Source: Thermaerobacter subterraneus DSM 13965 | Lineage (GTDB): Bacteria; Bacillota; Sulfobacillia; Thermaerobacterales; Thermaerobacteraceae | Direction: 5' to 3' | Length of the DNA stretch: 64,000 nucleotides | NCBI RefSeq assembly: GCF_000183545.2 | Contig: NZ_JH976535.1 | Coordinates: 1,861,837-1,925,836 of the forward strand | In this document: piece after piece, positions 1 to 64,000 of the stretch | Position numbering within the stretch: position 1 is the stretch's first letter | Layout of the letters: every line of letters starts with the position of its first letter | Translations under genes and position numbers: made by a program | The notes under the pieces: model-generated | Seen by the model: the letters and a program-made list of their open reading frames with translations, nothing else | The model's database searches: none | What the model was told of the DNA's origin: nothing

Positions 1-189
1 CTTCCACCAGGTTGATCGGATCGGCGAACCACCGGTTCCGGAAGCCACCCCTCCGTGAACCTTGCGGGTCTGCGCGACGCCTCACGACGTACCATCCTCT
101 GGCCTGCGACATCGTCTCCAACCCGGGCCCGCCCATCACCGCACCACCCGCGCAAGGACATGGATGCGGCGTGACCGCTAGGCGAACCA
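1..189. other. Intergenic stretch at window edge
   Basis: No convincing gene, RNA or repeat is visible in this stretch downstream of the amidase gene. Short open frames exist only because of the high GC content. Confidence 0.4.
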
Positions 190-2109
190 TCACCGTCGCA
201 GGTACTCATGCAACCGGACCAGGGTCGCTGCGGCCTGATCCCGCTGGATCGCTTGACCGTATCCGAAGTGCTCCTCCGAGTAGCCTACCATGATCTGCGC
301 TGCGCCCACCGCACCGATGGCGTCCGCAAAGGCACTGTCCCGGGGCACGTCGCGGAAGCGGATGGCCGAGGGCTCCAGCTGCCCGGCCCGCCGCAGGATG
401 GCCGCCGCTTCTTCCCGGCGGATGGGCCGGTCGGGTTCGAAGGTGCCGGCCGGCGTTCCCCGGATGTACCCTTGCCCGGCCGCCTTGAGCACGTATTCAT
501 AGAGGGCCTGGCGCGGCGACACGTCCGGGAAGCCCTTGCCCTCGGGCAGCGGCAGCCGCTGGCCCCGGGCCGCCTCCACGGCCCGGACCACCATGGCCGC
601 GAATTCAGCCCGGGACACGGGGTCCTTGGGCCGGAACAGGTTGCCGTCATAGCCCTTCACCAGCCCCAGCTGGCGGGCCTGCTCCACCTCGCCGGCCAGG
701 GTGCCGCTGACATCCCGGAAGGGCGGACCCGCCACCGGCGGAGCCTGGGGTGCCGGCGGGTTGGGAGCAGGTGCCGGAGCCCCTCCCGGATCCTCGGAAC
801 CGGGCGTCCCACCGGGGGTGTCCGGGGTGCTGCCGCTGCCGTCACCCGGTGAGCCGGGGGCCGGGGAGGTACCGTCGCCGGTGCCCGGGGCAGGGCTTCC
901 GCCGGTGCCGTCGCCCGGAGGCTGGGTTCCTCCGTCGCCGGGTGCCGAGGGATCGCCGCCCGGGTTCGCGGGGTTTCCGCTGCCGCCCTCCGCCGGCTGG
1001 CGGCCGGGGACCACGGGCCCGTCGGGCAGCCGGGCCAGGAGGAACGCGCCCGCGCCGTCGGCGATGCCCTTGGCAGCCGCCCGGAGGAAGCTCGCGTCCT
1101 TCAGCAGGGCCGCATCGTCCTTGTTGGTGACGAAGGCCACTTCGACGATGGTGGCCGGTACCAGGGACCGGTTCGTGATGGCCAGGGTGTGGCCGCGGAT
1201 GGCGGTATCCCGATACACGCCCTGGCCTGCACTTCGGTGGTCGAAACCCTGGCGGGTGGCGGTCCAGTAGAGGGTCCGGTCGTGGATGGCCTGGGCCAGG
1301 GTCTGGGACTCGGGGGCGTTGCCCCAGATGGCCATGAGGCCGCGGGTGCCGGTGTTGGCGCTGGCGTTGTTGTGGACGCTGATCAGCATGTCCGCCGGCC
1401 AGCTGTTGGCCATGCCGGTGCGGGTGCCAGGATCGTACGGATTGTCCCGGTTCCAGAGGGGCAGATTGGGCTCCCGCGCCTCCCGGGTCATGCGCACCTC
1501 CGCGCCCCGGGCCACCAGGATGTCGCGGAGGGGCAGGGCGATGGCCAGGTTCGCCTCCCGCTCCACCACGCCATTGGCATAGGCGCCCCCGTCGATGCCG
1601 CCGTGGCCGGGGTCGACCACGATCCGCACGCCCGTCAGGTCGGCGGTGATGTAATCGCCCGCCACCCAGCCCACGGTACCGCTGGGCGCCTGGACCTCGA
1701 ACCAGCCGCCCTGCTTGGTCCGCAGAGTCACCACGGTGCCTTCGGGCAGCCGGTCGATGACGTCAAACCCCGTGCCGGGCCCCGACCGCACGTTGAGCAG
1801 GGTACCGGTGACGATGGCCCGCGCCGGGACCGGGCCCGCCGCCTCGGCCGGCCGCAGGCCGGCGCCGGCCCCCGCCACCAGTACCATGAGCGACGCCACG
1901 GCCAGGATGGACAGGGCACGGCGAAGGGGGCGCCAGTCGGGGCGCCAGCGTCCCCAGCCGGATCGGCGGCGGCTTCCGGACCGTCCCGGGCTCCCGCCGG
2001 CGGCTGACCGCTCGCAAGCCGCGCCTCTCCCTAACGGCCCGCCTGACGGCCCCGCCTCCCGCGATGCTCTGTCCGTTTGGGTTGCTCTCCCCGTCTCCCT
2101 CGAGACCAT
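190..2109 (-). CDS. SLH-anchored N-acetylmuramoyl-L-alanine amidase
   Basis: This 639-residue protein is predicted to cleave the amide bond between N-acetylmuramic acid and the peptide stem at the cell surface. A basic N-terminus leads into a hydrophobic export segment (ALSILAVASLMVLVAGAG), then an SH3b domain (LNVRSGPGTGF) and an Amidase_3 domain. The zinc and catalytic residues are visible in DPGHGG, VVEREAN, SVHNNA and IVEVAF. A Pro/Gly/Ser linker follows, then three SLH repeats (FRDVSG, FPDVSP, FRDVPR), which usually bind pyruvylated wall polysaccharide. A purine-rich GGAGGTGGAGGGAG just before the ATG supports this start, although the cytoplasmic lead before the signal segment is unusually long. 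The neighbouring wall-polysaccharide operon fits its anchoring. Confidence 0.93.
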   Translation of the reverse strand: MVSRETGRATQTDRASREAGPSGGPLGRGAACERSAAGGSPGRSGSRRRSGWGRWRPDWRPLRRALSILAVASLMVLVAGAGAGLRPAEAAGPVPARAIVTGTLLNVRSGPGTGFDVIDRLPEGTVVTLRTKQGGWFEVQAPSGTVGWVAGDYITADLTGVRIVVDPGHGGIDGGAYANGVVEREANLAIALPLRDILVARGAEVRMTREAREPNLPLWNRDNPYDPGTRTGMANSWPADMLISVHNNASANTGTRGLMAIWGNAPESQTLAQAIHDRTLYWTATRQGFDHRSAGQGVYRDTAIRGHTLAITNRSLVPATIVEVAFVTNKDDAALLKDASFLRAAAKGIADGAGAFLLARLPDGPVVPGRQPAEGGSGNPANPGGDPSAPGDGGTQPPGDGTGGSPAPGTGDGTSPAPGSPGDGSGSTPDTPGGTPGSEDPGGAPAPAPNPPAPQAPPVAGPPFRDVSGTLAGEVEQARQLGLVKGYDGNLFRPKDPVSRAEFAAMVVRAVEAARGQRLPLPEGKGFPDVSPRQALYEYVLKAAGQGYIRGTPAGTFEPDRPIRREEAAAILRRAGQLEPSAIRFRDVPRDSAFADAIGAVGAAQIMVGYSEEHFGYGQAIQRDQAAATLVRLHEYLRR

Positions 2110-2305
2110 CTCCCTCCACCTCCACTTTCAAGCCGCCGCACAGGCCGGGACCGGCCCCTGCCAGGGGCCGAACCCGCCAGTCCCGTCAGCCGGAAGGTCT
2201 CGCCGGCGGCGCGAGACCGGATCGTCCCGCCGCCACCGGCTCCACCGGCCCTCTCCCCCGGTTGTCGAACGGCGGTGGCGCCGCGGCCAGGGGGTGTCAT
2301 CGATT

Positions 2306-2319
2306 TGACAAATTTGTCA
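2306..2319. promoter_or_regulatory. Candidate operator, perfect 14-bp palindrome
   Basis: TGACAAATTTGTCA is a perfect inverted repeat and locally AT-rich. It lies about 200 bases upstream of the SLH amidase start. The same TGACAA/TTGTCA half-sites, with a 3-bp spacer instead of 2, occur upstream of the other SLH protein gene at 34515-34531. The binding protein is unknown. Confidence 0.4.
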
Positions 2320-2610
2320 CACGGACAGGTTGGTTCGTCCCCGGAGCGGCATGTCCTGCCCGTCCCCAGGGGGATTCTGGCAGCGGCGCCCTGACATGGC
2401 ATGGAATAGGGTTGGAAGGTGGCGAAAGGGCGGGAACGGCGGCGAGGGGTGGCGATAAATTGCGTTTGTCGCCGCGGCTCGCAGGCAAACAGCGGTCGGT
2501 GGGCAGCATGAAGCCGAGGGTGGCCGTTCGGCGGGTGGCCAGGAGCGCCCGGTACCCGAGCCTGACAGGGTACCGGCAGCCGAACGGCAAGGGTCGTGGG
2601 CCACCATCAG

Positions 2611-2648
2611 GTCGACGGTTACCGCTCCCGTCGACGGTCACCGCTCCC
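2611..2648. repeat. Two tandem 19-bp units
   Basis: GTCGACGGTTACCGCTCCC is followed directly by the same 19 bases with one T-to-C change. It sits just downstream of the tagA stop codon. Confidence 0.8.
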
Positions 2649-2697
2649 GGGAGACAGGGAAGCGGGGCGGCCGGGGAGGCTGAGCTTGCCGGCTCCC

Positions 2698-3504
2698 TCA
2701 CGGGGCCGGCCCCGGCCGGGTTCCACCGCCCCCACGGCGCCGGGCGGCCCGCAGGACCAGGGCGATGAAGCGGGCGTTGTCGACCACCACCCGTCGCCAG
2801 CGCTTGCGGGGCTCCAGCATCATCCGGTAGACCCCCTCCAGGCCTGCCCGCTGGATCCACTCCGGGGCCCGGCGGGCGACACCGGCCAGCACGTCGAACC
2901 CGCCCCCCACACCCTGGGCGTAGGTCACGCCCGTTTTCGCAAACCACCGGTCGAGGAACCGCTCCTGACGGGGGCTGCCCAGGGCGACGAAGAGCAGCCG
3001 TGCCCCGCTCTGGCGGACCTGCTCCACCACCGCCGCCTCCTCATCGGCGCGGAAGTAGCCGTGGTGGGTGCCCGCCACCTGCAGGCCCGGCCAGCGGCGG
3101 GTCGCCTCGGCGGCGGCCCGTTCCACCACCTCTGGGCGGGCGCCCAGCAGGAAGACCGGCCAGCCGTGGCGGGCGGCCTCGGGCAAAAGGGCCAGCATCA
3201 GGTCGACCCCGGGGACCCGCTCGGGAACCTCCAGGCCCAGGCGGCGGGCCGCCCAGAGGGGGCCGGCCCCGTCGGGGCTGACCACGTGGGCGCGGCGGAT
3301 GAAGCCGCGCAACAAGGGGTCTTCCGCCGCCCGGACGTACTTGGCGGCGTTGAGGGAGACCTGCAGGGTGGGCTCGCCCCGGGCGATGCGGTCGACGATG
3401 AGCCGCACCGTCTCGTCGAAGGTCAGCGCATCCAGGGGCAGCCCAAGCAGCTCGATGCGCAGGGAAGGCACCCTCCCCAACGGACGGAATCGGTCACCGG
3501 TCAT
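2698..3504 (-). CDS. tagA: WecG/TagA/CpsF family glycosyltransferase
   Basis: This 268-residue GT26-family enzyme is expected to add an N-acetylmannosamine-type sugar to a lipid-linked precursor of a wall polysaccharide at the inner membrane face. Family signatures are visible: SLNAAKYVRAAED, SPDGAGPLWAARRLG, FLLGARPEVVE, GSPRQERFLDRW and GVGGGFDVLAG. The chosen ATG overlaps the stop codon of the upstream glycosyltransferase as ATGA, which indicates translational coupling. It is the last gene of a three-gene operon with a UDP-ManNAc dehydrogenase-like gene. That context suggests a ManNAc/ManNAcA-containing secondary wall polymer that SLH proteins could bind. The acceptor is inferred. Confidence 0.92.
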   Translation of the reverse strand: MTGDRFRPLGRVPSLRIELLGLPLDALTFDETVRLIVDRIARGEPTLQVSLNAAKYVRAAEDPLLRGFIRRAHVVSPDGAGPLWAARRLGLEVPERVPGVDLMLALLPEAARHGWPVFLLGARPEVVERAAAEATRRWPGLQVAGTHHGYFRADEEAAVVEQVRQSGARLLFVALGSPRQERFLDRWFAKTGVTYAQGVGGGFDVLAGVARRAPEWIQRAGLEGVYRMMLEPRKRWRRVVVDNARFIALVLRAARRRGGGGTRPGPAP

Positions 3505-4910
3505 CGGCCGGCCCGCTGGCTCAGGGACCGGTACAGCACCACCAGTTCCGCCGCCTGGCGCCAGCGGTCGTGCCGGGCGGCCAGCTGGGGGCCGTAGCGG
3601 CGGGCCCGCTCGCGGAAGCGGGGTTCGTCCAGCACCCGGCGGATGGCGGCGGCCAGGGCGGTCACGTCCCCCGGCGGGACCAGCAGCCCGTAGTCGCCGT
3701 CCTGGACCACCTCCGGGATCCCGCCGGCCCGGCTGGCCACCACCGGGGTCCCGCAGGCCAGGGCCTCCAGCACCACCAGGCCGAGCCCCTCCTCCAGGGA
3801 CGGCAGGACGAACACGTCGGCGGCGGCCATGGCGGCGGCCACCTGCTCCGGCGGCTGGGCGCCGGTGAAGGTGACGTGGTCCTGGATCCCCAGGGCGGCG
3901 ATCCGGGCCTCCAGCAGCTCCCGGTAGGGCGGGTCGACGGCCGGCCCCACCAGCAGCAAATGGCCGGCCCCCTTGCGCTCCCGCACCCGGGCGAAGGCCT
4001 GCACCAGCTGATCGACGCCCTTGCGGGGAATCAGGTTCCCGGTGAACAGCACCAGGGGCTCCTGGCCGTACCGGGCGCGGACCGCCTCCCATCCCGGCGC
4101 CTCGGGCCGGAAGACCCGGGTGTCGATGCCCGCGCTCTGCACCATCACCCGCTCGGGCGGCACGCCGAAGTGGTGGACCACCCGGTCGCGCAAGAAGCGG
4201 GAGACGGCGATGACATGGTCGGCCCCCAGCAGCACCCGCCGGACCGCCGGCTCCAGCCGCGGGTACCGCTCGGGAAGGACCAGCACGTCCGAGCCGTGGA
4301 CCGTCACCACCAGCGGCCGCCGCGCCCAGCGCCGGAACAGCATCCCCACCACGCCGCTGGGCACGGCGTAATGGGTGTGGACGGCGTCGTAGCGGCGGGG
4401 CAGCCGCGCCAGGCCCCGGAGGAACCAGCCGGCGTAGGCCAGCCGGCCCCGCAGGCCCCGGCCGCGGCGGGGCATGGCCAGCACGTCGACCTCCGCCCCG
4501 GCCGCCCGCAGGGCCTCCACCTGGCCGCGGACGAAGAGGCCGAAGGCCGGTTCGTCCGGGTTGGGGTACATGTTGGTGATCACCAGGACCCGCAGGGGGC
4601 GCCCGGCGGGCCGGGGGCGACGATCCGGGTCGGGGCCGGCTGAGTCCGGGCGGGCCGGGTCCGGGCGGGACCGGCGGCCTTCCCCTTCGCCGGCGCCCTC
4701 GCCGGTGGCGGGCGCCGCCCCTTTAGCCGGCGTGCGCCCCGGCATGGGCACTGGTGCCAGTGCCGGCGCGGGCGGAGGTGCTGACCCCGGCGTGGGCGCC
4801 GGTACGGAGGTAGCGGCAGACGCCGGTACAGGCCGCGGTGCGAGCGCCGGTGCGGGTGCAGGCGTGGACCCAGATGCGGGCCCCGGTGCGGGAGGCGGGC
4901 TGGCGGGCAT
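3501..4910 (-). CDS. GT4 family glycosyltransferase with disordered N-terminus
   Basis: This 469-residue cytoplasmic transferase has a GT-B fold. The catalytic part starts near residue 95 (RPLRVLVITNMYPNP) and shows VHTHYAVPSG, VTVHGSD, TGNLIPRKG and the E-x7-E motif in EEGLGLVVLEALACG. The first ~95 residues are an Ala/Pro-rich low-complexity tail encoded by degenerate hexamer repeats. An internal start is possible, but the annotated ATG follows the wecC stop by only six bases behind GGGTGAGGA. The gene sits between a wecC-like gene and tagA, so a role in the same wall polysaccharide is likely. Donor and acceptor cannot be read from the sequence. Confidence 0.9.
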   Translation of the reverse strand: MPASPPPAPGPASGSTPAPAPALAPRPVPASAATSVPAPTPGSAPPPAPALAPVPMPGRTPAKGAAPATGEGAGEGEGRRSRPDPARPDSAGPDPDRRPRPAGRPLRVLVITNMYPNPDEPAFGLFVRGQVEALRAAGAEVDVLAMPRRGRGLRGRLAYAGWFLRGLARLPRRYDAVHTHYAVPSGVVGMLFRRWARRPLVVTVHGSDVLVLPERYPRLEPAVRRVLLGADHVIAVSRFLRDRVVHHFGVPPERVMVQSAGIDTRVFRPEAPGWEAVRARYGQEPLVLFTGNLIPRKGVDQLVQAFARVRERKGAGHLLLVGPAVDPPYRELLEARIAALGIQDHVTFTGAQPPEQVAAAMAAADVFVLPSLEEGLGLVVLEALACGTPVVASRAGGIPEVVQDGDYGLLVPPGDVTALAAAIRRVLDEPRFRERARRYGPQLAARHDRWRQAAELVVLYRSLSQRAGR

Positions 4911-4916
4911 GGGTCC

Positions 4917-6530
4917 TCACCCGCGGTGCAGCGTGCCGCTCCCCGGGCTCCCGGTCCCCGCCAGGTGGCCGGCGGCACCGGCGACCCCAGCGCCGGCGGC
5001 CTCAGGGCCGGCGGCCGCAGGGCCGGCGGCGCCAGCCGCCCCGGACCAGGCCCACCGCACCTTGCCGTCACCCAGCACATGGACCTCGAACCCGGCGGCA
5101 CGCCAGCGCTGGTGATCCAGGTGGTTGCGGGTGTCCAGCAGCACGGGCCGCGCCACCAGTTCCCGCACGGCCGCCGGGTCGATCTCCCGGAACCGGTCGT
5201 GGTCGGTGACCAGCACCAGGATGTGGGCGCCGCGGGCGGTCTCCTCCAGGGTGGCGCTGGGCAGCGGGCCCCGCCGCACCAGGGGATCGTAGGCCACCAC
5301 GTCAAAGCCGCGGCTGCGCAGGATCCGGGCCAGCACGTAGGCCGGCGATTCCCGGCTGTCGTCGGAGTTGCCCTTGTAGGCCAGACCCAGCAGGCCCACC
5401 TTGACGCCACCGGGCCGGATCCCTCCCGAGCGCAGGGCGCCGGGGGCACCGTTGGCAGCGGCGGGTGCAGCGGGTGACGGCCCCGCTTCCCCGCCCGGGG
5501 CAGCCCCAGCGGTCCCGGCCCCGTCGCCGGTCGCAACGCCGGACCCGTGGCCGGCCGCAGCGCGGAACCCGTCACCGGCCGCCGCCCGGAACTCGTCGCC
5601 GGCTTCGCCCCCTGCGGGACCGCGACCCGGCCTCCGGCCCACCGTCAGCTCCTCCACCCGCTCGGCCACCACCACGGGCATCCGGTCGTTGGTGGTGCGA
5701 GCCTGGCGGATCAGGGCGGTGGCCAGGGGCGCCCGTTCCACGATGAACCAGGGGTCGACGGCGATGCAGTGGCCGCCCACCCCCGGCCCCGGCCGGTGGA
5801 TGTTCACCCGCGGGTGCAGGTTGGCCAGCTCGATGGCCTCCCAGACGTTGACGCCCACCCGCTCGGCGGCCAGGGCGAACTCGTTGGCCAGGGCGATGTT
5901 CACGTCCCGGTAGGTGTTTTCCATCAGCTTGACCAGCTCGGCGGTGGTGGGGTCGGTGATGCGGATCTCGCCCCGGACGAAGGTGGCATAGAGGGCCCGG
6001 GCGCGCTCGGCGGCCCGCGGCGAGGCCGCCCCGATCAGGCGCGGGTTGCCCGGCAGCTCGATCAGGATCCGGCCCGGCAGGACCCGCTCGGGCGAGAAGA
6101 CGTAATCCAGCCCTTCCACCCGGCTCTCGATGATGGGACGAACCAGCCGCTCCAGCGTCCCCGGCGGCACCGTGGACTCCAGGATCACCATCTGGCCCGG
6201 CTGCGCCACCTCGGCCACCGCCTCGGCGGCCTTGCGTACCGCCGTCAGGTCGGAACCGCCCGTCTCCCGGTCCAGTGGCGTCGGCACGGTGATGATGTAC
6301 ACGTCCCGGCTCTCCAGCTGCCGGGTCACGCGAAAGCGGCCCGTGGCGCGGACCTCCTTGAGCAGCTCGGGCAGGCCGGGTTCTTCCACAGGGCATTGGC
6401 CGGCGTTCAGGGCCGCCACCAGCTCCGGGTTGATGTCGACGCCCAGCACGTCGACCCCGGCGCCGGCGAAGAGCAGCGCCGTGGGCAGGCCCACGTACCC
6501 CAGGCCGATGACGGCAATCCGTTCGGGCAT
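4917..6530 (-). CDS. wecC: UDP-N-acetyl-D-mannosamine dehydrogenase-like protein
   Basis: The 537-residue protein belongs to the UDP-glucose/UDP-ManNAc 6-dehydrogenase family, which oxidises a nucleotide sugar to its uronic acid with NAD+. An N-terminal Rossmann motif (IAVIGLGYVGLP), the central-domain helix LMENTYRDVNIALANE and the catalytic cysteine in GPGVGGHCIAVDPWF are present. The HCIAVDPWF form is typical of WecC. About 70 Ala/Gly-rich residues are inserted between ERVEELTVG and VKVGLLGLAYKG, before the C-terminal UDP-binding domain. A further Ala-rich tail follows the last domain. ATG 6530 was chosen because AGGGAGGA lies eight bases upstream. It is first in the operon with GT4 and tagA. 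Confidence 0.93.
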   Translation of the reverse strand: MPERIAVIGLGYVGLPTALLFAGAGVDVLGVDINPELVAALNAGQCPVEEPGLPELLKEVRATGRFRVTRQLESRDVYIITVPTPLDRETGGSDLTAVRKAAEAVAEVAQPGQMVILESTVPPGTLERLVRPIIESRVEGLDYVFSPERVLPGRILIELPGNPRLIGAASPRAAERARALYATFVRGEIRITDPTTAELVKLMENTYRDVNIALANEFALAAERVGVNVWEAIELANLHPRVNIHRPGPGVGGHCIAVDPWFIVERAPLATALIRQARTTNDRMPVVVAERVEELTVGRRPGRGPAGGEAGDEFRAAAGDGFRAAAGHGSGVATGDGAGTAGAAPGGEAGPSPAAPAAANGAPGALRSGGIRPGGVKVGLLGLAYKGNSDDSRESPAYVLARILRSRGFDVVAYDPLVRRGPLPSATLEETARGAHILVLVTDHDRFREIDPAAVRELVARPVLLDTRNHLDHQRWRAAGFEVHVLGDGKVRWAWSGAAGAAGPAAAGPEAAGAGVAGAAGHLAGTGSPGSGTLHRG

Positions 6531-6926
6531 CTCATCGTCCTCCCTGGCCATAGGGTTACGGATGCGCGGTGCCGGAATCGGCCGCACGGTCCAAACCTTA
6601 TTAATTCCTTGCACACGGGCGGCCCGGCGGCAAGGGGCCGGTGGGGGCGTGTGGGCGGGGCCCCCATGCCGCGGCGCGCCCCGCATGCCGCGCCCGGAGC
6701 CCGCATCCCCCGGCGCCATCCGGACACCGCGGCACCCCGCACCCCGCCACCACAACCCCCGGAGGACCAGGGCGTCACCCACCTGCCCGCGACGGCATCC
6801 GATCGCTCCGGCGGGGCCGGTATGCTGCAGCCGAACCCCGGGTGCCCTCGGGCGCCACCCGCCCGACCCGGCGGCACCCCGTACCCCACCGCCGTATCCC
6901 ACCCCCGCTCCCCGCGGCCACCCCCT
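6531..6926. other. Intergenic region upstream of wecC operon
   Basis: About 400 bases. The only locally AT-rich spot is near 6597-6610 (TTAATAAGG on the minus strand), which could serve as a -10 region, but no good -35 partner is seen. The rest is GC-rich and unremarkable. Confidence 0.4.
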
Positions 6927-8222
6927 TCACGAGGCGATCCCGGCCGTCGCTCGCACCCGCAGGATGAACCAGGTCCCCAGCACCAGGAACACCAGCCCCA
7001 CGGGAAAGAAAGCCGCCCAGCCCAGAAGGTCGACCACGGCGCCGTAGAGGGGCGGCGAGATGAGCCCCGCCACGGCGATGGCCAGGTTCCAGAGCCCCGT
7101 GTAGGTGCCCAGGGTGCCGGGCGGCGCCAGGTTGATCAGGATCGGATAGGAATTGGTCATCAGCAGCGCCCAGCACAGGCCCGCCAGGGCGAAGAGCACC
7201 GGGACCAGGGCGCCCGGCGGCTGCAGGGCCAGGGCCAAGAAGGCCAGGACGATGCCCACGCTGCCCAGGCGGGTGGCCCGCAGCCGGCCGATGCGGTCGC
7301 CCAGGATGCCGGCGGGGATCGAGAGCAGGATGAAGGGCCCGGCGAAGTAGCCCAGCATGAAGGTGGCCTGCACCTGGCTCAGGCCCAGGGCCTCGGTGCC
7401 GTAGCGGGTGAACATGTTCTGGGCGCCGTTGACGGCGGCCACCCAGGCCAGGGCCGCAAGAAGAAGCCAGAAGGCCCGGCGGTCGTCCGAGCGGGCCACG
7501 GCCCGCAGGGCCACCAGCAAATGGCCGCGCTGGGCCGGGGCGCCGTCCCCCGCCGGCGCGGCGGCCGGTTCGTCCCCCTGGCTGCCGGCGAACCGGGCCA
7601 GGCGCCGCTCGGGCACCAGAAGGGCCACCAGGGCCAGCGACGCCAGCACCACCAGGGCCGCCTGGTCGAAGGGCAGGGTGCGGCCCCGGTCGAAGCTGGG
7701 CGAGAGGACGAAGATGGCCAGGATGGCCCCCAGCCCGCCCATGAGCATGATGATCCCGTTGGCCCGGGCCCGCTTGTCCGGCGGGGTGACGTCGGGCATC
7801 AGGGCGACGGCGGGACTCGAGTACACGCTGATGCCCACGTTCATGATCACCGTGGCCAGCAGCAGGAAGGCCAGGCTTTGCTCCCGGGGGATCAGGACGA
7901 GCCCCAGGGCCGTCAGGGGAACGCCTATAAATATGAAAGGCATTCGCCGGCCCAGGCGGGTGTGCACCCGGTCGCTCAGCGCGCCGAAGTAGGGCTGGAT
8001 CGTGGCGGCGGCCACGTTGTCCAGGATCATGATCAGGCCGATGAGGAAGTTGCTGGCCAGGTACTGCCCGTAGAAGTTGGGCAGGTACGCGTTGTACAGG
8101 GTCCAGACCACCTGGATGCCCAGGTAGCCGGTTCCCAGTACCACCACTCGCCACCAGCCGGCCCAGGGCTCGTCCCCCGGGCTGCCGGTGCGGCCCGCCG
8201 TGTACGCCGGGTTGGCAGCCAC
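6927..8222 (-). CDS. MFS transporter, GPH/SLC45-like
   Basis: This 431-residue integral membrane protein has about twelve hydrophobic segments and a loop-2/3 signature GALSDRVHTRLGRRMPF, typical of the sugar:cation (GPH) and SLC45-like branch of the major facilitator superfamily. The substrate cannot be assigned. A GTG at 8222 was chosen as start because AGGGG lies five bases upstream, and the first transmembrane segment (VVVLGTGYLGIQVVW) then begins about 25 residues in. The frame continues upstream through a minisatellite encoding repeated MPNRP units, which would give an atypical tail if translated. There is an Ala/Gly-rich stretch in the central cytoplasmic loop. Confidence 0.88.
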   Translation of the reverse strand: MAANPAYTAGRTGSPGDEPWAGWWRVVVLGTGYLGIQVVWTLYNAYLPNFYGQYLASNFLIGLIMILDNVAAATIQPYFGALSDRVHTRLGRRMPFIFIGVPLTALGLVLIPREQSLAFLLLATVIMNVGISVYSSPAVALMPDVTPPDKRARANGIIMLMGGLGAILAIFVLSPSFDRGRTLPFDQAALVVLASLALVALLVPERRLARFAGSQGDEPAAAPAGDGAPAQRGHLLVALRAVARSDDRRAFWLLLAALAWVAAVNGAQNMFTRYGTEALGLSQVQATFMLGYFAGPFILLSIPAGILGDRIGRLRATRLGSVGIVLAFLALALQPPGALVPVLFALAGLCWALLMTNSYPILINLAPPGTLGTYTGLWNLAIAVAGLISPPLYGAVVDLLGWAAFFPVGLVFLVLGTWFILRVRATAGIAS

Positions 8223-8735
8223 CGCGACCCCTCTCCCCTTCCGCGCGATCCGGGCGGATCCCCGGCCCCGGCCCCGGCCGGCCGGATGCCGGCAAGGCCG
8301 CTGGTTCGGTATCAACGGCATCATGGGCCGGTTCGGCATCGTGGACCGGTTCGGCATCGCGGGCCGGTTCGGCATCGTGGGCCGGTTCGGCATCGCGGGC
8401 CGATTCGGTCCCGGGGCCCCCTTGGTCTCGACGCCGGCGGCCGCTGGCTCCCGCTTCGCTGGCCGCCGGGGGCCGGTTCGACACCGTAAGCGGCCGTCTT
8501 CGGCAGGACCCGCCCTGGCTCGCCCGTGTCATGATGGGATTATTTCCCCGGCAATGGTTCGGTTCCCCCTGGGTGACGCCGGTTTCCCCTGCGGGGAGCC
8601 GGTTCCCCTGGGGGCAACCGGCTCCCCCTCGATGCCAGAAACTGCTATCCTAGCCGCCCGCGGCCGCGAACACGCTTCCTCTGGAATGGCATCACGCGCT
8701 CCGCCGCGGGATGCGGCGGCCAAGGAGGGGGAAGG
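8223..8735. other. Divergent intergenic region with minisatellite and hairpin
   Basis: This region separates the MFS gene from the CotF-like gene. It contains an 18-bp minisatellite (8325-8409) and a perfect 12-bp stem at 8593-8604/8616-8627 (GGGGAGCCGGTT with AACCGGCTCCCC). TATCCT near 8646 might be a -10 box for the CotF-like gene, without a clear -35. Confidence 0.5.
8325..8409. repeat. 18-bp minisatellite, about 4.5 copies
   Basis: Unit GGGCCGGTTCGGCATCGT repeats from 8325 with one or two base changes per copy; the last copy is partial. On the minus strand it stays open in the MFS frame and would encode MPNRP-x six-residue units. Confidence 0.9.
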
Positions 8736-10682
8736 GTGCAGCGCACCGTCCACGAGGTCCTGGAACTGCGGGACCTGATCGTCGCCTGCGATGCGGCGGC
8801 CAACAAGCTGCTCCACGCCGCCAGCACGGCCCGCGACGCCGACGTGGTCCAGATGCTGGGGGCCCACCAGCGGACCTTCCGCCAGCAGTGCCAGCAGCTC
8901 AAGCAGGCGCTGGCGGGAGAGGGCGGGCTGTACGGCCTGGGAGCCGCCCAAGGCGCCGCCCGCGACGGTGGAACCGGCTTCGCGGCGCCGGTCACGGGGC
9001 CGGCGACGGCTGCCTTCGGTCCGGGGGCTTTCGGCGGCGACGCGGGAGGTGCCGGCGGCCGGGGCGGCCCCGGCATGGGGGACTTCGGCGGCCCGGGGAG
9101 CCCCGGGGCGGGCGTTGGCTTCGGCACGGGGCCGGGTACGGCTCCCTTCGGGGCGGGCCCGGGGACCGTCCGCTACGGCTCTGCCGGTCCGGGTGCCGTG
9201 CCGGTGAGCGGTCCGACCGGCGGTCCGGGGGCGGCCCCGCGGCCCGTTCATCCGGCGGAGGCCGGCGGTGCGCCGGGTTACCCGCCCACCGGTCCGGGCA
9301 CCTACAGCTACCGGCCCGCCGCGGCGAACCCCGATCACCGCTACCGCGCGGGCGACCCGGCCGGCGACGGCCTGCGGCCCATCCGCGGCGGCAGCCCGGA
9401 GCTGGGCCCCCAGGGGGAGGGCGCCCGCACCACCCACCAGGCCCTGCGGCACCGGCCTGAGCTGGTGGGCTGGGAACCGGGAGCCGGCAACAACGAGGGC
9501 TGGCAGGCCGGGGCGCGGCGGGAACCGGCGGGCCTGGAGGCCCGGGCAGGGGCGGATCGCGGCGGTACGTTGCCCCGGGCGCAGGGACCCGTGGCGCCGG
9601 GGAGCGTCACCGCCTTCGATCGGCCGGGGGCAGGCCGGGCCGAGGCCCTGGACCAGGCGGGGTACTGGCGCGCCGGGCTGGCGGGAGCCCGGGAGCCCGG
9701 GGTGGGCGGCTACGGCGGCGCCGCGGGCGGCGGGAGAATGGAAGCCGGCTTCCTCGGCGGGCAGGACCCGCGCAGGGCCGCGGAGGCGGGCGGCGCCGGG
9801 CGGGATGATGCCGGCCTGCGCCCGGGTGGGGCTCGGGCCGCCGGCGCCCCCGAAGCCGAGGCCTTCACCGCCGTGCGGCCCGTGGGGTATGGCCCCGGGG
9901 CCGCGGCCCAGGTGGCCGGCAGTCCAGTCCCGGTGGCCGAGGCAGGGCCCGGCTTCCGCGGTCACTGGACGGCCCAGGGTGGGCCGGAGGGCGGCACCGG
10001 CACCGCAGGGATCCGCTTCGACTCGCCCCGGGTGGGGTTTGCGCCCGACTGGGCGCCCGCCCCGTGGAGCGGCCCGGCGGCCGGTTCGACCCCGCCGGCC
10101 CCGGCGGCTGGCCCGGCTCCGGTGGTTCCGGCGGCTGGTTCGACCCCGGCGCACCCCGATGCCCGGCCGGGCCACGGCCCCCAGCAGGTCGTGGGCTACA
10201 CCGCGCCCCCGTCCGCCTGGATGCCGGAGGCGGCGCAGCAGGGGCCGGCGCAGGCCGCCGGCGTCCGCCTGGCCGATCCCGATGCCCTGGCCGTGGCGGA
10301 CTGCCTGCAGGATTGCAAGCACATGGCCGTGCGGATGATGATCGCCGCCACCGAGGCGGCCGACCGGCACCTGCGCCGGACCTTGTACCAGATGGCGGGC
10401 CAGCACCTGGAGATGGCGGGACAGCACTACGAGTGGCTGCGGCGGCGGGGCCTCTACACCGTGCCCCCTGCGCCCGTTGAGCTGGTCCGCCACCTGGAGG
10501 ACGACATCCGGCGGGCCGAAGAGGCCCTCAAGGTGACGCCGGCCATGGACGGCGCCGCCGGCGACGGGGCCCTTGGCACCATGGCCCACGGTGCACCCGG
10601 GGGAGCCGTCAACACCAGCCTGGCGGGTTACCCGTCGGGTGGCCTGAAGGGAGCCTTCGGCGGCCAGCAGATCCGCAACTAG
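8736..10682 (+). CDS. CotF-like spore coat protein with long disordered middle
   Basis: This 648-residue protein has two short helical ends and a huge Gly/Ala/Pro-rich centre. Residues ~1-62 (LRDLIVACDAAANKLLHAAS...QQCQQLKQAL) and ~510-595 (ADCLQDCKHMAVRMMIAATE...YEWLRRRGLYTVP) resemble the ferritin-like helices of CotF-family spore coat proteins. The C-terminal part is the clearer match. The ~440 residues between are low in hydrophobic residues and look unstructured. The start is GTG with AAGGAGGGGG upstream. It stands alone, with a hairpin terminator ~120 bases downstream. A spore coat role is inferred from family resemblance; cellular location is not proven. Confidence 0.75.
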   Translation: MQRTVHEVLELRDLIVACDAAANKLLHAASTARDADVVQMLGAHQRTFRQQCQQLKQALAGEGGLYGLGAAQGAARDGGTGFAAPVTGPATAAFGPGAFGGDAGGAGGRGGPGMGDFGGPGSPGAGVGFGTGPGTAPFGAGPGTVRYGSAGPGAVPVSGPTGGPGAAPRPVHPAEAGGAPGYPPTGPGTYSYRPAAANPDHRYRAGDPAGDGLRPIRGGSPELGPQGEGARTTHQALRHRPELVGWEPGAGNNEGWQAGARREPAGLEARAGADRGGTLPRAQGPVAPGSVTAFDRPGAGRAEALDQAGYWRAGLAGAREPGVGGYGGAAGGGRMEAGFLGGQDPRRAAEAGGAGRDDAGLRPGGARAAGAPEAEAFTAVRPVGYGPGAAAQVAGSPVPVAEAGPGFRGHWTAQGGPEGGTGTAGIRFDSPRVGFAPDWAPAPWSGPAAGSTPPAPAAGPAPVVPAAGSTPAHPDARPGHGPQQVVGYTAPPSAWMPEAAQQGPAQAAGVRLADPDALAVADCLQDCKHMAVRMMIAATEAADRHLRRTLYQMAGQHLEMAGQHYEWLRRRGLYTVPPAPVELVRHLEDDIRRAEEALKVTPAMDGAAGDGALGTMAHGAPGGAVNTSLAGYPSGGLKGAFGGQQIRN

Positions 10683-10799
10683 CCGGAGGCATGGGGCACC
10701 GGTGGGCCGTTCGCGGTGGGCCCATCGCAGCGAGCCCTTCGTGCGCGGCGGGCCCTGGCGCTGGGCCGTTGGCGCGTGCGGCCGTGCGGCCGTTCGAAC

Positions 10800-10840
10800 G
10801 GCGGGCCGTTCCGGTACGGTGCGTACCGGAACGGCCCGCC
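10800..10840. terminator. Perfect 19-bp hairpin downstream of CotF-like gene
   Basis: GGCGGGCCGTTCCGGTACG pairs perfectly with 10822-10840 around a GTG loop. There is no long T-run, but the stem is very strong. It may terminate transcription from either side. Confidence 0.65.
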
Positions 10841-10994
10841 TTGCCTACCGGCACCCTACACGGGCACCGGCGGGCACCGTGCACGGGCGCCGTCGGGCAC
10901 CCTGCGTGGCCGCGAGCCGGGATGCGGTACCGGGATCCCCTGGTGTGGTGCCGCCGCCCGCGATGGGTTGCGGGCCGCATCCTGTAACCCCCGG

Positions 10995-11104
10995 TTCACC
11001 GCCGGTAACCGTTCACCACCGGTCACCGCTCACCGCCAGCAACCCTTCACCGCGGCAACCCTTCACCGCCGGTCACCGTTCACCGCCGCTCGCTACCGTT
11101 CACC
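10995..11104. repeat. Seven phased TTCACC repeats upstream of gltB
   Basis: TTCACC (one copy CTCACC) begins at 10995, 11012, 11029, 11046, 11062, 11079 and 11099, giving spacings of 17, 17, 17, 16, 17 and 20 bases. The bases between are loosely conserved (mostly GCCGGTAACCG-like). The array ends about 95 bases before the gltB promoter. It may be a protein-binding array or a decayed minisatellite. Confidence 0.8.
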
Positions 11105-11199
11105 CCGCCCCACCGGCCGCTGGCCGGCACGGAGCAACTCTTACGCCAGGTGCAGGCGCCATCTGCAAGTTCCACATCATAAACTTTCTTAACGATCCC

Positions 11200-11227
11200 T
11201 TGACGGGGTCCCCGCACCCCGTATAAT
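11200..11227 (+). promoter_or_regulatory. Sigma-A promoter of gltB
   Basis: TTGACG at 11200-11205, 16-bp spacer, TATAAT at 11222-11227. It lies in a locally AT-rich patch in otherwise GC-rich DNA. It predicts a leader of about 300 bases before gltB. Confidence 0.85.
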
Positions 11228-11233
11228 CATGCC

Positions 11234-11540
11234 TAAATATTCGTTTCCAATCTTCACCGAGCGAATCGCTTCGTGGACCAGCCCCGCAGTGCCGGACAAT
11301 TCATTCCAAAACATGCGGACACACCCGGCATAACGTGGGCATTTAACCTGAACGATTGCACCCACCCGGGCCACAGGGTTCATACAATGGACTGTATAAC
11401 CGGTGAAAGGGCCCTGGTGAGTCCCCGCGCCATGGCGCGGTTCGTCCGCAAGATCCATGAAAGAAAACTTGCAACATGCACCGTCCCCCGGCCGGCGGGC
11501 CTGCCCTTCCGGCGGACCGGCGGGCAAAGGAGGGATCCCG
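11234..11540 (+). other. Long 5' leader of gltB
   Basis: The stretch between the predicted transcription start and the gltB ATG has several potential stems, for example CCGCGC/GCGCGG near 11426-11441. I could not match it to a known riboswitch. No clear attenuator with a T-run is seen, unlike the amtB and glnR leaders. Confidence 0.45.
11377..11401. promoter_or_regulatory. Inverted repeat in gltB leader, candidate operator
   Basis: GGTTcATACA and TGTATaACC form an imperfect inverted repeat around ATGGAC. The left half GGTTCATACAAT recurs with one change (GGTGCATACAAT) at 26335-26346, at the glnR-glnA junction. This may be a shared nitrogen-regulator site, or an RNA stem. Confidence 0.45.
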
Positions 11541-14500
11541 ATGCACCGGCAACCGCCCGATCCGACCCCCCACCCGGCCCGGCCCAGGCTGCCCGAGCAC
11601 GACGCCTGCGGCGTCGGTTTCATCGCCACCCTGTCCGGCCGCCCGGACCCGTCCCTGGTAAAGCTGGGCCTCGAGGCGCTCCACCGGCTGCGGCACCGGG
11701 GCGGCGTGGCCGCCGACGGCATCACCGGCGACGGGGCGGGCGTGATGACGGAGATCCCCCGCCGCCTGCTGGCCCGGGAGCTGGCCGGGCGAGGCCTGCG
11801 CCTTCCGGCCGGCGACCTCTTCGCCCTGGCCGCCTGCTTCCTCCCCCGGGACCCCGCGGCGGCGGCACGAGCCCGGTCGCTGATGGAGGCCAGCTGCCGC
11901 GACCAGGGCCTGGAGGTCCTGACCTGGCGTGCCGTGCCGGTGAACCCCCGGGTGCTGGGACCCATCGCCGCCGCCAGCCAGCCGTCCATCTGGCACGCGG
12001 TGATCGTGCCCGGCCGGGGCGTGGCTCCGGGCCTCTCTTTCGACCGTGCCCTGTACCTGGCCCGGCGCGCCTTCGAACGCCGGATGGCCGGGTTCGACCC
12101 GCGGCCGTACGTGGCCTCCATGTCGTCGCGGACCGTGGTGTACAAGGGGCTTCTGATGGCTTCCGACCTGGACCGGTTCTACCTGGACCTGCAGGATCCG
12201 GACTTCGCCACGCGGTTCGTGATCTTCCACCAGCGCTACAGCACCAACACCACCCCCACCTGGGAGCGGGCCCAGCCCTTCCGCCTGCTGGGGCACAACG
12301 GGGAGATCAACACCCTCCAGGGCAACGTCAACGGCATCGCGGCCCGGGAGCCGTGGCTGGCGGTGCCGGACTGGCCGGAGCTGTCGCCGGAGGCGGTGGC
12401 GCCGGTGATCGACCCCTCGGGCTCCGACTCGGCCATGCTGGACAACGTGCTGGAGCTTCTGGTCCTGGCCGGCCGCGACGCCCGCCACGCCCTGATGATG
12501 CTGGTCCCCGAGGCCTGGGAGAAGGTGGGCGACCTGTCCCCCGTGCTGCGGGACTTCTACCGGTTCCACGCCTGCCTGACCGAGCCGTGGGACGGACCGG
12601 CGGCGCTGGTGTTCAGTGACGGCCGCTGGGTGGGGGCGCGGCTCGACCGTAACGGGCTGCGGCCCATGCGCTACACCGTGCTGAAGAGCGGGCTGGTGGT
12701 GGCGGCTTCCGAGGCGGGGGTGCTGGACGCCGACCCGGCGGACGTGGACGAACACGGCAAGCTGGGGCCCGGCCAGATCATCGCCGTCGACCTGGTGACG
12801 GGCCGGTTCCTCCGCGATGAGGAGGTCAAGGCGGAGGTGGCCGCCCGCCGCCCCTACGGGCGCTGGACGGAGCAGATCGTGACGGCGCCGGCGGCGGCCC
12901 CGGCGGCCGGGCCGGCTCCGGCACCCGCGGCGGCCGCGGCTCCCGGCGGCCCGTCCCCCTCTCCCCTCCCGCCCCTGGCCGCCTTCGGCTGGACGCGGGA
13001 GGAGCTGACGGTGGTCGTCCGGCCCATGGTGGAGACCGGCAAGGAGCCCGACGGCTCCATGGGCGACGACACGCCCCATGCCGTCCTCTCCCTGGTGCAC
13101 CGGCCGCTGCACCACTACTTCCGCCAGCGCTTTGCCCAGGTGACCAACCCGCCCATCGACCACCTGCGGGAGGAGCTGGTCTTCTCCCTGGCGGTGCGGC
13201 TGGGCCGCCACCCCAACCTCCTAGTGGAGGAACCGGCCCAGGCGCGGGTCATCGAGCTGCCCGGGCCCGTGCTGACCGAGTCCCAGATGGCCTGGCTGCG
13301 GCAGGTGGGCTCCCTGGCCCCCGGCGCGGGAGGGTTCCGGATGGCCGAGCTTTCCATGCTCTTCCCCGCCACCGGCCCGGCGGCCCTGGAGCCGGCCCTG
13401 GACGCCCTCTGCCGCCAGGCCGAGGCGGCGGTGGACGCCGGTTCGTCCATCCTGATCCTGACGGACCGGGGTGTGGGGCCGGACCAGGCGCCCATTCCCG
13501 CCCTGCTGGCCGTGGGGGCGGTCCACCATCACCTGCTGCGGGCGGGCAAGCGGGCCCTGGCTTCCCTGGTGGTGGAAAGCGGCGAGCCGCGGGACGTCCA
13601 CCACTTCGCCGCCCTGGTCGGGTACGGGGCCTCGGCGGTTCACCCCTACCTGGCGCTGGCCGTGGCCCGGGAGATGGGCGGCGACCAGGGCGCCCTGCGG
13701 TTCATCCGGGCGGTGGAGGCCGGCCTCAAGAAGGTCATGTCCAAGATGGGCATCTCCACCCTGGACGCCTACCAGGGGGCCCAGATCTTCGAGGCCATCG
13801 GCCTGGACCGGGCGGTGGTCGAACGCTGCTTCACCGGCACGCCTTGCGCGGTGGGCGGCAACGGGCTGCGGGAGCTGGCGGAGGACGTGCTCTACTGGCA
13901 CCGGCAGGGGTATCCGGCCGCCGGGGCCCAGGCCACCGCCGCAGGCGGGCTCGAGGAAGGCGCCGGTGGCCGCGCCGCGGGCGGGGCCCAGGCCGGGGCC
14001 GCCCCGGGCGAGGCCGCCCGGGGCGAGGCGGCCGGTGGCCACGAGCTGGCCGCCACCGCCGCCGACGGGTACGGGTTCTTCAAGTTCAAGAAGGACGGGG
14101 AGCTGCACGAGTTCAGCCCGGAGGTGGTCCGGGCCCTGCACGAGGCGGTGCGGGCGGCGGCCAAGCCCCGGCCGGGGGTGCTGGACGGCGACTTTCTGGC
14201 CTCCTACGAGCACTACCGCCGCTTCAGCCGGCTGGTCCACGACCGGCCGCCCAGCCAGCTGCGGGACCTGCTGGATTTCCGCTCGGACCGGCCGCCGGTT
14301 CCTCTGGATGAGGTGGAGCCGGTGGAGGCCATCGTGCGCCGGTTCTCCACGGGCGCCATGTCGGTGGGCGCCCTCTCGCCCGAGGCCCACGAGAACCTGG
14401 CCATCGCCATGAACCGCCTGGGCGGCCGCTCCAACTCCGGCGAGGGCGGCGAGGACCCGGCCCGCTACGGCACGGAGCGCAACAGCGCGGTGAAGCAGGT

Positions 14501-16343
14501 GGCCTCGGGGCGCTTCGGCGTCACCCCCGCCTACCTGGCCTCAGCGGTGGAGATCCAGATCAAGATGGCCCAGGGCTCCAAGCCCGGCGAGGGCGGGCAG
14601 ATCCCCGGCCACAAGGTGACGGAGCTCATCGCCCGGCTGCGCCACACGGTGCCGGGGGTGCCCCTGATCTCCCCGCCACCGCACCACGACATCTATTCCA
14701 TCGAAGATCTGGCCCAGCTGATCTACGACCTCAAGCAGGCCAACCCGGAGGCCCTGATCTCCGTCAAGCTGGTGGCCGAGACGGGGGTCGGCATCATCGC
14801 CGCCGGGGTCGCCAAGGGCTACGCCGACATCGTGGTGATCAGCGGGCACAGCGGGGGCACGGGTTCCTCGCCCCTGAGCTCCATCAAGCACGCCGGCCTG
14901 CCCTGGGAGCTGGGGCTGGCGGAGACCCAGGCCATGCTGGTGGCCACGGGCCTGCGCAGCCGGGTGACGGTGCGGGTCGACGGGGGCCTGAAGACCGGCC
15001 GGGACGTGCTGGTGGCGGCCCTGCTGGGCGCCGACGAGTACTCCTTCGGCACCTCCGCCCTGGTGGCCGAGGGCTGCGTGATGGCCCGGGCCTGCCACAC
15101 CAACACCTGCCCGGTGGGCATCGCCACCCAGGCAGAGCGGCTGCGCCAGCGGTTCCCGGGCACCCCCGAGCACGTGATGAACTACTTCCTCTACATGGCC
15201 CAGGAGGTGCGGGAACTTTTGGCGGGGCTCGGGTACCGGTCCCTGGACGAGGTGATCGGCCGGGCGGACCTGCTGATGCAAAAGCCGGCCTCCCTGCCCC
15301 GGGCAGAGCGCATCGACCTGTCGGGGCTGCTGGTGCCGGCAGCGCCGGTGGCGGCAGCCAACGGGGCCGTGGGGGCGGCACCCACCGCGGGAAGCTCCGC
15401 GCCGGCACGGCCGGCCGGTGCCCCGGGGACCGCGGCGGCGGACGAACCGGCTCCCGCGCTGCGGCGGCTCCAGCTGCGCAACCCCCTGCCGGAGGACGAC
15501 AACCTGGGCCGCCGCATCGCCGCGGAACTGGAGCCCTATATCGAGCGGCGGCGCCCGGTCCGGCGCAGCTACACCATCCGCAACACGGACCGCACGGTGG
15601 GTGCCACCGTGGCCTGGGCCATCGCCCGCCGCTACGGCGACCAGGGGCTGCCGCCCGGCACGCTGCACCTGTCCTTCCGGGGCGTGGCGGGCCAGTCCTT
15701 TGGCGCCTTCTGCATCAGCGGCCTGCACCTGGAGCTGACGGGCCTGGCCAACGACTACGTGGGTAAAGGCATGGCCGGCGGGGAGATCGTCATCCGGCCG
15801 GAACCCGGCACCCCCGCCGACCCCGCCCGCAACGTGCTGGTGGGCAACACCGTGCTCTACGGGGCTACGGGCGGCGCCCTCTTCTGCGCCGGAGCGGCGG
15901 GCGAGCGGCTGGCGGTGCGCAACAGCGGCGCCGTGGCCGTGGTGGAGGGGGCGGGCGATCACGCCTGCGAGTACATGACGGGCGGCACGGTGGTGATCCT
16001 GGGCCCCACCGGCCGCAACCTGGGCGCCGGCATGACGGGCGGCACCGCCTTCGTCTACGATCCCCACGGCGCCCTGGCCACGCGCCACCACGCCCCGTCG
16101 GTGGAACTGTTCCGGCTGCCCGAGGTGCCCAGCCCCGCCGCCCTGGAGGCGGCCCGGGAAACCCTGCACGGCCTGGTGGTGCTCCACGCCCGCCGGACCG
16201 GCAGCGCCCGGGCCCGGGAACTGCTGGCCCAGTGGGACCGGGTTCTTCCCCACTTCTGGTGGGTGGTCCCCAGGGCCTCGCGGGAGCGGATCCTGGAGGA
16301 GACAGCATTGGTCCTGCCGGCGGTGGCCGCCGGCCTGGACTGA
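11541..16343 (+). CDS. gltB: Glutamate synthase large subunit
   Basis: This 1600-residue enzyme transfers the glutamine amide to 2-oxoglutarate to make glutamate. The N-terminal class II amidotransferase should be processed to expose Cys23 (EHDACGVGFIATLSG). The central domain, FMN/2-oxoglutarate domain (SGEGGEDPARYGT, KPGEGGQIPGHKV, ISGHSGGTGSSPLSS), the 3Fe-4S cysteines (CVMARACHTNTCP) and the C-terminal GXGXG beta-helix domain are present in order. Three Ala/Pro/Gly-rich inserts break it, near residues ~455, ~800 and ~1275. ATG 11541 is preceded by AAAGGAGGG; upstream in-frame codons have no such site. No small subunit gltD is visible here, so the electron donor (NADPH or ferredoxin) is undecided. 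A terminator follows. Confidence 0.96.
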   Translation: MHRQPPDPTPHPARPRLPEHDACGVGFIATLSGRPDPSLVKLGLEALHRLRHRGGVAADGITGDGAGVMTEIPRRLLARELAGRGLRLPAGDLFALAACFLPRDPAAAARARSLMEASCRDQGLEVLTWRAVPVNPRVLGPIAAASQPSIWHAVIVPGRGVAPGLSFDRALYLARRAFERRMAGFDPRPYVASMSSRTVVYKGLLMASDLDRFYLDLQDPDFATRFVIFHQRYSTNTTPTWERAQPFRLLGHNGEINTLQGNVNGIAAREPWLAVPDWPELSPEAVAPVIDPSGSDSAMLDNVLELLVLAGRDARHALMMLVPEAWEKVGDLSPVLRDFYRFHACLTEPWDGPAALVFSDGRWVGARLDRNGLRPMRYTVLKSGLVVAASEAGVLDADPADVDEHGKLGPGQIIAVDLVTGRFLRDEEVKAEVAARRPYGRWTEQIVTAPAAAPAAGPAPAPAAAAAPGGPSPSPLPPLAAFGWTREELTVVVRPMVETGKEPDGSMGDDTPHAVLSLVHRPLHHYFRQRFAQVTNPPIDHLREELVFSLAVRLGRHPNLLVEEPAQARVIELPGPVLTESQMAWLRQVGSLAPGAGGFRMAELSMLFPATGPAALEPALDALCRQAEAAVDAGSSILILTDRGVGPDQAPIPALLAVGAVHHHLLRAGKRALASLVVESGEPRDVHHFAALVGYGASAVHPYLALAVAREMGGDQGALRFIRAVEAGLKKVMSKMGISTLDAYQGAQIFEAIGLDRAVVERCFTGTPCAVGGNGLRELAEDVLYWHRQGYPAAGAQATAAGGLEEGAGGRAAGGAQAGAAPGEAARGEAAGGHELAATAADGYGFFKFKKDGELHEFSPEVVRALHEAVRAAAKPRPGVLDGDFLASYEHYRRFSRLVHDRPPSQLRDLLDFRSDRPPVPLDEVEPVEAIVRRFSTGAMSVGALSPEAHENLAIAMNRLGGRSNSGEGGEDPARYGTERNSAVKQVASGRFGVTPAYLASAVEIQIKMAQGSKPGEGGQIPGHKVTELIARLRHTVPGVPLISPPPHHDIYSIEDLAQLIYDLKQANPEALISVKLVAETGVGIIAAGVAKGYADIVVISGHSGGTGSSPLSSIKHAGLPWELGLAETQAMLVATGLRSRVTVRVDGGLKTGRDVLVAALLGADEYSFGTSALVAEGCVMARACHTNTCPVGIATQAERLRQRFPGTPEHVMNYFLYMAQEVRELLAGLGYRSLDEVIGRADLLMQKPASLPRAERIDLSGLLVPAAPVAAANGAVGAAPTAGSSAPARPAGAPGTAAADEPAPALRRLQLRNPLPEDDNLGRRIAAELEPYIERRRPVRRSYTIRNTDRTVGATVAWAIARRYGDQGLPPGTLHLSFRGVAGQSFGAFCISGLHLELTGLANDYVGKGMAGGEIVIRPEPGTPADPARNVLVGNTVLYGATGGALFCAGAAGERLAVRNSGAVAVVEGAGDHACEYMTGGTVVILGPTGRNLGAGMTGGTAFVYDPHGALATRHHAPSVELFRLPEVPSPAALEAARETLHGLVVLHARRTGSARARELLAQWDRVLPHFWWVVPRASRERILEETALVLPAVAAGLD

Positions 16344-16383
16344 GGCGGCCTGTCCACGGGCACGCCACACCCCCCGATGCACG

Positions 16384-16415
16384 GCAGCGGGCCGGGTTCG
16401 TCCCCGGCCCGCTGC
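16384..16415. terminator. Terminator downstream of gltB
   Basis: A 13-bp perfect stem GCAGCGGGCCGGG / CCCGGCCCGCTGC with loop TTCGTC is followed by GGTTTG. It lies between the converging gltB and esterase genes and could serve both. The loop region contains one copy of the iterated GGTTCGTCC sequence. Confidence 0.8.
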
Positions 16416-16446
16416 GGTTTGATGGCACCCTGCTGCCGGTGCCGGC

Positions 16447-17970
16447 TCACGACGCCGCCCCCGCCACCTCCGCCCAGACCTGGCGTTCCTCCCGCCAGGG
16501 ATCGCGCTCCACGTGGGCCTCCGGTCCCGGCCCGAAGACCATGACCGCCCGGTCTTCCAGGTCATAGGGCGGCCAGGAAGGCAGGCCCCCGTGCTGGGGG
16601 TTGCCGTCCCGGGCGAAGGCGATCCACGCCCGGTGCATGGCCTGGGCGATGGCATGCCGCTCGGGCGCCGTGCCGGTGAAGCGGTCGGCGCCGGCCCGGT
16701 CCAGGGTGTTGAACACGAAGGGGATCTCCAGGGCGTGGCAGGCGCCCAGGACGCCGCCCAGCACCGGCGTCTCGAAGTCGAACCGGTAGGCCCAGACGGG
16801 CGCCCCCGCCCGCGCCTGGGCATCGGCGGTGGCCAGCATCCCGCGGACGAACACGGCGTAGCTCATGAGGGGCAGCAGCCGCCGCCCCAGGGGCCCCTCC
16901 CCGCGGCTCCGGTAGAAGTCCACCAGCGGCCCGGCGGCGGCGCCCACCACAGCCTCCACCTGCCGGCGCAGGGCGGCTTCGTCATCCCCCAGCCACACGG
17001 GGTCCATCAGGGCGAACAGGTTGTACTCGTCCCGGTTGACGCCGGTGAGGGTGGCCACGTCCCGCGCCGCCCCGCGCGCCAGGGCGGCCAGCGGGTGCTC
17101 GGGCAGGACCGTGCCGTCGATCACCGGCCCCACGGGCAGGCCCGGCCCCAGGGCCGCCAGGGCGTTCACCCAGGCGCGGGCGGGCAGGGCGTAGAGGGCG
17201 TCCCGCCGGCCGGGTTCGACCCCGGCATTTTGCAGCACCCGGGCCGCCACCCGGGCGGCCGATTCGGGGCTGCGCACCCCCAGGGCGCCCGAGCCGCTCT
17301 GCAGGATGGCCCGGTGGAACAGGCCGCGGGCCGCCGGTACCGCCATCAGCACCCCCACGCTGCCCGCCCCCGCCGACTCGCCGAAGAGGGTCACCCGGTC
17401 GGGATCCCCGCCGAAGGCGGCGATGTTCTCCTTCACCCAGCGCAGGGCGGCCACCTGGTCCAGGATGCCCAGGTTGCCCGAGCCGGCGAATTCGGGGCCG
17501 AACGCCTCTTCCAGGTACAAGAAGCCCAAGGCGCCCAGGCGGTAGTTGATGGTGACCACCACCACGTCGCCTTCCCGGGCGAAGGAACTGCCGTCATACC
17601 AGGGGATGAACCCGGCCCCCGTCAGGTAGGCGCCGCCGTGGATCCACACCAGCACGGGCCGCCGGCCCTGGGGCGAAGGAGACCAGATGTTGAGGTAGAG
17701 GCAGTCTTCATCCTGGGGCAGGGTGCCGCCGCCGGTGATGTTGCTGATCAGGCGGTCGTCGGGCTGGACGGCGGCGGGGCCGAAGCGGGTGGCGTCGCGC
17801 ACGCCCTGCCAGGGTTCGGGCGGCTCCGGCGGCCGGAAGCGCAGCTCGCCCACCGGCGGCCGGGCAAAGGGAACGCCCTTCCACACGCACACCGTCCCGT
17901 CGGTCTGGCCCCGCAGGGCGCCGTAGCGCGTTTCGACGATGATCTCTTGGAGCCCATGGGCACCGGTCAC
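16447..17970 (-). CDS. Carboxylesterase type B
   Basis: This 507-residue alpha/beta hydrolase of the para-nitrobenzyl esterase family hydrolyses carboxylic esters. The oxyanion-hole region (VWIHGGAYLTGAG), the nucleophile elbow GESAGAGSVG with Ser199, an acidic residue in NRDEYNLF and the histidine in GACHALEIPFVFN form the expected triad. There is no signal peptide, so it is probably cytoplasmic. GTG 17970 was chosen because GGGGGGAGAGG lies just upstream; the frame stays open for some further residues without family similarity. It is not obviously in an operon. The natural substrate is unknown. Confidence 0.93.
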   Translation of the reverse strand: MTGAHGLQEIIVETRYGALRGQTDGTVCVWKGVPFARPPVGELRFRPPEPPEPWQGVRDATRFGPAAVQPDDRLISNITGGGTLPQDEDCLYLNIWSPSPQGRRPVLVWIHGGAYLTGAGFIPWYDGSSFAREGDVVVVTINYRLGALGFLYLEEAFGPEFAGSGNLGILDQVAALRWVKENIAAFGGDPDRVTLFGESAGAGSVGVLMAVPAARGLFHRAILQSGSGALGVRSPESAARVAARVLQNAGVEPGRRDALYALPARAWVNALAALGPGLPVGPVIDGTVLPEHPLAALARGAARDVATLTGVNRDEYNLFALMDPVWLGDDEAALRRQVEAVVGAAAGPLVDFYRSRGEGPLGRRLLPLMSYAVFVRGMLATADAQARAGAPVWAYRFDFETPVLGGVLGACHALEIPFVFNTLDRAGADRFTGTAPERHAIAQAMHRAWIAFARDGNPQHGGLPSWPPYDLEDRAVMVFGPGPEAHVERDPWREERQVWAEVAGAAS

Positions 17971-18282
17971 GGGCCTCTCCCCCCTTGTCGCGGGCGGCAG
18001 ATGTTGACAGGCGGGGTTTCCTTCGGCAGGCGGGCGGGAAAGGCCTGCCGGCATGGATATCGGCCGGAGTCTGCGCTAGGGGGCTGGCAGGGCCGGCGCG
18101 CAGCTTCACGCCCGGTTGCACGCGGGGCAGGGGTGTCCCGCGCGGTGGCCGGGGAAGGCTCGCTGCCGAAGGCAGGAACGGCGCCTCAGATCACTGCCGG
18201 GTGGGGATCCATGGCCAGACCGGCGGCCGGCAGGCCTGGCAAGGAGCACCGGGCGGGCAGGTGGCCCGTCGTGCCGCCGCCT

Positions 18283-18738
18283 TCACTGGGAGCCGGAGCC
18301 GCCACCGCCGCCGGCGTCCGGACCGGCCTGTCCGTGCCCGGCGGGAGCGGCGTCCCGGTCCCCGCCGCCGCCGTCGCCGCCACCGTCCCCCTCGCCCGTC
18401 TCCCCGGCAGCGGGTTCGGCGGTCACCCCGTCGCACCACCGGTCGGCCCACGCCTGGATGGCAACCACCACCGGCTCCAGGGCCCGCCCCTTCTCGGTCA
18501 GCTCGTACTCGATCAGCACGGGCCGCGTGTCCCGCACGTGACGGGCGAGGATCCCGGCTTCCTCCAGTTCCTTGAGCCGCTCCGAGAGCATGCGGTCGCT
18601 CATCTCGGGCAGGCTGGCCTTGAAGTCGCAGAAGCGCTTCTTCCCGGTGAGGAGGATGCGCAGGATCAGGCCCGTCCACTTCTTGCCCAGGATCTGCACG
18701 GCCTGCTCGTAGCGCGGGCACACTTTGACGGGATCCAC
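18283..18738 (-). CDS. HxlR-family transcriptional regulator
   Basis: This 151-residue protein has the HxlR winged-helix domain in its first ~110 residues: VCPRYEQAVQILGKKWTGLILRILLTG, then MSDRMLSERLKELEEAGIL and YELTEKGRALEPVV. The ~40-residue Gly/Asp-rich tail is unusual. GTG 18738 follows AAAGGAGGTA at a somewhat long 12-base spacing. It is divergent from the YceI-family gene across a ~420-bp gap that holds a promoter and an AT-rich palindrome, so control of yceI is a reasonable inference. HxlR regulators often sense electrophiles or oxidants through the conserved N-terminal cysteine, which is present. Confidence 0.93.
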   Translation of the reverse strand: MDPVKVCPRYEQAVQILGKKWTGLILRILLTGKKRFCDFKASLPEMSDRMLSERLKELEEAGILARHVRDTRPVLIEYELTEKGRALEPVVVAIQAWADRWCDGVTAEPAAGETGEGDGGGDGGGGDRDAAPAGHGQAGPDAGGGGGSGSQ

Positions 18739-19033
18739 GGCCGGTGGCTACCTCCTTTCGCTGGGCCGCCTCGCGCACGATGGCCTCGCTGGCCCGGCGG
18801 GCGCGCTGCACCTCTTCCGGATCCGCCCGGCCGGCGGCTTGCCCGGGCGCGGCGCAGGACGCCCTCCAGGCCACCTGTACCGGACCACCCGGCACCGGCC
18901 GCCGACAAGGGCCGGCCCCTGCCAGTAGGCTGCCCCGGGACCTGCCGGGGGACCGGCATCATCCTGGGGGACCCGGTGGCGCCGGGAAACAGGGATGACC
19001 GGTGTCACGGCCATCTCCATCGTAGCACTCCCA

Positions 19034-19061
19034 TTGACGACCTGGGAAGCGACACTATAGG
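19034..19061 (+). promoter_or_regulatory. Promoter of YceI-family gene
   Basis: TTGACG at 19034-19039, 16-bp spacer, TATAGG at 19056-19061. It is oriented toward the YceI gene and lies in an AT-rich island. Confidence 0.6.
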
Positions 19062-19070
19062 ATAGAGTTG

Positions 19071-19085
19071 CTTCACTAAAGTAAG
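19071..19085. promoter_or_regulatory. Candidate HxlR-family operator
   Basis: CTTCACTAAAGTAAG is an imperfect palindrome centred on ACT-AA-AGT. It falls at the predicted transcription start of the YceI gene, where a bound repressor would block transcription. Its position between hxlR and yceI suggests HxlR binds it; this is an inference. Confidence 0.5.
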
Positions 19086-19156
19086 TTATGGGCCGGTCGG
19101 TTCGTTACTATCCCTTCCGGACGAACCCGGCCCAGGGACGACAGGAGGTCGGGATC

Positions 19157-19723
19157 GTGGCCGAAGCTGCAGCCACCGCCACGCGGTGGACCATCGACGC
19201 TTCCCACAGCACCGTGGAGTTCGCCGTCCGGCACATGATGATCTCCACGGTGAAGGGGCACTTCGGCAAGATCGAGGGCTACCTCGACGCGCCGAACATC
19301 GACGACCTGAGCCAGGGCGCCCGGCTGGAGGTCCGGATCGACGCCTCCACCGTGGACACCCGCGAGCCCCAGCGGGACGAGCACCTGCGTTCGGCGGACT
19401 TCTTCGACGTGGCCAACTATCCGCATATCGAGTTCCGCAGCACCCGCATCGAGAAGACCGGCGAGAACCGCTACAAGGTCACAGGCGACCTCTCCATCCG
19501 CGGCGTGACCAAGGAGGTCACCTGGGACCTGACCTACGAAGGCGGCGGCAAGGACCCGTGGGGCAACCAGCGGGTGGCCTTCCACGCCGAGACCAAGGTC
19601 AACCGCAAGGACTTCGGCCTGCAGTGGAACATGCTGCTGGAGTCGGGCGGCGTCCTGGTGGGTGACGAGGTCCGCGTGTCGGTGGACGTCGAGCTGGTCC
19701 AGCAGGGCGCGAACCAGGGCTGA
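19157..19723 (+). CDS. YceI-family lipocalin-like protein
   Basis: This 188-residue protein belongs to the YceI family, a beta-barrel fold known to bind isoprenoid-type lipids in some members. Signatures are TRWTIDASHSTVEFAVRHMM, VKGHFGKIEGY, RDEHLRSADFFDVANYPHIEF and SIRGVTKEVTWDL. No signal peptide is seen, so it is probably cytoplasmic, as in many Gram-positive homologues. GTG 19157 was chosen because AGGAGG lies nine bases upstream. It is divergent from an HxlR regulator and followed by a strong bidirectional terminator, so it is monocistronic. The physiological ligand is unknown; YceI/HxlR pairing often accompanies stress responses. Confidence 0.94.
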   Translation: MAEAAATATRWTIDASHSTVEFAVRHMMISTVKGHFGKIEGYLDAPNIDDLSQGARLEVRIDASTVDTREPQRDEHLRSADFFDVANYPHIEFRSTRIEKTGENRYKVTGDLSIRGVTKEVTWDLTYEGGGKDPWGNQRVAFHAETKVNRKDFGLQWNMLLESGGVLVGDEVRVSVDVELVQQGANQG

Positions 19724-19774
19724 GGTCGCAGCCCAAGAGGAGCACCAAGCGGAAGTCGAACCGGAACCCGAACC

Positions 19775-19814
19775 ACGATAGGGCGACCCGGGACATCCCG
19801 GGCCGCCCTATCGT
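19775..19814. terminator. Bidirectional terminator yceI/asnB
   Basis: ACGATAGGGC pairs with GCCCTATCGT, and an inner CCCGGG/CCCGGG stem extends it. It lies between the converging yceI and asnB genes. The remaining ~250 bases up to asnB hold nothing recognisable. Confidence 0.8.
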
Positions 19815-20062
19815 CATCCCTCGCGCCTTGAGCCTCTCCCGCCGTCCTTCCCCTTCGCGCTCCGGGGTCCATGTTCGCCCTGCCTACCGGGCCGCACGCC
19901 GTCGCTCCTGCCGGCCGCGCCGCTGCGGTCGATCCGGCCGCCAGGATCGACCCGGCCGTTGTAGCCCGTCCGGCCGCCTGAGAAGGAGTCCTCTGCCCGC
20001 CACGGCCGTCCGACCCGCCCTCACACCACCGCCGTGGCAGCCGCATGGCCACCGCCCCGCGC

Positions 20063-21910
20063 TCAGACCTCGATCCGGACCTTGTACTTGCGGAGCCACA
20101 GGTCCACCTGGGCCAGGTAGGCCAGCATCTGCGGCCGGCGCATCAGCTGGCCGAACCAGGGGATGTCGAACTCCCCTTCCGCCTCCACCAGCTGCCGCAC
20201 CGCCGCCTCATCGATCAGCGGCCGCAGGGGCGAGGCCGGATCGTCCAGGATGGAGCGCATCCAGGCCTGCATGGCCGCCAGGTAGGCGGGGTTGAAGGTC
20301 TTGGGGTACGGGCTCTTCTTGCGCCAGAGCACCTCCGGCGGCAGGATGCCCTCCAGGGCATGGCGCAGCAGGCCCTTCTCCCGGCCGCTCAGGGTCTTGA
20401 GCTCCCACGGCACGTTCCACACGTACTCCACCAGCCGGGGATCGCAGAAGGGCACCCGCACCTCCAGCCCCACGGCCATGCTCATCCGGTCGTTGCGGTC
20501 GAGCAGCACCGGCATCCAGCGGGTGAGGGTCAGGTAGGCGATCTCCCGGACGCGGGCGGCGGCCGGTTCTTCCCCCTCCAGCCGCGGCACCTCCGCCAGG
20601 GCCTCCCGGTACCGTTCGGCCAGGTACTCCTCGGGGCGGAGCCGGGCCCGCAGCTCCGGGTGCAGCACCTGCAGGCGGGCGTCCACCTTCAAGGACCAGG
20701 GGAAGGTCCGGGCCTCTAGCGCGTCCTGGCGGTAGAACCAGGGATACCCGCAGAACACCTCGTCGGCGCACTCCCCCGAGAGGGCGACGGTGACGTCGCG
20801 CTTGATCTCCTGGCAGAAGAGCAGCAGCGAGGCGTCGATGTCGGCCATGCCGGGCAGGTCGCGGGCCGTCATGGCCGCGGGCAAGGCCTCCACCAGGGCC
20901 GCGGTCGACAGCCGCACCACCCGGTGCCGGGTCCCCAGGGTGCGGGCCATCAGCTCGACGTAGGGGGCGTCGGCCTCGGGCTGGAAGTCGTTGGGCTGGA
21001 AGAACCGGTCGTTGCCCTCGTAGTCGACGGAGAAGGTCCGCAGGGGGTCCGCCTGCCCTGCGCCGGCCAACGCCCGGACGGCCAGGGCGGTGACGGCGCT
21101 GGAATCGAGACCGCCCGAAAGCAGCGTGCCCAGCGGGACGTCGGAGACCAGCTGGCGGCGGACGGCGTCGGCCAGCAGGTCGCGCACCGTCGCCACCGTC
21201 TCCACAAGGCCGTCGGTGTGGGGCCGGCTCTCCAGCTGCCAGTAAGGGCCCTGGCGCAGGCCGCGCCGATCGAAGATCACATAGTGGCCGGGCAGGACCT
21301 CCCGCACCCCGCGGAAGATGCCGTGCCCCGGGGTCCGGGCGGGGCCGACGGCGAAGATCTCGGCCAGGCCCTCCGCGTCCACCACCGGTTCCACCGCCGG
21401 ATGGGCCAGGAGGGCCTTGAGTTCCGACCCGAACACCAGGGTCCCGCCCCGCGCGAAGAAGAACAGCGGCTTGATGCCGAAGTGATCCCGGGCCAGGAAG
21501 AGCCGCTGGGCGCCCTCATCCCACACGGCGAAGGCGAAGATGCCGTTGAGCCTGGCCGGCGCCCGCTCGCCCCAGGCCAGGTAGGCCGCCAGCACCACCT
21601 CGGTGTCAGAGCGGGTCGTGAAGGTGTGGCCCAGGGCCGCCAGCTCCTGGCGCAGCTCGGCCGTGTTGTAGAGCTCGCCGTTGTACGTCAGGACCACGGG
21701 GCCGCCGCCCCGCTCCCGCACCATGGGCTGTGCGCCGCCGGCCGGGTCGATGACGATCAGGCGCCGGTGACCGATGGCGGCGTGGCGGGAGACCCAGTAC
21801 CCGTCGTCGTCCGGGCCACGGCATGCAAGGGTGCCGGTCATGGCTTTCAGCACGGCCCCCTCCCGGGTGAGATCCCGCTCCCAGTCGATCCAGCCCGCGA
21901 TACCGCACAT
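20063..21910 (-). CDS. asnB: Asparagine synthase, glutamine-hydrolysing
   Basis: This 615-residue cytoplasmic enzyme converts aspartate to asparagine using glutamine and ATP. Met1 is removed to expose catalytic Cys2 (MCGIAGWID). The glutaminase domain (RGPDDDGYW, HRRLIVID, YNGELYN) is followed by the synthetase PP-loop LLSGGLDSSAV and later ALSGECADEVFCGYPWF and RVPFCDPRLVEYVWN. The ATG is preceded by AGAGGAGG at ten bases. It is divergent from amtB; the gap carries the amtB promoter and three 11-bp-phased repeats. Its place between gltB and amtB suggests nitrogen-related regulation. AsnB-like enzymes sometimes amidate wall peptides, so asparagine synthesis is the likely but not the only role. 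Confidence 0.95.
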   Translation of the reverse strand: MCGIAGWIDWERDLTREGAVLKAMTGTLACRGPDDDGYWVSRHAAIGHRRLIVIDPAGGAQPMVRERGGGPVVLTYNGELYNTAELRQELAALGHTFTTRSDTEVVLAAYLAWGERAPARLNGIFAFAVWDEGAQRLFLARDHFGIKPLFFFARGGTLVFGSELKALLAHPAVEPVVDAEGLAEIFAVGPARTPGHGIFRGVREVLPGHYVIFDRRGLRQGPYWQLESRPHTDGLVETVATVRDLLADAVRRQLVSDVPLGTLLSGGLDSSAVTALAVRALAGAGQADPLRTFSVDYEGNDRFFQPNDFQPEADAPYVELMARTLGTRHRVVRLSTAALVEALPAAMTARDLPGMADIDASLLLFCQEIKRDVTVALSGECADEVFCGYPWFYRQDALEARTFPWSLKVDARLQVLHPELRARLRPEEYLAERYREALAEVPRLEGEEPAAARVREIAYLTLTRWMPVLLDRNDRMSMAVGLEVRVPFCDPRLVEYVWNVPWELKTLSGREKGLLRHALEGILPPEVLWRKKSPYPKTFNPAYLAAMQAWMRSILDDPASPLRPLIDEAAVRQLVEAEGEFDIPWFGQLMRRPQMLAYLAQVDLWLRKYKVRIEV

Positions 21911-22164
21911 GGGGTTTCGACCTCCTCTGGCAGGCGGCAGGCCCGGCCCCAAACCGCAGACTGGCCGGCAGGGCCCTTCCTGGGCGAGGCCGGGCAGGTG
22001 CCCATCCTGCCTGGGCCATGGTACGCGGGCTTCCCCGGGCCGTGCCTGTCCCTCCGGCCGGCCCGCCCGAGGCGTCGGCGGTCCAGGCGCGGGCACGGCA
22101 GCGGCCGGCCCGTAGGGGTGGCGCCCGGCGGCGCTCCTCCAGGCTTCTCCGACCGTCATCTTCT

Positions 22165-22194
22165 GGTCAGGGGATGGTCAGGGGCGGGTCAGGG
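22165..22194 (+). repeat. Three 11-bp-phased GGTCAGGGG repeats at amtB promoter
   Basis: GGTCAGGGG begins at 22165 and 22176, and GGTCAGGG at 22187, exactly 11 bases apart. The last copy ends nine bases before the -35 box of amtB, so all copies lie on one face of the helix. This placement suits a transcription activator. Confidence 0.75.
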
Positions 22195-22202
22195 CGGGAT
22201 CG

Positions 22203-22231
22203 TTGACGGCCCTGCAGGAGGTGCCTATCTT
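22203..22231 (+). promoter_or_regulatory. Sigma-A promoter of amtB
   Basis: TTGACG at 22203-22208, 17-bp spacer, TATCTT at 22226-22231. It predicts a leader of about 184 bases before the amtB ATG, containing an antiterminator-like element and a terminator. Confidence 0.8.
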
Positions 22232-22295
22232 CGGAAGTGAGGTCGACCTGCAGCGTCCCCCGCAGGCGGGGGGGCGCGCAGGCAGGGCCGGGGCA

Positions 22296-22328
22296 GGACA
22301 GCGGCGTCCGCCACGGGCAACGGAGCCC
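22296..22328 (+). promoter_or_regulatory. Tandem hexaloop element, predicted ANTAR target (amtB leader)
   Basis: Stem-loop 1 is GGAC-AGCGGC-GTCC (22296-22309). Stem-loop 2 is GGGC-AACGGA-GCCC (22315-22328). Both loops have six bases with A at position 1 and G at position 4, which is the published recognition rule for ANTAR antiterminators. A five-base linker separates them. The 3' arm of stem-loop 2 (22325-22328) is also part of the 5' arm of the terminator that follows, so protein-stabilised stem-loop 2 would prevent termination. Confidence 0.82.
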
Positions 22329-22357
22329 ACCTGCAGCCGCAGCGCTGCGGGTGGGCT
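22324..22357 (+). terminator. Intrinsic terminator in amtB leader (attenuator)
   Basis: A 14-bp stem AGCCCACCTGCAGC / GCTGCGGGTGGGCT (one wobble pair) is followed by TTTGCTTGTTG. It stands about 65 bases before the amtB start codon, so it should stop transcription unless the preceding hexaloop structure forms. Confidence 0.85.
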
Positions 22358-22421
22358 TTGCTTGTTGTCGCGGTCCCTGCTGCTGTGCTCGGCTTACAGC
22401 TCGTGGGAGGGAGTGAGGGTC

Positions 22422-23753
22422 ATGCCCGAGGCCGTCAGTGCCGACGCGGTGGCGGTTGCCCTCAACACGGCGTGGACGTTGTTGGCCGCCTTTCTGGTCT
22501 TTTTCATGCAGGCGGGTTTTGCACTGGTCGAAGCGGGCTTCACGCGCGCCAAGAACGCGGCCAACATCGTCCTGAAGAACCTGATGGACTTCGCCGTCGC
22601 CTCGCTGGCTTACTGGGCCATCGGTTTCGCCCTGATGTTCGGAGCCGACGCCGCCGGGCTGGTCGGGACGACGGGCTGGTTCAGCCAGGAGGCGGGCTTC
22701 GGCCACCTTGACCTGTCGCTGCCTCTGTTGGCGTTCCTCATGTTCCAGACGGTCTTTGCCGGTACTTCGGCCACCATCGTCTCGGGCGCCATGGCCGAAC
22801 GGACGAAGTTCGCCTCCTACCTGGTCTTCAGCGCGGTCATGTCCATGCTGATCTACCCGGTGGTCGGGCACTGGATCTGGGGCGGGGGATGGCTCGCCCA
22901 ACTCGGCATGCTGGACTTCGCGGGCTCGACGGTGGTGCATTCCGTCGGTGCGTGGGCGGCGCTGGCCGGCCTCATCCTGCTGGGTCCCCGGTTGGGGCGC
23001 TTCGGCCCTGACGGGCGGCCCCACAAGATTCGCGGTCACAGCGTCACCCTCGCGGCCCTGGGCGTCTTCATCCTCTGGTTCGGCTGGTTCGGCTTCAACC
23101 CCGGCAGCACCCTGGCTGCCACCGATGCCAACATCGCCCGCATCGCCGTGACCACCAACCTGGGGGCGGCGGCCGGTGCCCTGGCGGCCTTGCTGGCGGC
23201 GTGGCTCAAGCAGGGCAAGCCCGACGTGGAGGCCTCCCTCAACGGCGCCCTGGGCGGGCTGGTGGCCATCACCGCCGGAACGGCCTGGGTGAGCCCTGCC
23301 AGCTCGATCGTCATCGGCGGCGTGGGCGGCCTCGCCGTCCTCGCAGGAACGGCCCTTCTGGAGCGGTGGCACGTGGACGATGCGGTCGGCGCCATCCCCG
23401 TCCATGGTGCCGCCGGCGTCTGGGGCACCCTGGCGGTCGGCCTCTTCCATGAGGAACAGGGCCTGCTCTTCGGTGGCGGCAGCCAGCTGCTGGTCGCCCA
23501 GTTCATCGGGGTGGTCGCGGTGGCCGTGTGGACCTTCGCCGCCTCCTACGTCACATTCGCCCTGATCAAGGCCACCATGGGCCTGCGGGTGACGCCCCAG
23601 GAAGAAGAGCACGGCCTCGACCTGGGCGAGCACGACACCGTGGCGTATCCCGAGTTTGTCGCCGCCGCCGCGACGGCGCAAGAGGTGGCGCCCCTGCCGA
23701 GCACACCCGTGATGGCACCGGCTCCGGCGTCCGCCCGTGGCGGCGGCGACTGA
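22422..23753 (+). CDS. amtB: Ammonium transporter
   Basis: This 443-residue Amt-family membrane channel carries ammonium/ammonia across the cytoplasmic membrane. About eleven hydrophobic segments are visible, with the family signatures MQAGFALVEAGFTRAKNA, GTSATIVSGAMAERTKF, DFAGSTVVHSVGAWAAL and HGAAGVWGTLAVGLF. The conserved pore histidines occur in VVHSVG and IPVHGAAG. The ~50-residue cytoplasmic tail is Ala/Pro-rich. ATG 22422 follows GGGAGGGAG. No glnK (PII) gene follows; a terminator and the convergent ANTAR gene lie downstream. Expression is probably controlled by promoter-level activation and by transcription attenuation in the leader. Confidence 0.96.
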   Translation: MPEAVSADAVAVALNTAWTLLAAFLVFFMQAGFALVEAGFTRAKNAANIVLKNLMDFAVASLAYWAIGFALMFGADAAGLVGTTGWFSQEAGFGHLDLSLPLLAFLMFQTVFAGTSATIVSGAMAERTKFASYLVFSAVMSMLIYPVVGHWIWGGGWLAQLGMLDFAGSTVVHSVGAWAALAGLILLGPRLGRFGPDGRPHKIRGHSVTLAALGVFILWFGWFGFNPGSTLAATDANIARIAVTTNLGAAAGALAALLAAWLKQGKPDVEASLNGALGGLVAITAGTAWVSPASSIVIGGVGGLAVLAGTALLERWHVDDAVGAIPVHGAAGVWGTLAVGLFHEEQGLLFGGGSQLLVAQFIGVVAVAVWTFAASYVTFALIKATMGLRVTPQEEEHGLDLGEHDTVAYPEFVAAAATAQEVAPLPSTPVMAPAPASARGGGD

Positions 23754-23779
23754 ATCCAGGGGACATTCCCCACGGCCCC

Positions 23780-23818
23780 GCACCGGCCCGCAAGGCCACC
23801 GGCCTTGCGGGTCGGTGC
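23780..23818. terminator. Bidirectional terminator amtB/ANTAR gene
   Basis: An 18-bp stem (GCACCGGCCCGCAAGGCC with GGCCTTGCGGGTCGGTGC, one wobble) with loop ACC lies between the converging amtB and ANTAR genes. Confidence 0.85.
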
Positions 23819-23825
23819 GTTCTCC

Positions 23826-24449
23826 CTACCGCCGCCCGCGTCCGGAGCGGCGGGACCCGGTCTCGTCCAGGGCGGTGAACTCGATGATGCTCTGCGCAAT
23901 CTCGCGCAAGGGCTTGCGCTGGCGCATGGCCGTGTCGCGCAGCCGCTTGTACGCCTCGGATTCGGCCAGGTCGAACCGGTCCATGAGGATGCCCTTGGCC
24001 CGTTCGATGATCTTCCGGTCCTCCAGCTTCCGCATCGCTTCGTCCACCATCTGCCGGGCCTGCTGCAGGCGCCCGGCGCTGCCCATCAGCGCCCGGCAGA
24101 CGGCCACCAGCTGCCACTTGGGGGCGTCGGCGGGGAGCAACGCCCAGACCGGCCAATCCTCCGAGGCCAGATGCTGCCACAATCCCTCGGGCTCCGGGTC
24201 CCCAGGATCCACCATCCACAGCACGGGCCTGCCCGTCACCCGGCCCAGGGTCCGGGTGCGCTCGGCGGGGCGCTCGATGCCCGCGGGACGCATGACGAAC
24301 AGGTCGGCTTGCTGGCGGGCAAGCCACTGTTCCGACGGCCACCCCACCTGCACCAGGATGGGCCACCCCGTATCCAGGAGGGCCCCGGGCAAGCGGCCCC
24401 CGGGGCCTGCGGGGTCGAAGCCGAAGACGATGACTTCCGGCTTGTTCAT
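23826..24449 (-). CDS. ANTAR-domain RNA-binding antitermination regulator
   Basis: This 207-residue protein has a receiver-like N-terminal half (~1-120) and a C-terminal ANTAR domain (~140-195; LEDRKIIERAKGILMDRFDLAESEAYKRLRDTAMRQRKPLREIAQSI is split by helices as usual). ANTAR proteins bind paired hexaloop RNA hairpins and prevent termination. The receiver half lacks an obvious phospho-acceptor: where DxxLLD is expected it reads ADLFVMRPAG, so it resembles an AmiR-type pseudo-receiver. ATG 24449 follows GGGAGG at eight bases. It lies between amtB and glnA, both of which have matching RNA targets, so it is the obvious candidate regulator. Its activating signal is unknown. Confidence 0.9.
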   Translation of the reverse strand: MNKPEVIVFGFDPAGPGGRLPGALLDTGWPILVQVGWPSEQWLARQQADLFVMRPAGIERPAERTRTLGRVTGRPVLWMVDPGDPEPEGLWQHLASEDWPVWALLPADAPKWQLVAVCRALMGSAGRLQQARQMVDEAMRKLEDRKIIERAKGILMDRFDLAESEAYKRLRDTAMRQRKPLREIAQSIIEFTALDETGSRRSGRGRR

Positions 24450-24960
24450 CCCTTGCCTCCCGCCTTCTGCCGGCTCCACCAGCGCCCCGGCCGGGGACCT
24501 CGCCCCCGAAAGGGACCGGCCGCCCTGCCGGAGCGCCATGCCCGCCCTGGTGCGACCAGGGCGGGGGCCCGCGTCTCTCTCGCCCGCGTCGCCTCCGTCC
24601 CGGCGGCGCGGGGTCCCGCTCCGCCGGGACGCCGCGCCTCCCCGCTATCATACGGCGCCGGCCGGCCGTTGAGGATGCCCCCCGGCCTGCCGGGCCCCGC
24701 CCGCCGCCCTCCGCCCATCCAGGGAACCGGGAACCGCGGGAACCCCAGCAACGTCCCCGTCCACCAGCCAAGGGACCACCGCCCGGCGCCGGTCCGCTCC
24801 GGTGCGGCCGGGCGCACAGGCGCTCCCGTGGGTGGGCCTGGAACCAATGCGGCCGGGACCGTGCTGCAGGGGCACGGTCCCGGCCGGCGCTGGCGACAGG
24901 GCCCTCCTCCCCGGCGTGGCCGGCGGAGGAAGCCGCTGGTATCAAGAACCCGTCAACCGG
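24450..24960. other. Intergenic region between ANTAR gene and glnA
   Basis: About 510 bases. It holds the glnA terminator (24851-24885). TATGAT on the minus strand at 24647-24652 might be a -10 box for the ANTAR gene, with no good -35. Otherwise nothing is recognised. Confidence 0.5.
24851..24885 (-). terminator. Hairpin downstream of glnA
   Basis: A perfect 13-bp stem GGCCGGGACCGTG / CACGGTCCCGGCC with a nine-base loop lies ~75 bases past the glnA stop. No T-run is present. Confidence 0.7.
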
Positions 24961-26295
24961 TCAATACTTCGCCAGATACTCCTGGAGCTCCCACGGCGAG
25001 ATCTGGGTGCGGTAGACGTCCCATTCGATCTTCTTCGCCTCCAGGTAGCGGGAGGCCACGTGGCTGCCCAGCGCCTCCAGGATCAGCGGATCCTGCTCCA
25101 GGGCCTGGATGGCTTCGGCCAGCGACCCGGGCAGGCTGGCGATGCCCAGTTCGTCCCGCTCGGCCTGGGGCATGTGGTAGATGTTGCCCTCCACGGGATC
25201 GGGCGGGGTCAGGCGCCGCTTGATGCCGTCCAGGCCCGCCTTGAGGATCACGGCCAGGGCCAGGTAGGGGTTGCAGGAGGGATCGGGGGAGCGCAGCTCG
25301 ATGCGGGTGCTGAGCCCGCGCTTGGCCGGGATGCGGATCATGGGACTGCGGTTGCGGTACGACCAGGCCACGTACACCGGCGCCTCATACCCCGGCACCA
25401 GCCGCTTGTAGGAGTTGACCAGCGGGTTCGTCACCGCGGTGATGGCCCGCGCGTGCTCCATGATGCCGGCGATGTACTGCTTGCAGACTTCGCTCAGCCG
25501 GTCCGGGGTATTGGGGTCGTAGAAGGCGTTCTGGTCGCCGCGGAAGAGGGACTGGTGCAGGTGCATGCCCGAGCCGTTCTCGCCGTAGAGGGGCTTGGGC
25601 ATGAAGGTGGCGTGCAGGCCGTGCTGCAGGGCGATGGTACGCACCACGCTGCGGAAGGTGGCGATGTTGTCCGCGGTGGTCACGGCGTCGGCGTACTTGA
25701 AGTCGATCTCGTGCTGGGACGGCGCCACCTCGTGGTGGGCGGCCTCGATCTCGAAGCCCATCTCCTGCAGGGTGAGGACGATCTCCGCCCGGACCTCCTC
25801 GCCCTTGTCCACCGGGGCCAGGTCGAAGTAGCCGGCGTGGTCCAGGGTCGCGGGCCGGGCCTGCTCCGCCGCCGCCCGGTCGAACAGGAAGAACTCCGGC
25901 TCGGGGCCGACGTTCATCACGTACCCCATCTCCGCCGCCTCGGCCACCACCCGCTTGAGCACGTACCGCGGGTCGCCCTCGAAGGGCGTGCCGTCGGGGT
26001 TGTAGACGTCGCAGATCAGGCGCGCGGTGCGCCGGCCCTCGCGGGTCTTCCAGGGCAGGATGACGAAGGTCGCCGGGTCCGGCCGCAGGTACATGTCCGA
26101 CTCCTCGATCCGGACGAACCCCTCGATGGACGAGCCGTCGAACATCAGCTCGCCCGCCAGCGCCTTGTCGATCTGCTCCGCCGGGATCTCCACGTGCTTG
26201 ACCGTGCCCAGGATGTCGGTGAACTGCAGGCTGATGGTGCCGATGTTCATGTCGCGGATGGCGGCCTTGATGTCGCCAGGGGACATCTTCTTCAC
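24961..26295 (-). CDS. glnA: Glutamine synthetase type I
   Basis: This 444-residue cytoplasmic enzyme makes glutamine from glutamate, ammonia and ATP as a dodecamer. Signatures include [59 protein letters not shown] and the active-site loop region [15 protein letters not shown]. The C-terminal [16 protein letters not shown] is present. The length is typical of the GlnA form found in Bacillus, which is feedback-controlled and chaperones GlnR. No adenylylation Tyr motif is evident. GTG 26295 was chosen because AGAGGAGG lies seven bases upstream. It is the second gene of a glnR-glnA operon whose leader carries an ANTAR-type attenuator. Confidence 0.97.
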
Positions 26296-26345
26296 GCCGG
26301 TTCCTCCTCTCAGCGATTGACCCAGGCTTGGGCCGGTGCATACAA

Positions 26346-26660
26346 TCAGCGTCCGACGACGGTCCGTGGCGATGCCGTGCTGCGACCCTTGTTGTTTACC
26401 CATTGCCCCCCATTTTCCCGGGCGCCCCGCTGCGGCTGCAGCCCTGCGCCGTCAGCGGCCAGTATGACCCGCATGGTGTGAACGTTGTGCCCCTGTTGCA
26501 GGAGCCACCGGATGCGACGCAGTTGCCGGATGTCCCTGGCCGTGAGCAGGCGTTGTCCGGAGGGACTGCGCGCAAGGCGGACCAAGCCCTTGGCCTCGTA
26601 GTACCGGATTTGCCGCTGGGTCAGTCCCGTTAGCCGCTCCGCTGCGCCCATGGTAAACAC
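26346..26660 (-). CDS. glnR: MerR-family regulator, GlnR type
   Basis: This 104-residue protein has an N-terminal MerR helix-turn-helix ([48 protein letters not shown]). Together with its position 50 bases upstream of glnA, this matches GlnR, which represses glnRA when nitrogen is plentiful in Bacillus. The C-terminal tail is short and shares little with known autoinhibitory tails. GTG 26660 follows AGGAGGTG; an internal ATG three codons on is an alternative start. A classical GlnR box is not apparent near the promoter, so the binding site in this organism is uncertain. Confidence 0.88.
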
Positions 26661-26687
26661 GTTCCCTCACCTCCTCGAAACGACAAA

Positions 26688-26714
26688 GCCCCTGCAGGTC
26701 GAACCTGCAGGGGC
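26688..26714 (-). terminator. Intrinsic terminator in glnR-glnA leader (attenuator)
   Basis: A perfect 11-bp stem GCCCCTGCAGG / CCTGCAGGGGC around TTCGA is followed on the minus strand by TTTGTCGTTT. It lies only ~30 bases before the glnR start codon. Confidence 0.9.
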
Positions 26715-26754
26715 GCCGTTGCCCACCGGAATGCCGCCACGCCGTTGTGGCAGC
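26711..26754 (-). promoter_or_regulatory. Tandem hexaloop element, predicted ANTAR target (glnR leader)
   Basis: On the minus strand, stem-loop 1 is GCTGCCAC-AACGGC-GTGGCGGC (26733-26754) and stem-loop 2 is GGGC-AACGGC-GCCC (26711-26724), with an eight-base linker. Both loops are AACGGC, with A at position 1 and G at position 4. The last four bases of stem-loop 2 (26711-26714) are the first four of the terminator stem, so the two folds exclude each other. The layout matches the amtB leader. Confidence 0.88.
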
Positions 26755-26773
26755 CGCGTCAAGATCTGGTGCC

Positions 26774-26802
26774 AGTATATGCACGGGCGGGGGCGGTGTC
26801 AA
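26774..26802 (-). promoter_or_regulatory. Sigma-A promoter of glnR-glnA
   Basis: On the minus strand, TTGACA (26797-26802), 17-bp spacer and TATACT (26774-26779) give a near-consensus promoter. The transcript would start near 26767, directly before the hexaloop element. Confidence 0.92.
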
Positions 26803-26843
26803 CGGGATCGTGGGGGCCATTGCGGCGCGGCTGGCCGCGGCCG

Positions 26844-26919
26844 TTTCGGTGCGCCGCGGCCGTTTCGGTGCGCCGGGTACCGCTCTTTCGGTGCGGCGGG
26901 CTGCAGCGGTTTCGGTGCG
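26844..26919. repeat. Four TTTCGGTGCG copies upstream of glnR promoter
   Basis: The ten-base sequence begins at 26844, 26863, 26886 and 26910. The nearest copy is ~40 bases upstream of the glnR -35 box. The stretch 26661-27023 has no gene besides the leader and the end of kimA. Confidence 0.75.
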
Positions 26920-26994
26920 GCTCGCCGCGGCCGCCGTCGTGCACGGTCCCATGGCCCCGTTGACAGAGGCTAGGGTCCGTCGCGGTGGCCAATG

Positions 26995-27042
26995 CCGTGT
27001 CAGTTGCCGTGTCAGTTACCGTGTCAGTTACCGTGTCCGCGT
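26995..27042. repeat. 12-bp tandem repeats across the kimA stop codon
   Basis: CCGTGTCAGTTA-type units occur at 26995, 27007, 27019 and 27031 (first and last degenerate). They run from outside the gene, through the stop codon, into the His/Gly/Asn-coding tail. Confidence 0.85.
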
Positions 27043-29291
27043 CCGTGGCCATGGCCATGGCCGTTGCCGTGCCCGTTGCCGTGGCCGTTGCCGTTGCCCA
27101 GGATGTCAACGTAGAACGGGATCAGCGTGATCAGCACCCCGTCGGTGTAGACCAGCTCGCGCACGATCTGATTCGCCGTCCCGTTGTGCAGGTACGCGTC
27201 GAAGGGATCGTTCGTCACGATCACCGGCACCAGGAGGTTGATCACGCGGCCCGGTTGCTCGGCCAGGCGCCGGTCCAGGTACTCCCGCAGGGGGTCTACC
27301 AGGCTGCGGTAGGGCGATTCCAGGATCTCCAGCGGAATCCCTCCGGCCCGGTCGGGCCGCCATTCCCGCCGCAGCTGCTGGGCATAGGCCGGGTCGACCG
27401 CCACGTGGACGGCAACCACGTCGCCGCCCAGCCGCCGCGCCACCCGCGCCGCGTGGCGGATCACCGGCGACAGGGCCCCCACCGTCAGCACCACCAGCAT
27501 GCGGCCGGGGTCGTCGATGCGCATGTGCTCGATGTCCAGGGCCGCGATCCGATCGAGGAACCGGCGATAGTAGTTGCGTACCGAAAGGAAGTACCCCACC
27601 AGCAGGGGGACCAGCAGCACCGCCACCCAGCCGCCCAGCAGGAACTTGGTGACGATCACCACGGCCAGGACCACGGCGCAGGCCACGGCCCCCAGGCCGT
27701 TGATGGCCAGGGGCCAGAGCAGCGGCAGGACCGCGGGACCTGCGCTGCGGCCCCCGGCCGTGCCCCCGCCGGCCCGCGGCTGGGCAAGGGCCGCCTGTCG
27801 CGCCGGCTCCTCCGCCAGGGCTGCCTTTCCCGCTTGCTCCTCCGGGAGCGCCGCCTTCCGCGCCCGCTCCTCCGCCGGGGCCGCCTTTCCCGCTCGCTCC
27901 TCCGTAAGCGCCGCCCGGCGCGCCCGTTCCTCCGCAAGCGCCGTCTTCCGCGCCCGTTCCTCCGCCAGCGCCGCCCGACGGGCCCGCATCTCCCGCAGCC
28001 AGTGCACCACCATGCCCGTCTGGGACAGGGTGAAGGCGGTGAAGACTCCCACCGCATAGAGCGGGATCAGGCGGTGGGTGCTGCCGCGGAACAGGACCAG
28101 CAGCAGGGACGACGCCAGGGCCAGCAGGGCAATGCCCAGGTTGTGCACCAGCGTGTCACCAAGATTGGCAAAGCGCCGCGACACGTACCCGTCCCGGGCC
28201 AGGATGGCCAGCAGCCGGGGAAAGCCGGCGAAGGCGGTGTTGGCCGCCAGGAGCAGGATCACCATGGTGCCCACCACGACGGCGTAATACATCACACCGC
28301 CGCCAAAGACCGCCCGCGCCATCTGACTGAGGACGGTCTCCCCCTCCCGGGGCGCCACGTGCAGCCCGGTGGCCAGGATCATCAGCCCGGCAAACAGGAC
28401 CGCCAGCAGGGTGCGGCCCAGGGCCATGGTCCGGGCCGCGTTGCGGGCCTCGGGCTGGCGGAAGGCCTTGACGCCGTTGGCCACCGCCTCCAGCCCCGTC
28501 AGGGTCGCCGTGCCGGACGCGAAAGCCCGCAGCAGGAGGAACAGGCTGACACCCGGGCCGGCCCACGGCAGGTGGGCGAATCGGAAGCCCTGGGCCGGGT
28601 CGACCCCCGGATGCCAGGCCCCGCGGGCCAGCTGAACCAGCCCCGCCGCCACCAGCGCGCCGGTGACCAGGACGAACCCGTACACCGGGATGGCCACAGC
28701 GGTGCCCGACTCGCGGACACCCCGGAGGTTGAGCCACGCGATCACCAGGACCGCCACCACCGCCAGGGCCGTCTCGTGGCCCCGCAGGGCGGGCAGCCCC
28801 GCCGCCAGGGATCCGACGCCCGCAGCCACGGACACCGCCACGGTAAGCAGGTAGTCGACCAGCAGCGCCGCGGCCGCCACCAGCCCCGCGATCTCGCCCA
28901 GGTTCTCGCGGGCCACGGCATAGGCGCCGCCTCCGGCCGGGTAGGCATAGATGATCTGAATGTAGGAAGCGGAGACGATGAGGATCAGCAGCACGATGGC
29001 GGCCGCTACCGAGAGACCGTAGGCCATGCCGGCCGTCCCGGCGGCCGCCAGGACGAAGAGGATCTCCTCGGGACCGTATCCCACCGATGAGAGAGCGTCA
29101 CTGAAGAACACGGCCAGGCCCGTGAGAACCGGAAGCCGCTCGGCCTGCTCCTCATCGGTGCGCCTTGGGCGCCCGAACACGATCCGCTTGAAACGCCGGA
29201 TCAGCTCGGGACCCGGCGCCTGCCAGCGGCCATTCCCGCTCCCGGACCGGGCCGGAGCGGCCGGCGCCGATTTTCGATCCATCCCGCCCAT
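27024..29291 (-). CDS. kimA: KimA-type potassium importer (APC superfamily)
   Basis: This 755-residue membrane protein closely follows KimA (YdaO), a high-affinity K+/H+ symporter. Signatures are LPVLTGLAVFFSDALSSVGYGPEEIL, YPAGGGAYAVARENLGE and FASGTATLTGLEAVANGV. About twelve membrane segments precede a C-terminal cytoplasmic USP-like domain that binds c-di-AMP in B. subtilis. Two oddities stand out: six to seven decapeptide repeats (AALAEERARK-like, nt 27780-27990) inside a cytoplasmic loop, and an NGHG/HGHG tail. A c-di-AMP riboswitch precedes it. The start is ambiguous: ATG 29291 has AGGAGG only three bases away, ATG 29282 twelve bases away. Confidence 0.92.
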   Translation of the reverse strand: MGGMDRKSAPAAPARSGSGNGRWQAPGPELIRRFKRIVFGRPRRTDEEQAERLPVLTGLAVFFSDALSSVGYGPEEILFVLAAAGTAGMAYGLSVAAAIVLLILIVSASYIQIIYAYPAGGGAYAVARENLGEIAGLVAAAALLVDYLLTVAVSVAAGVGSLAAGLPALRGHETALAVVAVLVIAWLNLRGVRESGTAVAIPVYGFVLVTGALVAAGLVQLARGAWHPGVDPAQGFRFAHLPWAGPGVSLFLLLRAFASGTATLTGLEAVANGVKAFRQPEARNAARTMALGRTLLAVLFAGLMILATGLHVAPREGETVLSQMARAVFGGGVMYYAVVVGTMVILLLAANTAFAGFPRLLAILARDGYVSRRFANLGDTLVHNLGIALLALASSLLLVLFRGSTHRLIPLYAVGVFTAFTLSQTGMVVHWLREMRARRAALAEERARKTALAEERARRAALTEERAGKAAPAEERARKAALPEEQAGKAALAEEPARQAALAQPRAGGGTAGGRSAGPAVLPLLWPLAINGLGAVACAVVLAVVIVTKFLLGGWVAVLLVPLLVGYFLSVRNYYRRFLDRIAALDIEHMRIDDPGRMLVVLTVGALSPVIRHAARVARRLGGDVVAVHVAVDPAYAQQLRREWRPDRAGGIPLEILESPYRSLVDPLREYLDRRLAEQPGRVINLLVPVIVTNDPFDAYLHNGTANQIVRELVYTDGVLITLIPFYVDILGNGNGHGNGHGNGHGHGHGRGHGN

Positions 29292-29306
29292 GCGCCTCCT
29301 GCAGCC

Positions 29307-29440
29307 ACGCCTGCGAGGTTAGCTGCCGGGTTCGGGCGGCCACAGTCGCCCTACCGGTCCCGGCCGGCCCGCAACTTCGGCCGGGCACCGGATTCACCCC
29401 AGAGGTGGGTCCCCCGCTCCCCGGTTCGGGGATTCGGCGT
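29307..29440 (-). ncRNA. c-di-AMP riboswitch (ydaO-yuaA type)
   Basis: On the minus strand the conserved blocks appear in order: AACGCCGAA, GAGCGGGGGACCCA, TGGGGTGAATCC, GGTAGGGCGAC, GCCCGAACCCGGCAGC and TAACCTCGCAGGCGT. ACGCC at the 5' side pairs with GGCGT at the 3' end to close P1. Such riboswitches turn genes off when c-di-AMP is high, and kimA is a known target. The 3' end is only ~15 bases from the start codon, so control could act on translation or through a terminator I did not find. Confidence 0.95.
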
Positions 29441-29510
29441 TCGGTTGGGGGCTCAAGCGAGCCCCATACCACCGAGTCTGAACCTGCAGGGGCGCCGCTT
29501 GTCAAGAGGG

Positions 29511-31889
29511 TCAATCGGCCTCGGGGCGCCACGCTTCCAGGAGGCGCCGGGCCGCCACCACGGCGGGGTTGGGGCTGCCCTCGTCCGCCGCCCCCTGCTG
29601 GTGAATGGCGAACACCATCAGAAGCCGCGGCTCGCCGGACCCGGCCGGGCTCGCCCATCCGGCGAACCAGCGCCAGCGGGCTCCCTGCTCCCCGCCGGTC
29701 ACCTGGGCGGTGCCGGTCTTGCCCGAAACCACCCAGCCCCGGAGGGACGCCAGGCTGTGGGCGGTGCCCGTGGGGTCCGCCACCACCTGGCGGAGCGCCT
29801 GGCGGATCACCTGAGCCGTCTCCGGGCGGGCCGCCCCTTGCTTCCAGATGGGGCCGCCGGGCAGCTCACCTTCCCGCGAGCCGGGCGGCGCAGCGGACGA
29901 CGGACCGGCGGCTGCACCGGCAGGCGGGCTGGACCCCGTGCCCTCCGGCTGGCCAGCCGCGGTGCCCGCAGGCTGGCCGGATGCCGTCCCGGCCGGCTGG
30001 CCGGAGGCCGGTTCGTCCAGCAGGAGGCGCGGCCGCAGGACGTCCCCGTCATGGAGGAACGCGGTGTACATGGCCGCCAGCTGCAGCGGGCTCACCTGCA
30101 CCTGCCCCTGGCCGTAGGCGCTGTCGGCCAGCTGGATCTCGCCCTGGATCCCGCCCTCGCCGGCCACCCGGCCCGGCACCACGCCCAGGACGAAGGGCAC
30201 CTCCTCCCCCAGCCCGAAGCGGGTCAGGCCCCGCTGGAAGCGCTCCGCTCCCAGGGCAAGGCCGGCCCGGGCGAAGTAGACGTTATCGGACCACACCAGG
30301 GCGCGGATCAGGTCGACGCGCCCCGGCGGGTGGGGCACGCGGCGGACGTAGTAATCACCCCACGAGGCGTCCTTCTGCCACTGCTCGGGGCTTGGGCCGA
30401 AGTCCGTGTCGGGGGCGATGACGCCCTCATCCAGGGCCACGGCCGCGGTGAAGGGCTTGAAGGTCGACCCCGGCGTCAGGGCGGCCAGGGCCTTGTGATA
30501 GAGGGGCGAGCGGGGATCGTCGCTGAGCGCCTGCCACTCCTCCGCAGTGATGCCGTCCGCCAGCCGGTTGGGGTCGAACCCGGGGCGGCTGGCCAGGGCC
30601 AGCACCTCCCCCGTGGCCGGGTCAAGGACCACCGCCGCCGCCTGGCCGTCCAGTTGGCCGCGGCCCCTTCCCCCTGCGCCGGCTCCGGCGGAACCCAGGG
30701 TTTCGTTCAGGGCCCGTTCCACCGCCCGCTGGACGTCCAGGTCCAGGGTCAGCTGCAGGTCCCGTCCGGCCTGGGCCTCGCGGCGGGCGATCTCGGGACC
30801 GTCGCTGCCGTCCTCCCGCTCGATCCAGATGCGCCCGCCCCGCCGGCCCCGAAGGTCTTCCTCCAGCGCCCGTTCCAGGCCCTGCTTGCCGATCCGGTCG
30901 TTGCGGCCGTACCCGGCCTGCCGCCGCTCGTCCGTCAATTCCTCGGCGGTGATGGGGCCGGTGTAGCCCAGGGTATGGGCGGCCAGGGCGCCGTGGGGGT
31001 ACCAGCGGGCCGTCTCGCGGCTGGAGCTGATGAGGACGCCGGGGATGGCCAGCAGATCCTCCTCCGCCGCTTCCGCCCGGGATTCCGGCCAGGTCACGAT
31101 GGGGACGAACAGGTCGTCCCGGACCCAGGGCTGCCCTAGTTGCTTTTCCACGGCCCCGGTGGCAATGCCCAGTACCTTGGCCAGCCGTTCGGCGGAATCC
31201 GGGGCCATCTTGCCGGGGACCAGGCCGATGGCGCGGGCCGGTTCGTCCAGGGCCAGGGGCCGGCCCTTGCGGTCCAGCAGGCTGCCTCGCCGGGCCGGCA
31301 GGCTCTGGGCCCGCACCTTGTCGCCCTCCTTGAGATCGGGGAAGATCAGGGCCGGCGTCCAGCGGACGCGCCACCCCTCTTCCTCCCGCACCAGCTGGGC
31401 CTGGTACTCCTGGACGAAGGCGCCGGTCAGGGCCGTCTCCCAGCGGGCGGTGAAAGACAGGGTCACCTGATCCCCCTCCGGGCGGAAGTCGCCGGGCACG
31501 TGAACCTCCGCCGAGAGACCCGTGCGCTCGATCCCCTCTTCGATCCGGCGGTAGCGGTCAGCGAAGTCGTCCTGGGAAATGGCCTCGCGGCTGGCTGCAT
31601 CCAGCAGGGCGTACATGGCGGCATAGTCCTGCCGCTGCCAGGCGTCCAGGTACTGGCGCAGGATGGCGTCGGGACCCGGGGCCCGGCTGCAGCCGGCCAG
31701 AAGCAGGCTCATGAGGAGGACCAACAGCAGTACCAGGACAGCGGCGCCATCAGAACGTGACCGGGACCCCAGCGGCCGGCGGGGACTCCGGCGGGCGCCT
31801 GCCGGCCCATCGCTGCCGGGACCCCCGCCGGTCAGGCCAGGCGAGCCACCGGGAGGTCGCCCCAGCCATCCCCCGCCGGGCGGGAGCAT
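29511..31889 (-). CDS. Class B penicillin-binding protein with MecA-type N-terminal domain
   Basis: This ~792-residue transpeptidase cross-links peptidoglycan outside the membrane. A lipobox-like end to the hydrophobic segment (LLLAGCSRA) suggests a lipid anchor. Next come an NTF2-like MecA_N domain (DAILRQYLDAWQRQDYAAMYALL), a PBP dimer domain (RRGSLLDRKGRPLA) and the transpeptidase domain with STFK (TPGSTFKPF), SDN (WSDNVYF) and KTG (SGKTGTAQ). Between SDN and KTG is a low-complexity insert with SGQPAGT repeats. This PBP3/PBP2a-like architecture is common in Firmicutes and does not by itself mean beta-lactam resistance. The start (ATG 31889) is uncertain; earlier in-frame starts would overlap the upstream gene. 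Confidence 0.92.
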   Translation of the reverse strand: MLPPGGGWLGRPPGGSPGLTGGGPGSDGPAGARRSPRRPLGSRSRSDGAAVLVLLLVLLMSLLLAGCSRAPGPDAILRQYLDAWQRQDYAAMYALLDAASREAISQDDFADRYRRIEEGIERTGLSAEVHVPGDFRPEGDQVTLSFTARWETALTGAFVQEYQAQLVREEEGWRVRWTPALIFPDLKEGDKVRAQSLPARRGSLLDRKGRPLALDEPARAIGLVPGKMAPDSAERLAKVLGIATGAVEKQLGQPWVRDDLFVPIVTWPESRAEAAEEDLLAIPGVLISSSRETARWYPHGALAAHTLGYTGPITAEELTDERRQAGYGRNDRIGKQGLERALEEDLRGRRGGRIWIEREDGSDGPEIARREAQAGRDLQLTLDLDVQRAVERALNETLGSAGAGAGGRGRGQLDGQAAAVVLDPATGEVLALASRPGFDPNRLADGITAEEWQALSDDPRSPLYHKALAALTPGSTFKPFTAAVALDEGVIAPDTDFGPSPEQWQKDASWGDYYVRRVPHPPGRVDLIRALVWSDNVYFARAGLALGAERFQRGLTRFGLGEEVPFVLGVVPGRVAGEGGIQGEIQLADSAYGQGQVQVSPLQLAAMYTAFLHDGDVLRPRLLLDEPASGQPAGTASGQPAGTAAGQPEGTGSSPPAGAAAGPSSAAPPGSREGELPGGPIWKQGAARPETAQVIRQALRQVVADPTGTAHSLASLRGWVVSGKTGTAQVTGGEQGARWRWFAGWASPAGSGEPRLLMVFAIHQQGAADEGSPNPAVVAARRLLEAWRPEAD

Positions 31890-31947
31890 CTTCCATACGA
31901 TTCCCCGCACGGTCCGCCGTGCCCCGTGTCCTGCGGCGACATCCCCG

Positions 31948-34449
31948 TCAGGCTCCACCACTTGTCCCCCCGTGATCGTTCCCGCCCGCCGCCGGCAGCC
32001 CGGCGGGGACGGCATCAAGCCATGCTCGCAGAAACCGTATCAACATGACGGCCGTCTCAGCACGGGTCGCGGGCAAGTGAGGATTGAGCCGTCCCGTGCC
32101 GTCACCCCGAGCGACGCCCGCCGCCACAGCCGTCGCGAGGGGCCGCTCGGCCCAATTGGGAATCTCCTCCCGGTCCCGGAACCTCTCCAGGACCTGTTCG
32201 GACAGCGGAGCCGAGACTCCTTGGGCCTCCAGCGCTCTCCCTAGCATGACGGCCAGCTGCAATCGTGTCAGCGTCTCCCCCGCACCAAAGTAACCCTGGC
32301 GGATCCCCTGGGTGACCCCCGCTCTCTGGACGGCCCCCACGAGCCCCGCAGCCCAGGTATGGCGAACGTCGGTAAAGGCCTCGGCCCCGGCGGGATCGGG
32401 CTCAAGCCCCAGGGTACGTCCGATCATCGCCGCAAACTCCAGGCGGGTCACGGGACGTCCCGGTTCAAAGCGCGTGCCTGCCTGGTCCAAGCCCCTGACG
32501 ATGCCATGCGAATAGGCGGTTGCGATGGCTTCACGGGCCCAATGACCGGCCGTGTCTTGAAACCGCGCGGGTCGAACCGCAGCGATGTAGGTTCCGGGCC
32601 GCTGAGCACTGAAGTGGATGACATCGCCGCGGGCCCACGAAGGCTGTGCCGTCGCGTCACCCGCAACGTCAAGAGGCCACACAGCCACCGGTTCTTCATC
32701 CTCAGTCCCGCTGAGAGCAAACGAAACCCAGAGGGAGTTCGGCCAGCGGGCCGGCTCGACCAGGCGACCATCCGCTCCGACCAGCTGCCAGCGCAACCGG
32801 TAAGCGGGGCCCGCGGGAACGAGATCCGCTGGCGCGTCGTGTAGTTGCACCGGATCGACCGCCAGGCGAAACCTTACGGCTCCTTCTGGGTAACCGTCCA
32901 GGAACACCCGCGCTGCCCCGTCCGCATCAGCCCAGCGCTCCAGCGCAAGGAATGAGGCATCAAGGGTTACGGCCACCTCCCCCATCACCAGGTGCAACCC
33001 GTGCCCTTCAGCCTCAAGCACATCTCGAACTTCGGGCCGGATCGCAACCAGCCGGTCCTGCGGCACCTGAAGGGTGATCACCCCGTCCGCCGCATCTCCC
33101 TGCTCATTCAGGGTGTCCTTCGCAATCTCAAACTCCGGCGGTCCACCGGGCTGCGGCTGGGGTACCACCGGAGGACTGACGGGCGCCGGTTCCGGCGTAG
33201 GAGACGGTACCGGTTCGGGTTGCGGTTCTGGAGCCGGAGGTTCCGGCTCGGGCCCGACGACGATGGTTCCCAGGTCAACGACTTGCTCTGGTGTTACGTC
33301 GAACTCCACGTGTTCCTCATATGTGTCGTGACGAATCACCCAATGGTGATGTCCCGCCGCAACGTAGGTGGCAAGGTTCCCGAACTCATTGATCACCCAC
33401 CCTAACGGGCGCTCGATGCTTCCGATGCCGGGCACCTCAATGCGCTCCATGACAGTATCAAATTTCGACGAAACGGGACGTCCCTCAGCGTCGGTCAGAG
33501 CTGCAGTGACGTAGCCGACCCCTTCGGCCGATGGCACGTGCAGCTGAATCGGCTGTTGCTTTTCCTCAACCACCACATGCGACCATACCGTTGTCGGGAC
33601 ACCATCGACAAAGACATTGAATTCTGCAACGTAGCTTCCCTCGCGAACCGGAATGCAAAATGTATCCTCATACGGTGACCTAAGATGACAAGACGTATAC
33701 GACCCATCCGAAATATCGATGATAGTCACACCATAGTAATCCCTTAGAGTTGTGTTGTCATTCGGATCTACAACGTAAATCGTTGTGGATCCGTATGATG
33801 GCGGAATGACCACGGTCTGCGTTACAAGTTCGTCCGTCCGGATGTGGAAGCCACCAAAGTCAATACTGGAATAGTCTAAACGACCATGAACCTCGTACTC
33901 GCCTTTGGGCAGAGCTAGTCCAATTGATCCTATCCTAGTCGGCCAAGTTGTATTTATCTCGACCGTCACTGTAACGCCGGACTCGGATTCGAAGGAGACC
34001 GTGTGCTGACCCTCTCGTGGGAAATGCAGCTCCATCGTTGGCGAGCCATCAGGCGCAGGAGTTACACTATGGATTTGAACTTTCGTAGTACTACCGGAAT
34101 GAACCGTGATTTCCTTCGAGATCCGAAACCTTCCCCGTTCTCTTCCTTCCTCATCATGGTACAACTCTATGGCCTCAATTGTGTGGGTCCCTTCCGGTAC
34201 GAACAAAAAACGAAACATTCCCCTCTCGTCCGTCTGTGTTGTACGCCACGCATTGAGGACAACGGTGATTCCGGGAAGGGGTTCTCCTGAAGGGGTTAGG
34301 ACTTGCCCTTCCACGGTGCCTAACGCTGTAACCGGTGAAGCTGCAACGGCGCCGTGAAAGTTGGTGAGCAGCAGGACGAGTAGGGCCATGGCGAGGCCGA
34401 ACCAGCGCGACAGGTTACGGGCCGACTGCCTCCAAGATAAGTGCCCCAT
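31948..34449 (-). CDS. SLH-domain surface protein with carboxypeptidase-regulatory-like domain
   Basis: This 833-residue exported protein begins with a clear signal peptide (FGLAMALLVLLLTNFHGAVA). A CarboxypepD_reg-like fold follows (VEGQVLTPSGEPLPGITVVL), then beta-rich sequence with no family I recognise. After that come a Pro/Glu-rich spacer near residue ~385-430, a further domain, and three SLH repeats (FQDTAGHWAREAI, FTDVRHTWAAGL, FRDREEIPNWAERP) that would anchor it to the wall. The N-terminal half (about 33300-34450) is much richer in A/T, with codons rare elsewhere here, which suggests separate acquisition. ATG 34449 follows GGGGGGAG. The promoter has a -10 TATAAT and a palindrome. 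Function unknown. Confidence 0.88.
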   Translation of the reverse strand: MGHLSWRQSARNLSRWFGLAMALLVLLLTNFHGAVAASPVTALGTVEGQVLTPSGEPLPGITVVLNAWRTTQTDERGMFRFLFVPEGTHTIEAIELYHDEEGRERGRFRISKEITVHSGSTTKVQIHSVTPAPDGSPTMELHFPREGQHTVSFESESGVTVTVEINTTWPTRIGSIGLALPKGEYEVHGRLDYSSIDFGGFHIRTDELVTQTVVIPPSYGSTTIYVVDPNDNTTLRDYYGVTIIDISDGSYTSCHLRSPYEDTFCIPVREGSYVAEFNVFVDGVPTTVWSHVVVEEKQQPIQLHVPSAEGVGYVTAALTDAEGRPVSSKFDTVMERIEVPGIGSIERPLGWVINEFGNLATYVAAGHHHWVIRHDTYEEHVEFDVTPEQVVDLGTIVVGPEPEPPAPEPQPEPVPSPTPEPAPVSPPVVPQPQPGGPPEFEIAKDTLNEQGDAADGVITLQVPQDRLVAIRPEVRDVLEAEGHGLHLVMGEVAVTLDASFLALERWADADGAARVFLDGYPEGAVRFRLAVDPVQLHDAPADLVPAGPAYRLRWQLVGADGRLVEPARWPNSLWVSFALSGTEDEEPVAVWPLDVAGDATAQPSWARGDVIHFSAQRPGTYIAAVRPARFQDTAGHWAREAIATAYSHGIVRGLDQAGTRFEPGRPVTRLEFAAMIGRTLGLEPDPAGAEAFTDVRHTWAAGLVGAVQRAGVTQGIRQGYFGAGETLTRLQLAVMLGRALEAQGVSAPLSEQVLERFRDREEIPNWAERPLATAVAAGVARGDGTGRLNPHLPATRAETAVMLIRFLRAWLDAVPAGLPAAGGNDHGGTSGGA

Positions 34450-34497
34450 TTAGACTCCCCCCACGCGTAGAAGTACAAGCACCCAGCGTGCGGGGGC

Positions 34498-34531
34498 ATT
34501 ATACTCCGCTGCGAATGACAAACCTTGTCAT
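34498..34531 (-). promoter_or_regulatory. Promoter/operator of SLH surface protein gene
   Basis: On the minus strand TATAAT lies at 34498-34503. Upstream, ATGACAA-ACC-TTGTCAT (34515-34531) is a perfect 7-3-7 inverted repeat covering the -35 area, where no consensus -35 is seen. This suggests a regulator-dependent promoter. Half-sites match the palindrome at 2306-2319. Confidence 0.6.
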
Positions 34532-34639
34532 GTCATTCCCAAAAGGGAGCATGCCTTCTGGTGGCGCGGCCGGCGACCGACCTTTGTGCAGCTTGAACGT
34601 GCCCTGCAGTCACCTGAGATCCGAACTACCGGCTGAAGC

Positions 34640-35848
34640 CTAACCCTCCGCCTGCGGCCGAGCCTGCGGCCGGCCCTGCTCCTGCACCTCACTCTGCTCC
34701 CGGGGCTGGTTCCTCACCGGCGCCGGGCCCGCCGCCCGCGCTACCTCGCTCGGGATGCTCTCCGCCCCCTCCACCACGTGGACCGTCTGGGTCGGGAAGG
34801 CGAAGTCGATGCCCTCTTCGCCGAAGCGGCGGTAGATGGCCAGGTTGATGGCGTGCTGGGTGTCCATGTAGAGCAGGTAGTCGGGGTCCGTCACGAAGTA
34901 CACGAACTCGAAGATCAGGGCGGAATCGCCCAATTGTTTGAAGTGGCCGCGGTCGAAGCGCACGTGGGGCTGGGACTCGATGATCTCCCGCACCATGGCG
35001 GGAATGCGCTCCAGCCTCTCCACGGGCGTCCCGTAGGGCACACCGAGGCGAAACTCCACCCGCCGCTCGGCCATGCGCTTCATGTTGCGCACGCGGCTCT
35101 TGAGCAGGTCGGCGTTGCTGAAGACGATCTCCTCGCCGGTCAGGGCGCGAACGCGGGTGGTTTTGATCCCCACATGCTGGACGGTGCCGGCAAAGTTGTC
35201 GACCACGATGAAATCGCCCACGACAAAGGGCTTGTCAAGCACGATGGAGAGGGAAGCAAAGAGATCCCCCAGCACGTTCTGCAGGGCCAGGCCCACCGCG
35301 ATGCCGGCGATGCCCAAGCCGGCGACCAGGGCGGTGATGTCCATGCCCAGCTGCCGCAGCACCACCAGGATGACCACGGTCCAGAGCCCGACCCGGGAGA
35401 GCAGCTGGGCACCGGCCAGGGCCGCCGCCACCTCTTCGTCGTCACCGCGGGCCTCGAAGGCCCGGGTCAGGAAGAAGCCGATGGCGTAGTTGGCCCAGAG
35501 AGCCACCTGGAGGATCAACACGATGGAGGTGATCTGGCGGATGCGGAAGGCGACGGGCTCGGGGATCAGCAGGGCCTGGGACCCGGCCCACACGGCCACC
35601 GCCAGCAGGGTGAGGAACCCGGTGCGGCGCTGCAGCAGCTCGACCAGGAAGTCGTCCCAGGCACTGGCGCTCCGGCCGGCCAGGTGGGCGAGCCGCCCGG
35701 CCAGCCGGTCGCGCACCAGCAACAGCAAAAGCAGCACCGCCACGGCGATGCCCAGGGCCACGAGCCAGCGCCAGACAGGATTGCCCAGGATGGGCCAGCG
35801 GGTGAAGGGTGCGGCGGCCATGGCCAAGAGATCCATCTCGCCCGTCAC
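34640..35848 (-). CDS. MscS-family mechanosensitive ion channel
   Basis: This 402-residue membrane protein opens under membrane tension to relieve osmotic stress. Four or so hydrophobic segments precede the conserved pore helix and beta domain (GLGIAGIAVGLALQNVLGDLFASLSIVLDKPFVVGDFI spans these; note the Gly/Ala-rich TM3 pattern). The cytoplasmic domain carries RVEFRLGVPYGTP and FEFVYFVTDPDYLLY. The tail is Gln/Glu/Pro-rich. GTG 35848 was chosen because GGGGAGG lies seven bases upstream. It follows nadE by ~85 bases on the same strand and may be co-transcribed with it. Confidence 0.93.
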   Translation of the reverse strand: MTGEMDLLAMAAAPFTRWPILGNPVWRWLVALGIAVAVLLLLLLVRDRLAGRLAHLAGRSASAWDDFLVELLQRRTGFLTLLAVAVWAGSQALLIPEPVAFRIRQITSIVLILQVALWANYAIGFFLTRAFEARGDDEEVAAALAGAQLLSRVGLWTVVILVVLRQLGMDITALVAGLGIAGIAVGLALQNVLGDLFASLSIVLDKPFVVGDFIVVDNFAGTVQHVGIKTTRVRALTGEEIVFSNADLLKSRVRNMKRMAERRVEFRLGVPYGTPVERLERIPAMVREIIESQPHVRFDRGHFKQLGDSALIFEFVYFVTDPDYLLYMDTQHAINLAIYRRFGEEGIDFAFPTQTVHVVEGAESIPSEVARAAGPAPVRNQPREQSEVQEQGRPQARPQAEG

Positions 35849-35934
35849 GGTTCCACCTCCCCACACACCATCCTTCGCAACCGCCGCCCGGCGAGCGGGC
35901 CTCAGGGCAATGGTGAACCCTTTGAAGCAAACCC

Positions 35935-37800
35935 CTAGCCCGCGGAGCCCCCATCGCCCGGCACAGCTTCCCGGTAACCGCTGGTGATGGGATAGCGGCG
36001 GTCCCGGCCGAAAGCCCGGGCCGTGATCTTCGGTCCCGGAGCCGCCTGGCGCCGCTTGTACTCGCTGGTGGCCACCAGGTGGACGGTCCGGCGCACCGCT
36101 TCGGCAGGGAGCCCCCGGGCCACCAGGGCGGCGGCGGGCAAGTCTCTCTCCACATACGCTTCGAGGATCGGGTCGAGCACCGCGTAAGGGGGCAGGCTGT
36201 CCTCATCCTTCTGGCCCGGGCGCAGCTCGGCGGTGGGCGCCTTCTCCAGCACCGAGCGCGGGATCACCGGGCCCCCGGGCCAGCCGTTCCGGTAGGCCGC
36301 CAGCCGGTAGACCAGGGTCTTGGGCACGTCCTTGAGGGGCGCGAAACCGCCGGCCATGTCGCCGTAGAGGGTGGCGTAGCCCGTGGCCAGCTCGCTCTTG
36401 TTGCCAGTGGCCAGCACGAGCCCGCCGAACTTGTTGGCCAGGGCCATGAGCAGGGTACCGCGGATGCGGGCCTGGAGGTTCTCCTCCGCCACGTCGAAGG
36501 GCCGGTCGCCGAACAGGGGCGCCAGGGCCTGCCGGAAGGCGCCGAAGATCTCACCGATGGGGATGGTCTCAAGGCCGATGCCCAGGTTGCGGGCCACGGC
36601 CTCGGCATCGTCCAGGCTGGCGGCGGAGGTGAAGGGCGACGGCATGCGCACGCCCGTCACCTGCCGGGGGCCCAGGGCATCGGCCGCCAGGCAGGCCACC
36701 AGGGCGGAGTCGATGCCGCCGCTGAGGCCAAGCCACGCCCGGCGAAAGCCGTTCTTTTCGAAATAATCCCGCAGGGCCAGCACCAGGGCGGCGTAGACCT
36801 CCGCCTCGCCCTCCAGCACCTCCACCTGCCGGGGCGGCAGCGGTGGCCGCGACGCCTCCGGAGCCGTCCCGGGCCCCGCCACCCCGGGCACCGCAACCCC
36901 CGGCCCAGCCACCGGGCCCGGGAGCCGCCCACCCGGGCCGCCTCCGGCGGCCGGTTCGTCCAGGTCGACATGCTCGACCTGGGCCGCCTCCTCGGGCGTC
37001 ACCGGCATGTGGCGGTAACGGGGCTCGTGCCAGCGGGCCACGGCGGCGGCCGCCGGGTCGTAGTCCCAGAAGAACAGGTCCTCGGCAAAGGGGCGGCCCC
37101 GGGCGGCGACCTGGCCGCCGGCGTCGACCACCAGGCTGTGGCCGTCGAAGACCAGCTCGTCCTGGCCGCCCACCAGGTTGGCGTAGACGATGGCCACACC
37201 CAAGTCGGTGGCCCGGGTGATCAGCAGCCCCTCCCGCTCCCGGGGCTTGCCCATGTGGTACGGGGAGGCGGACAGGTTGAGCAGGATCTCCGCCCCGCCG
37301 GCCAGGGCCTGCTCCCGGATGGGCCCGTGGGGGTACCAGAGGTCTTCACAGATGCTGACGCCCAGGGCCACGCCCCGCAGGTGCAGCACCAGGGCCCGCC
37401 GGCCGGGGGCGAAGTAGCGCTTCTCGTCGAACACCCCGTAGTTGGGCAAGAACCGCTTGCAGGCCACCGCCTTGATCTGCCCGCCCTGGAGTACCGCGGC
37501 GGCGTTGTAGAGGTCCCGGTCCCTGTGGACAAACCCCACCAGGGCCACGGGCCCCGCGGCCAGCTCCCCGGCCAGCCACCCCAGCCAGTGGCGGGTGGCG
37601 TCGAGGAAGGCCGGCCGGAAGACCAGATCTTCCGGCGGATAACCCGTCAGGGCCAGCTCGGGGAAGACCACTAGGTCAGCGCCGGTTTGAGCGGCATCGG
37701 CCGCGAACCGGGCCAGCTTGCGGGCGTTGCCTTCCAGATCGCCCACCGTGACGTTGACCTGGGCGACGGCGATGCGCAAGGGAGCGGCAGCAGGGTCCAA
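35935..37800 (-). CDS. nadE: NAD+ synthetase, glutamine-dependent
   Basis: This 621-residue cytoplasmic enzyme performs the last step of NAD synthesis, amidating deamido-NAD+ with ammonia from glutamine. The nitrilase-like glutaminase half has Glu in FPELALTGYPPEDL, Lys in CKRFLPNYGVFDEKRYF and Cys in VSICEDLWYPHG. The synthetase half has the PP-loop LGLSGGIDSALVA, followed by GNKSELATGYATLYGDMAG. About 40 Gly/Pro/Ala-rich residues are inserted between the halves. The start is TTG at 37800, with GGGGAGG seven bases upstream. A near-consensus promoter precedes it. mscS may be downstream in the same transcript. Confidence 0.96.
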   Translation of the reverse strand: MDPAAAPLRIAVAQVNVTVGDLEGNARKLARFAADAAQTGADLVVFPELALTGYPPEDLVFRPAFLDATRHWLGWLAGELAAGPVALVGFVHRDRDLYNAAAVLQGGQIKAVACKRFLPNYGVFDEKRYFAPGRRALVLHLRGVALGVSICEDLWYPHGPIREQALAGGAEILLNLSASPYHMGKPREREGLLITRATDLGVAIVYANLVGGQDELVFDGHSLVVDAGGQVAARGRPFAEDLFFWDYDPAAAAVARWHEPRYRHMPVTPEEAAQVEHVDLDEPAAGGGPGGRLPGPVAGPGVAVPGVAGPGTAPEASRPPLPPRQVEVLEGEAEVYAALVLALRDYFEKNGFRRAWLGLSGGIDSALVACLAADALGPRQVTGVRMPSPFTSAASLDDAEAVARNLGIGLETIPIGEIFGAFRQALAPLFGDRPFDVAEENLQARIRGTLLMALANKFGGLVLATGNKSELATGYATLYGDMAGGFAPLKDVPKTLVYRLAAYRNGWPGGPVIPRSVLEKAPTAELRPGQKDEDSLPPYAVLDPILEAYVERDLPAAALVARGLPAEAVRRTVHLVATSEYKRRQAAPGPKITARAFGRDRRYPITSGYREAVPGDGGSAG

Positions 37801-37845
37801 GGCGGTTCCTCCCCGGTGTGGAAACTATGGAAGGAGTTCGCCTGT

Positions 37846-37874
37846 AGTGTAGACATCCCCCGGGCCAGGGTCAA
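37846..37874 (-). promoter_or_regulatory. Sigma-A promoter of nadE
   Basis: On the minus strand: TTGACC (37869-37874), 17-bp spacer, TACACT (37846-37851). It lies ~45 bases before the TTG start, in the gap to the divergent mupG-like gene. Confidence 0.85.
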
Positions 37875-37909
37875 CGCGCCGGCCCGGATCCTCCCAGGGA
37901 GGTTGTCCC

Positions 37910-39040
37910 ATGGACGAACAGGCTCCCCACGAACAGGCTCCCGCCCTCACCCTGGGCGTGGCCATCTACCCGGGCTACGGACCGGAGGGCAGCGAGGCGG
38001 CCATCACCCGCCTGCTGGAACAGGCGGCCCGGCACGGTTACACCGAGGTCTTCACGTCCCTGCACCTGCCCGAGGCATCGCCGGCCGCCACCGCCGGCTT
38101 GCTGGAGCGGCTGGCCGGGTTGGCCGGCCGCCTGGGCCTGCGCCTCTGGGCCGACGTGGCACCCCCCGCCCTGGCGGCCCTGGGCGCCACCCCCGGCGAC
38201 CTGGCGCCCCTGGCCCGCCTCGGCCTGGCCGCCCTGCGGGTCGACTACGGTTACGACGCCCCCGCCATCGCCGCCATGACCCGCAACCCTTACGGCCTGG
38301 ACGTGGTGCTCAACGCCAGCACCGTGACACCCGCCGAGCTGGACCGGATCCTGGCGGCCGGCGCCCGGCCCGAACGGCTGGCGGCCTGCCACAACTTCTA
38401 CCCGCGCCCGGAAACGGGGCTGGGCCTGGACTTCTTCCGTCACCGGTCGGAGGAACTGGCGCGGCGCGGCATCCGGGTGGCCGCCTTCGTCCCCTCCCAG
38501 GCCGGCCGCCGGGGACCCCTGCGGGAAGGGTTGCCCACCCTGGAGCGCCACCGCCGCCTTCCCCCCGACCGGGCCGCGGCCGAACTGCGGGCCCTGGGTT
38601 GCGTACACACGGTGCTCTTTGGCGACCCCGGCCCGTCCCCGGCGGAACTGCAGGGGGTGCGGGAGGTGTGGCTGGGCGACGGTGTGCCCCTGCGGGTGCG
38701 CCTCCACCCCGCGGCGACGGCCGCCGAGCGGCACATCCTGCTGGACGTCGTCCACGTGAACCGGGTCGACCCGGCCGAAGCGGTGCTGCGCTCGACAGCC
38801 TCCCGGGCCTACGCGGGCCAGGGGGCGATGATCGAACCGCGGCCGGCGGAACCCCGGCCCCGGGGCACGGTGACGGTGGACAATGCCGGCTACCTGCGCT
38901 ATGCGGGCGAGCTGCAGGTGACCCTGCAGGACCTTCCCGCCGACCCGCGGGTCAACGTGGTGGCCTGGGTCCACCCCGACGACGTGCCGCTGCTGGACCT
39001 TCTGGGACCGGGAGCCCGTTTCCGCTTCGTAGCCGGCTGA
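37910..39040 (+). CDS. mupG: MupG-like TIM-barrel protein (DUF871)
   Basis: This 376-residue cytoplasmic protein belongs to the family of 6-phospho-N-acetylmuramidase MupG, which splits MurNAc-6P-GlcNAc during cell-wall recycling. An N-terminal TIM barrel (LTLGVAIYPGYGPEG, VFTSLHLPEAS, LRLWADVAP, LRVDYGYDAP, LNASTVTPAEL, ACHNFYPRPETGLG) is followed by a cyclophilin-like C-terminal domain (TVTVDNAGYLRYAGELQV). The ATG follows GGGAGG at seven bases. No other MurNAc-recycling gene (murQ, PTS) is next to it, so the exact substrate is inferred. It is divergent from nadE. Confidence 0.85.
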   Translation: MDEQAPHEQAPALTLGVAIYPGYGPEGSEAAITRLLEQAARHGYTEVFTSLHLPEASPAATAGLLERLAGLAGRLGLRLWADVAPPALAALGATPGDLAPLARLGLAALRVDYGYDAPAIAAMTRNPYGLDVVLNASTVTPAELDRILAAGARPERLAACHNFYPRPETGLGLDFFRHRSEELARRGIRVAAFVPSQAGRRGPLREGLPTLERHRRLPPDRAAAELRALGCVHTVLFGDPGPSPAELQGVREVWLGDGVPLRVRLHPAATAAERHILLDVVHVNRVDPAEAVLRSTASRAYAGQGAMIEPRPAEPRPRGTVTVDNAGYLRYAGELQVTLQDLPADPRVNVVAWVHPDDVPLLDLLGPGARFRFVAG

Positions 39041-39388
39041 TCCAGTTCATGGGTTCCGCACCCCCTGAAGCGTGCGGGCCTGCCCGCGGGTGCGTGGCCG
39101 GCGCGGGCCCGCTGGAGCGGGCCCGCGGCCCGCCACCGGGAGGAACCCGCCCCTTTCTTCCTAAAATGTCATGCAGCGATGCGGGACAGACTACCACCGG
39201 TGGCAGGGGTCGCCCAGGCCTGCCAGGCCCGCCGTGCCGGGGGATGCGTGCGGCGCGGGCAGCCACCGGCCGGCGGTCCCCTGCCCCGCCAGGCCCGCGG
39301 GCGGCATGCCGCCGGGGGGTTCCCCCCGCCCCGGCCGGAGCGGCCCGCCGGCCGTGCTCCATGCCAGCCTCGAGGGAGGGGATTGGTC
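39041..39388. other. Intergenic region mupG/aldolase
   Basis: About 350 bases. It contains a strong hairpin (39103-39128), and TAAAAT near 39162-39167 that might be a -10 box for the aldolase gene, without a convincing -35. Confidence 0.45.
39103..39128 (+). terminator. Hairpin downstream of mupG
   Basis: A perfect 11-bp stem CGCGGGCCCGC / GCGGGCCCGCG around TGGA, ~65 bases after the mupG stop. There is no T-run. Confidence 0.6.
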
Positions 39389-40471
39389 ATGCGTTACGCC
39401 CTGCTGGCCCCGGCGCGGGACGACTTCTTGGGGCGCCTGATCGCCGGCCTGCGCGGCGTGCTGGACCTGCACGGGCATGAGCCCACCACCGCCGACGACC
39501 CCGACCTGGGCCTGGCCATCCAGGTGGCCGACCCGGCCGATCCGCGGCCCTTCCGGCGCCAGTCCCGGGGCACCTTCGTCGTGACCCTGATGGAGGGAGA
39601 GCCCGGGGCCAACCTGCTCCAGCGGGCCTACCCGTACCTGGTCCGCACCTTGTCGAACCTGCTGATCTACGTCACCGATGAAGACGGCCGGCGCACGCTG
39701 CACTTCATCACGCCGGAACTCGGCCACTACCAGGTGGCTTACGAAACCCGCAACGAGGGCGCCTTCTTCGAAGAGGTGTACGAGCGGCTGCGGCCCCTGG
39801 CCCAGTCCCGGTTCGTCCTGGACAACGTGTTCGAACCCGACCTGCCGGAAGCGCTCTGGGAGGGCAACGACACCACCCGTGCCCTGGCCCGGGCCGGCCG
39901 GCGGCTGGCGGCGCTGGACCTTTTGCCGGCACCGTTCCCGCTGGAGGAGTACCTCTCCCCCCGGGACCTGCGCCACCTGAAGCTGCTGTACGGCATCGGG
40001 GGCTTGAGCTACGGCAACCTGAGCGCCCGCCACGAGGGCAACACCTTCTGGATGAGCGCCAGCGGGATCGACAAGTCGCGGATGGAGGTGGTGGGCCGCG
40101 ACATCCTGCTGGTCAAGGGCTACGATCCCGAGCGCCAGGCGATGATCCTCAGCGTGCCGGCGGGCATCGAACCGCGGCGGGTCTCCGTCGACGCCATCGA
40201 GCACTGGATGATCTACCGGGAGCACCCCGAGGTGCAGGCCATCATCCACGTCCACGCCTGGATGGAGGGAGTGCCCTCCACGGAGGCCAACTACCCGTGC
40301 GGCACTTACGAGCTGGCCACGGCGGTGGCGGAGCTGGTGCGCCAGGCGCCCGACCCGGCCGCGGCGGTCATCGGGCTCAAGAACCACGGCCTTACCATCA
40401 CCGGCCGCTCGCTGGACGACATCTTCGAGCGCATCGAGGGGCGGATCCAGCGCCAGGTGCCCATGAGCTGA
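39389..40471 (+). CDS. Class II aldolase/adducin family protein with extra N-terminal domain
   Basis: This 360-residue protein has a class II aldolase/adducin domain from about residue 195 onward: GGLSYGNLSARHEGNTFWMSASGID, the zinc histidines in IIHVHAW, and LKNHGLTITG. Members cleave or isomerise sugar phosphates or related hydroxy-acids using a divalent metal. The first ~190 residues (RYALLAPARDDFLGRLIAGL ... TLHFITPELGHYQVAYETR) are a separate domain I do not recognise. ATG 39389 follows GAGGGAGGGG at seven bases. A zinc alcohol dehydrogenase follows after 63 bases on the same strand, so a two-gene sugar or polyol catabolic operon is plausible. The substrate is unknown. Confidence 0.85.
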   Translation: MRYALLAPARDDFLGRLIAGLRGVLDLHGHEPTTADDPDLGLAIQVADPADPRPFRRQSRGTFVVTLMEGEPGANLLQRAYPYLVRTLSNLLIYVTDEDGRRTLHFITPELGHYQVAYETRNEGAFFEEVYERLRPLAQSRFVLDNVFEPDLPEALWEGNDTTRALARAGRRLAALDLLPAPFPLEEYLSPRDLRHLKLLYGIGGLSYGNLSARHEGNTFWMSASGIDKSRMEVVGRDILLVKGYDPERQAMILSVPAGIEPRRVSVDAIEHWMIYREHPEVQAIIHVHAWMEGVPSTEANYPCGTYELATAVAELVRQAPDPAAAVIGLKNHGLTITGRSLDDIFERIEGRIQRQVPMS

Positions 40472-40534
40472 AGCGGCGCCTGAAGTGGCGCGTAAAGCGG
40501 CGCCCCGGCGCCTGTCGGGAGAGGAGGCGGCTGC

Positions 40535-41752
40535 ATGAAAGCCCTGGTCTACCGGCTCTCGCTGCCCCGGGTGGTCCTGGCCAAGCTGCTGGCCCATCGC
40601 TGGCCCTGGCTGGTGTACGGTCCCGCCGGGCCGGTGACCTATGCCGACTGGCCCGACCCGGTGCTGCCGGGGGACGACTGGGCCGTCGTCGCACCACGCC
40701 TGTCGGGCCTCTGCGGCTCGGACATGGGGGTCATCGCCGCCCACACCTCCCCCTCCGCCTCCCCCTTCAGCTCCTTTCCGGCGGTGCTCGGCCATGAGGT
40801 GGTCGGGGTCATCGCCGAGGCAGGCGCCCGGGTCCCGTGGCCTGCCGGCACCCGGGTGGTCATCGACCCGTCCATTTCGTGCACCATGCGGGGGCTGCCG
40901 CCCTGCGCCCAGTGCCAGCGGGGTTTCCCCTACCTCTGCCAGAACTGCACCGGCGGGGCCCTGGCCCCCGGGTTTCTGGTGGGCTACTGCCGCGACCTGC
41001 CCGGCGGCTGGGCCCAGCGGATGCTGGCCCATGCCACGCAGCTCCACCCCGTGCCCGACACCATCCCGGACGAGCGGGCCGTGCTGGTGGAGCCCCTGGC
41101 CATCGCCGCCCACGGCCTCCTGCGCCGGCCGCCGGCGACGGGCGCCCGGGTGCTGGTGATCGGCGCCGGCACCATCGGGCTCTCGGCGGTGGCCGCTCTG
41201 CGGCTGCTGGGTTACGGGGCGCACGTCACCGTGGCCGCGCGCCACGGCATGCAGGCCCAGCTGGCCCGGGAGCTGGGTGCCGACCAGGTGGTGGCGCCCC
41301 AGGACCTGGGGCGCGCCGCCGTGGAAGCGGGCGCTCGGGCCTTCCGCCCCCTGCTGGGCCGCGATGTCTACCGGGGCGGGTTCGACCTGGTGATCGATTG
41401 CGCCGGGACCCGCCGTTCCCTGGATGACGCCCTGCGGCTGGCCCGGGAGGGCGGTACCGTGATCCTGCTGGGTGCCGCCGGGGAGATCTCCCGCCTTGAC
41501 TGGACCTTCGTCTGGATGCGGGAGCTGGACATCGTGGGCGCCGTGGGCTACGGCCTCGAGCAGGTGGGCGGGCGGACCGTCCACACCTTCGACCTGGTGC
41601 TGGAGGCCCTGGCCCGCCATCCCGACCTCCCGGTGGAGCGGATGGTCACCCACCGCTTCCCCCTGGCCCGCTACCGCGAGGCCCTCAAGGCGGCCCTGGA
41701 CCGGCGCGCCTCGGGGGCGGTGAAGATCGTCTTCACGCCGGGCGAGGGCTGA
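40535..41752 (+). CDS. Zinc-binding alcohol dehydrogenase
   Basis: This 405-residue medium-chain dehydrogenase/reductase oxidises an alcohol or polyol with NAD(P)+. The catalytic zinc ligands lie in SGLCGSDMGV and LGHEVVGV. A structural-zinc-like cysteine cluster (PPCAQCQRGFPYLCQNC) follows, then the Rossmann motif VLVIGAGTIGLSAVAAL. The end shows MVTHRFPLARYREALKAALD. It starts with ATG behind GAGAGGAGG. The 63-base gap from the class II aldolase gene suggests co-transcription. An extra ~25 residues near the N-terminus (VVLAKLLAHRWPWLVYGPAG) distinguish it from the best-known members. The substrate cannot be assigned. Confidence 0.92.
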   Translation: MKALVYRLSLPRVVLAKLLAHRWPWLVYGPAGPVTYADWPDPVLPGDDWAVVAPRLSGLCGSDMGVIAAHTSPSASPFSSFPAVLGHEVVGVIAEAGARVPWPAGTRVVIDPSISCTMRGLPPCAQCQRGFPYLCQNCTGGALAPGFLVGYCRDLPGGWAQRMLAHATQLHPVPDTIPDERAVLVEPLAIAAHGLLRRPPATGARVLVIGAGTIGLSAVAALRLLGYGAHVTVAARHGMQAQLARELGADQVVAPQDLGRAAVEAGARAFRPLLGRDVYRGGFDLVIDCAGTRRSLDDALRLAREGGTVILLGAAGEISRLDWTFVWMRELDIVGAVGYGLEQVGGRTVHTFDLVLEALARHPDLPVERMVTHRFPLARYREALKAALDRRASGAVKIVFTPGEG

Positions 41753-41906
41753 CGGTCACCGGGCCTTGGCGCTCACGCCCACCGGCCCCGGGCTCCTTTC
41801 CCCGGGATGGCGGCTCCCGGGAAGGATCCGATGCCGGAATGGTGGATCCCGGGATGGGCGCGCCGGACCTTGACCTGGTGCCCGGGCGGCATGACCCGCT
41901 GCAGCT

Positions 41907-42122
41907 TCAGCGGCGCGCCGCCACCTCGATGGACTCCGCCGCCAGGTACCGGCCCAGGCGCTCGAGCTCCGCCTCCACCGCCCGCCGGATCTCCCTGCGG
42001 TGCTCTTGCCGGGCAGGCTCCAGCTCCAGCCGCTGAAGCACCAGCGTGCGGCCAGCCTGGCGGAACTCCAGGTCGATCCGGCCCACCAGCCCGTTCCGGT
42101 ACAGCACGGGCATGGTGTAGGG
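41907..42122 (-). pseudogene. 3' remnant of YcaQ/AlkZ-like DNA glycosylase gene
   Basis: These 71 codons encode the C-terminal end of a winged-helix YcaQ/AlkZ-family DNA glycosylase: YTMPVLYRNGLVGRIDLEFR and QAGRTLVLQRLELEP. They continue exactly from the fragment that ends near 43910 once the insertion element is removed (KRRYGP joins YTMPVLYR). The piece has no start of its own with a good ribosome site and is probably not made as a stable protein. Confidence 0.9.
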
Positions 42123-42275
42123 CTCGTAGCTGCTTACCATTCCATCATCATCTCTTATCCGCCGTAGGCGAATCTTTCCCATATCTTGTTCCCCACTCCC
42201 GACACTTTCCCCCACTTTCGGCTGACGAACGGAAAAGGTGTTTGGTATTATGAGGAAAGGAGGATGATCTGGCCG

Positions 42276-43874
42276 ATGCAGGCGACCTTTCAGACGAAGA
42301 TTCAAGACCGGGCGGTTTACCCGGCGCTGGACGCCATCGCCGCACTGTACGGTCGCCTGCTGTGCCGGTTATTTGTCGATATCTATGTTCACAATCGTCC
42401 CCTTGTTGAGTGCAAGCGGGAATACATTGCCCACTACGGAATCACGGCTCGCCACTTCAATGCGCTGGCCATCGAACTCAAGGCCAAGGTGAAGGCGGCG
42501 GAGGAAGCCCATCGGCACCATCTGGTGCATCTGCGCGGCCAGATTCAAGCCACGGAACGAGCGATTGCCAAGTTGCAAAAGCAAGACAAGGCCCTGGCGT
42601 CCGGAAAGGGCCGCGGGGCCGGCCTGCCGCCCGAAGAGCGGGCCGAGCGTCGCCGCCGGGTTCGGTTTCGGCTGCACCAGAAGAAGCGACGGCTGGCGAT
42701 GCTTCGCTCCCGCCTTGAAACGGCGGAAGCCCGGACGGGATTGCCGCCGATTTGCTTTGGTTCTCGGCGCTTGTTTCACCGGCAGTTCCACCTTGAAGAG
42801 AACGGCTTTGCTTCCCACGACGAATGGCGCAAGGCATGGCGCGATGCCCGAAGCCAAAGCTTCTTCTGCATCGGCTCCAAAGACGAGATGAGCGGTAACC
42901 AAACCTGCTCGCTCTTTGGCGACAGCTTGCGCCTTCGGGTGCCCAACGCCCTGGCCGGCCGCTTGGGGCGGCATGTTTGGCTACACGGCATCCGCTTCCC
43001 CTACGGACAGGATGTCATCCTGGCGGCCCTTGCGTCCGGGCAAGCCATCAGCTATCGGTTCGTCCGGCAAAACGGCGCGTGGTATGTCTTCGCCACCACC
43101 GAACGGCCCGCGGCTCCGATCACCACCTGGCGGAGGGCTGGCGCCCTTGGCGCGGATCTGAACCCCGACCGGCTGGCCGTGGCGGAGGTGGACCGTTTCG
43201 GCAACCCGATCGCGGCTCGCGACATCCGCTTTCAGATCCAAGGCAAGCGGCAGGAGCAGGTGAAGGCCATCCTGGGCGAGGTGGTGGCGGACCTGGTGGC
43301 ATGGGCCAAGAGCGCCGGCAAGCCCATCGTGGTGGAGCACCTCGATTTCCGGGAGAAGAAGACCCGCCTACGGGAAGAAGGCCCCCGCTACGCCCGGATG
43401 CTCTCCGCCTTTGCCTACGGCGCGTTCATGGCCCTGCTGCTCTCCCGGGCCGCCCGGGAAGGCGTGGAAGTGATCCGCGTCAACCCGGCCTTCACCAGTG
43501 TGATTGGCAAGGTCAAGTTTATGGCCCGGTACGGGCTGTCGCCCCACGCGGCAGCGGCGGTGGCGATTGCCCGCCGGGGCCTTCGTTTGGGCGAGCGCTT
43601 TTGCTCCGGAACCGCCCGCCCTCTACCCGCGAGGAATCGAGGGCGGCACGTCTGGAGCGATTGGCGGCGCATCGCCCCGTCGGTGCGCGGCAAGCGGGCG
43701 CACCGGCTTTATCAGCGGTCCTCCGAGGACACTCCAGGTCGGGGAGAACCCCGATCCACCCTGGCACCGGCAGCTCACAACCTGCACGGCCCGGGGTGTG
43801 ATGGTCTGGCTTGGGGTCCGGGGTGCGATCCCCCGGCGCGAATCGTCGGGAGCGCTGTTCGCCCGGCGTCATAG
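42276..43874 (+). CDS. tnpB: TnpB-like protein (IS605 OrfB family), possibly RuvC-altered
   Basis: This 532-residue protein has a long helical N-terminal region (coiled coil near residues 65-110) and a C-terminal RuvC-like domain. Asp294 in GADLNPDRLAVAEVD and Glu354 in KPIVVEHLDF match the first two catalytic acids. The third block reads MARYGLSPHAAAAVAIARR, with His424 where D-x-N-A-A is usual, and the CxxC zinc finger is absent. Active TnpB proteins are RNA-guided nucleases; this branch may be altered or inactive. ATG 42276 has AAAGGAGG twelve bases upstream; ATG 42264 is too close to it. The stop codon lies inside the right-end hairpin, and the C-terminal ~80 codons overlap highly structured DNA. 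Confidence 0.85.
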   Translation: MQATFQTKIQDRAVYPALDAIAALYGRLLCRLFVDIYVHNRPLVECKREYIAHYGITARHFNALAIELKAKVKAAEEAHRHHLVHLRGQIQATERAIAKLQKQDKALASGKGRGAGLPPEERAERRRRVRFRLHQKKRRLAMLRSRLETAEARTGLPPICFGSRRLFHRQFHLEENGFASHDEWRKAWRDARSQSFFCIGSKDEMSGNQTCSLFGDSLRLRVPNALAGRLGRHVWLHGIRFPYGQDVILAALASGQAISYRFVRQNGAWYVFATTERPAAPITTWRRAGALGADLNPDRLAVAEVDRFGNPIAARDIRFQIQGKRQEQVKAILGEVVADLVAWAKSAGKPIVVEHLDFREKKTRLREEGPRYARMLSAFAYGAFMALLLSRAAREGVEVIRVNPAFTSVIGKVKFMARYGLSPHAAAAVAIARRGLRLGERFCSGTARPLPARNRGRHVWSDWRRIAPSVRGKRAHRLYQRSSEDTPGRGEPRSTLAPAAHNLHGPGCDGLAWGPGCDPPARIVGSAVRPAS

Positions 43875-43909
43875 GCGGATGCAATAAATGCCTATGTTTT
43901 GAGGAACGG
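43735..43909 (+). other. Possible omega-RNA region at element right end
   Basis: In TnpB elements the guide (omega) RNA is transcribed from the 3' end of tnpB through the right end into flanking DNA. This stretch has strong stems (TCGGGG-AGAA-CCCCGA near 43739, CCGGGG/CCCCGG further on) and ends in the CATAGGC/GCCTATG hairpin at 43870-43896. The assignment is inferred from position and structure only. Confidence 0.4.
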
Positions 43910-44890
43910 CCCGTAACGCCGCTTGTGGGGCGGAAGATAGATCTCCCAGGTGTACTCAAAGCCAAAGAGGTCCTGCAGCCGGGACCGCCGCCACAGCAGG
44001 TTGTCCAGGGGCGGGAGGAACCGCGCCTCGTCCAGCGCCGGCAGATCGGCCGCCCGCTCCAGGACAGGACGGTCTTCGGCCAAGGCGTAGTAAACCCGCC
44101 GGACTCCCTCCACGGCCACCTGCACCCACTGGCCCGCCGCCACCCGCCGTTCGGCCTCCTGGCGCCGCCGCGCCGCCGGCCAGCGCTGCCACCCGAAGCA
44201 GGGGTCGCCGGCGTCGAAGAGGACCATCGCCTGGGCGTAGTGGCGCAGGCGCTGTTCCGCCGCCTCCGCTTCGTCCAGCTCCTGGCGGGCGACGCCGTCC
44301 GGCAGGACCCGTTCCGGGAGGTCATACCACCGCTCGTTGCCCCGCCGCCACCGGACCACCAGGCGGCCTTCCTCCCAGAGGTGCTGGAGGGCCTGGCTCA
44401 CGGCCCGGGTCCTGGGGACATCCCGATCCCAGTAGCCGACCACCCGCTCCGGCGCTTCAAGCTGGCGCGCGGAGACGGGGCCGGAGGCCTCCACCAGGGC
44501 CAGGATCCGCTCCATCCACTGCCGTACGGCGGGCTCCAGCTCGGCCTCCCCGTATCGCCGGAAGGCCGGCCGGAAGGCCGGATACAGGGATGCGGGCAGG
44601 ATGCACCGGGCATGGCACCAGGCCTCGAAGACCCGGCCCCGCTGGTACAGATCTTCCAGCCACGCCGGCCGGTACTCGCCCATGCGGTTGAAGAGCACCA
44701 GGTGGTGATTGCGGTCCACCACATTGACCGGGTCCAGCTGGATCGCACCCAGCCGCTTCAGTACCGCCTTCACGCCGGCCGGCCCCGTGGGCGTGCTGGA
44801 GCGGGACCCGGCCAGGCCGAGCCGGAAAAGCAGGTAAGCCGCCGCCTGCTGGCGGGTGATGCGGATGGTGGAATGGCCACCCGAATCCAT
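43892..44890 (-). pseudogene. 5' part of YcaQ/AlkZ-like DNA glycosylase gene, split by insertion
   Basis: The first ~327 codons (from ATG 44890) belong to a winged-helix DNA glycosylase of the HTH_42 family, related to E. coli YcaQ and Streptomyces AlkZ, which unhook interstrand cross-links. The catalytic QLD motif (IQLDPVNVVDRNHHLVLF, Gln51-Asp53) fits the YcaQ branch. The domain continues to FGFEYTWEIYLPPHKRRYGP, then runs a few codons into the insertion element and stops at 43892. With the 71-codon remnant at 41907-42122 the original protein was ~400 residues, a normal length, so the insertion looks recent. Truncated activity is unlikely because the last domain is lost. It probably formed an operon with the DUF1028 gene. 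Confidence 0.92.
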
Positions 44891-44934
44891 GGCCTTTCTT
44901 TTGCTGGGACTTTCCTTGGGGCTGGTCCCGCCCT

Positions 44935-45906
44935 TCAACGGGCCGTCCCGGGCGCCGACCCCGCCCCGCCGTCGCCCGCTTGCCGCCGGGCCAGGGACCG
45001 GAGGTAATCCAGCACATCCCCGTCCATGACCTCCGGGCCCACCACCCGCTCCTCGAAGTTCTCGTTGAGCTGGAAGGCCTGCAGGGCGCTGAGGGTCGCC
45101 TCGTCCAGCCGGCCGGTGAGGGGCCCCCGGTAGTAGCCCGTCGCCAGGAGGAGCTGCTGGATCTCCCCCACCACGGGACCCTCCAGGCGCACCTGCCGGC
45201 TCGGGTCGGGCGTCCCGAAGTAGAGCCGGTGGAGGCGCATCAGCCGGTCCAGCTCCTCGATGGGCCGCGGGTGGTCGTCGACCCGCAGGTCCAGCCAGCG
45301 GTCGTTGTAACCGCCGTAGCCACCCTGGGGTTTGACCACCAGCAGGGCGGCCGACTGCTGCCCGCGCCGGTCGCCACCCGCCGCCTGGGCCGCGCGCAGC
45401 GCCTCGATCAGGCGCTCCTCCATGGGCAGGCCGCGGTCGCGGGCCGCCTCGTAGGCCCGGGCCATCTCGTCCACCACGGCGGGACCAGCCAGGATGTTGC
45501 CCTGGCAGGCATACCCCTCGCCCACCCGGTGCCCGGCCCACTCGAAGCAGGCCTTGCCCGTGTAGGCTGCCGCCCGCCCCTGGGCGTCGACCACCCCCAG
45601 CTGGCGGTGATCCCGCTCGGGGTCGGCCTCCACCAGGCGGGCCACCACCTCTTCCGCCGAGAGGCCCTGGCGCAACAGCGCCAGGCCGTCGGGGCCGTAG
45701 CTCACGTTGGCCCAGGCCTGGGTGGCGATGGCGCCGGTGCCCGCTTCGGCCCAGGGCACCACCGCCCCGACGGCGAGGAACTTGGACTGGACTCCGATCC
45801 CCCAGATGCCGGCTGCAGGGTCCGCCGCCACGATGGAGAAGGTTGCGACCCACGGCGTACCGCCCGGTGTCCGCGTCCGGCCGCCACGGCCCGCCTGCAC
45901 CTGCAT
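44935..45906 (-). CDS. DUF1028 family protein with C-terminal peptidoglycan-binding-like domain
   Basis: This 323-residue protein starts with a DUF1028 domain, a putative Ntn-hydrolase-type fold: WVATFSIVAADPAAGIWGIG, VVPWAEAGTGAIATQAWAN, GKACFEWAGHRVGEGYACQGN. The C-terminal part (VVGEIQQLLLATGYYRGPLTGRLDEATLSALQAFQ, about residues 245-285) resembles a putative peptidoglycan-binding repeat. No signal peptide is seen, so wall binding is doubtful. ATG 45906 is preferred over ATG 45912 because a GGGGGG run lies six bases before it. It is 44 bases upstream of the glycosylase gene on the same strand. Enzymatic function is unknown for the family. Confidence 0.88.
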   Translation of the reverse strand: MQVQAGRGGRTRTPGGTPWVATFSIVAADPAAGIWGIGVQSKFLAVGAVVPWAEAGTGAIATQAWANVSYGPDGLALLRQGLSAEEVVARLVEADPERDHRQLGVVDAQGRAAAYTGKACFEWAGHRVGEGYACQGNILAGPAVVDEMARAYEAARDRGLPMEERLIEALRAAQAAGGDRRGQQSAALLVVKPQGGYGGYNDRWLDLRVDDHPRPIEELDRLMRLHRLYFGTPDPSRQVRLEGPVVGEIQQLLLATGYYRGPLTGRLDEATLSALQAFQLNENFEERVVGPEVMDGDVLDYLRSLARRQAGDGGAGSAPGTAR

Positions 45907-45912
45907 AGCCAT

Positions 45913-46411
45913 CCCCCCGTCGCCCGGTCTTATATCGCTGCGGGTTCTATATCACTGCGGGTTCCTGGGGCCGACGCCGGCCGGGGCCCCGGCGGTACGC
46001 CGCCCACGGAACACGTATTCGCCTTTCCGCCATTCGCCGGCGTGCCCGTCGTTCCCTGCCGGCCGGGCCGCCAAGTCCTCCTCCACCTGCGCGGTGAACC
46101 GGGCGGCTTCTCCCGCCCAGCCCGTCCGGGATGTGAGTTGCGTAGAAATGGCGTGATTTATGAAGTTTCGGAAAGTATGAATGACGCAGTTCTTATATTC
46201 CGGCCTTGCGATTTGCTTCCACTTCCGCTAAAGGCTACCCTTCGACTTTGACCTTCCCTGACGATCCTGCATACGGTGAAGGCAGAAGGCCGGCCCGGCC
46301 GGGCCCGGGCGGCCGGCTCGCCGGTCTTCCCGGAAGCGACCCGCCGGTCCGCCGGCCCGCAAGGGCACGGCGGCCGGCCTCGAACCCTGGACGCAAAGGA
46401 GGGCGGTTGCG
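45913..46411. other. Divergent intergenic region DUF1028/yeaQ-like
   Basis: About 500 bases. It holds two tandem 17-bp units (45931-45964), an AT-rich island near 46135-46215, and a possible promoter for the yeaQ-like gene: TTGACC at 46248-46253, 16-bp spacer, CATACG at 46270-46275. On the minus strand TATAAG near 45929-45934 may be a -10 for the DUF1028 gene. Confidence 0.5.
45931..45964. repeat. Two tandem 17-bp units
   Basis: TATATCGCTGCGGGTTC is followed directly by TATATCACTGCGGGTTC. They lie ~25 bases upstream of the DUF1028 start and overlap its possible -10 region, so they may affect its transcription. Confidence 0.8.
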
Positions 46412-46699
46412 ATGATGGGTGTGCTTGGTTGGGTGGCCGCCATCGTCGCCGGTCTGATCCTTGGGTGGGCCGTAGGCCGTTACGCCATCGGTGGCCGCCA
46501 GTTCCCCGGCAACCTGCCCGGCTCGCTGGTGACGGGTGTCATCGGCGGCGTCCTGGGTGCCTTCATCCCGGGCAACTGGGGCTGGACCCTGGACGGCGCC
46601 AACATGATCGCGGCCATCCTGGCGTCGGCGGTCCTCACCTGGCTGGTCGGCTACTTTGGCGGCAAGCAGGAGAGCAAGTCCGCGGGTACCTCCAGCTGA
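46412..46699 (+). CDS. GlsB/YeaQ/YmgE family small membrane protein
   Basis: This 95-residue protein has three hydrophobic segments with the Gly-rich pattern of the transglycosylase-associated (YeaQ/YmgE) family: VAAIVAGLILGWAVGRYAIG, PGSLVTGVIGGVLGAFI and NMIAAILASAVLTWLVGYFGG. Family members are general-stress-induced membrane proteins without a proven biochemical role. Two ATG codons are adjacent to each other at 46412; AAAGGAGGG lies upstream. It is monocistronic with a strong T-tailed terminator. The long AT-rich upstream region suggests regulation, but no sigma-B-type promoter was found. Confidence 0.93.
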   Translation: MMGVLGWVAAIVAGLILGWAVGRYAIGGRQFPGNLPGSLVTGVIGGVLGAFIPGNWGWTLDGANMIAAILASAVLTWLVGYFGGKQESKSAGTSS

Positions 46700-46721
46700 C
46701 GCAGCGCGCTGGCGCAGCGTG

Positions 46722-46771
46722 AAAGGGCGGCGGCACCGGGAACCCGGGCTCCCGGTGCCGCCGCCCCTTTT
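46722..46771. terminator. Bidirectional terminator yeaQ-like/gerM
   Basis: A perfect 17-bp stem GGGCGGCGGCACCGGGA / TCCCGGTGCCGCCGCCC with AAA before and TTTT after. It suits both converging genes. Confidence 0.93.
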
Positions 46772-46842
46772 CCCATGGATCCCTTCGCCCGGCCGTACCG
46801 GCCCGGCTGCTGCCGCACCGGCCGGGCCGTGGCCGTGCCAGC

Positions 46843-48348
46843 CTACCGGTTCTTGTCCGCCGGCAGCGCCCGGATGGTGTCGATCCACCAGACACCCTTC
46901 TCGCCCCGGCGCACCGGCTGAGTCAAGATCACCTCGTAGTCCCGGCCGTCGTGCTTGACCCGCACCACCGCCTGCCCCCGGCCGAGGTCCACGTTGACCA
47001 GGGTGAACTCGTCGCTGTAGGGGTCGAAGCCGTAAAGGCCACCCTGGTACCGCACGGCGTCCACCGGGTCGAGGCGCCAGAGGTTGGCGCCGCCGTCCAC
47101 TTCCTCCTGCCAGTCCCGCACCAGGCCGGCATCCACCGGCTTGCGCCCCGTCTGCACGGCCCGCGAGCGGATGTCATGGATCACCCAGATGCCCCGCTCG
47201 CCCTGCTCCCGGGGCTGGATCATGTGCAAGGTGTAATAGCTGTCGCCGTGGCGCACCCGGACCAGCGCCTCGCCCACGCCGGAACCCTCGCCCCGGTCGG
47301 TCCGGTGGAGCAGCACGTACTCGTCCCAGCCGTAGAACCCGAAGGTGGTGGCCAGGTACCGGGCCGCCTCCACAGGGTCCGTGAGCCACTGCATCCGCCC
47401 CTGGACGACCTCGCCCTGGAAGAAGTTCATCACCGCGTCGTCGATCTCCATCTGCCAGGGCGTCCACCCGCCGCCGGCGGCGCCGGACGAACCGGCCCCC
47501 TGGCTCCCGGCGGAGGCTGCCGCTCCGGCCGCCTGGCTTGCAGCCTCCCCGCCGGCCGGTTCATCCGCGGCAGGACCCGGCACCGCCCCTTCCGGCACGG
47601 GGTCGCCGGGCACGATCATCAGCCGCTCCAAAGGCCTGTCGATGGCGATGTGCCCCGCCAGGGTCTCCACCGGCTTGCCCTCCACCAGGATCTGCACCCG
47701 GCGGATGCCCGGGATGCCCGTCAGCGTTTGGACGACGGCGTGGATGGTCACGCCCTCGCCGTAGCTGCCGCCGGGGTGGTTCTTGACCAGTTCCTCGGAG
47801 AAGTTGACGTAGGCCGTCTGCTGGCTGTCATCGACGGACACCGACAGCACCCGGGTCCCCCGCGGCAGCACCGAAACGAAGGGCGAGTTCTCTGGGGGCT
47901 CCAGCAGGTTCTCGACGGCGATGCGCGCCAGGTCGGCGGTACGCTGGGGCCGGTCGACGGTCCGCCGCCAGGGCCAGGGATCCAGCACGCCCGAGCGGGA
48001 CCCGTAGAAGAGGGTGATGGTGACGCGCTCGTCAGCGGGGTTGGGAACGATGGCCGGCGCTCCCTCCAGATCGGTGGACGCCGGTGGGAGGCCGTCTTCC
48101 GCCCCGGCTGCGTCGGGAGCGATCACCAGCTCGTTGGGACCGCCGACGGCCGCCTGGCCGCATGCGGCCAGGCCCAGGGACGCCACCAGCAGCAGCGCCA
48201 CGGCGACCGCGGCAGCCCGATGCCGGCCCGGCCGGGCGGATTGGACGGGCCCCGCGGCCGCCTGCCGCCGCAACGGGTGGGGCCCCCGGGCAGCAGGGCG
48301 GTACGACAAGAGCAGCCCTTTGAGGGAAAAAACGCCTTGGCTGGACAC
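46843..48348 (-). CDS. gerM: GerMN-domain sporulation lipoprotein
   Basis: This 501-residue protein has a lipoprotein signal (AAAVAVALLLVASLGLAACG) and a GerMN domain (VTITLFYGSRSGVLDPW, LARIAVENLLEPPENSPF, LPRGTRVLSVSV, AYVNFSEELVKNHPGGS) like the Bacillus sporulation/germination protein GerM. After an Ala/Gly-rich spacer come two ~75-residue repeated modules (PVEAARYLATTFGFYGWDEY and PVDAVRYQGGLYGFDPYSDE, each ending in GIWVIHDI or GVWWIDTI). I do not recognise this module. GTG 48348 was chosen because GGGGAGG lies five bases upstream. A promoter TTGCAA-17-TGATAA lies ~50 bases before it. A role at the forespore or wall is inferred from GerM. Confidence 0.88.
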   Translation of the reverse strand: MSSQGVFSLKGLLLSYRPAARGPHPLRRQAAAGPVQSARPGRHRAAAVAVALLLVASLGLAACGQAAVGGPNELVIAPDAAGAEDGLPPASTDLEGAPAIVPNPADERVTITLFYGSRSGVLDPWPWRRTVDRPQRTADLARIAVENLLEPPENSPFVSVLPRGTRVLSVSVDDSQQTAYVNFSEELVKNHPGGSYGEGVTIHAVVQTLTGIPGIRRVQILVEGKPVETLAGHIAIDRPLERLMIVPGDPVPEGAVPGPAADEPAGGEAASQAAGAAASAGSQGAGSSGAAGGGWTPWQMEIDDAVMNFFQGEVVQGRMQWLTDPVEAARYLATTFGFYGWDEYVLLHRTDRGEGSGVGEALVRVRHGDSYYTLHMIQPREQGERGIWVIHDIRSRAVQTGRKPVDAGLVRDWQEEVDGGANLWRLDPVDAVRYQGGLYGFDPYSDEFTLVNVDLGRGQAVVRVKHDGRDYEVILTQPVRRGEKGVWWIDTIRALPADKNR

Positions 48349-48397
48349 GATGGCCTCCCCTCCACCAGCCATCGTACCGCAACGCCGTTACGCACGT

Positions 48398-48426
48398 TTA
48401 TCAGCAAGGTGTCGGAGAAGTTGCAA
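48398..48426 (-). promoter_or_regulatory. Candidate promoter of gerM
   Basis: On the minus strand: TTGCAA (48421-48426), 17-bp spacer, TGATAA (48398-48403). The -35 overlaps the few bases past the end of the upstream phosphoribosyltransferase gene. Confidence 0.6.
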
Positions 48427-48435
48427 AACCCGTCG

Positions 48436-48915
48436 TTACCGCTCCGATTCGGGATCCCACGGATAGACGATCCACTCGTCGGTTTCCTCGGCGTAGTAGT
48501 CCGGCCGCCCCGGCACCACCGAGCGCTGGGGCTTGAAGTGCATGACGGCCACGGCGGGATGGCCGCCCGCCTCTTCCACCCGGTGGCGCACAGCGGCCAC
48601 GGTGCGGCCGCTGTCCCAGACGTCGTCCACGATCAGCACGCGCTTCCCCTTCAGGTAGGGGTCGGGCGGGAACTGCAGGAAGGTGGGGCGGTCGAGGGTC
48701 TCCCCCACCCCGGTGTAGAACATCACGGCCGCGACCAGGATGTTGCGCATGCCCGTCTTTTCGCTGATCAGGCAGGCCGGCACCATGCCGCCGCGGGTAA
48801 TCACCAGCATGGCATCGTACTCGTCGATGCGGATCTGCTGCAGCAGCCGGTCGACCAGCTGCTCGATGTCCTGCCACGTCAGGTATTTCTTCACCGGCTG
48901 GCTGATGGCGGTCAC
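48436..48915 (-). CDS. Phosphoribosyltransferase
   Basis: This ~159-residue cytoplasmic protein has a type I phosphoribosyltransferase fold. The PRPP-binding motif is VLIVDDVWDSGRTVAAV, and LVITRGGMVPACLIS provides the pyrophosphate loop. The size and the end EWIVYPWDPES resemble bacterial xanthine/guanine-type (Gpt-like) enzymes, so purine salvage is likely, but the base specificity is not readable. No strong ribosome site is present: GTG 48915 and TTG 48921 are both possible. It lies 87 bases upstream of gerM. Confidence 0.87.
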   Translation of the reverse strand: MTAISQPVKKYLTWQDIEQLVDRLLQQIRIDEYDAMLVITRGGMVPACLISEKTGMRNILVAAVMFYTGVGETLDRPTFLQFPPDPYLKGKRVLIVDDVWDSGRTVAAVRHRVEEAGGHPAVAVMHFKPQRSVVPGRPDYYAEETDEWIVYPWDPESER

Positions 48916-49170
48916 CCCCAAGGGCCGGATTCGGCGGACGAACGGGCCCTCGCCCGGCCCGCCGCCTGGTCGTCCGGAAATGGCATGCCTCGCGGCCGCG
49001 CCTCGAAACGTGCCGGCCGCATCGGCCTTCGTCCGCGAAATTGCTTACATTGTACCGAATCCGCGCCGAACCACGGTACCGGCCGTGACCAGCCCTTGCC
49101 CCCCTGGCGCAGCGGCGCGGGACGGGACCGTCCCCGGACGAGGAGAAGGCGGGAGGAGGCAGGCGCCGGA

Positions 49171-51243
49171 TCAGCCTGCGGCCCTGGCCCCCGGCGCCGC
49201 ACCCGGCGCCGTCACGGCCGACGCCCCGGCCCCGCCGGCCGCCGCCGTACCGGCGCCCGCAGCCGTCCCGCCCAGCGGCCACTCCACCACAGGCCAGTAC
49301 AGGGCGAAGGCGCTGCCCCGCCCGGGCTGGCTGGCCACGGCCACCACGCCGTCATGGAGGCGCAGGATCTCCCGCACGATGCTCAGACCCAGGCCGGCCC
49401 CACCCGCATCGCCGCCCCGGGCCCGTGCCCGGTCCACGCGGTAGAAGCGCTCGAACAGGTGGGGAAGCTCCTCGGCAGGAATGCCGGGGCCGCGGTCGAT
49501 CACCCACACCCAGGCGACCCGCGGGCTCCGCCGGAGGGGATCGTCGTCGCCCACCACGCGATAGGCGGGTTCGTCCTGGACGCCCTGAACGGCGCCCGCG
49601 GGCGGGCCGGCCCCATCCGGCGGGCGGGCGGCCGCTGCCTGGGGAGGCGGGCCGCCCGGCCCGGCCGGCGCCACGGCCGGCCCCTCCCCCGCAGCCCCCG
49701 GCGCGGGCGGCTGCGCGGGCTCCGGCAGCGGACCGGGATCGCCATCCCGCCCCGCGCCCGGCTGCCGGGCAGGCTCCGGCCCGGCAGCCGCTCCACCCGC
49801 CGGGCCGGGACCGGCCCCCGGGCCCCAGGGACTCCCCGCTCGAGCCCCGGGTACGGCCCCACCTCCCGCAGCCCTCGCCGCACCGTCCCCACCGGCAGGT
49901 GCTGCCGCGGCCGCTTCGCCCCCGTGGCCTGGGGCGCCGGTGCCCGGGCCTGGCGCCTCCCCGGCACCGCCTGCGCCCGCTGCCCCGACCCCCGGAGCCG
50001 GCGGCTCCGGAGAGGCCGGTTCGTCCGGCCGGGCCAGCTCGGCGGCCAGGGCGGCGCCAGCCGCCGCGGCGGCGAAGCCCGCCTGCTCGCCGAAGACCAC
50101 CCGCACCAGGCCGGGCCCGCCGTATTTCATGGCGTTCTCCAGGAGGTTGGTGATGGCCCGCTCCATCTTGGTCCGGTCGACCAGCACCTGGGGATTGCCC
50201 CGGCCTTCCAGGCGGATCCGGCAACCCAGCCGGCGGGCCTCCGGCTCCAGCCACCCCGCCACCACCGTCACCAGCTCCGCCAGCGGCACGGGCCGCAGGT
50301 CGACGGTCTCCTTCTCCCGGTCCAGCCGGGCCAGGGTGAGCAGGCTGGAGGTCAGCCGCGCCAGGCGCTCCACCTGGTCGTCGATGTCGCGGAGGAACTC
50401 GCGGTAGTCCTCAAGGGTGGCGTCGGGGTCGTGGATCAGGGCATCGGTCAGGGTCTTCAGGGCGGCCACGGGCGTGCGCAGCTCGTGGGACGCGCTGGCG
50501 ATGAAGTCGCGCCGGGACTCGTCGATGCGGGCCAGGTGGGCCGCCATGTCGTTGAAGGCCCGGGCCAGCTGGGCCAGCTCGTCCCCGCCCCGGGCCGGCA
50601 CCCGCTCGTCGAACCGGCCGCGGGCGATGCGCCCCGCCGCCCGGGCCAGCTCCCGCAGGGGCGCCGCCAGGTAGGCACCGAACAGGTAGGCCACCGCTCC
50701 GGCCCCCAGGGCGATGAGGGCCCCCAGCTGCACCATGCGCCGGCGGATCTGGTCCACGGCGGCAAAGACGTCGGTCACGTCGGTGGACAGGACCACGGCC
50801 CCGGCCACCCGGTCGCCCGCCCCGCGCACCGGCGCCGCGGCGTACATGGCGTACCGGCCGTCGGGCAGCCGGCGGACGCCGGCACGGCTCACCCCCTGCA
50901 GGGCGCTGACGATCTCGATGTGTTCCAGGCGGTGGCCCACCAGGCTGGCATCGGTGCCCGCCGCCGTGTCGGCCAGGACGAACCCGGCGTCGTCCACGGC
51001 CAGCAGCCGGCCCAGGTCCTGCAGGCGCAGGGCCGCCACCTGGTTGGCCAGCCGCTCCCGGTCGCCTTCGGCGATGGCATCGCCCAGGCTGCCGGCGAAG
51101 AAGGCTGCCGTAGCCAGGGCCCGGGACTGCCGGTCGCGCAGCAGCACACCCCGGGTGGTGTCGCTGGCCACCTGGACCGTCACGGCCAGGCTGGTCAGGG
51201 TCACGGCCAGCAAGGCCAGGATGATCTTCCAGCGCAGGGACAA
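49171..51243 (-). CDS. Sensor histidine kinase with large insert in ATPase domain
   Basis: This ~690-residue membrane kinase has a first hydrophobic segment (IILALLAVTLTSLAVTVQVAS), an extracellular sensor region, a second segment, a HAMP domain (APLRELARAAGRIARGRFD), a HisKA domain with ASASHELRTPVAAL and a HATPase domain. The N box (LLENAMKYGG) and G1 box (VIDRGPGIP) are separated by ~190 Ala/Gly/Pro-rich residues, where normally ~35 suffice. TTG 51243 (GGGAGA upstream) is the best start; the frame continues upstream with Arg/Pro-rich residues. Its partner regulator is encoded ~285 bases upstream. The architecture resembles PhoR/WalK/ResE. The signal is unknown. Confidence 0.9.
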   Translation of the reverse strand: MSLRWKIILALLAVTLTSLAVTVQVASDTTRGVLLRDRQSRALATAAFFAGSLGDAIAEGDRERLANQVAALRLQDLGRLLAVDDAGFVLADTAAGTDASLVGHRLEHIEIVSALQGVSRAGVRRLPDGRYAMYAAAPVRGAGDRVAGAVVLSTDVTDVFAAVDQIRRRMVQLGALIALGAGAVAYLFGAYLAAPLRELARAAGRIARGRFDERVPARGGDELAQLARAFNDMAAHLARIDESRRDFIASASHELRTPVAALKTLTDALIHDPDATLEDYREFLRDIDDQVERLARLTSSLLTLARLDREKETVDLRPVPLAELVTVVAGWLEPEARRLGCRIRLEGRGNPQVLVDRTKMERAITNLLENAMKYGGPGLVRVVFGEQAGFAAAAAGAALAAELARPDEPASPEPPAPGVGAAGAGGAGEAPGPGTGAPGHGGEAAAAAPAGGDGAARAAGGGAVPGARAGSPWGPGAGPGPAGGAAAGPEPARQPGAGRDGDPGPLPEPAQPPAPGAAGEGPAVAPAGPGGPPPQAAAARPPDGAGPPAGAVQGVQDEPAYRVVGDDDPLRRSPRVAWVWVIDRGPGIPAEELPHLFERFYRVDRARARGGDAGGAGLGLSIVREILRLHDGVVAVASQPGRGSAFALYWPVVEWPLGGTAAGAGTAAAGGAGASAVTAPGAAPGARAAG

Positions 51244-51527
51244 GGTACCCGTCTCCCGATGGCAAGGGTGGTACGGAGGGGCGGCGGGCGCCCGCCGGAA
51301 CGGCCGGGGCTCCCGCCGCGGCTCCCGCCGGGGGCGGCGATGCGGCCGGCCAGCCGGTGGCCTCGTGGCACCGCAGCACCGCCGGGCCGCGTCCCGGAGC
51401 ACGGGCAGCGCCTCTTCCGCGACATGGCGCCGGCGCTCGGACCGGTCCCGGCCGGGTACCGTTCCCGGCCACCGCTTGACGGCCCCCGCCGGCCTCCGGC
51501 GGTGACGGGGGTGCTCCCCACCCGGCG

Positions 51528-52451
51528 CTAGCGGCCTACGCCGGTCCCGGGCTCCGCCTCCCCACCGCCCAGGCGGCGGGCGATCTCCTCCGGCTCAGCA
51601 AAATAGTAGCCCACACCCCACTTGGTACGGACGAAGACGGGGTGGGCGGGGTCCGGTTCCAGGCGCTCCCGCAGCCGGCGCACCGCCACGTCCACGGTGC
51701 GCGTGTCGCCCGCGTAGTCGTACCCCCATACCTGTTCCAGCAGTTGTTCCCGGGTGTAGACACGACCCGGCCGCTGGGCCAGCACCAGCAGGAGGTCGAA
51801 TTCCCGGGGGGTCAGCTCCACGGCGCGCCCCTGGAGCGTCACCCGGTAGCGGGCCCGGTCGATGCGCAACGGTCCCCGTACCAGGACCTCCCCCTCGCCC
51901 TCCCCCGGGGCTGCGGCCCCTGGAGCCGCCCCGGCCGTCCCCTGCCCCGTGGCCGGCCCTGCCCCGGCGGCTGCCCCCGCCGCCCCCGTACCGCCGGGGG
52001 TCCTGCCGGGCCCACCGGCCGGGGCGCCGGCGCGGCCGGGCGCCACGGGCGTCCCCACGGCCACGCCGGCCGCCACTCCGCCGGCCGGCTTCACCCTTCG
52101 CAGGACCGCCCGGATGCGGGCGATGAGCTCGCGCGGGTTGAAAGGTTTCACCACGTAGTCGTCGGCCCCCAACTCGAGCCCGACGATGCGGTCCACGTCC
52201 TCGTCCCGCGCGGTCAGCATGATGATGGGGACCTGGGACGTCTTGCGCACTTCCCGGCAGACCGTCAGGCCGTCGACCTCGGGCAGCATCAGGTCGAGGA
52301 TGATGAGGTCGATGCCGCCCGCCGCGAACCTCTCCAGGGCCTGGCGCCCGTCGGTGGCCACCTCCACCTCGAAGCCCGCCTGCTCCAGGCTCCGGCGCAG
52401 GCCCTTGACCAGGGCGGCCTCGTCATCCACCAACAGGATCCGCTCGGACAC
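51528..52451 (-). CDS. OmpR-family response regulator
   Basis: This 307-residue DNA-binding regulator has a receiver domain (LLVDDEAALVKGLRRSL; phospho-acceptor Asp53 in LIILDLMLPEVDG; Lys in VVKPFNPRELI) and a C-terminal winged helix (VELTPREFDLLLVLAQRPGR, VRTKWGVGYYF). The domains are joined by ~55 Ala/Gly-rich residues, far longer than usual. GTG 52451 has AAGGAGG seven bases upstream. It is followed by the sensor kinase gene on the same strand and forms a two-component pair with it. The winged helix looks like PhoB/WalR/ResD types; target genes are unknown. Confidence 0.94.
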   Translation of the reverse strand: MSERILLVDDEAALVKGLRRSLEQAGFEVEVATDGRQALERFAAGGIDLIILDLMLPEVDGLTVCREVRKTSQVPIIMLTARDEDVDRIVGLELGADDYVVKPFNPRELIARIRAVLRRVKPAGGVAAGVAVGTPVAPGRAGAPAGGPGRTPGGTGAAGAAAGAGPATGQGTAGAAPGAAAPGEGEGEVLVRGPLRIDRARYRVTLQGRAVELTPREFDLLLVLAQRPGRVYTREQLLEQVWGYDYAGDTRTVDVAVRRLRERLEPDPAHPVFVRTKWGVGYYFAEPEEIARRLGGGEAEPGTGVGR

Positions 52452-52500
52452 GGCACCGCCTCCTTCCCATCCGGCGCGGGGGATCTCCCCGAACAAGACG

Positions 52501-53442
52501 CTACCGCAAGCGGGCCAGTTCCGGGACCAGGCGCTCCATGTCCTGGGCAAGCTCGTCGAGGGCACCGGTCCAGGCGGCGGGCACGCTGGCGGGGGCCAGA
52601 GCCCCGGCCACGCTGCCCGCCAGAGCGGCCAACACCGGCGCCACCGGCGCCGCGCCGGGTGAAGCGGCACCGGGCAACCCGGCGCCGGCCGCCTCCTGGA
52701 TGGCCCGCCCGGCGTCACCGCAGGCTGCCGCCAGGACCAGCGCAAAGGGGACGGCCCGGCTGGGTTCAAGGCCAGGTTCCCAGCGACTGCGCAGGATGGC
52801 GGCCAGCCGGCCCGGTGGCTCGCCCGCCCCCCGCCCCGCCAGGGTCAGGCGCAGGGTGTCCAGGGCATGGGCCACGGCGGCGGCCGGCTCTTCACCCCCT
52901 GCGGCCGAACCTGCCACCGCCACGGCCGCGGCCGCGGCTTCGGTGGCCCGGTCCAGCACCGCCTCCGGCCCCTCCCCCGCCACCGCCGCCGACACGGCTG
53001 CAGCGACGGCGGCGGCCGCCGCCAGGGCTGCGGGAGCCGGCGGCGGGACCGGCGCGGCACCGGCCACCACCTGGACCAGGGCAACCCCGTCCTCCACCAG
53101 CCACTGCAGATCGTCAGGCCGGTTGATGAGGCCGGCCACCACCGCCCACAGCGCCGGATCCAGGGGACCGGGCGCAGAACCGGCCAGGGCGGCGGTGACC
53201 TCCACAGGCGGGCTGGGGTCGACCCGGCCCTCGCCGGCGGCGACGGCCCGGGCCAGGGCGATCACCAGGCGGGTCGCCGGGCCCACGCGGAGGCCGGCTG
53301 GGCCCGCCGGGGGCGTCGTGGGCCACCCGGACGCGGCCTGGGGGGAACCCCAGGCCCGTCCCACGGCCTCTCCACAAGCCAGGCCCCACAGGGCCGCGGC
53401 AATCCGCCGGCCGGCGGGTTCGTCCACAGGCGATGACGTCAA
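52501..53442 (-). CDS. Degenerate ADP-ribosylglycohydrolase-like protein
   Basis: This 313-residue Ala-rich protein resembles the ADP-ribosylglycohydrolase fold at both ends: RRIAAALWGLACGEAVGRAWG matches the usual ILGALLGLAVGDALG start, and VLAALAGSVAGALAPASVPAAW matches the family's AGALAGAYYG...IPxxW end. The metal-binding Asp motifs (D-D-T early, GGDTDT late) are missing; the late one reads ACGDAGRAIQEA. Hydrolase activity is therefore unlikely. The start is TTG 53442 with GAGGTG upstream. It sits ~50 bases upstream of the response-regulator gene and could be co-transcribed with the two-component pair. Confidence 0.6.
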   Translation of the reverse strand: MTSSPVDEPAGRRIAAALWGLACGEAVGRAWGSPQAASGWPTTPPAGPAGLRVGPATRLVIALARAVAAGEGRVDPSPPVEVTAALAGSAPGPLDPALWAVVAGLINRPDDLQWLVEDGVALVQVVAGAAPVPPPAPAALAAAAAVAAAVSAAVAGEGPEAVLDRATEAAAAAVAVAGSAAGGEEPAAAVAHALDTLRLTLAGRGAGEPPGRLAAILRSRWEPGLEPSRAVPFALVLAAACGDAGRAIQEAAGAGLPGAASPGAAPVAPVLAALAGSVAGALAPASVPAAWTGALDELAQDMERLVPELARLR

Positions 53443-53667
53443 CGCCCTTGCTCACCTCACCTAGGGCGCGGGCGCGTCCTGCCGATCCGTGCAGCCCGTC
53501 CGGCGGCACCAGCGGCCCCCGTCCGGCGGGATGGCCTGGCCCGCCGGGGGAAGGGCGTTGCCCACCCTCCCCGCGACCGGTGCCGGTCCCGGTCCGGCGT
53601 CCGGGCCGCCCCGGCCCCCCCGCGTGCACCCCCTGAGTCCAGCCAGTGCAGATCGTTGCCCTCTTCG

Positions 53668-55326
53668 TTACGGGGTCCGGCCTTCCTGCCCGCCCTCCCC
53701 GCCGCCGTCCCGGGACTCCCAGCGCTCCCGCGCCGCCCGGATGGCACCGCGGGTCAGGGCCGTGGCATCGGTGGACCGGTCGCCCGGCGGCCGCCCGTAG
53801 ATGCCCGCCGCGGCTTTGCCCTGGGGAAAGGAGCGGGGCCGCAGGGTCGCCGTCAACCGCGGGCGGGGCCGCAGTTCCGCCGCCGCCTCCAGCCGGTGGC
53901 CGCCGGCGGCATCCCCAAGGGGCGCCTCCCCCGCCCGATCCTGCCCGCCTCCACCTTGCTCCTGCCCGCCCGCGCCGGGGCTTGCGGCCGCCGGGCGCGC
54001 CTCGGGGTTTCCTGCGGGCTGCCCCCCGGCCACCTGGCTGCGGGGAGCCACCTCGTGCCCGGCCCAGGCTTGCAACGTGGCCCCCAGGTTCTCGCGCACG
54101 CTGCCGGCGGCGTTGGGGCCGGTGGCCGCGGCCAGGGCCGCCTCGGGCGTCAGCGGCACGGGGGCGCCGCCCACTTCCTGAACCATCGCAGCAGGACCCG
54201 TCTCGGAGGAACCGGCAGGCTCGCCGGGGCCCGCAGGCCCGTCCCCGGGAGCGGGTTCCCGCTCGGCCCCGTCGCCGGGGCCGGCGGCTGCCGGCGCCCT
54301 GGCCGGGGCCGTGACGTCCGCGGCCGGGTCCCCGCGCCCGGCGGCCGGCGCTCCAGGCCCGGCCTGCGCCGGGACGGGACCGGTCATCCCTTCCCCGGGT
54401 TCACCCGCCGCTTCCCAGCGCACGGTACCCGCGGCCACCCCGGCCGGGCGGGTCCGGGCAACGGGCTTTCCCTGGGAGCTGGGGGACGGCCGTTGGGTCA
54501 GCTGCCGGGCCACCTGGCGGTCGACCCGGCCCTCCGACGGCCGGGCGGGCAGGTAGCCCGCCGCCGCAGGCGCCCCCTGCTCGCCCAGGGGCAGAAGCTC
54601 GCGGGCCGCGGGGACGCGTTCGACCCCCTCCCGGCGCAGGGCGGCCGGGTCCGACGGCGCCTGCAGCTGCTCGCGCTCCGGTGCCAGGGGTTCCGCAAAG
54701 GCGGCGCGGTGGCTGCCGCGGTTGGGCTTGCCGTAGAAGAGGTCCGGCCGCCGCACCCACAAGGACTGGCGGATGTCGTCCTTCTGGTTGGGACCCGGTC
54801 CCGTCACGGTGCCGGTTTCGCCCGCCACGCCGCCGCCCGTGCCGCCGCCGGCGCCCGGCCCCGAGGTTCCCATGGACCCCGTGCGGTTGGCACCCGCCCG
54901 TCCCGGTCCCGGCGTCCCATCGGCTCCCGCGCCCTCGAGCTGGTAGGCCGGCAGGGGAATGGGCCCGGTGGGCCGGCCGCCCGCCCGGGCGGCCCGCAGG
55001 CCGATGGGCCGGGCTCGCAGGGGCTGGGGCACCATGCGGCGACGCCCGCCACTCTCCGGGGTCCTGGGCTGATCCCCGCCGCCGCCACGGCCCGCCGCCT
55101 CGCCGCCGGCGGCCCCGCCCGCGGCGCCCGCACCGGCGGCCCCGCCCGCGGCGCCCGCACCGGCGGCCCCGCGCGCGGCGCCCGCCTCCCGGCCGCCGAT
55201 CCCGCCCGCCGCCGGCACCCCCGCCCGCCGCGGTTCGGCAGCCGCCCGCTCACCCCCGGCAGGTCGCGGGGTCGCGGGGCGGCGGGGCGACCGGTCTTGA
55301 CCGTTGCCGCCCGCTCGGTTCGCCAT
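53668..55326 (-). CDS. Large intrinsically disordered hypothetical protein
   Basis: This 552-residue protein is almost entirely Ala/Gly/Pro/Arg/Glu with no signal peptide or membrane segment. It begins MANRAGGNGQDRSPRRP and carries GAAGGAAGAG-type repeats. Only a central piece (QKDDIRQSLWVRRPDLFYGKPN) and the C-terminal ITRGAIRAARERWES-like end look as if they might fold. ATG 55326 has GGAGGAGCGGAGAG upstream, which supports real translation. No family is recognised. Its neighbours (a LysM protein upstream, a two-component system downstream) do not define a role; a spore or wall-associated matrix role would be speculation. Confidence 0.6.
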   Translation of the reverse strand: MANRAGGNGQDRSPRRPATPRPAGGERAAAEPRRAGVPAAGGIGGREAGAARGAAGAGAAGGAAGAGAAGGAAGGEAAGRGGGGDQPRTPESGGRRRMVPQPLRARPIGLRAARAGGRPTGPIPLPAYQLEGAGADGTPGPGRAGANRTGSMGTSGPGAGGGTGGGVAGETGTVTGPGPNQKDDIRQSLWVRRPDLFYGKPNRGSHRAAFAEPLAPEREQLQAPSDPAALRREGVERVPAARELLPLGEQGAPAAAGYLPARPSEGRVDRQVARQLTQRPSPSSQGKPVARTRPAGVAAGTVRWEAAGEPGEGMTGPVPAQAGPGAPAAGRGDPAADVTAPARAPAAAGPGDGAEREPAPGDGPAGPGEPAGSSETGPAAMVQEVGGAPVPLTPEAALAAATGPNAAGSVRENLGATLQAWAGHEVAPRSQVAGGQPAGNPEARPAAASPGAGGQEQGGGGQDRAGEAPLGDAAGGHRLEAAAELRPRPRLTATLRPRSFPQGKAAAGIYGRPPGDRSTDATALTRGAIRAARERWESRDGGGEGGQEGRTP

Positions 55327-55633
55327 GCTCTCCGCTCCTCCACCCTCCGGCCATGGCGGCTCGGAGCCGCGCACGGCGGCTCGGAGCCGCGCCGGAGGGG
55401 ATTGTTGGGGACGGGGACGAGCCGTCCCCTTTCCTGGAGGGAGTATGCCCCGGCGGCTCCCGGGGGGCGCCGCCGCCCCGGAAGAAAGCTGCCGTCCCGG
55501 CCCGGAAGAACGCCGCCGCCACGGAAGAAAGGCAGCGAGCCCGGCCGGTTCCGCCCGGCCGGGCTCGCTCGCCGGAGGCTGCGCATGCCGGGGTCGCGGC
55601 GGGGGCGGCCGGAGGGCGGCCCCGCCCGCCGGT

Positions 55634-56476
55634 TCATCCCCCTGCCGGGACGCACACCACCTCGCCGGGCCAGATGCGGTCCGGGTTGGTGATCTGCGGG
55701 TTGGCGGCGATGAGGTCCTGAAGCTCCACGCCAAAGCGCTGGGCGATCTGGAACAGGGTGTCCCCGGGCTGGACCACGTACAGGATGCCCGTGCACCCCG
55801 CAGGCGCCCGGGGTACGCAGACCACCTGGCCGGGCTGGATCTGGTTGGGGTCCGCCAGCTGGGGGTTGGCGGCAATCATGGCCTCCACGGGCACCCCGTT
55901 GCGCTGGCCGATGGTGAACAGGGAGTCGCCGGGCTGCACCACCACCAGCCGGCCGCCGGGGCAGCCGGGGGGCGCCGCAGGAATGCAGATCCACTGCCCG
56001 GGCACGATGCGGTCGGGGTCGACGATCTGGGGGTTGGCCAGGATCACGGCCGCAAGCGGAACGCCGTAGCGCTGGGCCAGTAGGAACAGGGTGTCCCCCG
56101 GCTGGACCTGGACCGGCTGGCCGCCGGGGCACGGCGGCACGCCTTCGGGGGCGCCGCCCTGGGCTGCGGCCTTCTCCGGGCCCGGCCCGGCCGGAGGCGC
56201 CGTCTCACCGGCGGGAGCGGCGGGCGCCGGGCCAAGCTGGGGCACGGGCTCCTGGGGCGTGCCCCCTTCCGCCGGGGCCGCGGGGGCGGGTGGGTTCCCG
56301 CCGCGGGTCGGGGCGCCTCCCGCCAGGCCCCCTTCAGGCGCCGGGGGGTTGCCGCCGCGGGCCGGCGCGCCGCCGGCCAGGCCGCCTTCACCGGACGGCT
56401 CCGGCGCCGGAGGATTGCCTCCCCGGGTGGGGGCACCGCCGGCCAGGCCGCCTTGATCGGGGTTGCCGTCAGGCAT
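55634..56476 (-). CDS. Protein with three LysM domains
   Basis: This 280-residue protein has three C-terminal LysM repeats (VQPGDTLFLLAQRYGVPLAA, VQPGDSLFTIGQRNGVPVEA, VQPGDTLFQIAQRFGVELQD), each ending in a P-x-Q-I/W-x-CIP or VCVP motif with a conserved cysteine. LysM binds N-acetylglucosamine polymers such as peptidoglycan. The N-terminal part has three copies of an 18-22-residue unit GGLAGGAPTRGGNPPAPE, then a Pro/Ala linker. No signal peptide is visible, as in spore-coat LysM proteins (SafA/YaaH-like), so a forespore or coat location is possible. ATG 56476 has AGGAGG ten bases upstream. Confidence 0.9.
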   Translation of the reverse strand: MPDGNPDQGGLAGGAPTRGGNPPAPEPSGEGGLAGGAPARGGNPPAPEGGLAGGAPTRGGNPPAPAAPAEGGTPQEPVPQLGPAPAAPAGETAPPAGPGPEKAAAQGGAPEGVPPCPGGQPVQVQPGDTLFLLAQRYGVPLAAVILANPQIVDPDRIVPGQWICIPAAPPGCPGGRLVVVQPGDSLFTIGQRNGVPVEAMIAANPQLADPNQIQPGQVVCVPRAPAGCTGILYVVQPGDTLFQIAQRFGVELQDLIAANPQITNPDRIWPGEVVCVPAGG

Positions 56477-56587
56477 CGGGTCGATACCTCCTCCACGCTG
56501 CAAAGGCTCGCTGGGGGAGTGCTCCTTTCACCCTACGCCGCAGCAACCCGTTTGGTGTCCCCGCAGGCGGCGCCGCGCCCCGCCCGG

Positions 56588-57511
56588 TCACCCCTGGCCG
56601 GCCAGCCGGGCCAGCAGCGGGGCGAAGACCAGGGCAGGCAGGAAATTGGCCACGGGCAGCCGCCGGATGTCCAGCAGGCCCAGGCCGATCATGACCACCA
56701 GCGCCCCGCCCGCCGCGGTCAGCTCGTTGAGCATGGGCTCGCTGATCCACGGGCTGATGAACCCGGCCAGCAGGGTCAGGCTCCCCTGCACCCCCAGCAC
56801 GGTGAGGGCGGAAAGGGCCACGCCCGGCCCCAGGGCAGGGGCCATGGCCAGGGAAGCAAAGCCGTCCAGGGTGGCCTTGACCGCGAGCAGCTGGTAGTCG
56901 CCCGCCAGCCCGTCCTGGATCGAACCCAGGAAGGTCATCGGTCCAACGCAGAAGAGCAGGCTGGCGACAATGAAGCCCCGGGCGATGGCGCCCTCGCCCC
57001 CCGCCTGCAACGGGCCTGGTCCCGCCTGCGGGTGACCGGCCTCCGGGCGGCCGTCCTCCGGGCCGGAACCGGCGGGGACGACCGCCGGCCGCGGCCCGGC
57101 ACCAGCTCCGGTTCCGGCCCCCGGGCCCGTCCCCGCCGGCGTTCCCGCCGCGGCCACCGCCAGCGGGACTTGGGCCGGCTCGGGGCGCCCGGCCCGTTCG
57201 GCCGCCACGGCCGGCCTGGTGCCCCGGGATGCCCGGAGCAGAGCGCGTTCCACCGTCCGGCCCATGGCCTCCAGCCGCCCGTCCAGGTCCAGCGCCGTCC
57301 CCACCAGCCCGCCGGCCAGCACCGAGCCCAGAACGATCAGGATGTTCCCCGTCGCCCGTGCCATGTCCAGGCCGATCAGCAACGTGACGACCCCCAGGCC
57401 TCCCGTCAACACCTCCCGGGTCCGGGCGGGCAGCCGCGAGCCCAGCCACAACCCCAGCCCCGAGCCGGCCAGCACCGTCACCACGTTGATCAGGGTCCCC
57501 AGCCCCTTCAT
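56588..57511 (-). CDS. DUF554 family membrane protein
   Basis: This 307-residue protein has about seven hydrophobic segments and the DUF554 (YdfK/YqgA-type) pattern: GTLINVVTVLAGSGLGLWLG, GLGVVTLLIGLDMARA, SLLFCVGPMTFLGSIQDGL and FISPWISEPMLNELTAAGG. The family is a predicted inner-membrane transporter of unknown substrate. About 95 Gly/Ala/Pro-rich residues are inserted in the loop after the third segment. ATG 57511 has AGGGG five bases upstream. It is divergent from a small membrane-protein gene. Confidence 0.9.
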   Translation of the reverse strand: MKGLGTLINVVTVLAGSGLGLWLGSRLPARTREVLTGGLGVVTLLIGLDMARATGNILIVLGSVLAGGLVGTALDLDGRLEAMGRTVERALLRASRGTRPAVAAERAGRPEPAQVPLAVAAAGTPAGTGPGAGTGAGAGPRPAVVPAGSGPEDGRPEAGHPQAGPGPLQAGGEGAIARGFIVASLLFCVGPMTFLGSIQDGLAGDYQLLAVKATLDGFASLAMAPALGPGVALSALTVLGVQGSLTLLAGFISPWISEPMLNELTAAGGALVVMIGLGLLDIRRLPVANFLPALVFAPLLARLAGQG

Positions 57512-57685
57512 CGGCGCCCCTCTCCCTGCAAGATCGTGGAATGACAACAACGTAGCACGCGGCCGAAGCAGCTTCTAGAGGGCCGGCCGGTCGTCCTGCC
57601 CGGCAGCTGGCGGCCTGCATGGACCTCATGGTATCTTCAATGTCGATGCATTCCCCGCAGGGTGGGCAACAAAGGCGGTGACACC

Positions 57686-57997
57686 GTGACGGCAGGGAAG
57701 ACGCCCACCAGGGCTCACCGGTTCTTCCTTCGGGTCGAAGGGTTGGGCCCGGCCCGCCTCCGGCTGCTGGCCGCCGGGCTGGCCGCGGCGGCGGCACTCT
57801 TCCTGGTTTTGATGATGCTGGTCCTGGAGAGCGTTCCCAACCCGTGGCTGCGGGCACCCCTGGTCCTGGTCACCGGCGGGTTGATGAGCGCGGCCGGGCT
57901 GGCGCTGGGGGCCGTGGCATACGAGCTGCGGTACCGGCAGCACCGCCCGAACCGGTCGAACCCGGCCGGCGGCGCCGGCGCCCGGGCGGCATCGTGA
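57686..57997 (+). CDS. Small two-TM hypothetical membrane protein
   Basis: This ~103-residue protein has two hydrophobic segments (LLAAGLAAAAALFLVLMMLVL and PLVLVTGGLMSAAGLALGAVA) and basic ends, so both termini are probably cytoplasmic. No family is recognised. GTG 57686 and an upstream in-frame GTG at 57662 are both possible starts; neither has a strong GGAGG. A hairpin terminator lies ~75 bases downstream. Confidence 0.55.
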   Translation: MTAGKTPTRAHRFFLRVEGLGPARLRLLAAGLAAAAALFLVLMMLVLESVPNPWLRAPLVLVTGGLMSAAGLALGAVAYELRYRQHRPNRSNPAGGAGARAAS

Positions 57998-58073
57998 AAG
58001 GATGCCGCCGGTTGATCGTCAAGCCGGCGCCACCCGCGCTGCACCACAGGAACACCGGATGATGTTCTTCAGC

Positions 58074-58097
58074 GGGGCCGGCCCCTGGGCCGGCCCC
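58074..58097 (+). terminator. Terminator downstream of small membrane protein gene
   Basis: A perfect 10-bp stem GGGGCCGGCC / GGCCGGCCCC with loop CCTG, followed by GGCTTCTTCC. Confidence 0.7.
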
Positions 58098-58302
58098 GGC
58101 TTCTTCCCCGGCCCTCCACCGGCAGCTCGGCTTCCCCTTCCGCTGGGACGGGCGCCCGCCCCTGTTTCCGGTCCCGGCCGATCCCGGCCGTCCCGGGCCT
58201 CCGCCCGGGTTCCCGGGTGGCCCCTGCGCGGAACGGGTGCCGGCGCGGGCGCCAAGGGTGGCCCTTTCCTTCGCCGGGCCGGACCGGCAGCACACCCACC
58301 CG

Positions 58303-58340
58303 TTGACCGGCGGCAGACCCAAATTTTATACTCATTACAA
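58303..58340 (+). promoter_or_regulatory. Promoter with overlapping Per-box for P1B-4 ATPase
   Basis: TTGACC (58303-58308), 18-bp spacer, TATACT (58327-58332). TTATACTCATTACAA (58326-58340) overlaps the -10 box and matches 12 of the 14 defined bases of the Bacillus Per-box TTATAATnATTATAA. A bound PerR would block RNA polymerase here. Confidence 0.8.
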
Positions 58341-58485
58341 AGTTGGACACAGTATCAACAAATGCGACTGGAATTCAGTTTCAAGAATCCTGCGCCAGCC
58401 CGCAGCCGGCGGGACGACCGGCCGCGGCACCACCTATCCGGGTGTGGCAACAAGCGCGGAGGCTGGCTTGAAGGAGGCTTTCGAC

Positions 58486-60675
58486 GTGGCCCGTTCCCCG
58501 GCAGTCCCTGAGGCGGTTCACGACGAACAGGCAACCCGCCGGCGAGCCGCTGCGGCGGGGCCGGCCGGCGTCACCGGGACCGGTGCATCCCGGGCCGCCG
58601 GGGCCGAAGCACCGGCCGCTCTCCCAGGGCCGGTTCGGGCGGCGGTGCCTGCCGGCCGGGAGCGGGCCGGGACACCCGGGGGATCGGCCGGATCCGGGGA
58701 GGCGTCCGGCCCCGCTGCGGCTCCGCGGCCCCGCTCCCGGCCGGAAGAACCCGGCTTCTGGGCGCGGCACCACCTGGCGGTGCTGACGGCGGCCACCCTG
58801 GCCTGCCTGCTGGCCGGCGTGGCGGCCGAACGGCTGGGGGCGCCCCCGGCCGCCAGCCTGTTCTTCTACGTGGCGAGCTACCTGGCCGGCGGCACCCCGG
58901 CCGCCCTTTCGGGCCTTGCGGCCCTGCGCCAGCGGGTGATCGACGTCGACCTCTTGATGGTCCTGGCGGCCCTGGGGGCGGCGGGGCTGGGTGCCTGGGA
59001 AGAGGGCGCCACCCTGCTCTTCCTTTTTTCCCTGAGCAACGCCCTGCAGTCTTACGCCATGGACCGCACGCGCCGCGCCATCCGCGCCCTCATGGACCTG
59101 GCGCCGGAAACGGCCCGCCGTTTGCGGCCCGGCGGCACCGAAGAGGAGGTGCCCGTGGAAGACCTGCGGGTAGGCGACGTCATCGCCGTCCGGCCGGGCG
59201 AGCGGATTCCCATCGACGGCCGGGTGCGGGCCGGCCGTTCCACCGTGGACCAGGCGGCCATCACCGGCGAGTCGGTGCCGGTGGCCAAGGGTCCCGGCGA
59301 CGAGGTGTTCGCCGGCACCATGAACCAGCTGGGCGGCCTGGAGGTGGAGGTGACCCGGCCCGCCACCGACACCATGCTGGCGCGCATCGTCGCCCTGGTG
59401 CAGGCGGCCCAGGAGGACCGGTCCCGCACCCAGCGCCTGATCGACCGCATCGAGCAGGTCTACGCCACGGCGGTGGTGGCCGTCGCCGCCCTGGCCGCAG
59501 GGCTGCCCCTGCTCTGGGGTGCCGACCCTGCCCAGACGATCTACCGCGCCCTGGTCCTGATGGTGGTGGCCTCGCCCTGCGCCGTGGCCATCAGCGCGCC
59601 GGCGCCCGTCCTGTCGGCCGTGGCCAACGCCGCCCGCCGCGGGATCCTGCTCAAGGGCGGCCGCTACGTGGAGGAACTGGCCTCCGTCCGGGTCGTCGCC
59701 TTTGACAAGACGGGCACCCTGACGCGGGGCGAGCCGCGGGTGACCGACGTGGTGCCCCTGGGCGGCGCCACCCGGGAAGCCGTGCTGCAGGCAGCCGCCA
59801 CGGCCGAGCGCCTGTCCGAGCACCCCCTGGCCCGGGCGGTCCTGGCAGCGGCCGCCGCCGAGGGAATCACCCCCGCCGAGGCGGAGGACGCCCAGGCGGA
59901 GCCGGGGTTCGGGGTGGCGGCCCGCTCCGGGCTTGGCCTGGCCTGGGCCGGCAGCCCGGAGTTCGCCCGCCGCCACGGCGCCGACCCCTCGGCGGCCGAG
60001 CCCGTCATGGAGCGCCTGGCCCGGGAAGGCAAGACGGTCCTGCTGGCCGGCGTGGGCCCGAACCTGCTGGGCTGCATCGCCGTCCAGGACACGCCCCGCC
60101 CGGGAGCCCGCGAGGCCGTAGCCGCCCTGCGCCGGGCCGGGCTCATCCCCGTCATGCTGACCGGCGATCGCCCGGAGGTGGCCCGGGTCATCGCCGCCCA
60201 GCTGGGCATCACCGAGGTCCGGGCGGGCCTTCTGCCGGAAGGCAAGCTCCAGGCGGTGGAAGAACTGTCCCGCACCCTGGGACCCGTGGCCATGGTGGGC
60301 GACGGCGTCAACGACGCCCCGGCCCTGGCGCGGGCCCGGGTGGGCATCGCCATGGGCGCCGCGGGCACCGACGTGGCCCTGGAAACGGCCGATGTGGTGC
60401 TGGTCAGCGACGAGATCGAGAAGCTGCCCTTCGTGTTCGACCTGGCCCGACGAGCGACGCGGACCATCTGGCAGAACCTGGCCTTTGCCTTGAGCGTGAT
60501 CGTGGTCCTGGTGAGCCTGACCCTGGTGGGGCGCCTGGAGCTGGCCCTGGGCGTGCTGGGGCACGAGGGTAGCACCGTGCTGGCCATGCTCAACGGGCTG
60601 CGGATGCTGGCCGTGCGGCCGGCGAGGCACAGCGCGGCGGCGCCGGCGGAAGTCAGCGGGAGGACGGGCTCTTGA
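58486..60675 (+). CDS. pfeT: P1B-4-type heavy-metal exporting ATPase (PfeT/CoaT-like)
   Basis: This 729-residue membrane ATPase pumps a transition metal out of the cell. The phosphorylated Asp407 lies in FDKTGTLTRGE, with SEHPLARAVL and MVGDGVNDAPALARA also present. The metal-site motif is SPC (Ser363-Cys365) and the last membrane region has HEGST (His693). SPC plus HEG[GS]T and the lack of an N-terminal HMA domain mark the P1B-4 class, which exports Fe2+ or Co2+ (PfeT, CtpD, CoaT). The first ~90 residues are an Ala/Pro/Arg-rich tail. GTG 58486 follows AAGGAGG. It has a Per-box promoter and is followed by a PerR-like gene, as expected for an iron exporter. Confidence 0.93.
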   Translation: MARSPAVPEAVHDEQATRRRAAAAGPAGVTGTGASRAAGAEAPAALPGPVRAAVPAGRERAGTPGGSAGSGEASGPAAAPRPRSRPEEPGFWARHHLAVLTAATLACLLAGVAAERLGAPPAASLFFYVASYLAGGTPAALSGLAALRQRVIDVDLLMVLAALGAAGLGAWEEGATLLFLFSLSNALQSYAMDRTRRAIRALMDLAPETARRLRPGGTEEEVPVEDLRVGDVIAVRPGERIPIDGRVRAGRSTVDQAAITGESVPVAKGPGDEVFAGTMNQLGGLEVEVTRPATDTMLARIVALVQAAQEDRSRTQRLIDRIEQVYATAVVAVAALAAGLPLLWGADPAQTIYRALVLMVVASPCAVAISAPAPVLSAVANAARRGILLKGGRYVEELASVRVVAFDKTGTLTRGEPRVTDVVPLGGATREAVLQAAATAERLSEHPLARAVLAAAAAEGITPAEAEDAQAEPGFGVAARSGLGLAWAGSPEFARRHGADPSAAEPVMERLAREGKTVLLAGVGPNLLGCIAVQDTPRPGAREAVAALRRAGLIPVMLTGDRPEVARVIAAQLGITEVRAGLLPEGKLQAVEELSRTLGPVAMVGDGVNDAPALARARVGIAMGAAGTDVALETADVVLVSDEIEKLPFVFDLARRATRTIWQNLAFALSVIVVLVSLTLVGRLELALGVLGHEGSTVLAMLNGLRMLAVRPARHSAAAPAEVSGRTGS

Positions 60676-60718
60676 CCCCCTTCCGAACGCCAACCTAAGA
60701 TCAAAATAGGATCTATTT
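60672..60718 (+). promoter_or_regulatory. Promoter and palindrome upstream of perR-like gene
   Basis: TTGACC (60672-60677, overlapping the ATPase stop codon), 18-bp spacer, TAAGAT (60696-60701). AAATAG-GAT-CTATTT (60704-60718) is a perfect 6-3-6 inverted repeat at the predicted transcript start; outer TC/GA bases also pair. It fits the Bacillus Per-box poorly. A second palindrome AGTTGCAACT follows at 60721-60730. Autoregulation is a reasonable guess. Confidence 0.6.
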
Positions 60719-60827
60719 AGAGTTGCAACTATTTTATCGGGAATCGCAGAATTTCGCGGCCTTCGATGCCAGGACGGGATCCAGCGGCCCGCGGGGCCGC
60801 AGCGGCCGGCGAAAGGTTGTGAGCGCG

Positions 60828-61373
60828 ATGGCCCTGGCCATGGACGAATTCCGGCGACTTCTGGCAGATCGCGGGTACCGGGTGACGGCCCAGCGCCTGG
60901 CCATCTACGAGCTGCTGCAGGAGAACGCGCGCCGTTCCCACCACCCCAGCGCCGAAGAGCTGTACCAGCAGGCCCGGGAGCGCTTCCCCATGATCAGCCC
61001 GGCCACGGTGTACAACACCCTGGAACTTCTGGTCGAACTCGGCCTTGCCAGCCAGCTGGGCTTCCCGGGGGATGTGCAGCGCTACGACGGCAACCCCCAC
61101 GCCCACGCCAACGTGCAGTGCATCGACTGCAAGGCCATCTTCGACGTCGATGCCGGCGCCCTGGAGGGCATCGGCCAGCGGGTGGCGGAGCGCTCGGAGT
61201 TCGTCATCCTGGGACAGCGCTTCGAGTTCTACGGGATCTGCCCCCGGTGCCAGGAGCGGCGGGCTCGCGACGGCCTGCCCGCGACGGGGGACGCGGCCAC
61301 CGCGGGCGGTGGGGAGACGGCCGGCCCCCAGCAGTCCGGCAACCCTGATGCGGTGCTGCCCAAAGAAGCCTGA
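60828..61373 (+). CDS. perR: Fur-family regulator, PerR-like
   Basis: This ~181-residue metalloregulator has the Fur winged helix (GYRVTAQRLAIYELLQEN, ISPATVYNTLELLVELGL) and dimer domain. The structural zinc cysteines (CIDC and CPRC) are present. The regulatory metal ligands fit PerR: His in RSHHPSAEE, Asp in RYDGNP, two His in PHAHANV and Asp in FDVD. PerR is inactivated by metal-catalysed histidine oxidation under peroxide. It follows the P1B-4 ATPase, whose promoter has a Per-box. ATG 60828 was chosen (AAAGG 11 bases upstream); GTG 60819 is also possible. The tail is Ala/Gly-rich. Confidence 0.9.
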   Translation: MALAMDEFRRLLADRGYRVTAQRLAIYELLQENARRSHHPSAEELYQQARERFPMISPATVYNTLELLVELGLASQLGFPGDVQRYDGNPHAHANVQCIDCKAIFDVDAGALEGIGQRVAERSEFVILGQRFEFYGICPRCQERRARDGLPATGDAATAGGGETAGPQQSGNPDAVLPKEA

Positions 61374-61408
61374 CCGGCAGCCGGCCGGACCGGACAGGAG
61401 GAGCCCCA

Positions 61409-61834
61409 GTGGCCTACCAGTCCCGCCTACAGCACCCCCGGGTCGATCGACTCTTCGAGGCCATCCTGTCCCTGGAGAATCTGGAGGAATGCTACCGCTT
61501 CTTTGAGGATCTCTGTACCGTGGGGGAGATCCAGTCCCTCGCCCTGCGCTTCGAGGTGGCGCAGCGCCTGGCCCGCGGCCAGACCTACGAGCAGATCCAG
61601 CGGGAGACGGGGATGAGCTCGGCCACCATCAGCCGCATCAACCGCTTCCTGCATTACGGTGCCGACGGCTACCGCCTGGTGCTGGAGCGGCTGGCCCAGC
61701 GGCAGCGCGGGGGTGCAGAGCCCGCCGGCCACCCGCGGGTGGAAAGCGCGCCCCCCCCTGGCGCCACGGCCCCCGACCGCGGCACCTCGTCCCCGCCGGA
61801 CGCCGGCGGCGGGGAACGAAGCGGCACCCCGTGA
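61409..61834 (+). CDS. YerC/YecD family TrpR-like regulator
   Basis: This 141-residue protein has the TrpR-like helix-turn-helix of the YerC/YecD family in its first ~95 residues (LFEAILSLENLEECYRFFEDL, LALRFEVAQRLARGQTYEQI, GMSSATISRINRFLHYG). The ~45-residue tail is Pro/Gly-rich. GTG 61409 has AGGAGG seven bases upstream. It lies 35 bases after the perR-like gene and is probably in the same transcript. Family members are not known to bind tryptophan; the target is unknown. Confidence 0.93.
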   Translation: MAYQSRLQHPRVDRLFEAILSLENLEECYRFFEDLCTVGEIQSLALRFEVAQRLARGQTYEQIQRETGMSSATISRINRFLHYGADGYRLVLERLAQRQRGGAEPAGHPRVESAPPPGATAPDRGTSSPPDAGGGERSGTP

Positions 61835-61916
61835 GGGCGTGCACTTCCTGCTGAGCCCCCGCGGCCCTACGTTGCTGCTGCGGCCCCACGTTGTTGCAGC
61901 GCCCGGCGGGGGCGTT

Positions 61917-63041
61917 TCAGAGCCGCTTGCCGGGGCCGGGTTCCACCGCCGCCGCGCTGGCAGCGCCGCCCCCGCCGGCCGCACCGCCCGCACCCGCCGT
62001 TCCCGCCGCCCCGGCCGCGCCCCTCAGCCGCTCCGTTTCCCGTCCCGCCGTCTGGGTGGCGACGAACAGGCCCGCCAGGGTCAGCGCGCCGCCGGCCAGT
62101 TCGACCCCCGAAGGCGCCTCCCCCAGGAGCAGCCAGGCCAAGAGGGACGCCCCCACCGGCTCGCCCAGGATCGACACCGACACCACGCTGGCCGGCACCC
62201 ACTCCAGCGCCCAGTTGAGCACGGTGTGCCCTCCCAGGGTGGGCACCACGGCCAGGGCGACGAAGAGCAGCATCTCGCGCCAGGGGTACGGGCCGAAGGG
62301 GGTGCCCGTCAGCGCCAGCCCCGCGGCGATCACCAGCGAGGCCACGCCGTACACCAGGGTGGTGTAGGGCATGACGGGGAGCACCTGCCGCACCCGGCGG
62401 CCGATGAGGATGTACCCGGCGAAGAACCACGACCCCGCCACGGCCAGGAAGTTCCCGTAGAGGGCGGTCCCGCCCGCGGCCAGGTCACCCGCCCCCGCGC
62501 CGGCGAAGGTCACCACGGCCACGCCGGTCAGGGCCAGCAGCGCGCCCAGCAGCCGCCGGGCGGGCACCCGCTCCCGCAGGAGCCAGGCATCGGCCGCCAT
62601 CACGTAGAGCGGGTGGGAGGTGACCAGCAGGACCGAGGCGGTCACCGACGTGTAGCGCAGCGAGGCGATCCAGGTGAGGAAATGGCCCGCCAGCAGCACG
62701 CCGCTCAAGACGCTGGCCCAGAGCAGGCGCGGCGGCAGCCGCCGGACGCGGCCGGCATCCCGCCAGGCCCAGGGCAAGAGCAGCAGCGTGGTCAGGGCCA
62801 TGCGGTAGAAGGCGATGACGGCGCTGGGTGCCTGGGAGTAGCGAATCAGCACCGACGAAAAGGAGATGGCCAGCACGGCTCCGGCCAGGGCCAGCAGGGG
62901 TGCCAGCGGGTGCACCGGCCCTGCGCCCCCGCCGGGACCGGGCGGCCTCCCCTGGCGCGGGGCGGCCCGGCGGCCGGCGTTGAGACCGGCCTGGCGGCCC
63001 GACTTGGGACCGGCCTCGAGCCCCCCCTTACAGCTCCACAT
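61917..63041 (-). CDS. EamA/DMT-family transporter
   Basis: This 374-residue membrane protein has ten hydrophobic segments in two EamA repeats (LAISFSSVLIRYSQAPSAVI...SVTASVLLVTSHPLYV and GSWFFAGYILIGRRVRQVL...SVSILGEPVGASLLAWLLLGE). Such proteins export metabolites or amino acids. The first ~45 and last ~45 residues are Gly/Ala/Pro/Arg-rich tails. The ATG at 63041 overlaps the end of the upstream cyclodeaminase-family gene by 14 bases, which suggests translational coupling. The paired gene hints at transport of an amino-acid-like compound, but no substrate can be named. Confidence 0.9.
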   Translation of the reverse strand: MWSCKGGLEAGPKSGRQAGLNAGRRAAPRQGRPPGPGGGAGPVHPLAPLLALAGAVLAISFSSVLIRYSQAPSAVIAFYRMALTTLLLLPWAWRDAGRVRRLPPRLLWASVLSGVLLAGHFLTWIASLRYTSVTASVLLVTSHPLYVMAADAWLLRERVPARRLLGALLALTGVAVVTFAGAGAGDLAAGGTALYGNFLAVAGSWFFAGYILIGRRVRQVLPVMPYTTLVYGVASLVIAAGLALTGTPFGPYPWREMLLFVALAVVPTLGGHTVLNWALEWVPASVVSVSILGEPVGASLLAWLLLGEAPSGVELAGGALTLAGLFVATQTAGRETERLRGAAGAAGTAGAGGAAGGGGAASAAAVEPGPGKRL

Positions 63042-64000
63042 CCTGCCCCACCCCCAGCTCCCGGGCCCGCTGCCACGCCCGGACCGCCGCGTACAGGTCC
63101 TGGGCCGCCAGCCCGCAGCTCTTGAACAGGGTCACCTGGTCCGGACGAACCCGGCCGGGGTGGGTGCCGGCCAGCACCTCGCCCAGTTCGACCAGATCCT
63201 GGGGCTCAAGGACGCCGGCCTGGAGGGCGTCGATCAGCTCCCCCGCCTCCTCCCCGGCGGCCTGGCGCTGGTCGACGAAGACCGGCCGGCAGCGGGCCAC
63301 CAGGTCGCGGCCCAGCTCCCGCATGGCCGGGCGGAAGCTGCCCACGGCGTTGATGTGGGTCCCCGGCGCCAGGTCCGCCGCGTCCAGCAAGGGAGCGGTG
63401 CTGCTGGTGGCGGTGCAGATCACGTGGGCCCCCCGGGCGGCCTCGGCAGGGGTGCCCACCACCACCGGTTCGACCCCCGGGCCCAGGCGGCCCTCCAGCC
63501 AGCGGGCCAGGGCCTCCGCCCGCTGCCGGGTGCGATTGTAGATGCGTACCTGGCGGATGGGGCGCACGGCGCACACCGCCAGGACCTGGTACGGCGCCTG
63601 GGCCCCTGCGCCCAGCACGGCCAGCACCGTCGCGTCTTCCCGGGCCAGCGCCCGGGTGGCCGCGCCGCTGGCGGCGCCGGTGCGCAGGGCCGTCAGGGTG
63701 GCCCCCTCCATCACCGCCACGGGCTGCCCCGTGGCCCCGTCCAGCAGGATCACCAGGCCGCCGATGGCCGGCAGCCCCCGGGCGGGGTTGCCGGGGTAGA
63801 CGGAGACGGTCTTCAACACGGTGTAGTTCAGCTCCGGATCGTGGGCCGGCATGAACAGGGTGGTGCCTCCGGCGGCGGGTGCTTCGACGGCCAGCCGCAG
63901 GGGCATGGCCACCCGGCCGGCGCTGACGGCGGCAAAGGCGGCCGCCATGGCATCCACGGCCTCCGCCATGGGCAGGCAGCGCTCGACGGCGGCGGCGTTC
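63028..64000 (-). CDS. Ornithine cyclodeaminase/mu-crystallin family protein, 5' end outside window
   Basis: The frame is open to the window edge; 323 residues are visible and the true start is probably ~15-20 residues further out (NAAAVERCLPMAEAVDAMAAAF resembles the usual N-terminal helix). The family NAD-binding motif VLAVLGAGAQAPYQVLAV, the substrate Lys region (YTVLKTVSVYPGN) and VICTATSSTAPLL are present. Members include ornithine cyclodeaminase, alanine dehydrogenase and ketimine reductase; the sequence does not separate them. The gene overlaps the downstream DMT exporter gene. Confidence 0.92.
   Translation of the reverse strand, partial: NAAAVERCLPMAEAVDAMAAAFAAVSAGRVAMPLRLAVEAPAAGGTTLFMPAHDPELNYTVLKTVSVYPGNPARGLPAIGGLVILLDGATGQPVAVMEGATLTALRTGAASGAATRALAREDATVLAVLGAGAQAPYQVLAVCAVRPIRQVRIYNRTRQRAEALARWLEGRLGPGVEPVVVGTPAEAARGAHVICTATSSTAPLLDAADLAPGTHINAVGSFRPAMRELGRDLVARCRPVFVDQRQAAGEEAGELIDALQAGVLEPQDLVELGEVLAGTHPGRVRPDQVTLFKSCGLAAQDLYAAVRAWQRARELGVGQDVEL

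Follow-up and report, generated by a model that had tools for sequence, protein, structure and literature searches.

A very probable ANTAR-target antitermination switch in the glnR-glnA leader of Thermaerobacter subterraneus

Results

The leader of the glnR-glnA operon of Thermaerobacter subterraneus is, with high probability, an antitermination switch of the kind targeted by ANTAR proteins. The analysis covered a stretch of 64,000 nucleotides (called the window; positions are those of the window unless a contig is named). The RNA motif recognized by the ANTAR protein EutV is a pair of small hairpins, each with a six-base loop in which position 1 is A and position 4 is G (A1 and G4), separated by a linker of about 5–12 nt, with the second hairpin (P2) overlapping a terminator (PMC3369931). 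A leader with this arrangement lies on the minus strand in front of a glnR-like gene, in a cluster with the following features:

26774..26802, minus strand: promoter, TTGACA / 17 nt / TATACT, 11 of 12 consensus bases
26733..26754, minus strand: P1 hexaloop hairpin, GCTGCCAC-AACGGC-GTGGCGGC, 8 bp including one G-U
26725..26732, minus strand: P1-P2 linker, 8 nt, variable between species by congener comparison
26711..26724, minus strand: P2 hexaloop hairpin, GGGC-AACGGC-GCCC, 4 bp
26678..26714, minus strand: intrinsic terminator, stem 26714-26688, tail TTTGTCGTTT at 26687-26678
26346..26660, minus strand: glnR-like gene for a 104-aa MerR regulator, closest to GlnR among PDB entries in its DNA-binding half
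24961..26295, minus strand: glnA, type I glutamine synthetase
23826..24449, minus strand: ANTAR antiterminator protein, 207 aa, with a receiver-like domain, a long coiled coil and an ANTAR domain

Anatomy of the glnR leader

The sequence-only reading of this DNA had described two AACGGC hexaloops on stems of 8 and 4 bp, a terminator whose 5' arm opens with the same GCCC that closes the second stem-loop, and a near-consensus promoter, and all of these elements were found again on the minus strand. The -35 hexamer starts at 26802, the -10 hexamer ends at 26774, and both are recognizable in four Thermaerobacter congeners while the sequence of the 17-nt spacer varies. The terminator stem can be drawn with 12 bp and a 3-nt loop or, as in the earlier description, with 11 bp and a 5-nt loop, and the terminator alone has a predicted energy of -24.7 kcal/mol. 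Because its 5' arm shares the GCCC with P2, the two structures are mutually exclusive. This overlap corresponds to the attenuation type of target, and the 8-nt linker falls within the range given for the motif. The folding energy of the leader was 3.9 sd lower than that of shuffled sequences. The minimum free energy fold of the whole leader prefers the terminator; since this preference is expected without protein, the fold does not serve as a test of the antiterminator.

Structured leaders with mutually exclusive hairpins before glnA could also be read as a metabolite riboswitch or a T-box governing glnA directly, without a protein, and glutamine riboswitches exist. However, an Rfam search of the window at the gathering score gave no match to a glnA riboswitch, a T-box or any other riboswitch at the glnR leader, although it did detect a c-di-AMP riboswitch nearby. 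Furthermore, only the short hairpins and loop bases are conserved, with the linker free to change, which makes direct sensing by the RNA very unlikely. Attenuation through translation of a short leader peptide was considered as well: in the window species a GTG frame (GTG GGC AAC GGC ... TGA) runs across P2 and the terminator. This frame is not conserved, with congener G001 lacking the start codon, and neither a Shine-Dalgarno sequence nor a run of regulatory codons was seen, so that we regard a leader peptide as scarcely credible.

A second copy of the switch before amtB

When the window was searched for pairs of A1/G4 hexaloop hairpins at most 14 nt apart and accompanied by a terminator, two sites emerged. 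One was the glnR leader, with loops AACGGC and AACGGC. The other, which the sequence-only reading had not mentioned, occupies 22296-22360 on the plus strand upstream of the ammonium transporter gene amtB, with loops AGCGGC and AACGGA and a linker of 5 nt:

22203..22231, plus strand: weak promoter-like site, 9 of 12 consensus bases
22296..22309, plus strand: P1, GGAC-AGCGGC-GTCC, from the hexaloop scan
22315..22328, plus strand: P2, GGGC-AACGGA-GCCC, from the hexaloop scan
22321..22360, plus strand: terminator overlapping P2, 17-bp stem followed by CTTGTTGT
22422..23753, plus strand: ammonium transporter gene amtB, convergently oriented to the ANTAR gene

The amtB leader was present in all four Thermaerobacter genomes. 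In the most distant of them its P1 loop reads GACGGC, which keeps G4 and breaks the A1 rule. With 73% G+C, hairpins form easily, and the glnR leader might accordingly be a plain terminator with accidental upstream hairpins and some constitutive read-through. In 20 shuffled windows, however, the combination of paired hexaloops and terminator did not occur once, and the repetition of the arrangement in front of amtB and its retention across species likewise argue against an accident, leaving this explanation with next to no chance of being correct.

When a covariance model of the cores was run over the 2.9 Mb genome, the amtB leader (28.8 bits) and the glnR leader (27.3 bits) were by far the best two matches, with the next site in the genome at 19.9 bits. 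Because the model was partly built from both leaders, their scores are high by construction, and the informative part is the gap between the two leaders and the rest of the genome. Further candidate targets all scored below 20 bits, and none of those inspected resembled a leader with a terminator. A scan over genome contigs yielded mostly proteobacterial relatives, along with a small number of loci linked to glnA, and added little.

Conservation of the leader in Thermaerobacter and beyond

Both P1 and P2 of the glnR leader are kept in the four Thermaerobacter genomes, while the 8-nt linker is different in each (ATTCCGGT / GGAGAAGA / AACGAAAC / AATCCGGT). In an order-level relative (G530), a dual hexaloop with terminator stands directly before glnA, which is followed by an ANTAR gene; no glnR was detectable upstream of this glnA. 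A class-level relative with 41% G+C (G013) has a dual hexaloop, a glnR fragment, glnA, an ANTAR gene and asnB. The fragment comprises about 45 codons between the ANTAR-type leader and glnA (L024 7300-7460).

Across the phylum, dual-hexaloop motifs were enriched about 20-fold around ANTAR genes and often adjoin glnA. In 56 regions around such genes (850 kb), the strict pattern was found 28 times versus a mean of 1.2 in shuffled sequences. Standard pairs made up 99.4% of the pair cells in 20 distinct cores, and 37 cells had changes on both sides, counts that are inflated because the distant members came from a scan requiring pairing. The second loop base was A in nearly all cores, though there was no selection on that base.

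One genome has the leader a further time: in T. marianensis, a 140-bp segment (G002:C1:685600-685740; L219) repeats the promoter, the entire dual-hexaloop leader and the terminator with 94% identity to that species' own glnR leader and with a P1 loop of GACGGC. It is located about 430 bp upstream of an operon for a branched-chain amino-acid-type ABC transporter, and neither the window species nor G003 has it in the orthologous upstream region.

The ANTAR protein encoded downstream of glnA

The 207-aa protein matched the ANTAR domain PF03861 with 72.2 bits (cut-off 27.3) and is encoded downstream of glnA in the same cluster as both leaders; the genome has no other clear ANTAR protein. A possible second one gave only a weak match, in a reading frame that looks non-coding. 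In EutV, RNA is contacted by R142, K143, K147, Y164 and M172 (PMC8934654). By alignment, using Y164 and M172 as anchors to infer the numbering offset, the equivalent residues are R145, K146, R150, Y167 and M175, such that only EutV K147 is replaced, by Arg. An AlphaFold2 model of the protein had a mean pLDDT of 88.8, and a fold search with it returned RNA-bound EutV, EutV and AmiR as the top solved structures.

The receiver-like domain has Arg54 in the column of the phospho-acceptor Asp54, and phosphorylation at the usual Asp is therefore impossible. In addition, a search of the genome for a PII protein found none, while the identical search was positive in 13 of 14 control genomes. The signal is thus neither classical phosphorylation at this position nor, as far as found, PII. 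The N-terminal domain contains four tryptophans (W29, W42, W99 and W102) common to Thermaerobacter and G013, and to G530 too as far as its sequence was read; they are absent from most clostridial ANTAR proteins. Possibly they form a contact site for a ligand or a protein.

Proposed mechanism and relation to known systems

For the antitermination switch, we propose the following sequence of events. Transcription of the glnR leader is expected to start near 26767, and by default the nascent RNA would form the strong terminator and stop near 26680. Under nitrogen shortage, the NitR-like ANTAR protein would become active, bind both AACGGC hexaloops and stabilize P1 and P2. With P2 held closed, the GCCC would be denied to the terminator and polymerase would proceed into glnR and glnA. 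The same protein would act in trans on the matching amtB leader, so that ammonium uptake and assimilation would be switched together. The active state is placed at nitrogen shortage by analogy with NitR, which increases GS/GOGAT expression upon N limitation (PMC6316151). The 510 nt from glnA to the ANTAR gene contained no minus-strand terminator that could be found. The ANTAR gene may therefore be transcribed together with glnA, in which case the system would amplify itself by positive feedback. Co-transcription is uncertain because of the roughly 510 nt that separate the two genes.

The mechanism itself is already known from EutV, AmiR, NasR and NitR. The eut leaders of Enterococcus faecalis (Ramesh et al. 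2012, PMC3369931; Walshe et al. 2022, PMC8934654) have the same A1/G4 hairpins, short linker and overlap of P2 with the terminator, and the Thermaerobacter partner has residues equivalent to the RNA contacts of EutV. In contrast to EutV, which is of the phosphorylated two-component type, there is no phospho-acceptor Asp in its receiver domain, and in contrast to the eut leaders, a MerR-type glnR gene lies between leader and glnA. AmiR of the Pseudomonas aeruginosa AmiR/AmiC system resembles the protein in its fold and in combining a pseudo-receiver without phospho-acceptor, a coiled coil and an ANTAR domain; however, no AmiC-like gene was seen beside the Thermaerobacter ANTAR gene, and the targets here are glnA and amtB rather than an amidase. 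Predicted ANTAR regulons including glutamine-synthesis enzymes and ammonium transporters were described for many bacteria in 2012 (PMC3369931). An experimental precedent is NitR of Clostridium saccharobutylicum, described in a review citing Stutz et al. 2007 (PMC6316151) as an ANTAR antiterminator that increases GS/GOGAT gene expression upon nitrogen limitation. Compared with NitR, the Thermaerobacter-type proteins are a divergent group, marked by the four conserved N-terminal tryptophans.

Less ordinary are that the partner has no such Asp although no PII was detected in the genome, that T. marianensis has a species-specific extra leader and that glnR is apparently losing its role inside its own operon. 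With this switch, ANTAR control of ammonium assimilation reaches a deep, thermophilic and very G+C-rich lineage. With two targets, one ANTAR protein and no detected PII, the regulon is minimal and thus a small system for asking what non-phosphorylated NitR-like proteins sense. It may also be an instance in which control at the RNA level has replaced GlnR in a glnR-glnA operon.

Does GlnR also control the operon?

The sequence-only reading had suggested that GlnR-type repression and RNA antitermination act on one operon as a double lock, with GlnR repressing initiation at the leader promoter and, in its present form, ANTAR antitermination acting downstream. The RNA half of this proposal was strongly supported by the dual hexaloops and the ANTAR protein after glnA, whereas the GlnR half was not supported. 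In favor of the latter, the operon opens with a gene for a MerR protein whose closest PDB match is GlnR, and Bacilli, where the gene order glnR-glnA and the MerR-type DNA-binding domain are the same, have a GlnR that autoregulates glnRA (PMC3412718). In Bacilli, the GlnR box lies 3-6 nt upstream of the -35 element (PMC3412718). However, the best matches to the box (TGTNA-N7-TNACA) in about 300 bp around the Thermaerobacter promoter had at least two mismatches in all four congeners. The protein differs as well: behind its MerR DNA-binding half, a tail of varying length and sequence among congeners takes the place of the C-terminal sensing domain of GlnR, and the PDB alignment stops at residue 69. 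Thus, the C-terminal domain with which GlnR contacts feedback-inhibited glutamine synthetase has no conserved counterpart in the tails of the congeners. Unlike glnRA of Bacilli, then, this operon has neither a GlnR box nor the conserved C-terminal domain, and it has an ANTAR leader and a downstream ANTAR gene. Relatives that retain the RNA switch have glnR reduced (G013) or undetected (G530).

A perfect GlnR-type box does occur elsewhere, close to a second glnR-glnA pair whose glutamine synthetase is divergent (L246 5223-7131, minus strand; G000:C1:2115222-2117130). The box, TGTCAGGGAACCTGACA, lies about 240 bp upstream of the pair at G000:C1:2117373 and occurs at the same place in the sister species G003; no exact form was found in the other two Thermaerobacter congeners. 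It is also close to a divergent gene, and either gene could be served. The lack of a box at the glnR leader promoter and the perfect box near the second pair point to two operons with two different controls rather than two controls on one operon, and we consider a double lock unlikely. Three other matches to the box were judged to be chance or element-borne: one at 579407 adjoining a transposase gene, one at 819625 within a coding gene and one at 469915 beside a tRNA gene.

A more speculative reading has only a modest probability: the Asp-less ANTAR protein might read nitrogen status directly, through a ligand or contact with glutamine synthetase, and might have taken over glnR-glnA and amtB from a decaying GlnR, with GlnR control surviving at the second pair. 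If true, nitrogen control would have passed from the DNA level to the RNA level in a lineage without detectable PII.

Two observations concern the neighborhood of the operon. A short tandem repeat, TGTCAGTTACCG, at 26990-27035, close to where an APC-family permease gene (27024-29291) ends, contains near-matches to the GlnR box, which are probably driven by the repeat. The c-di-AMP (ydaO) riboswitch, the only Rfam riboswitch or T-box match in the window (29293-29449, minus strand, 77.3 bits), directly precedes the same permease gene.
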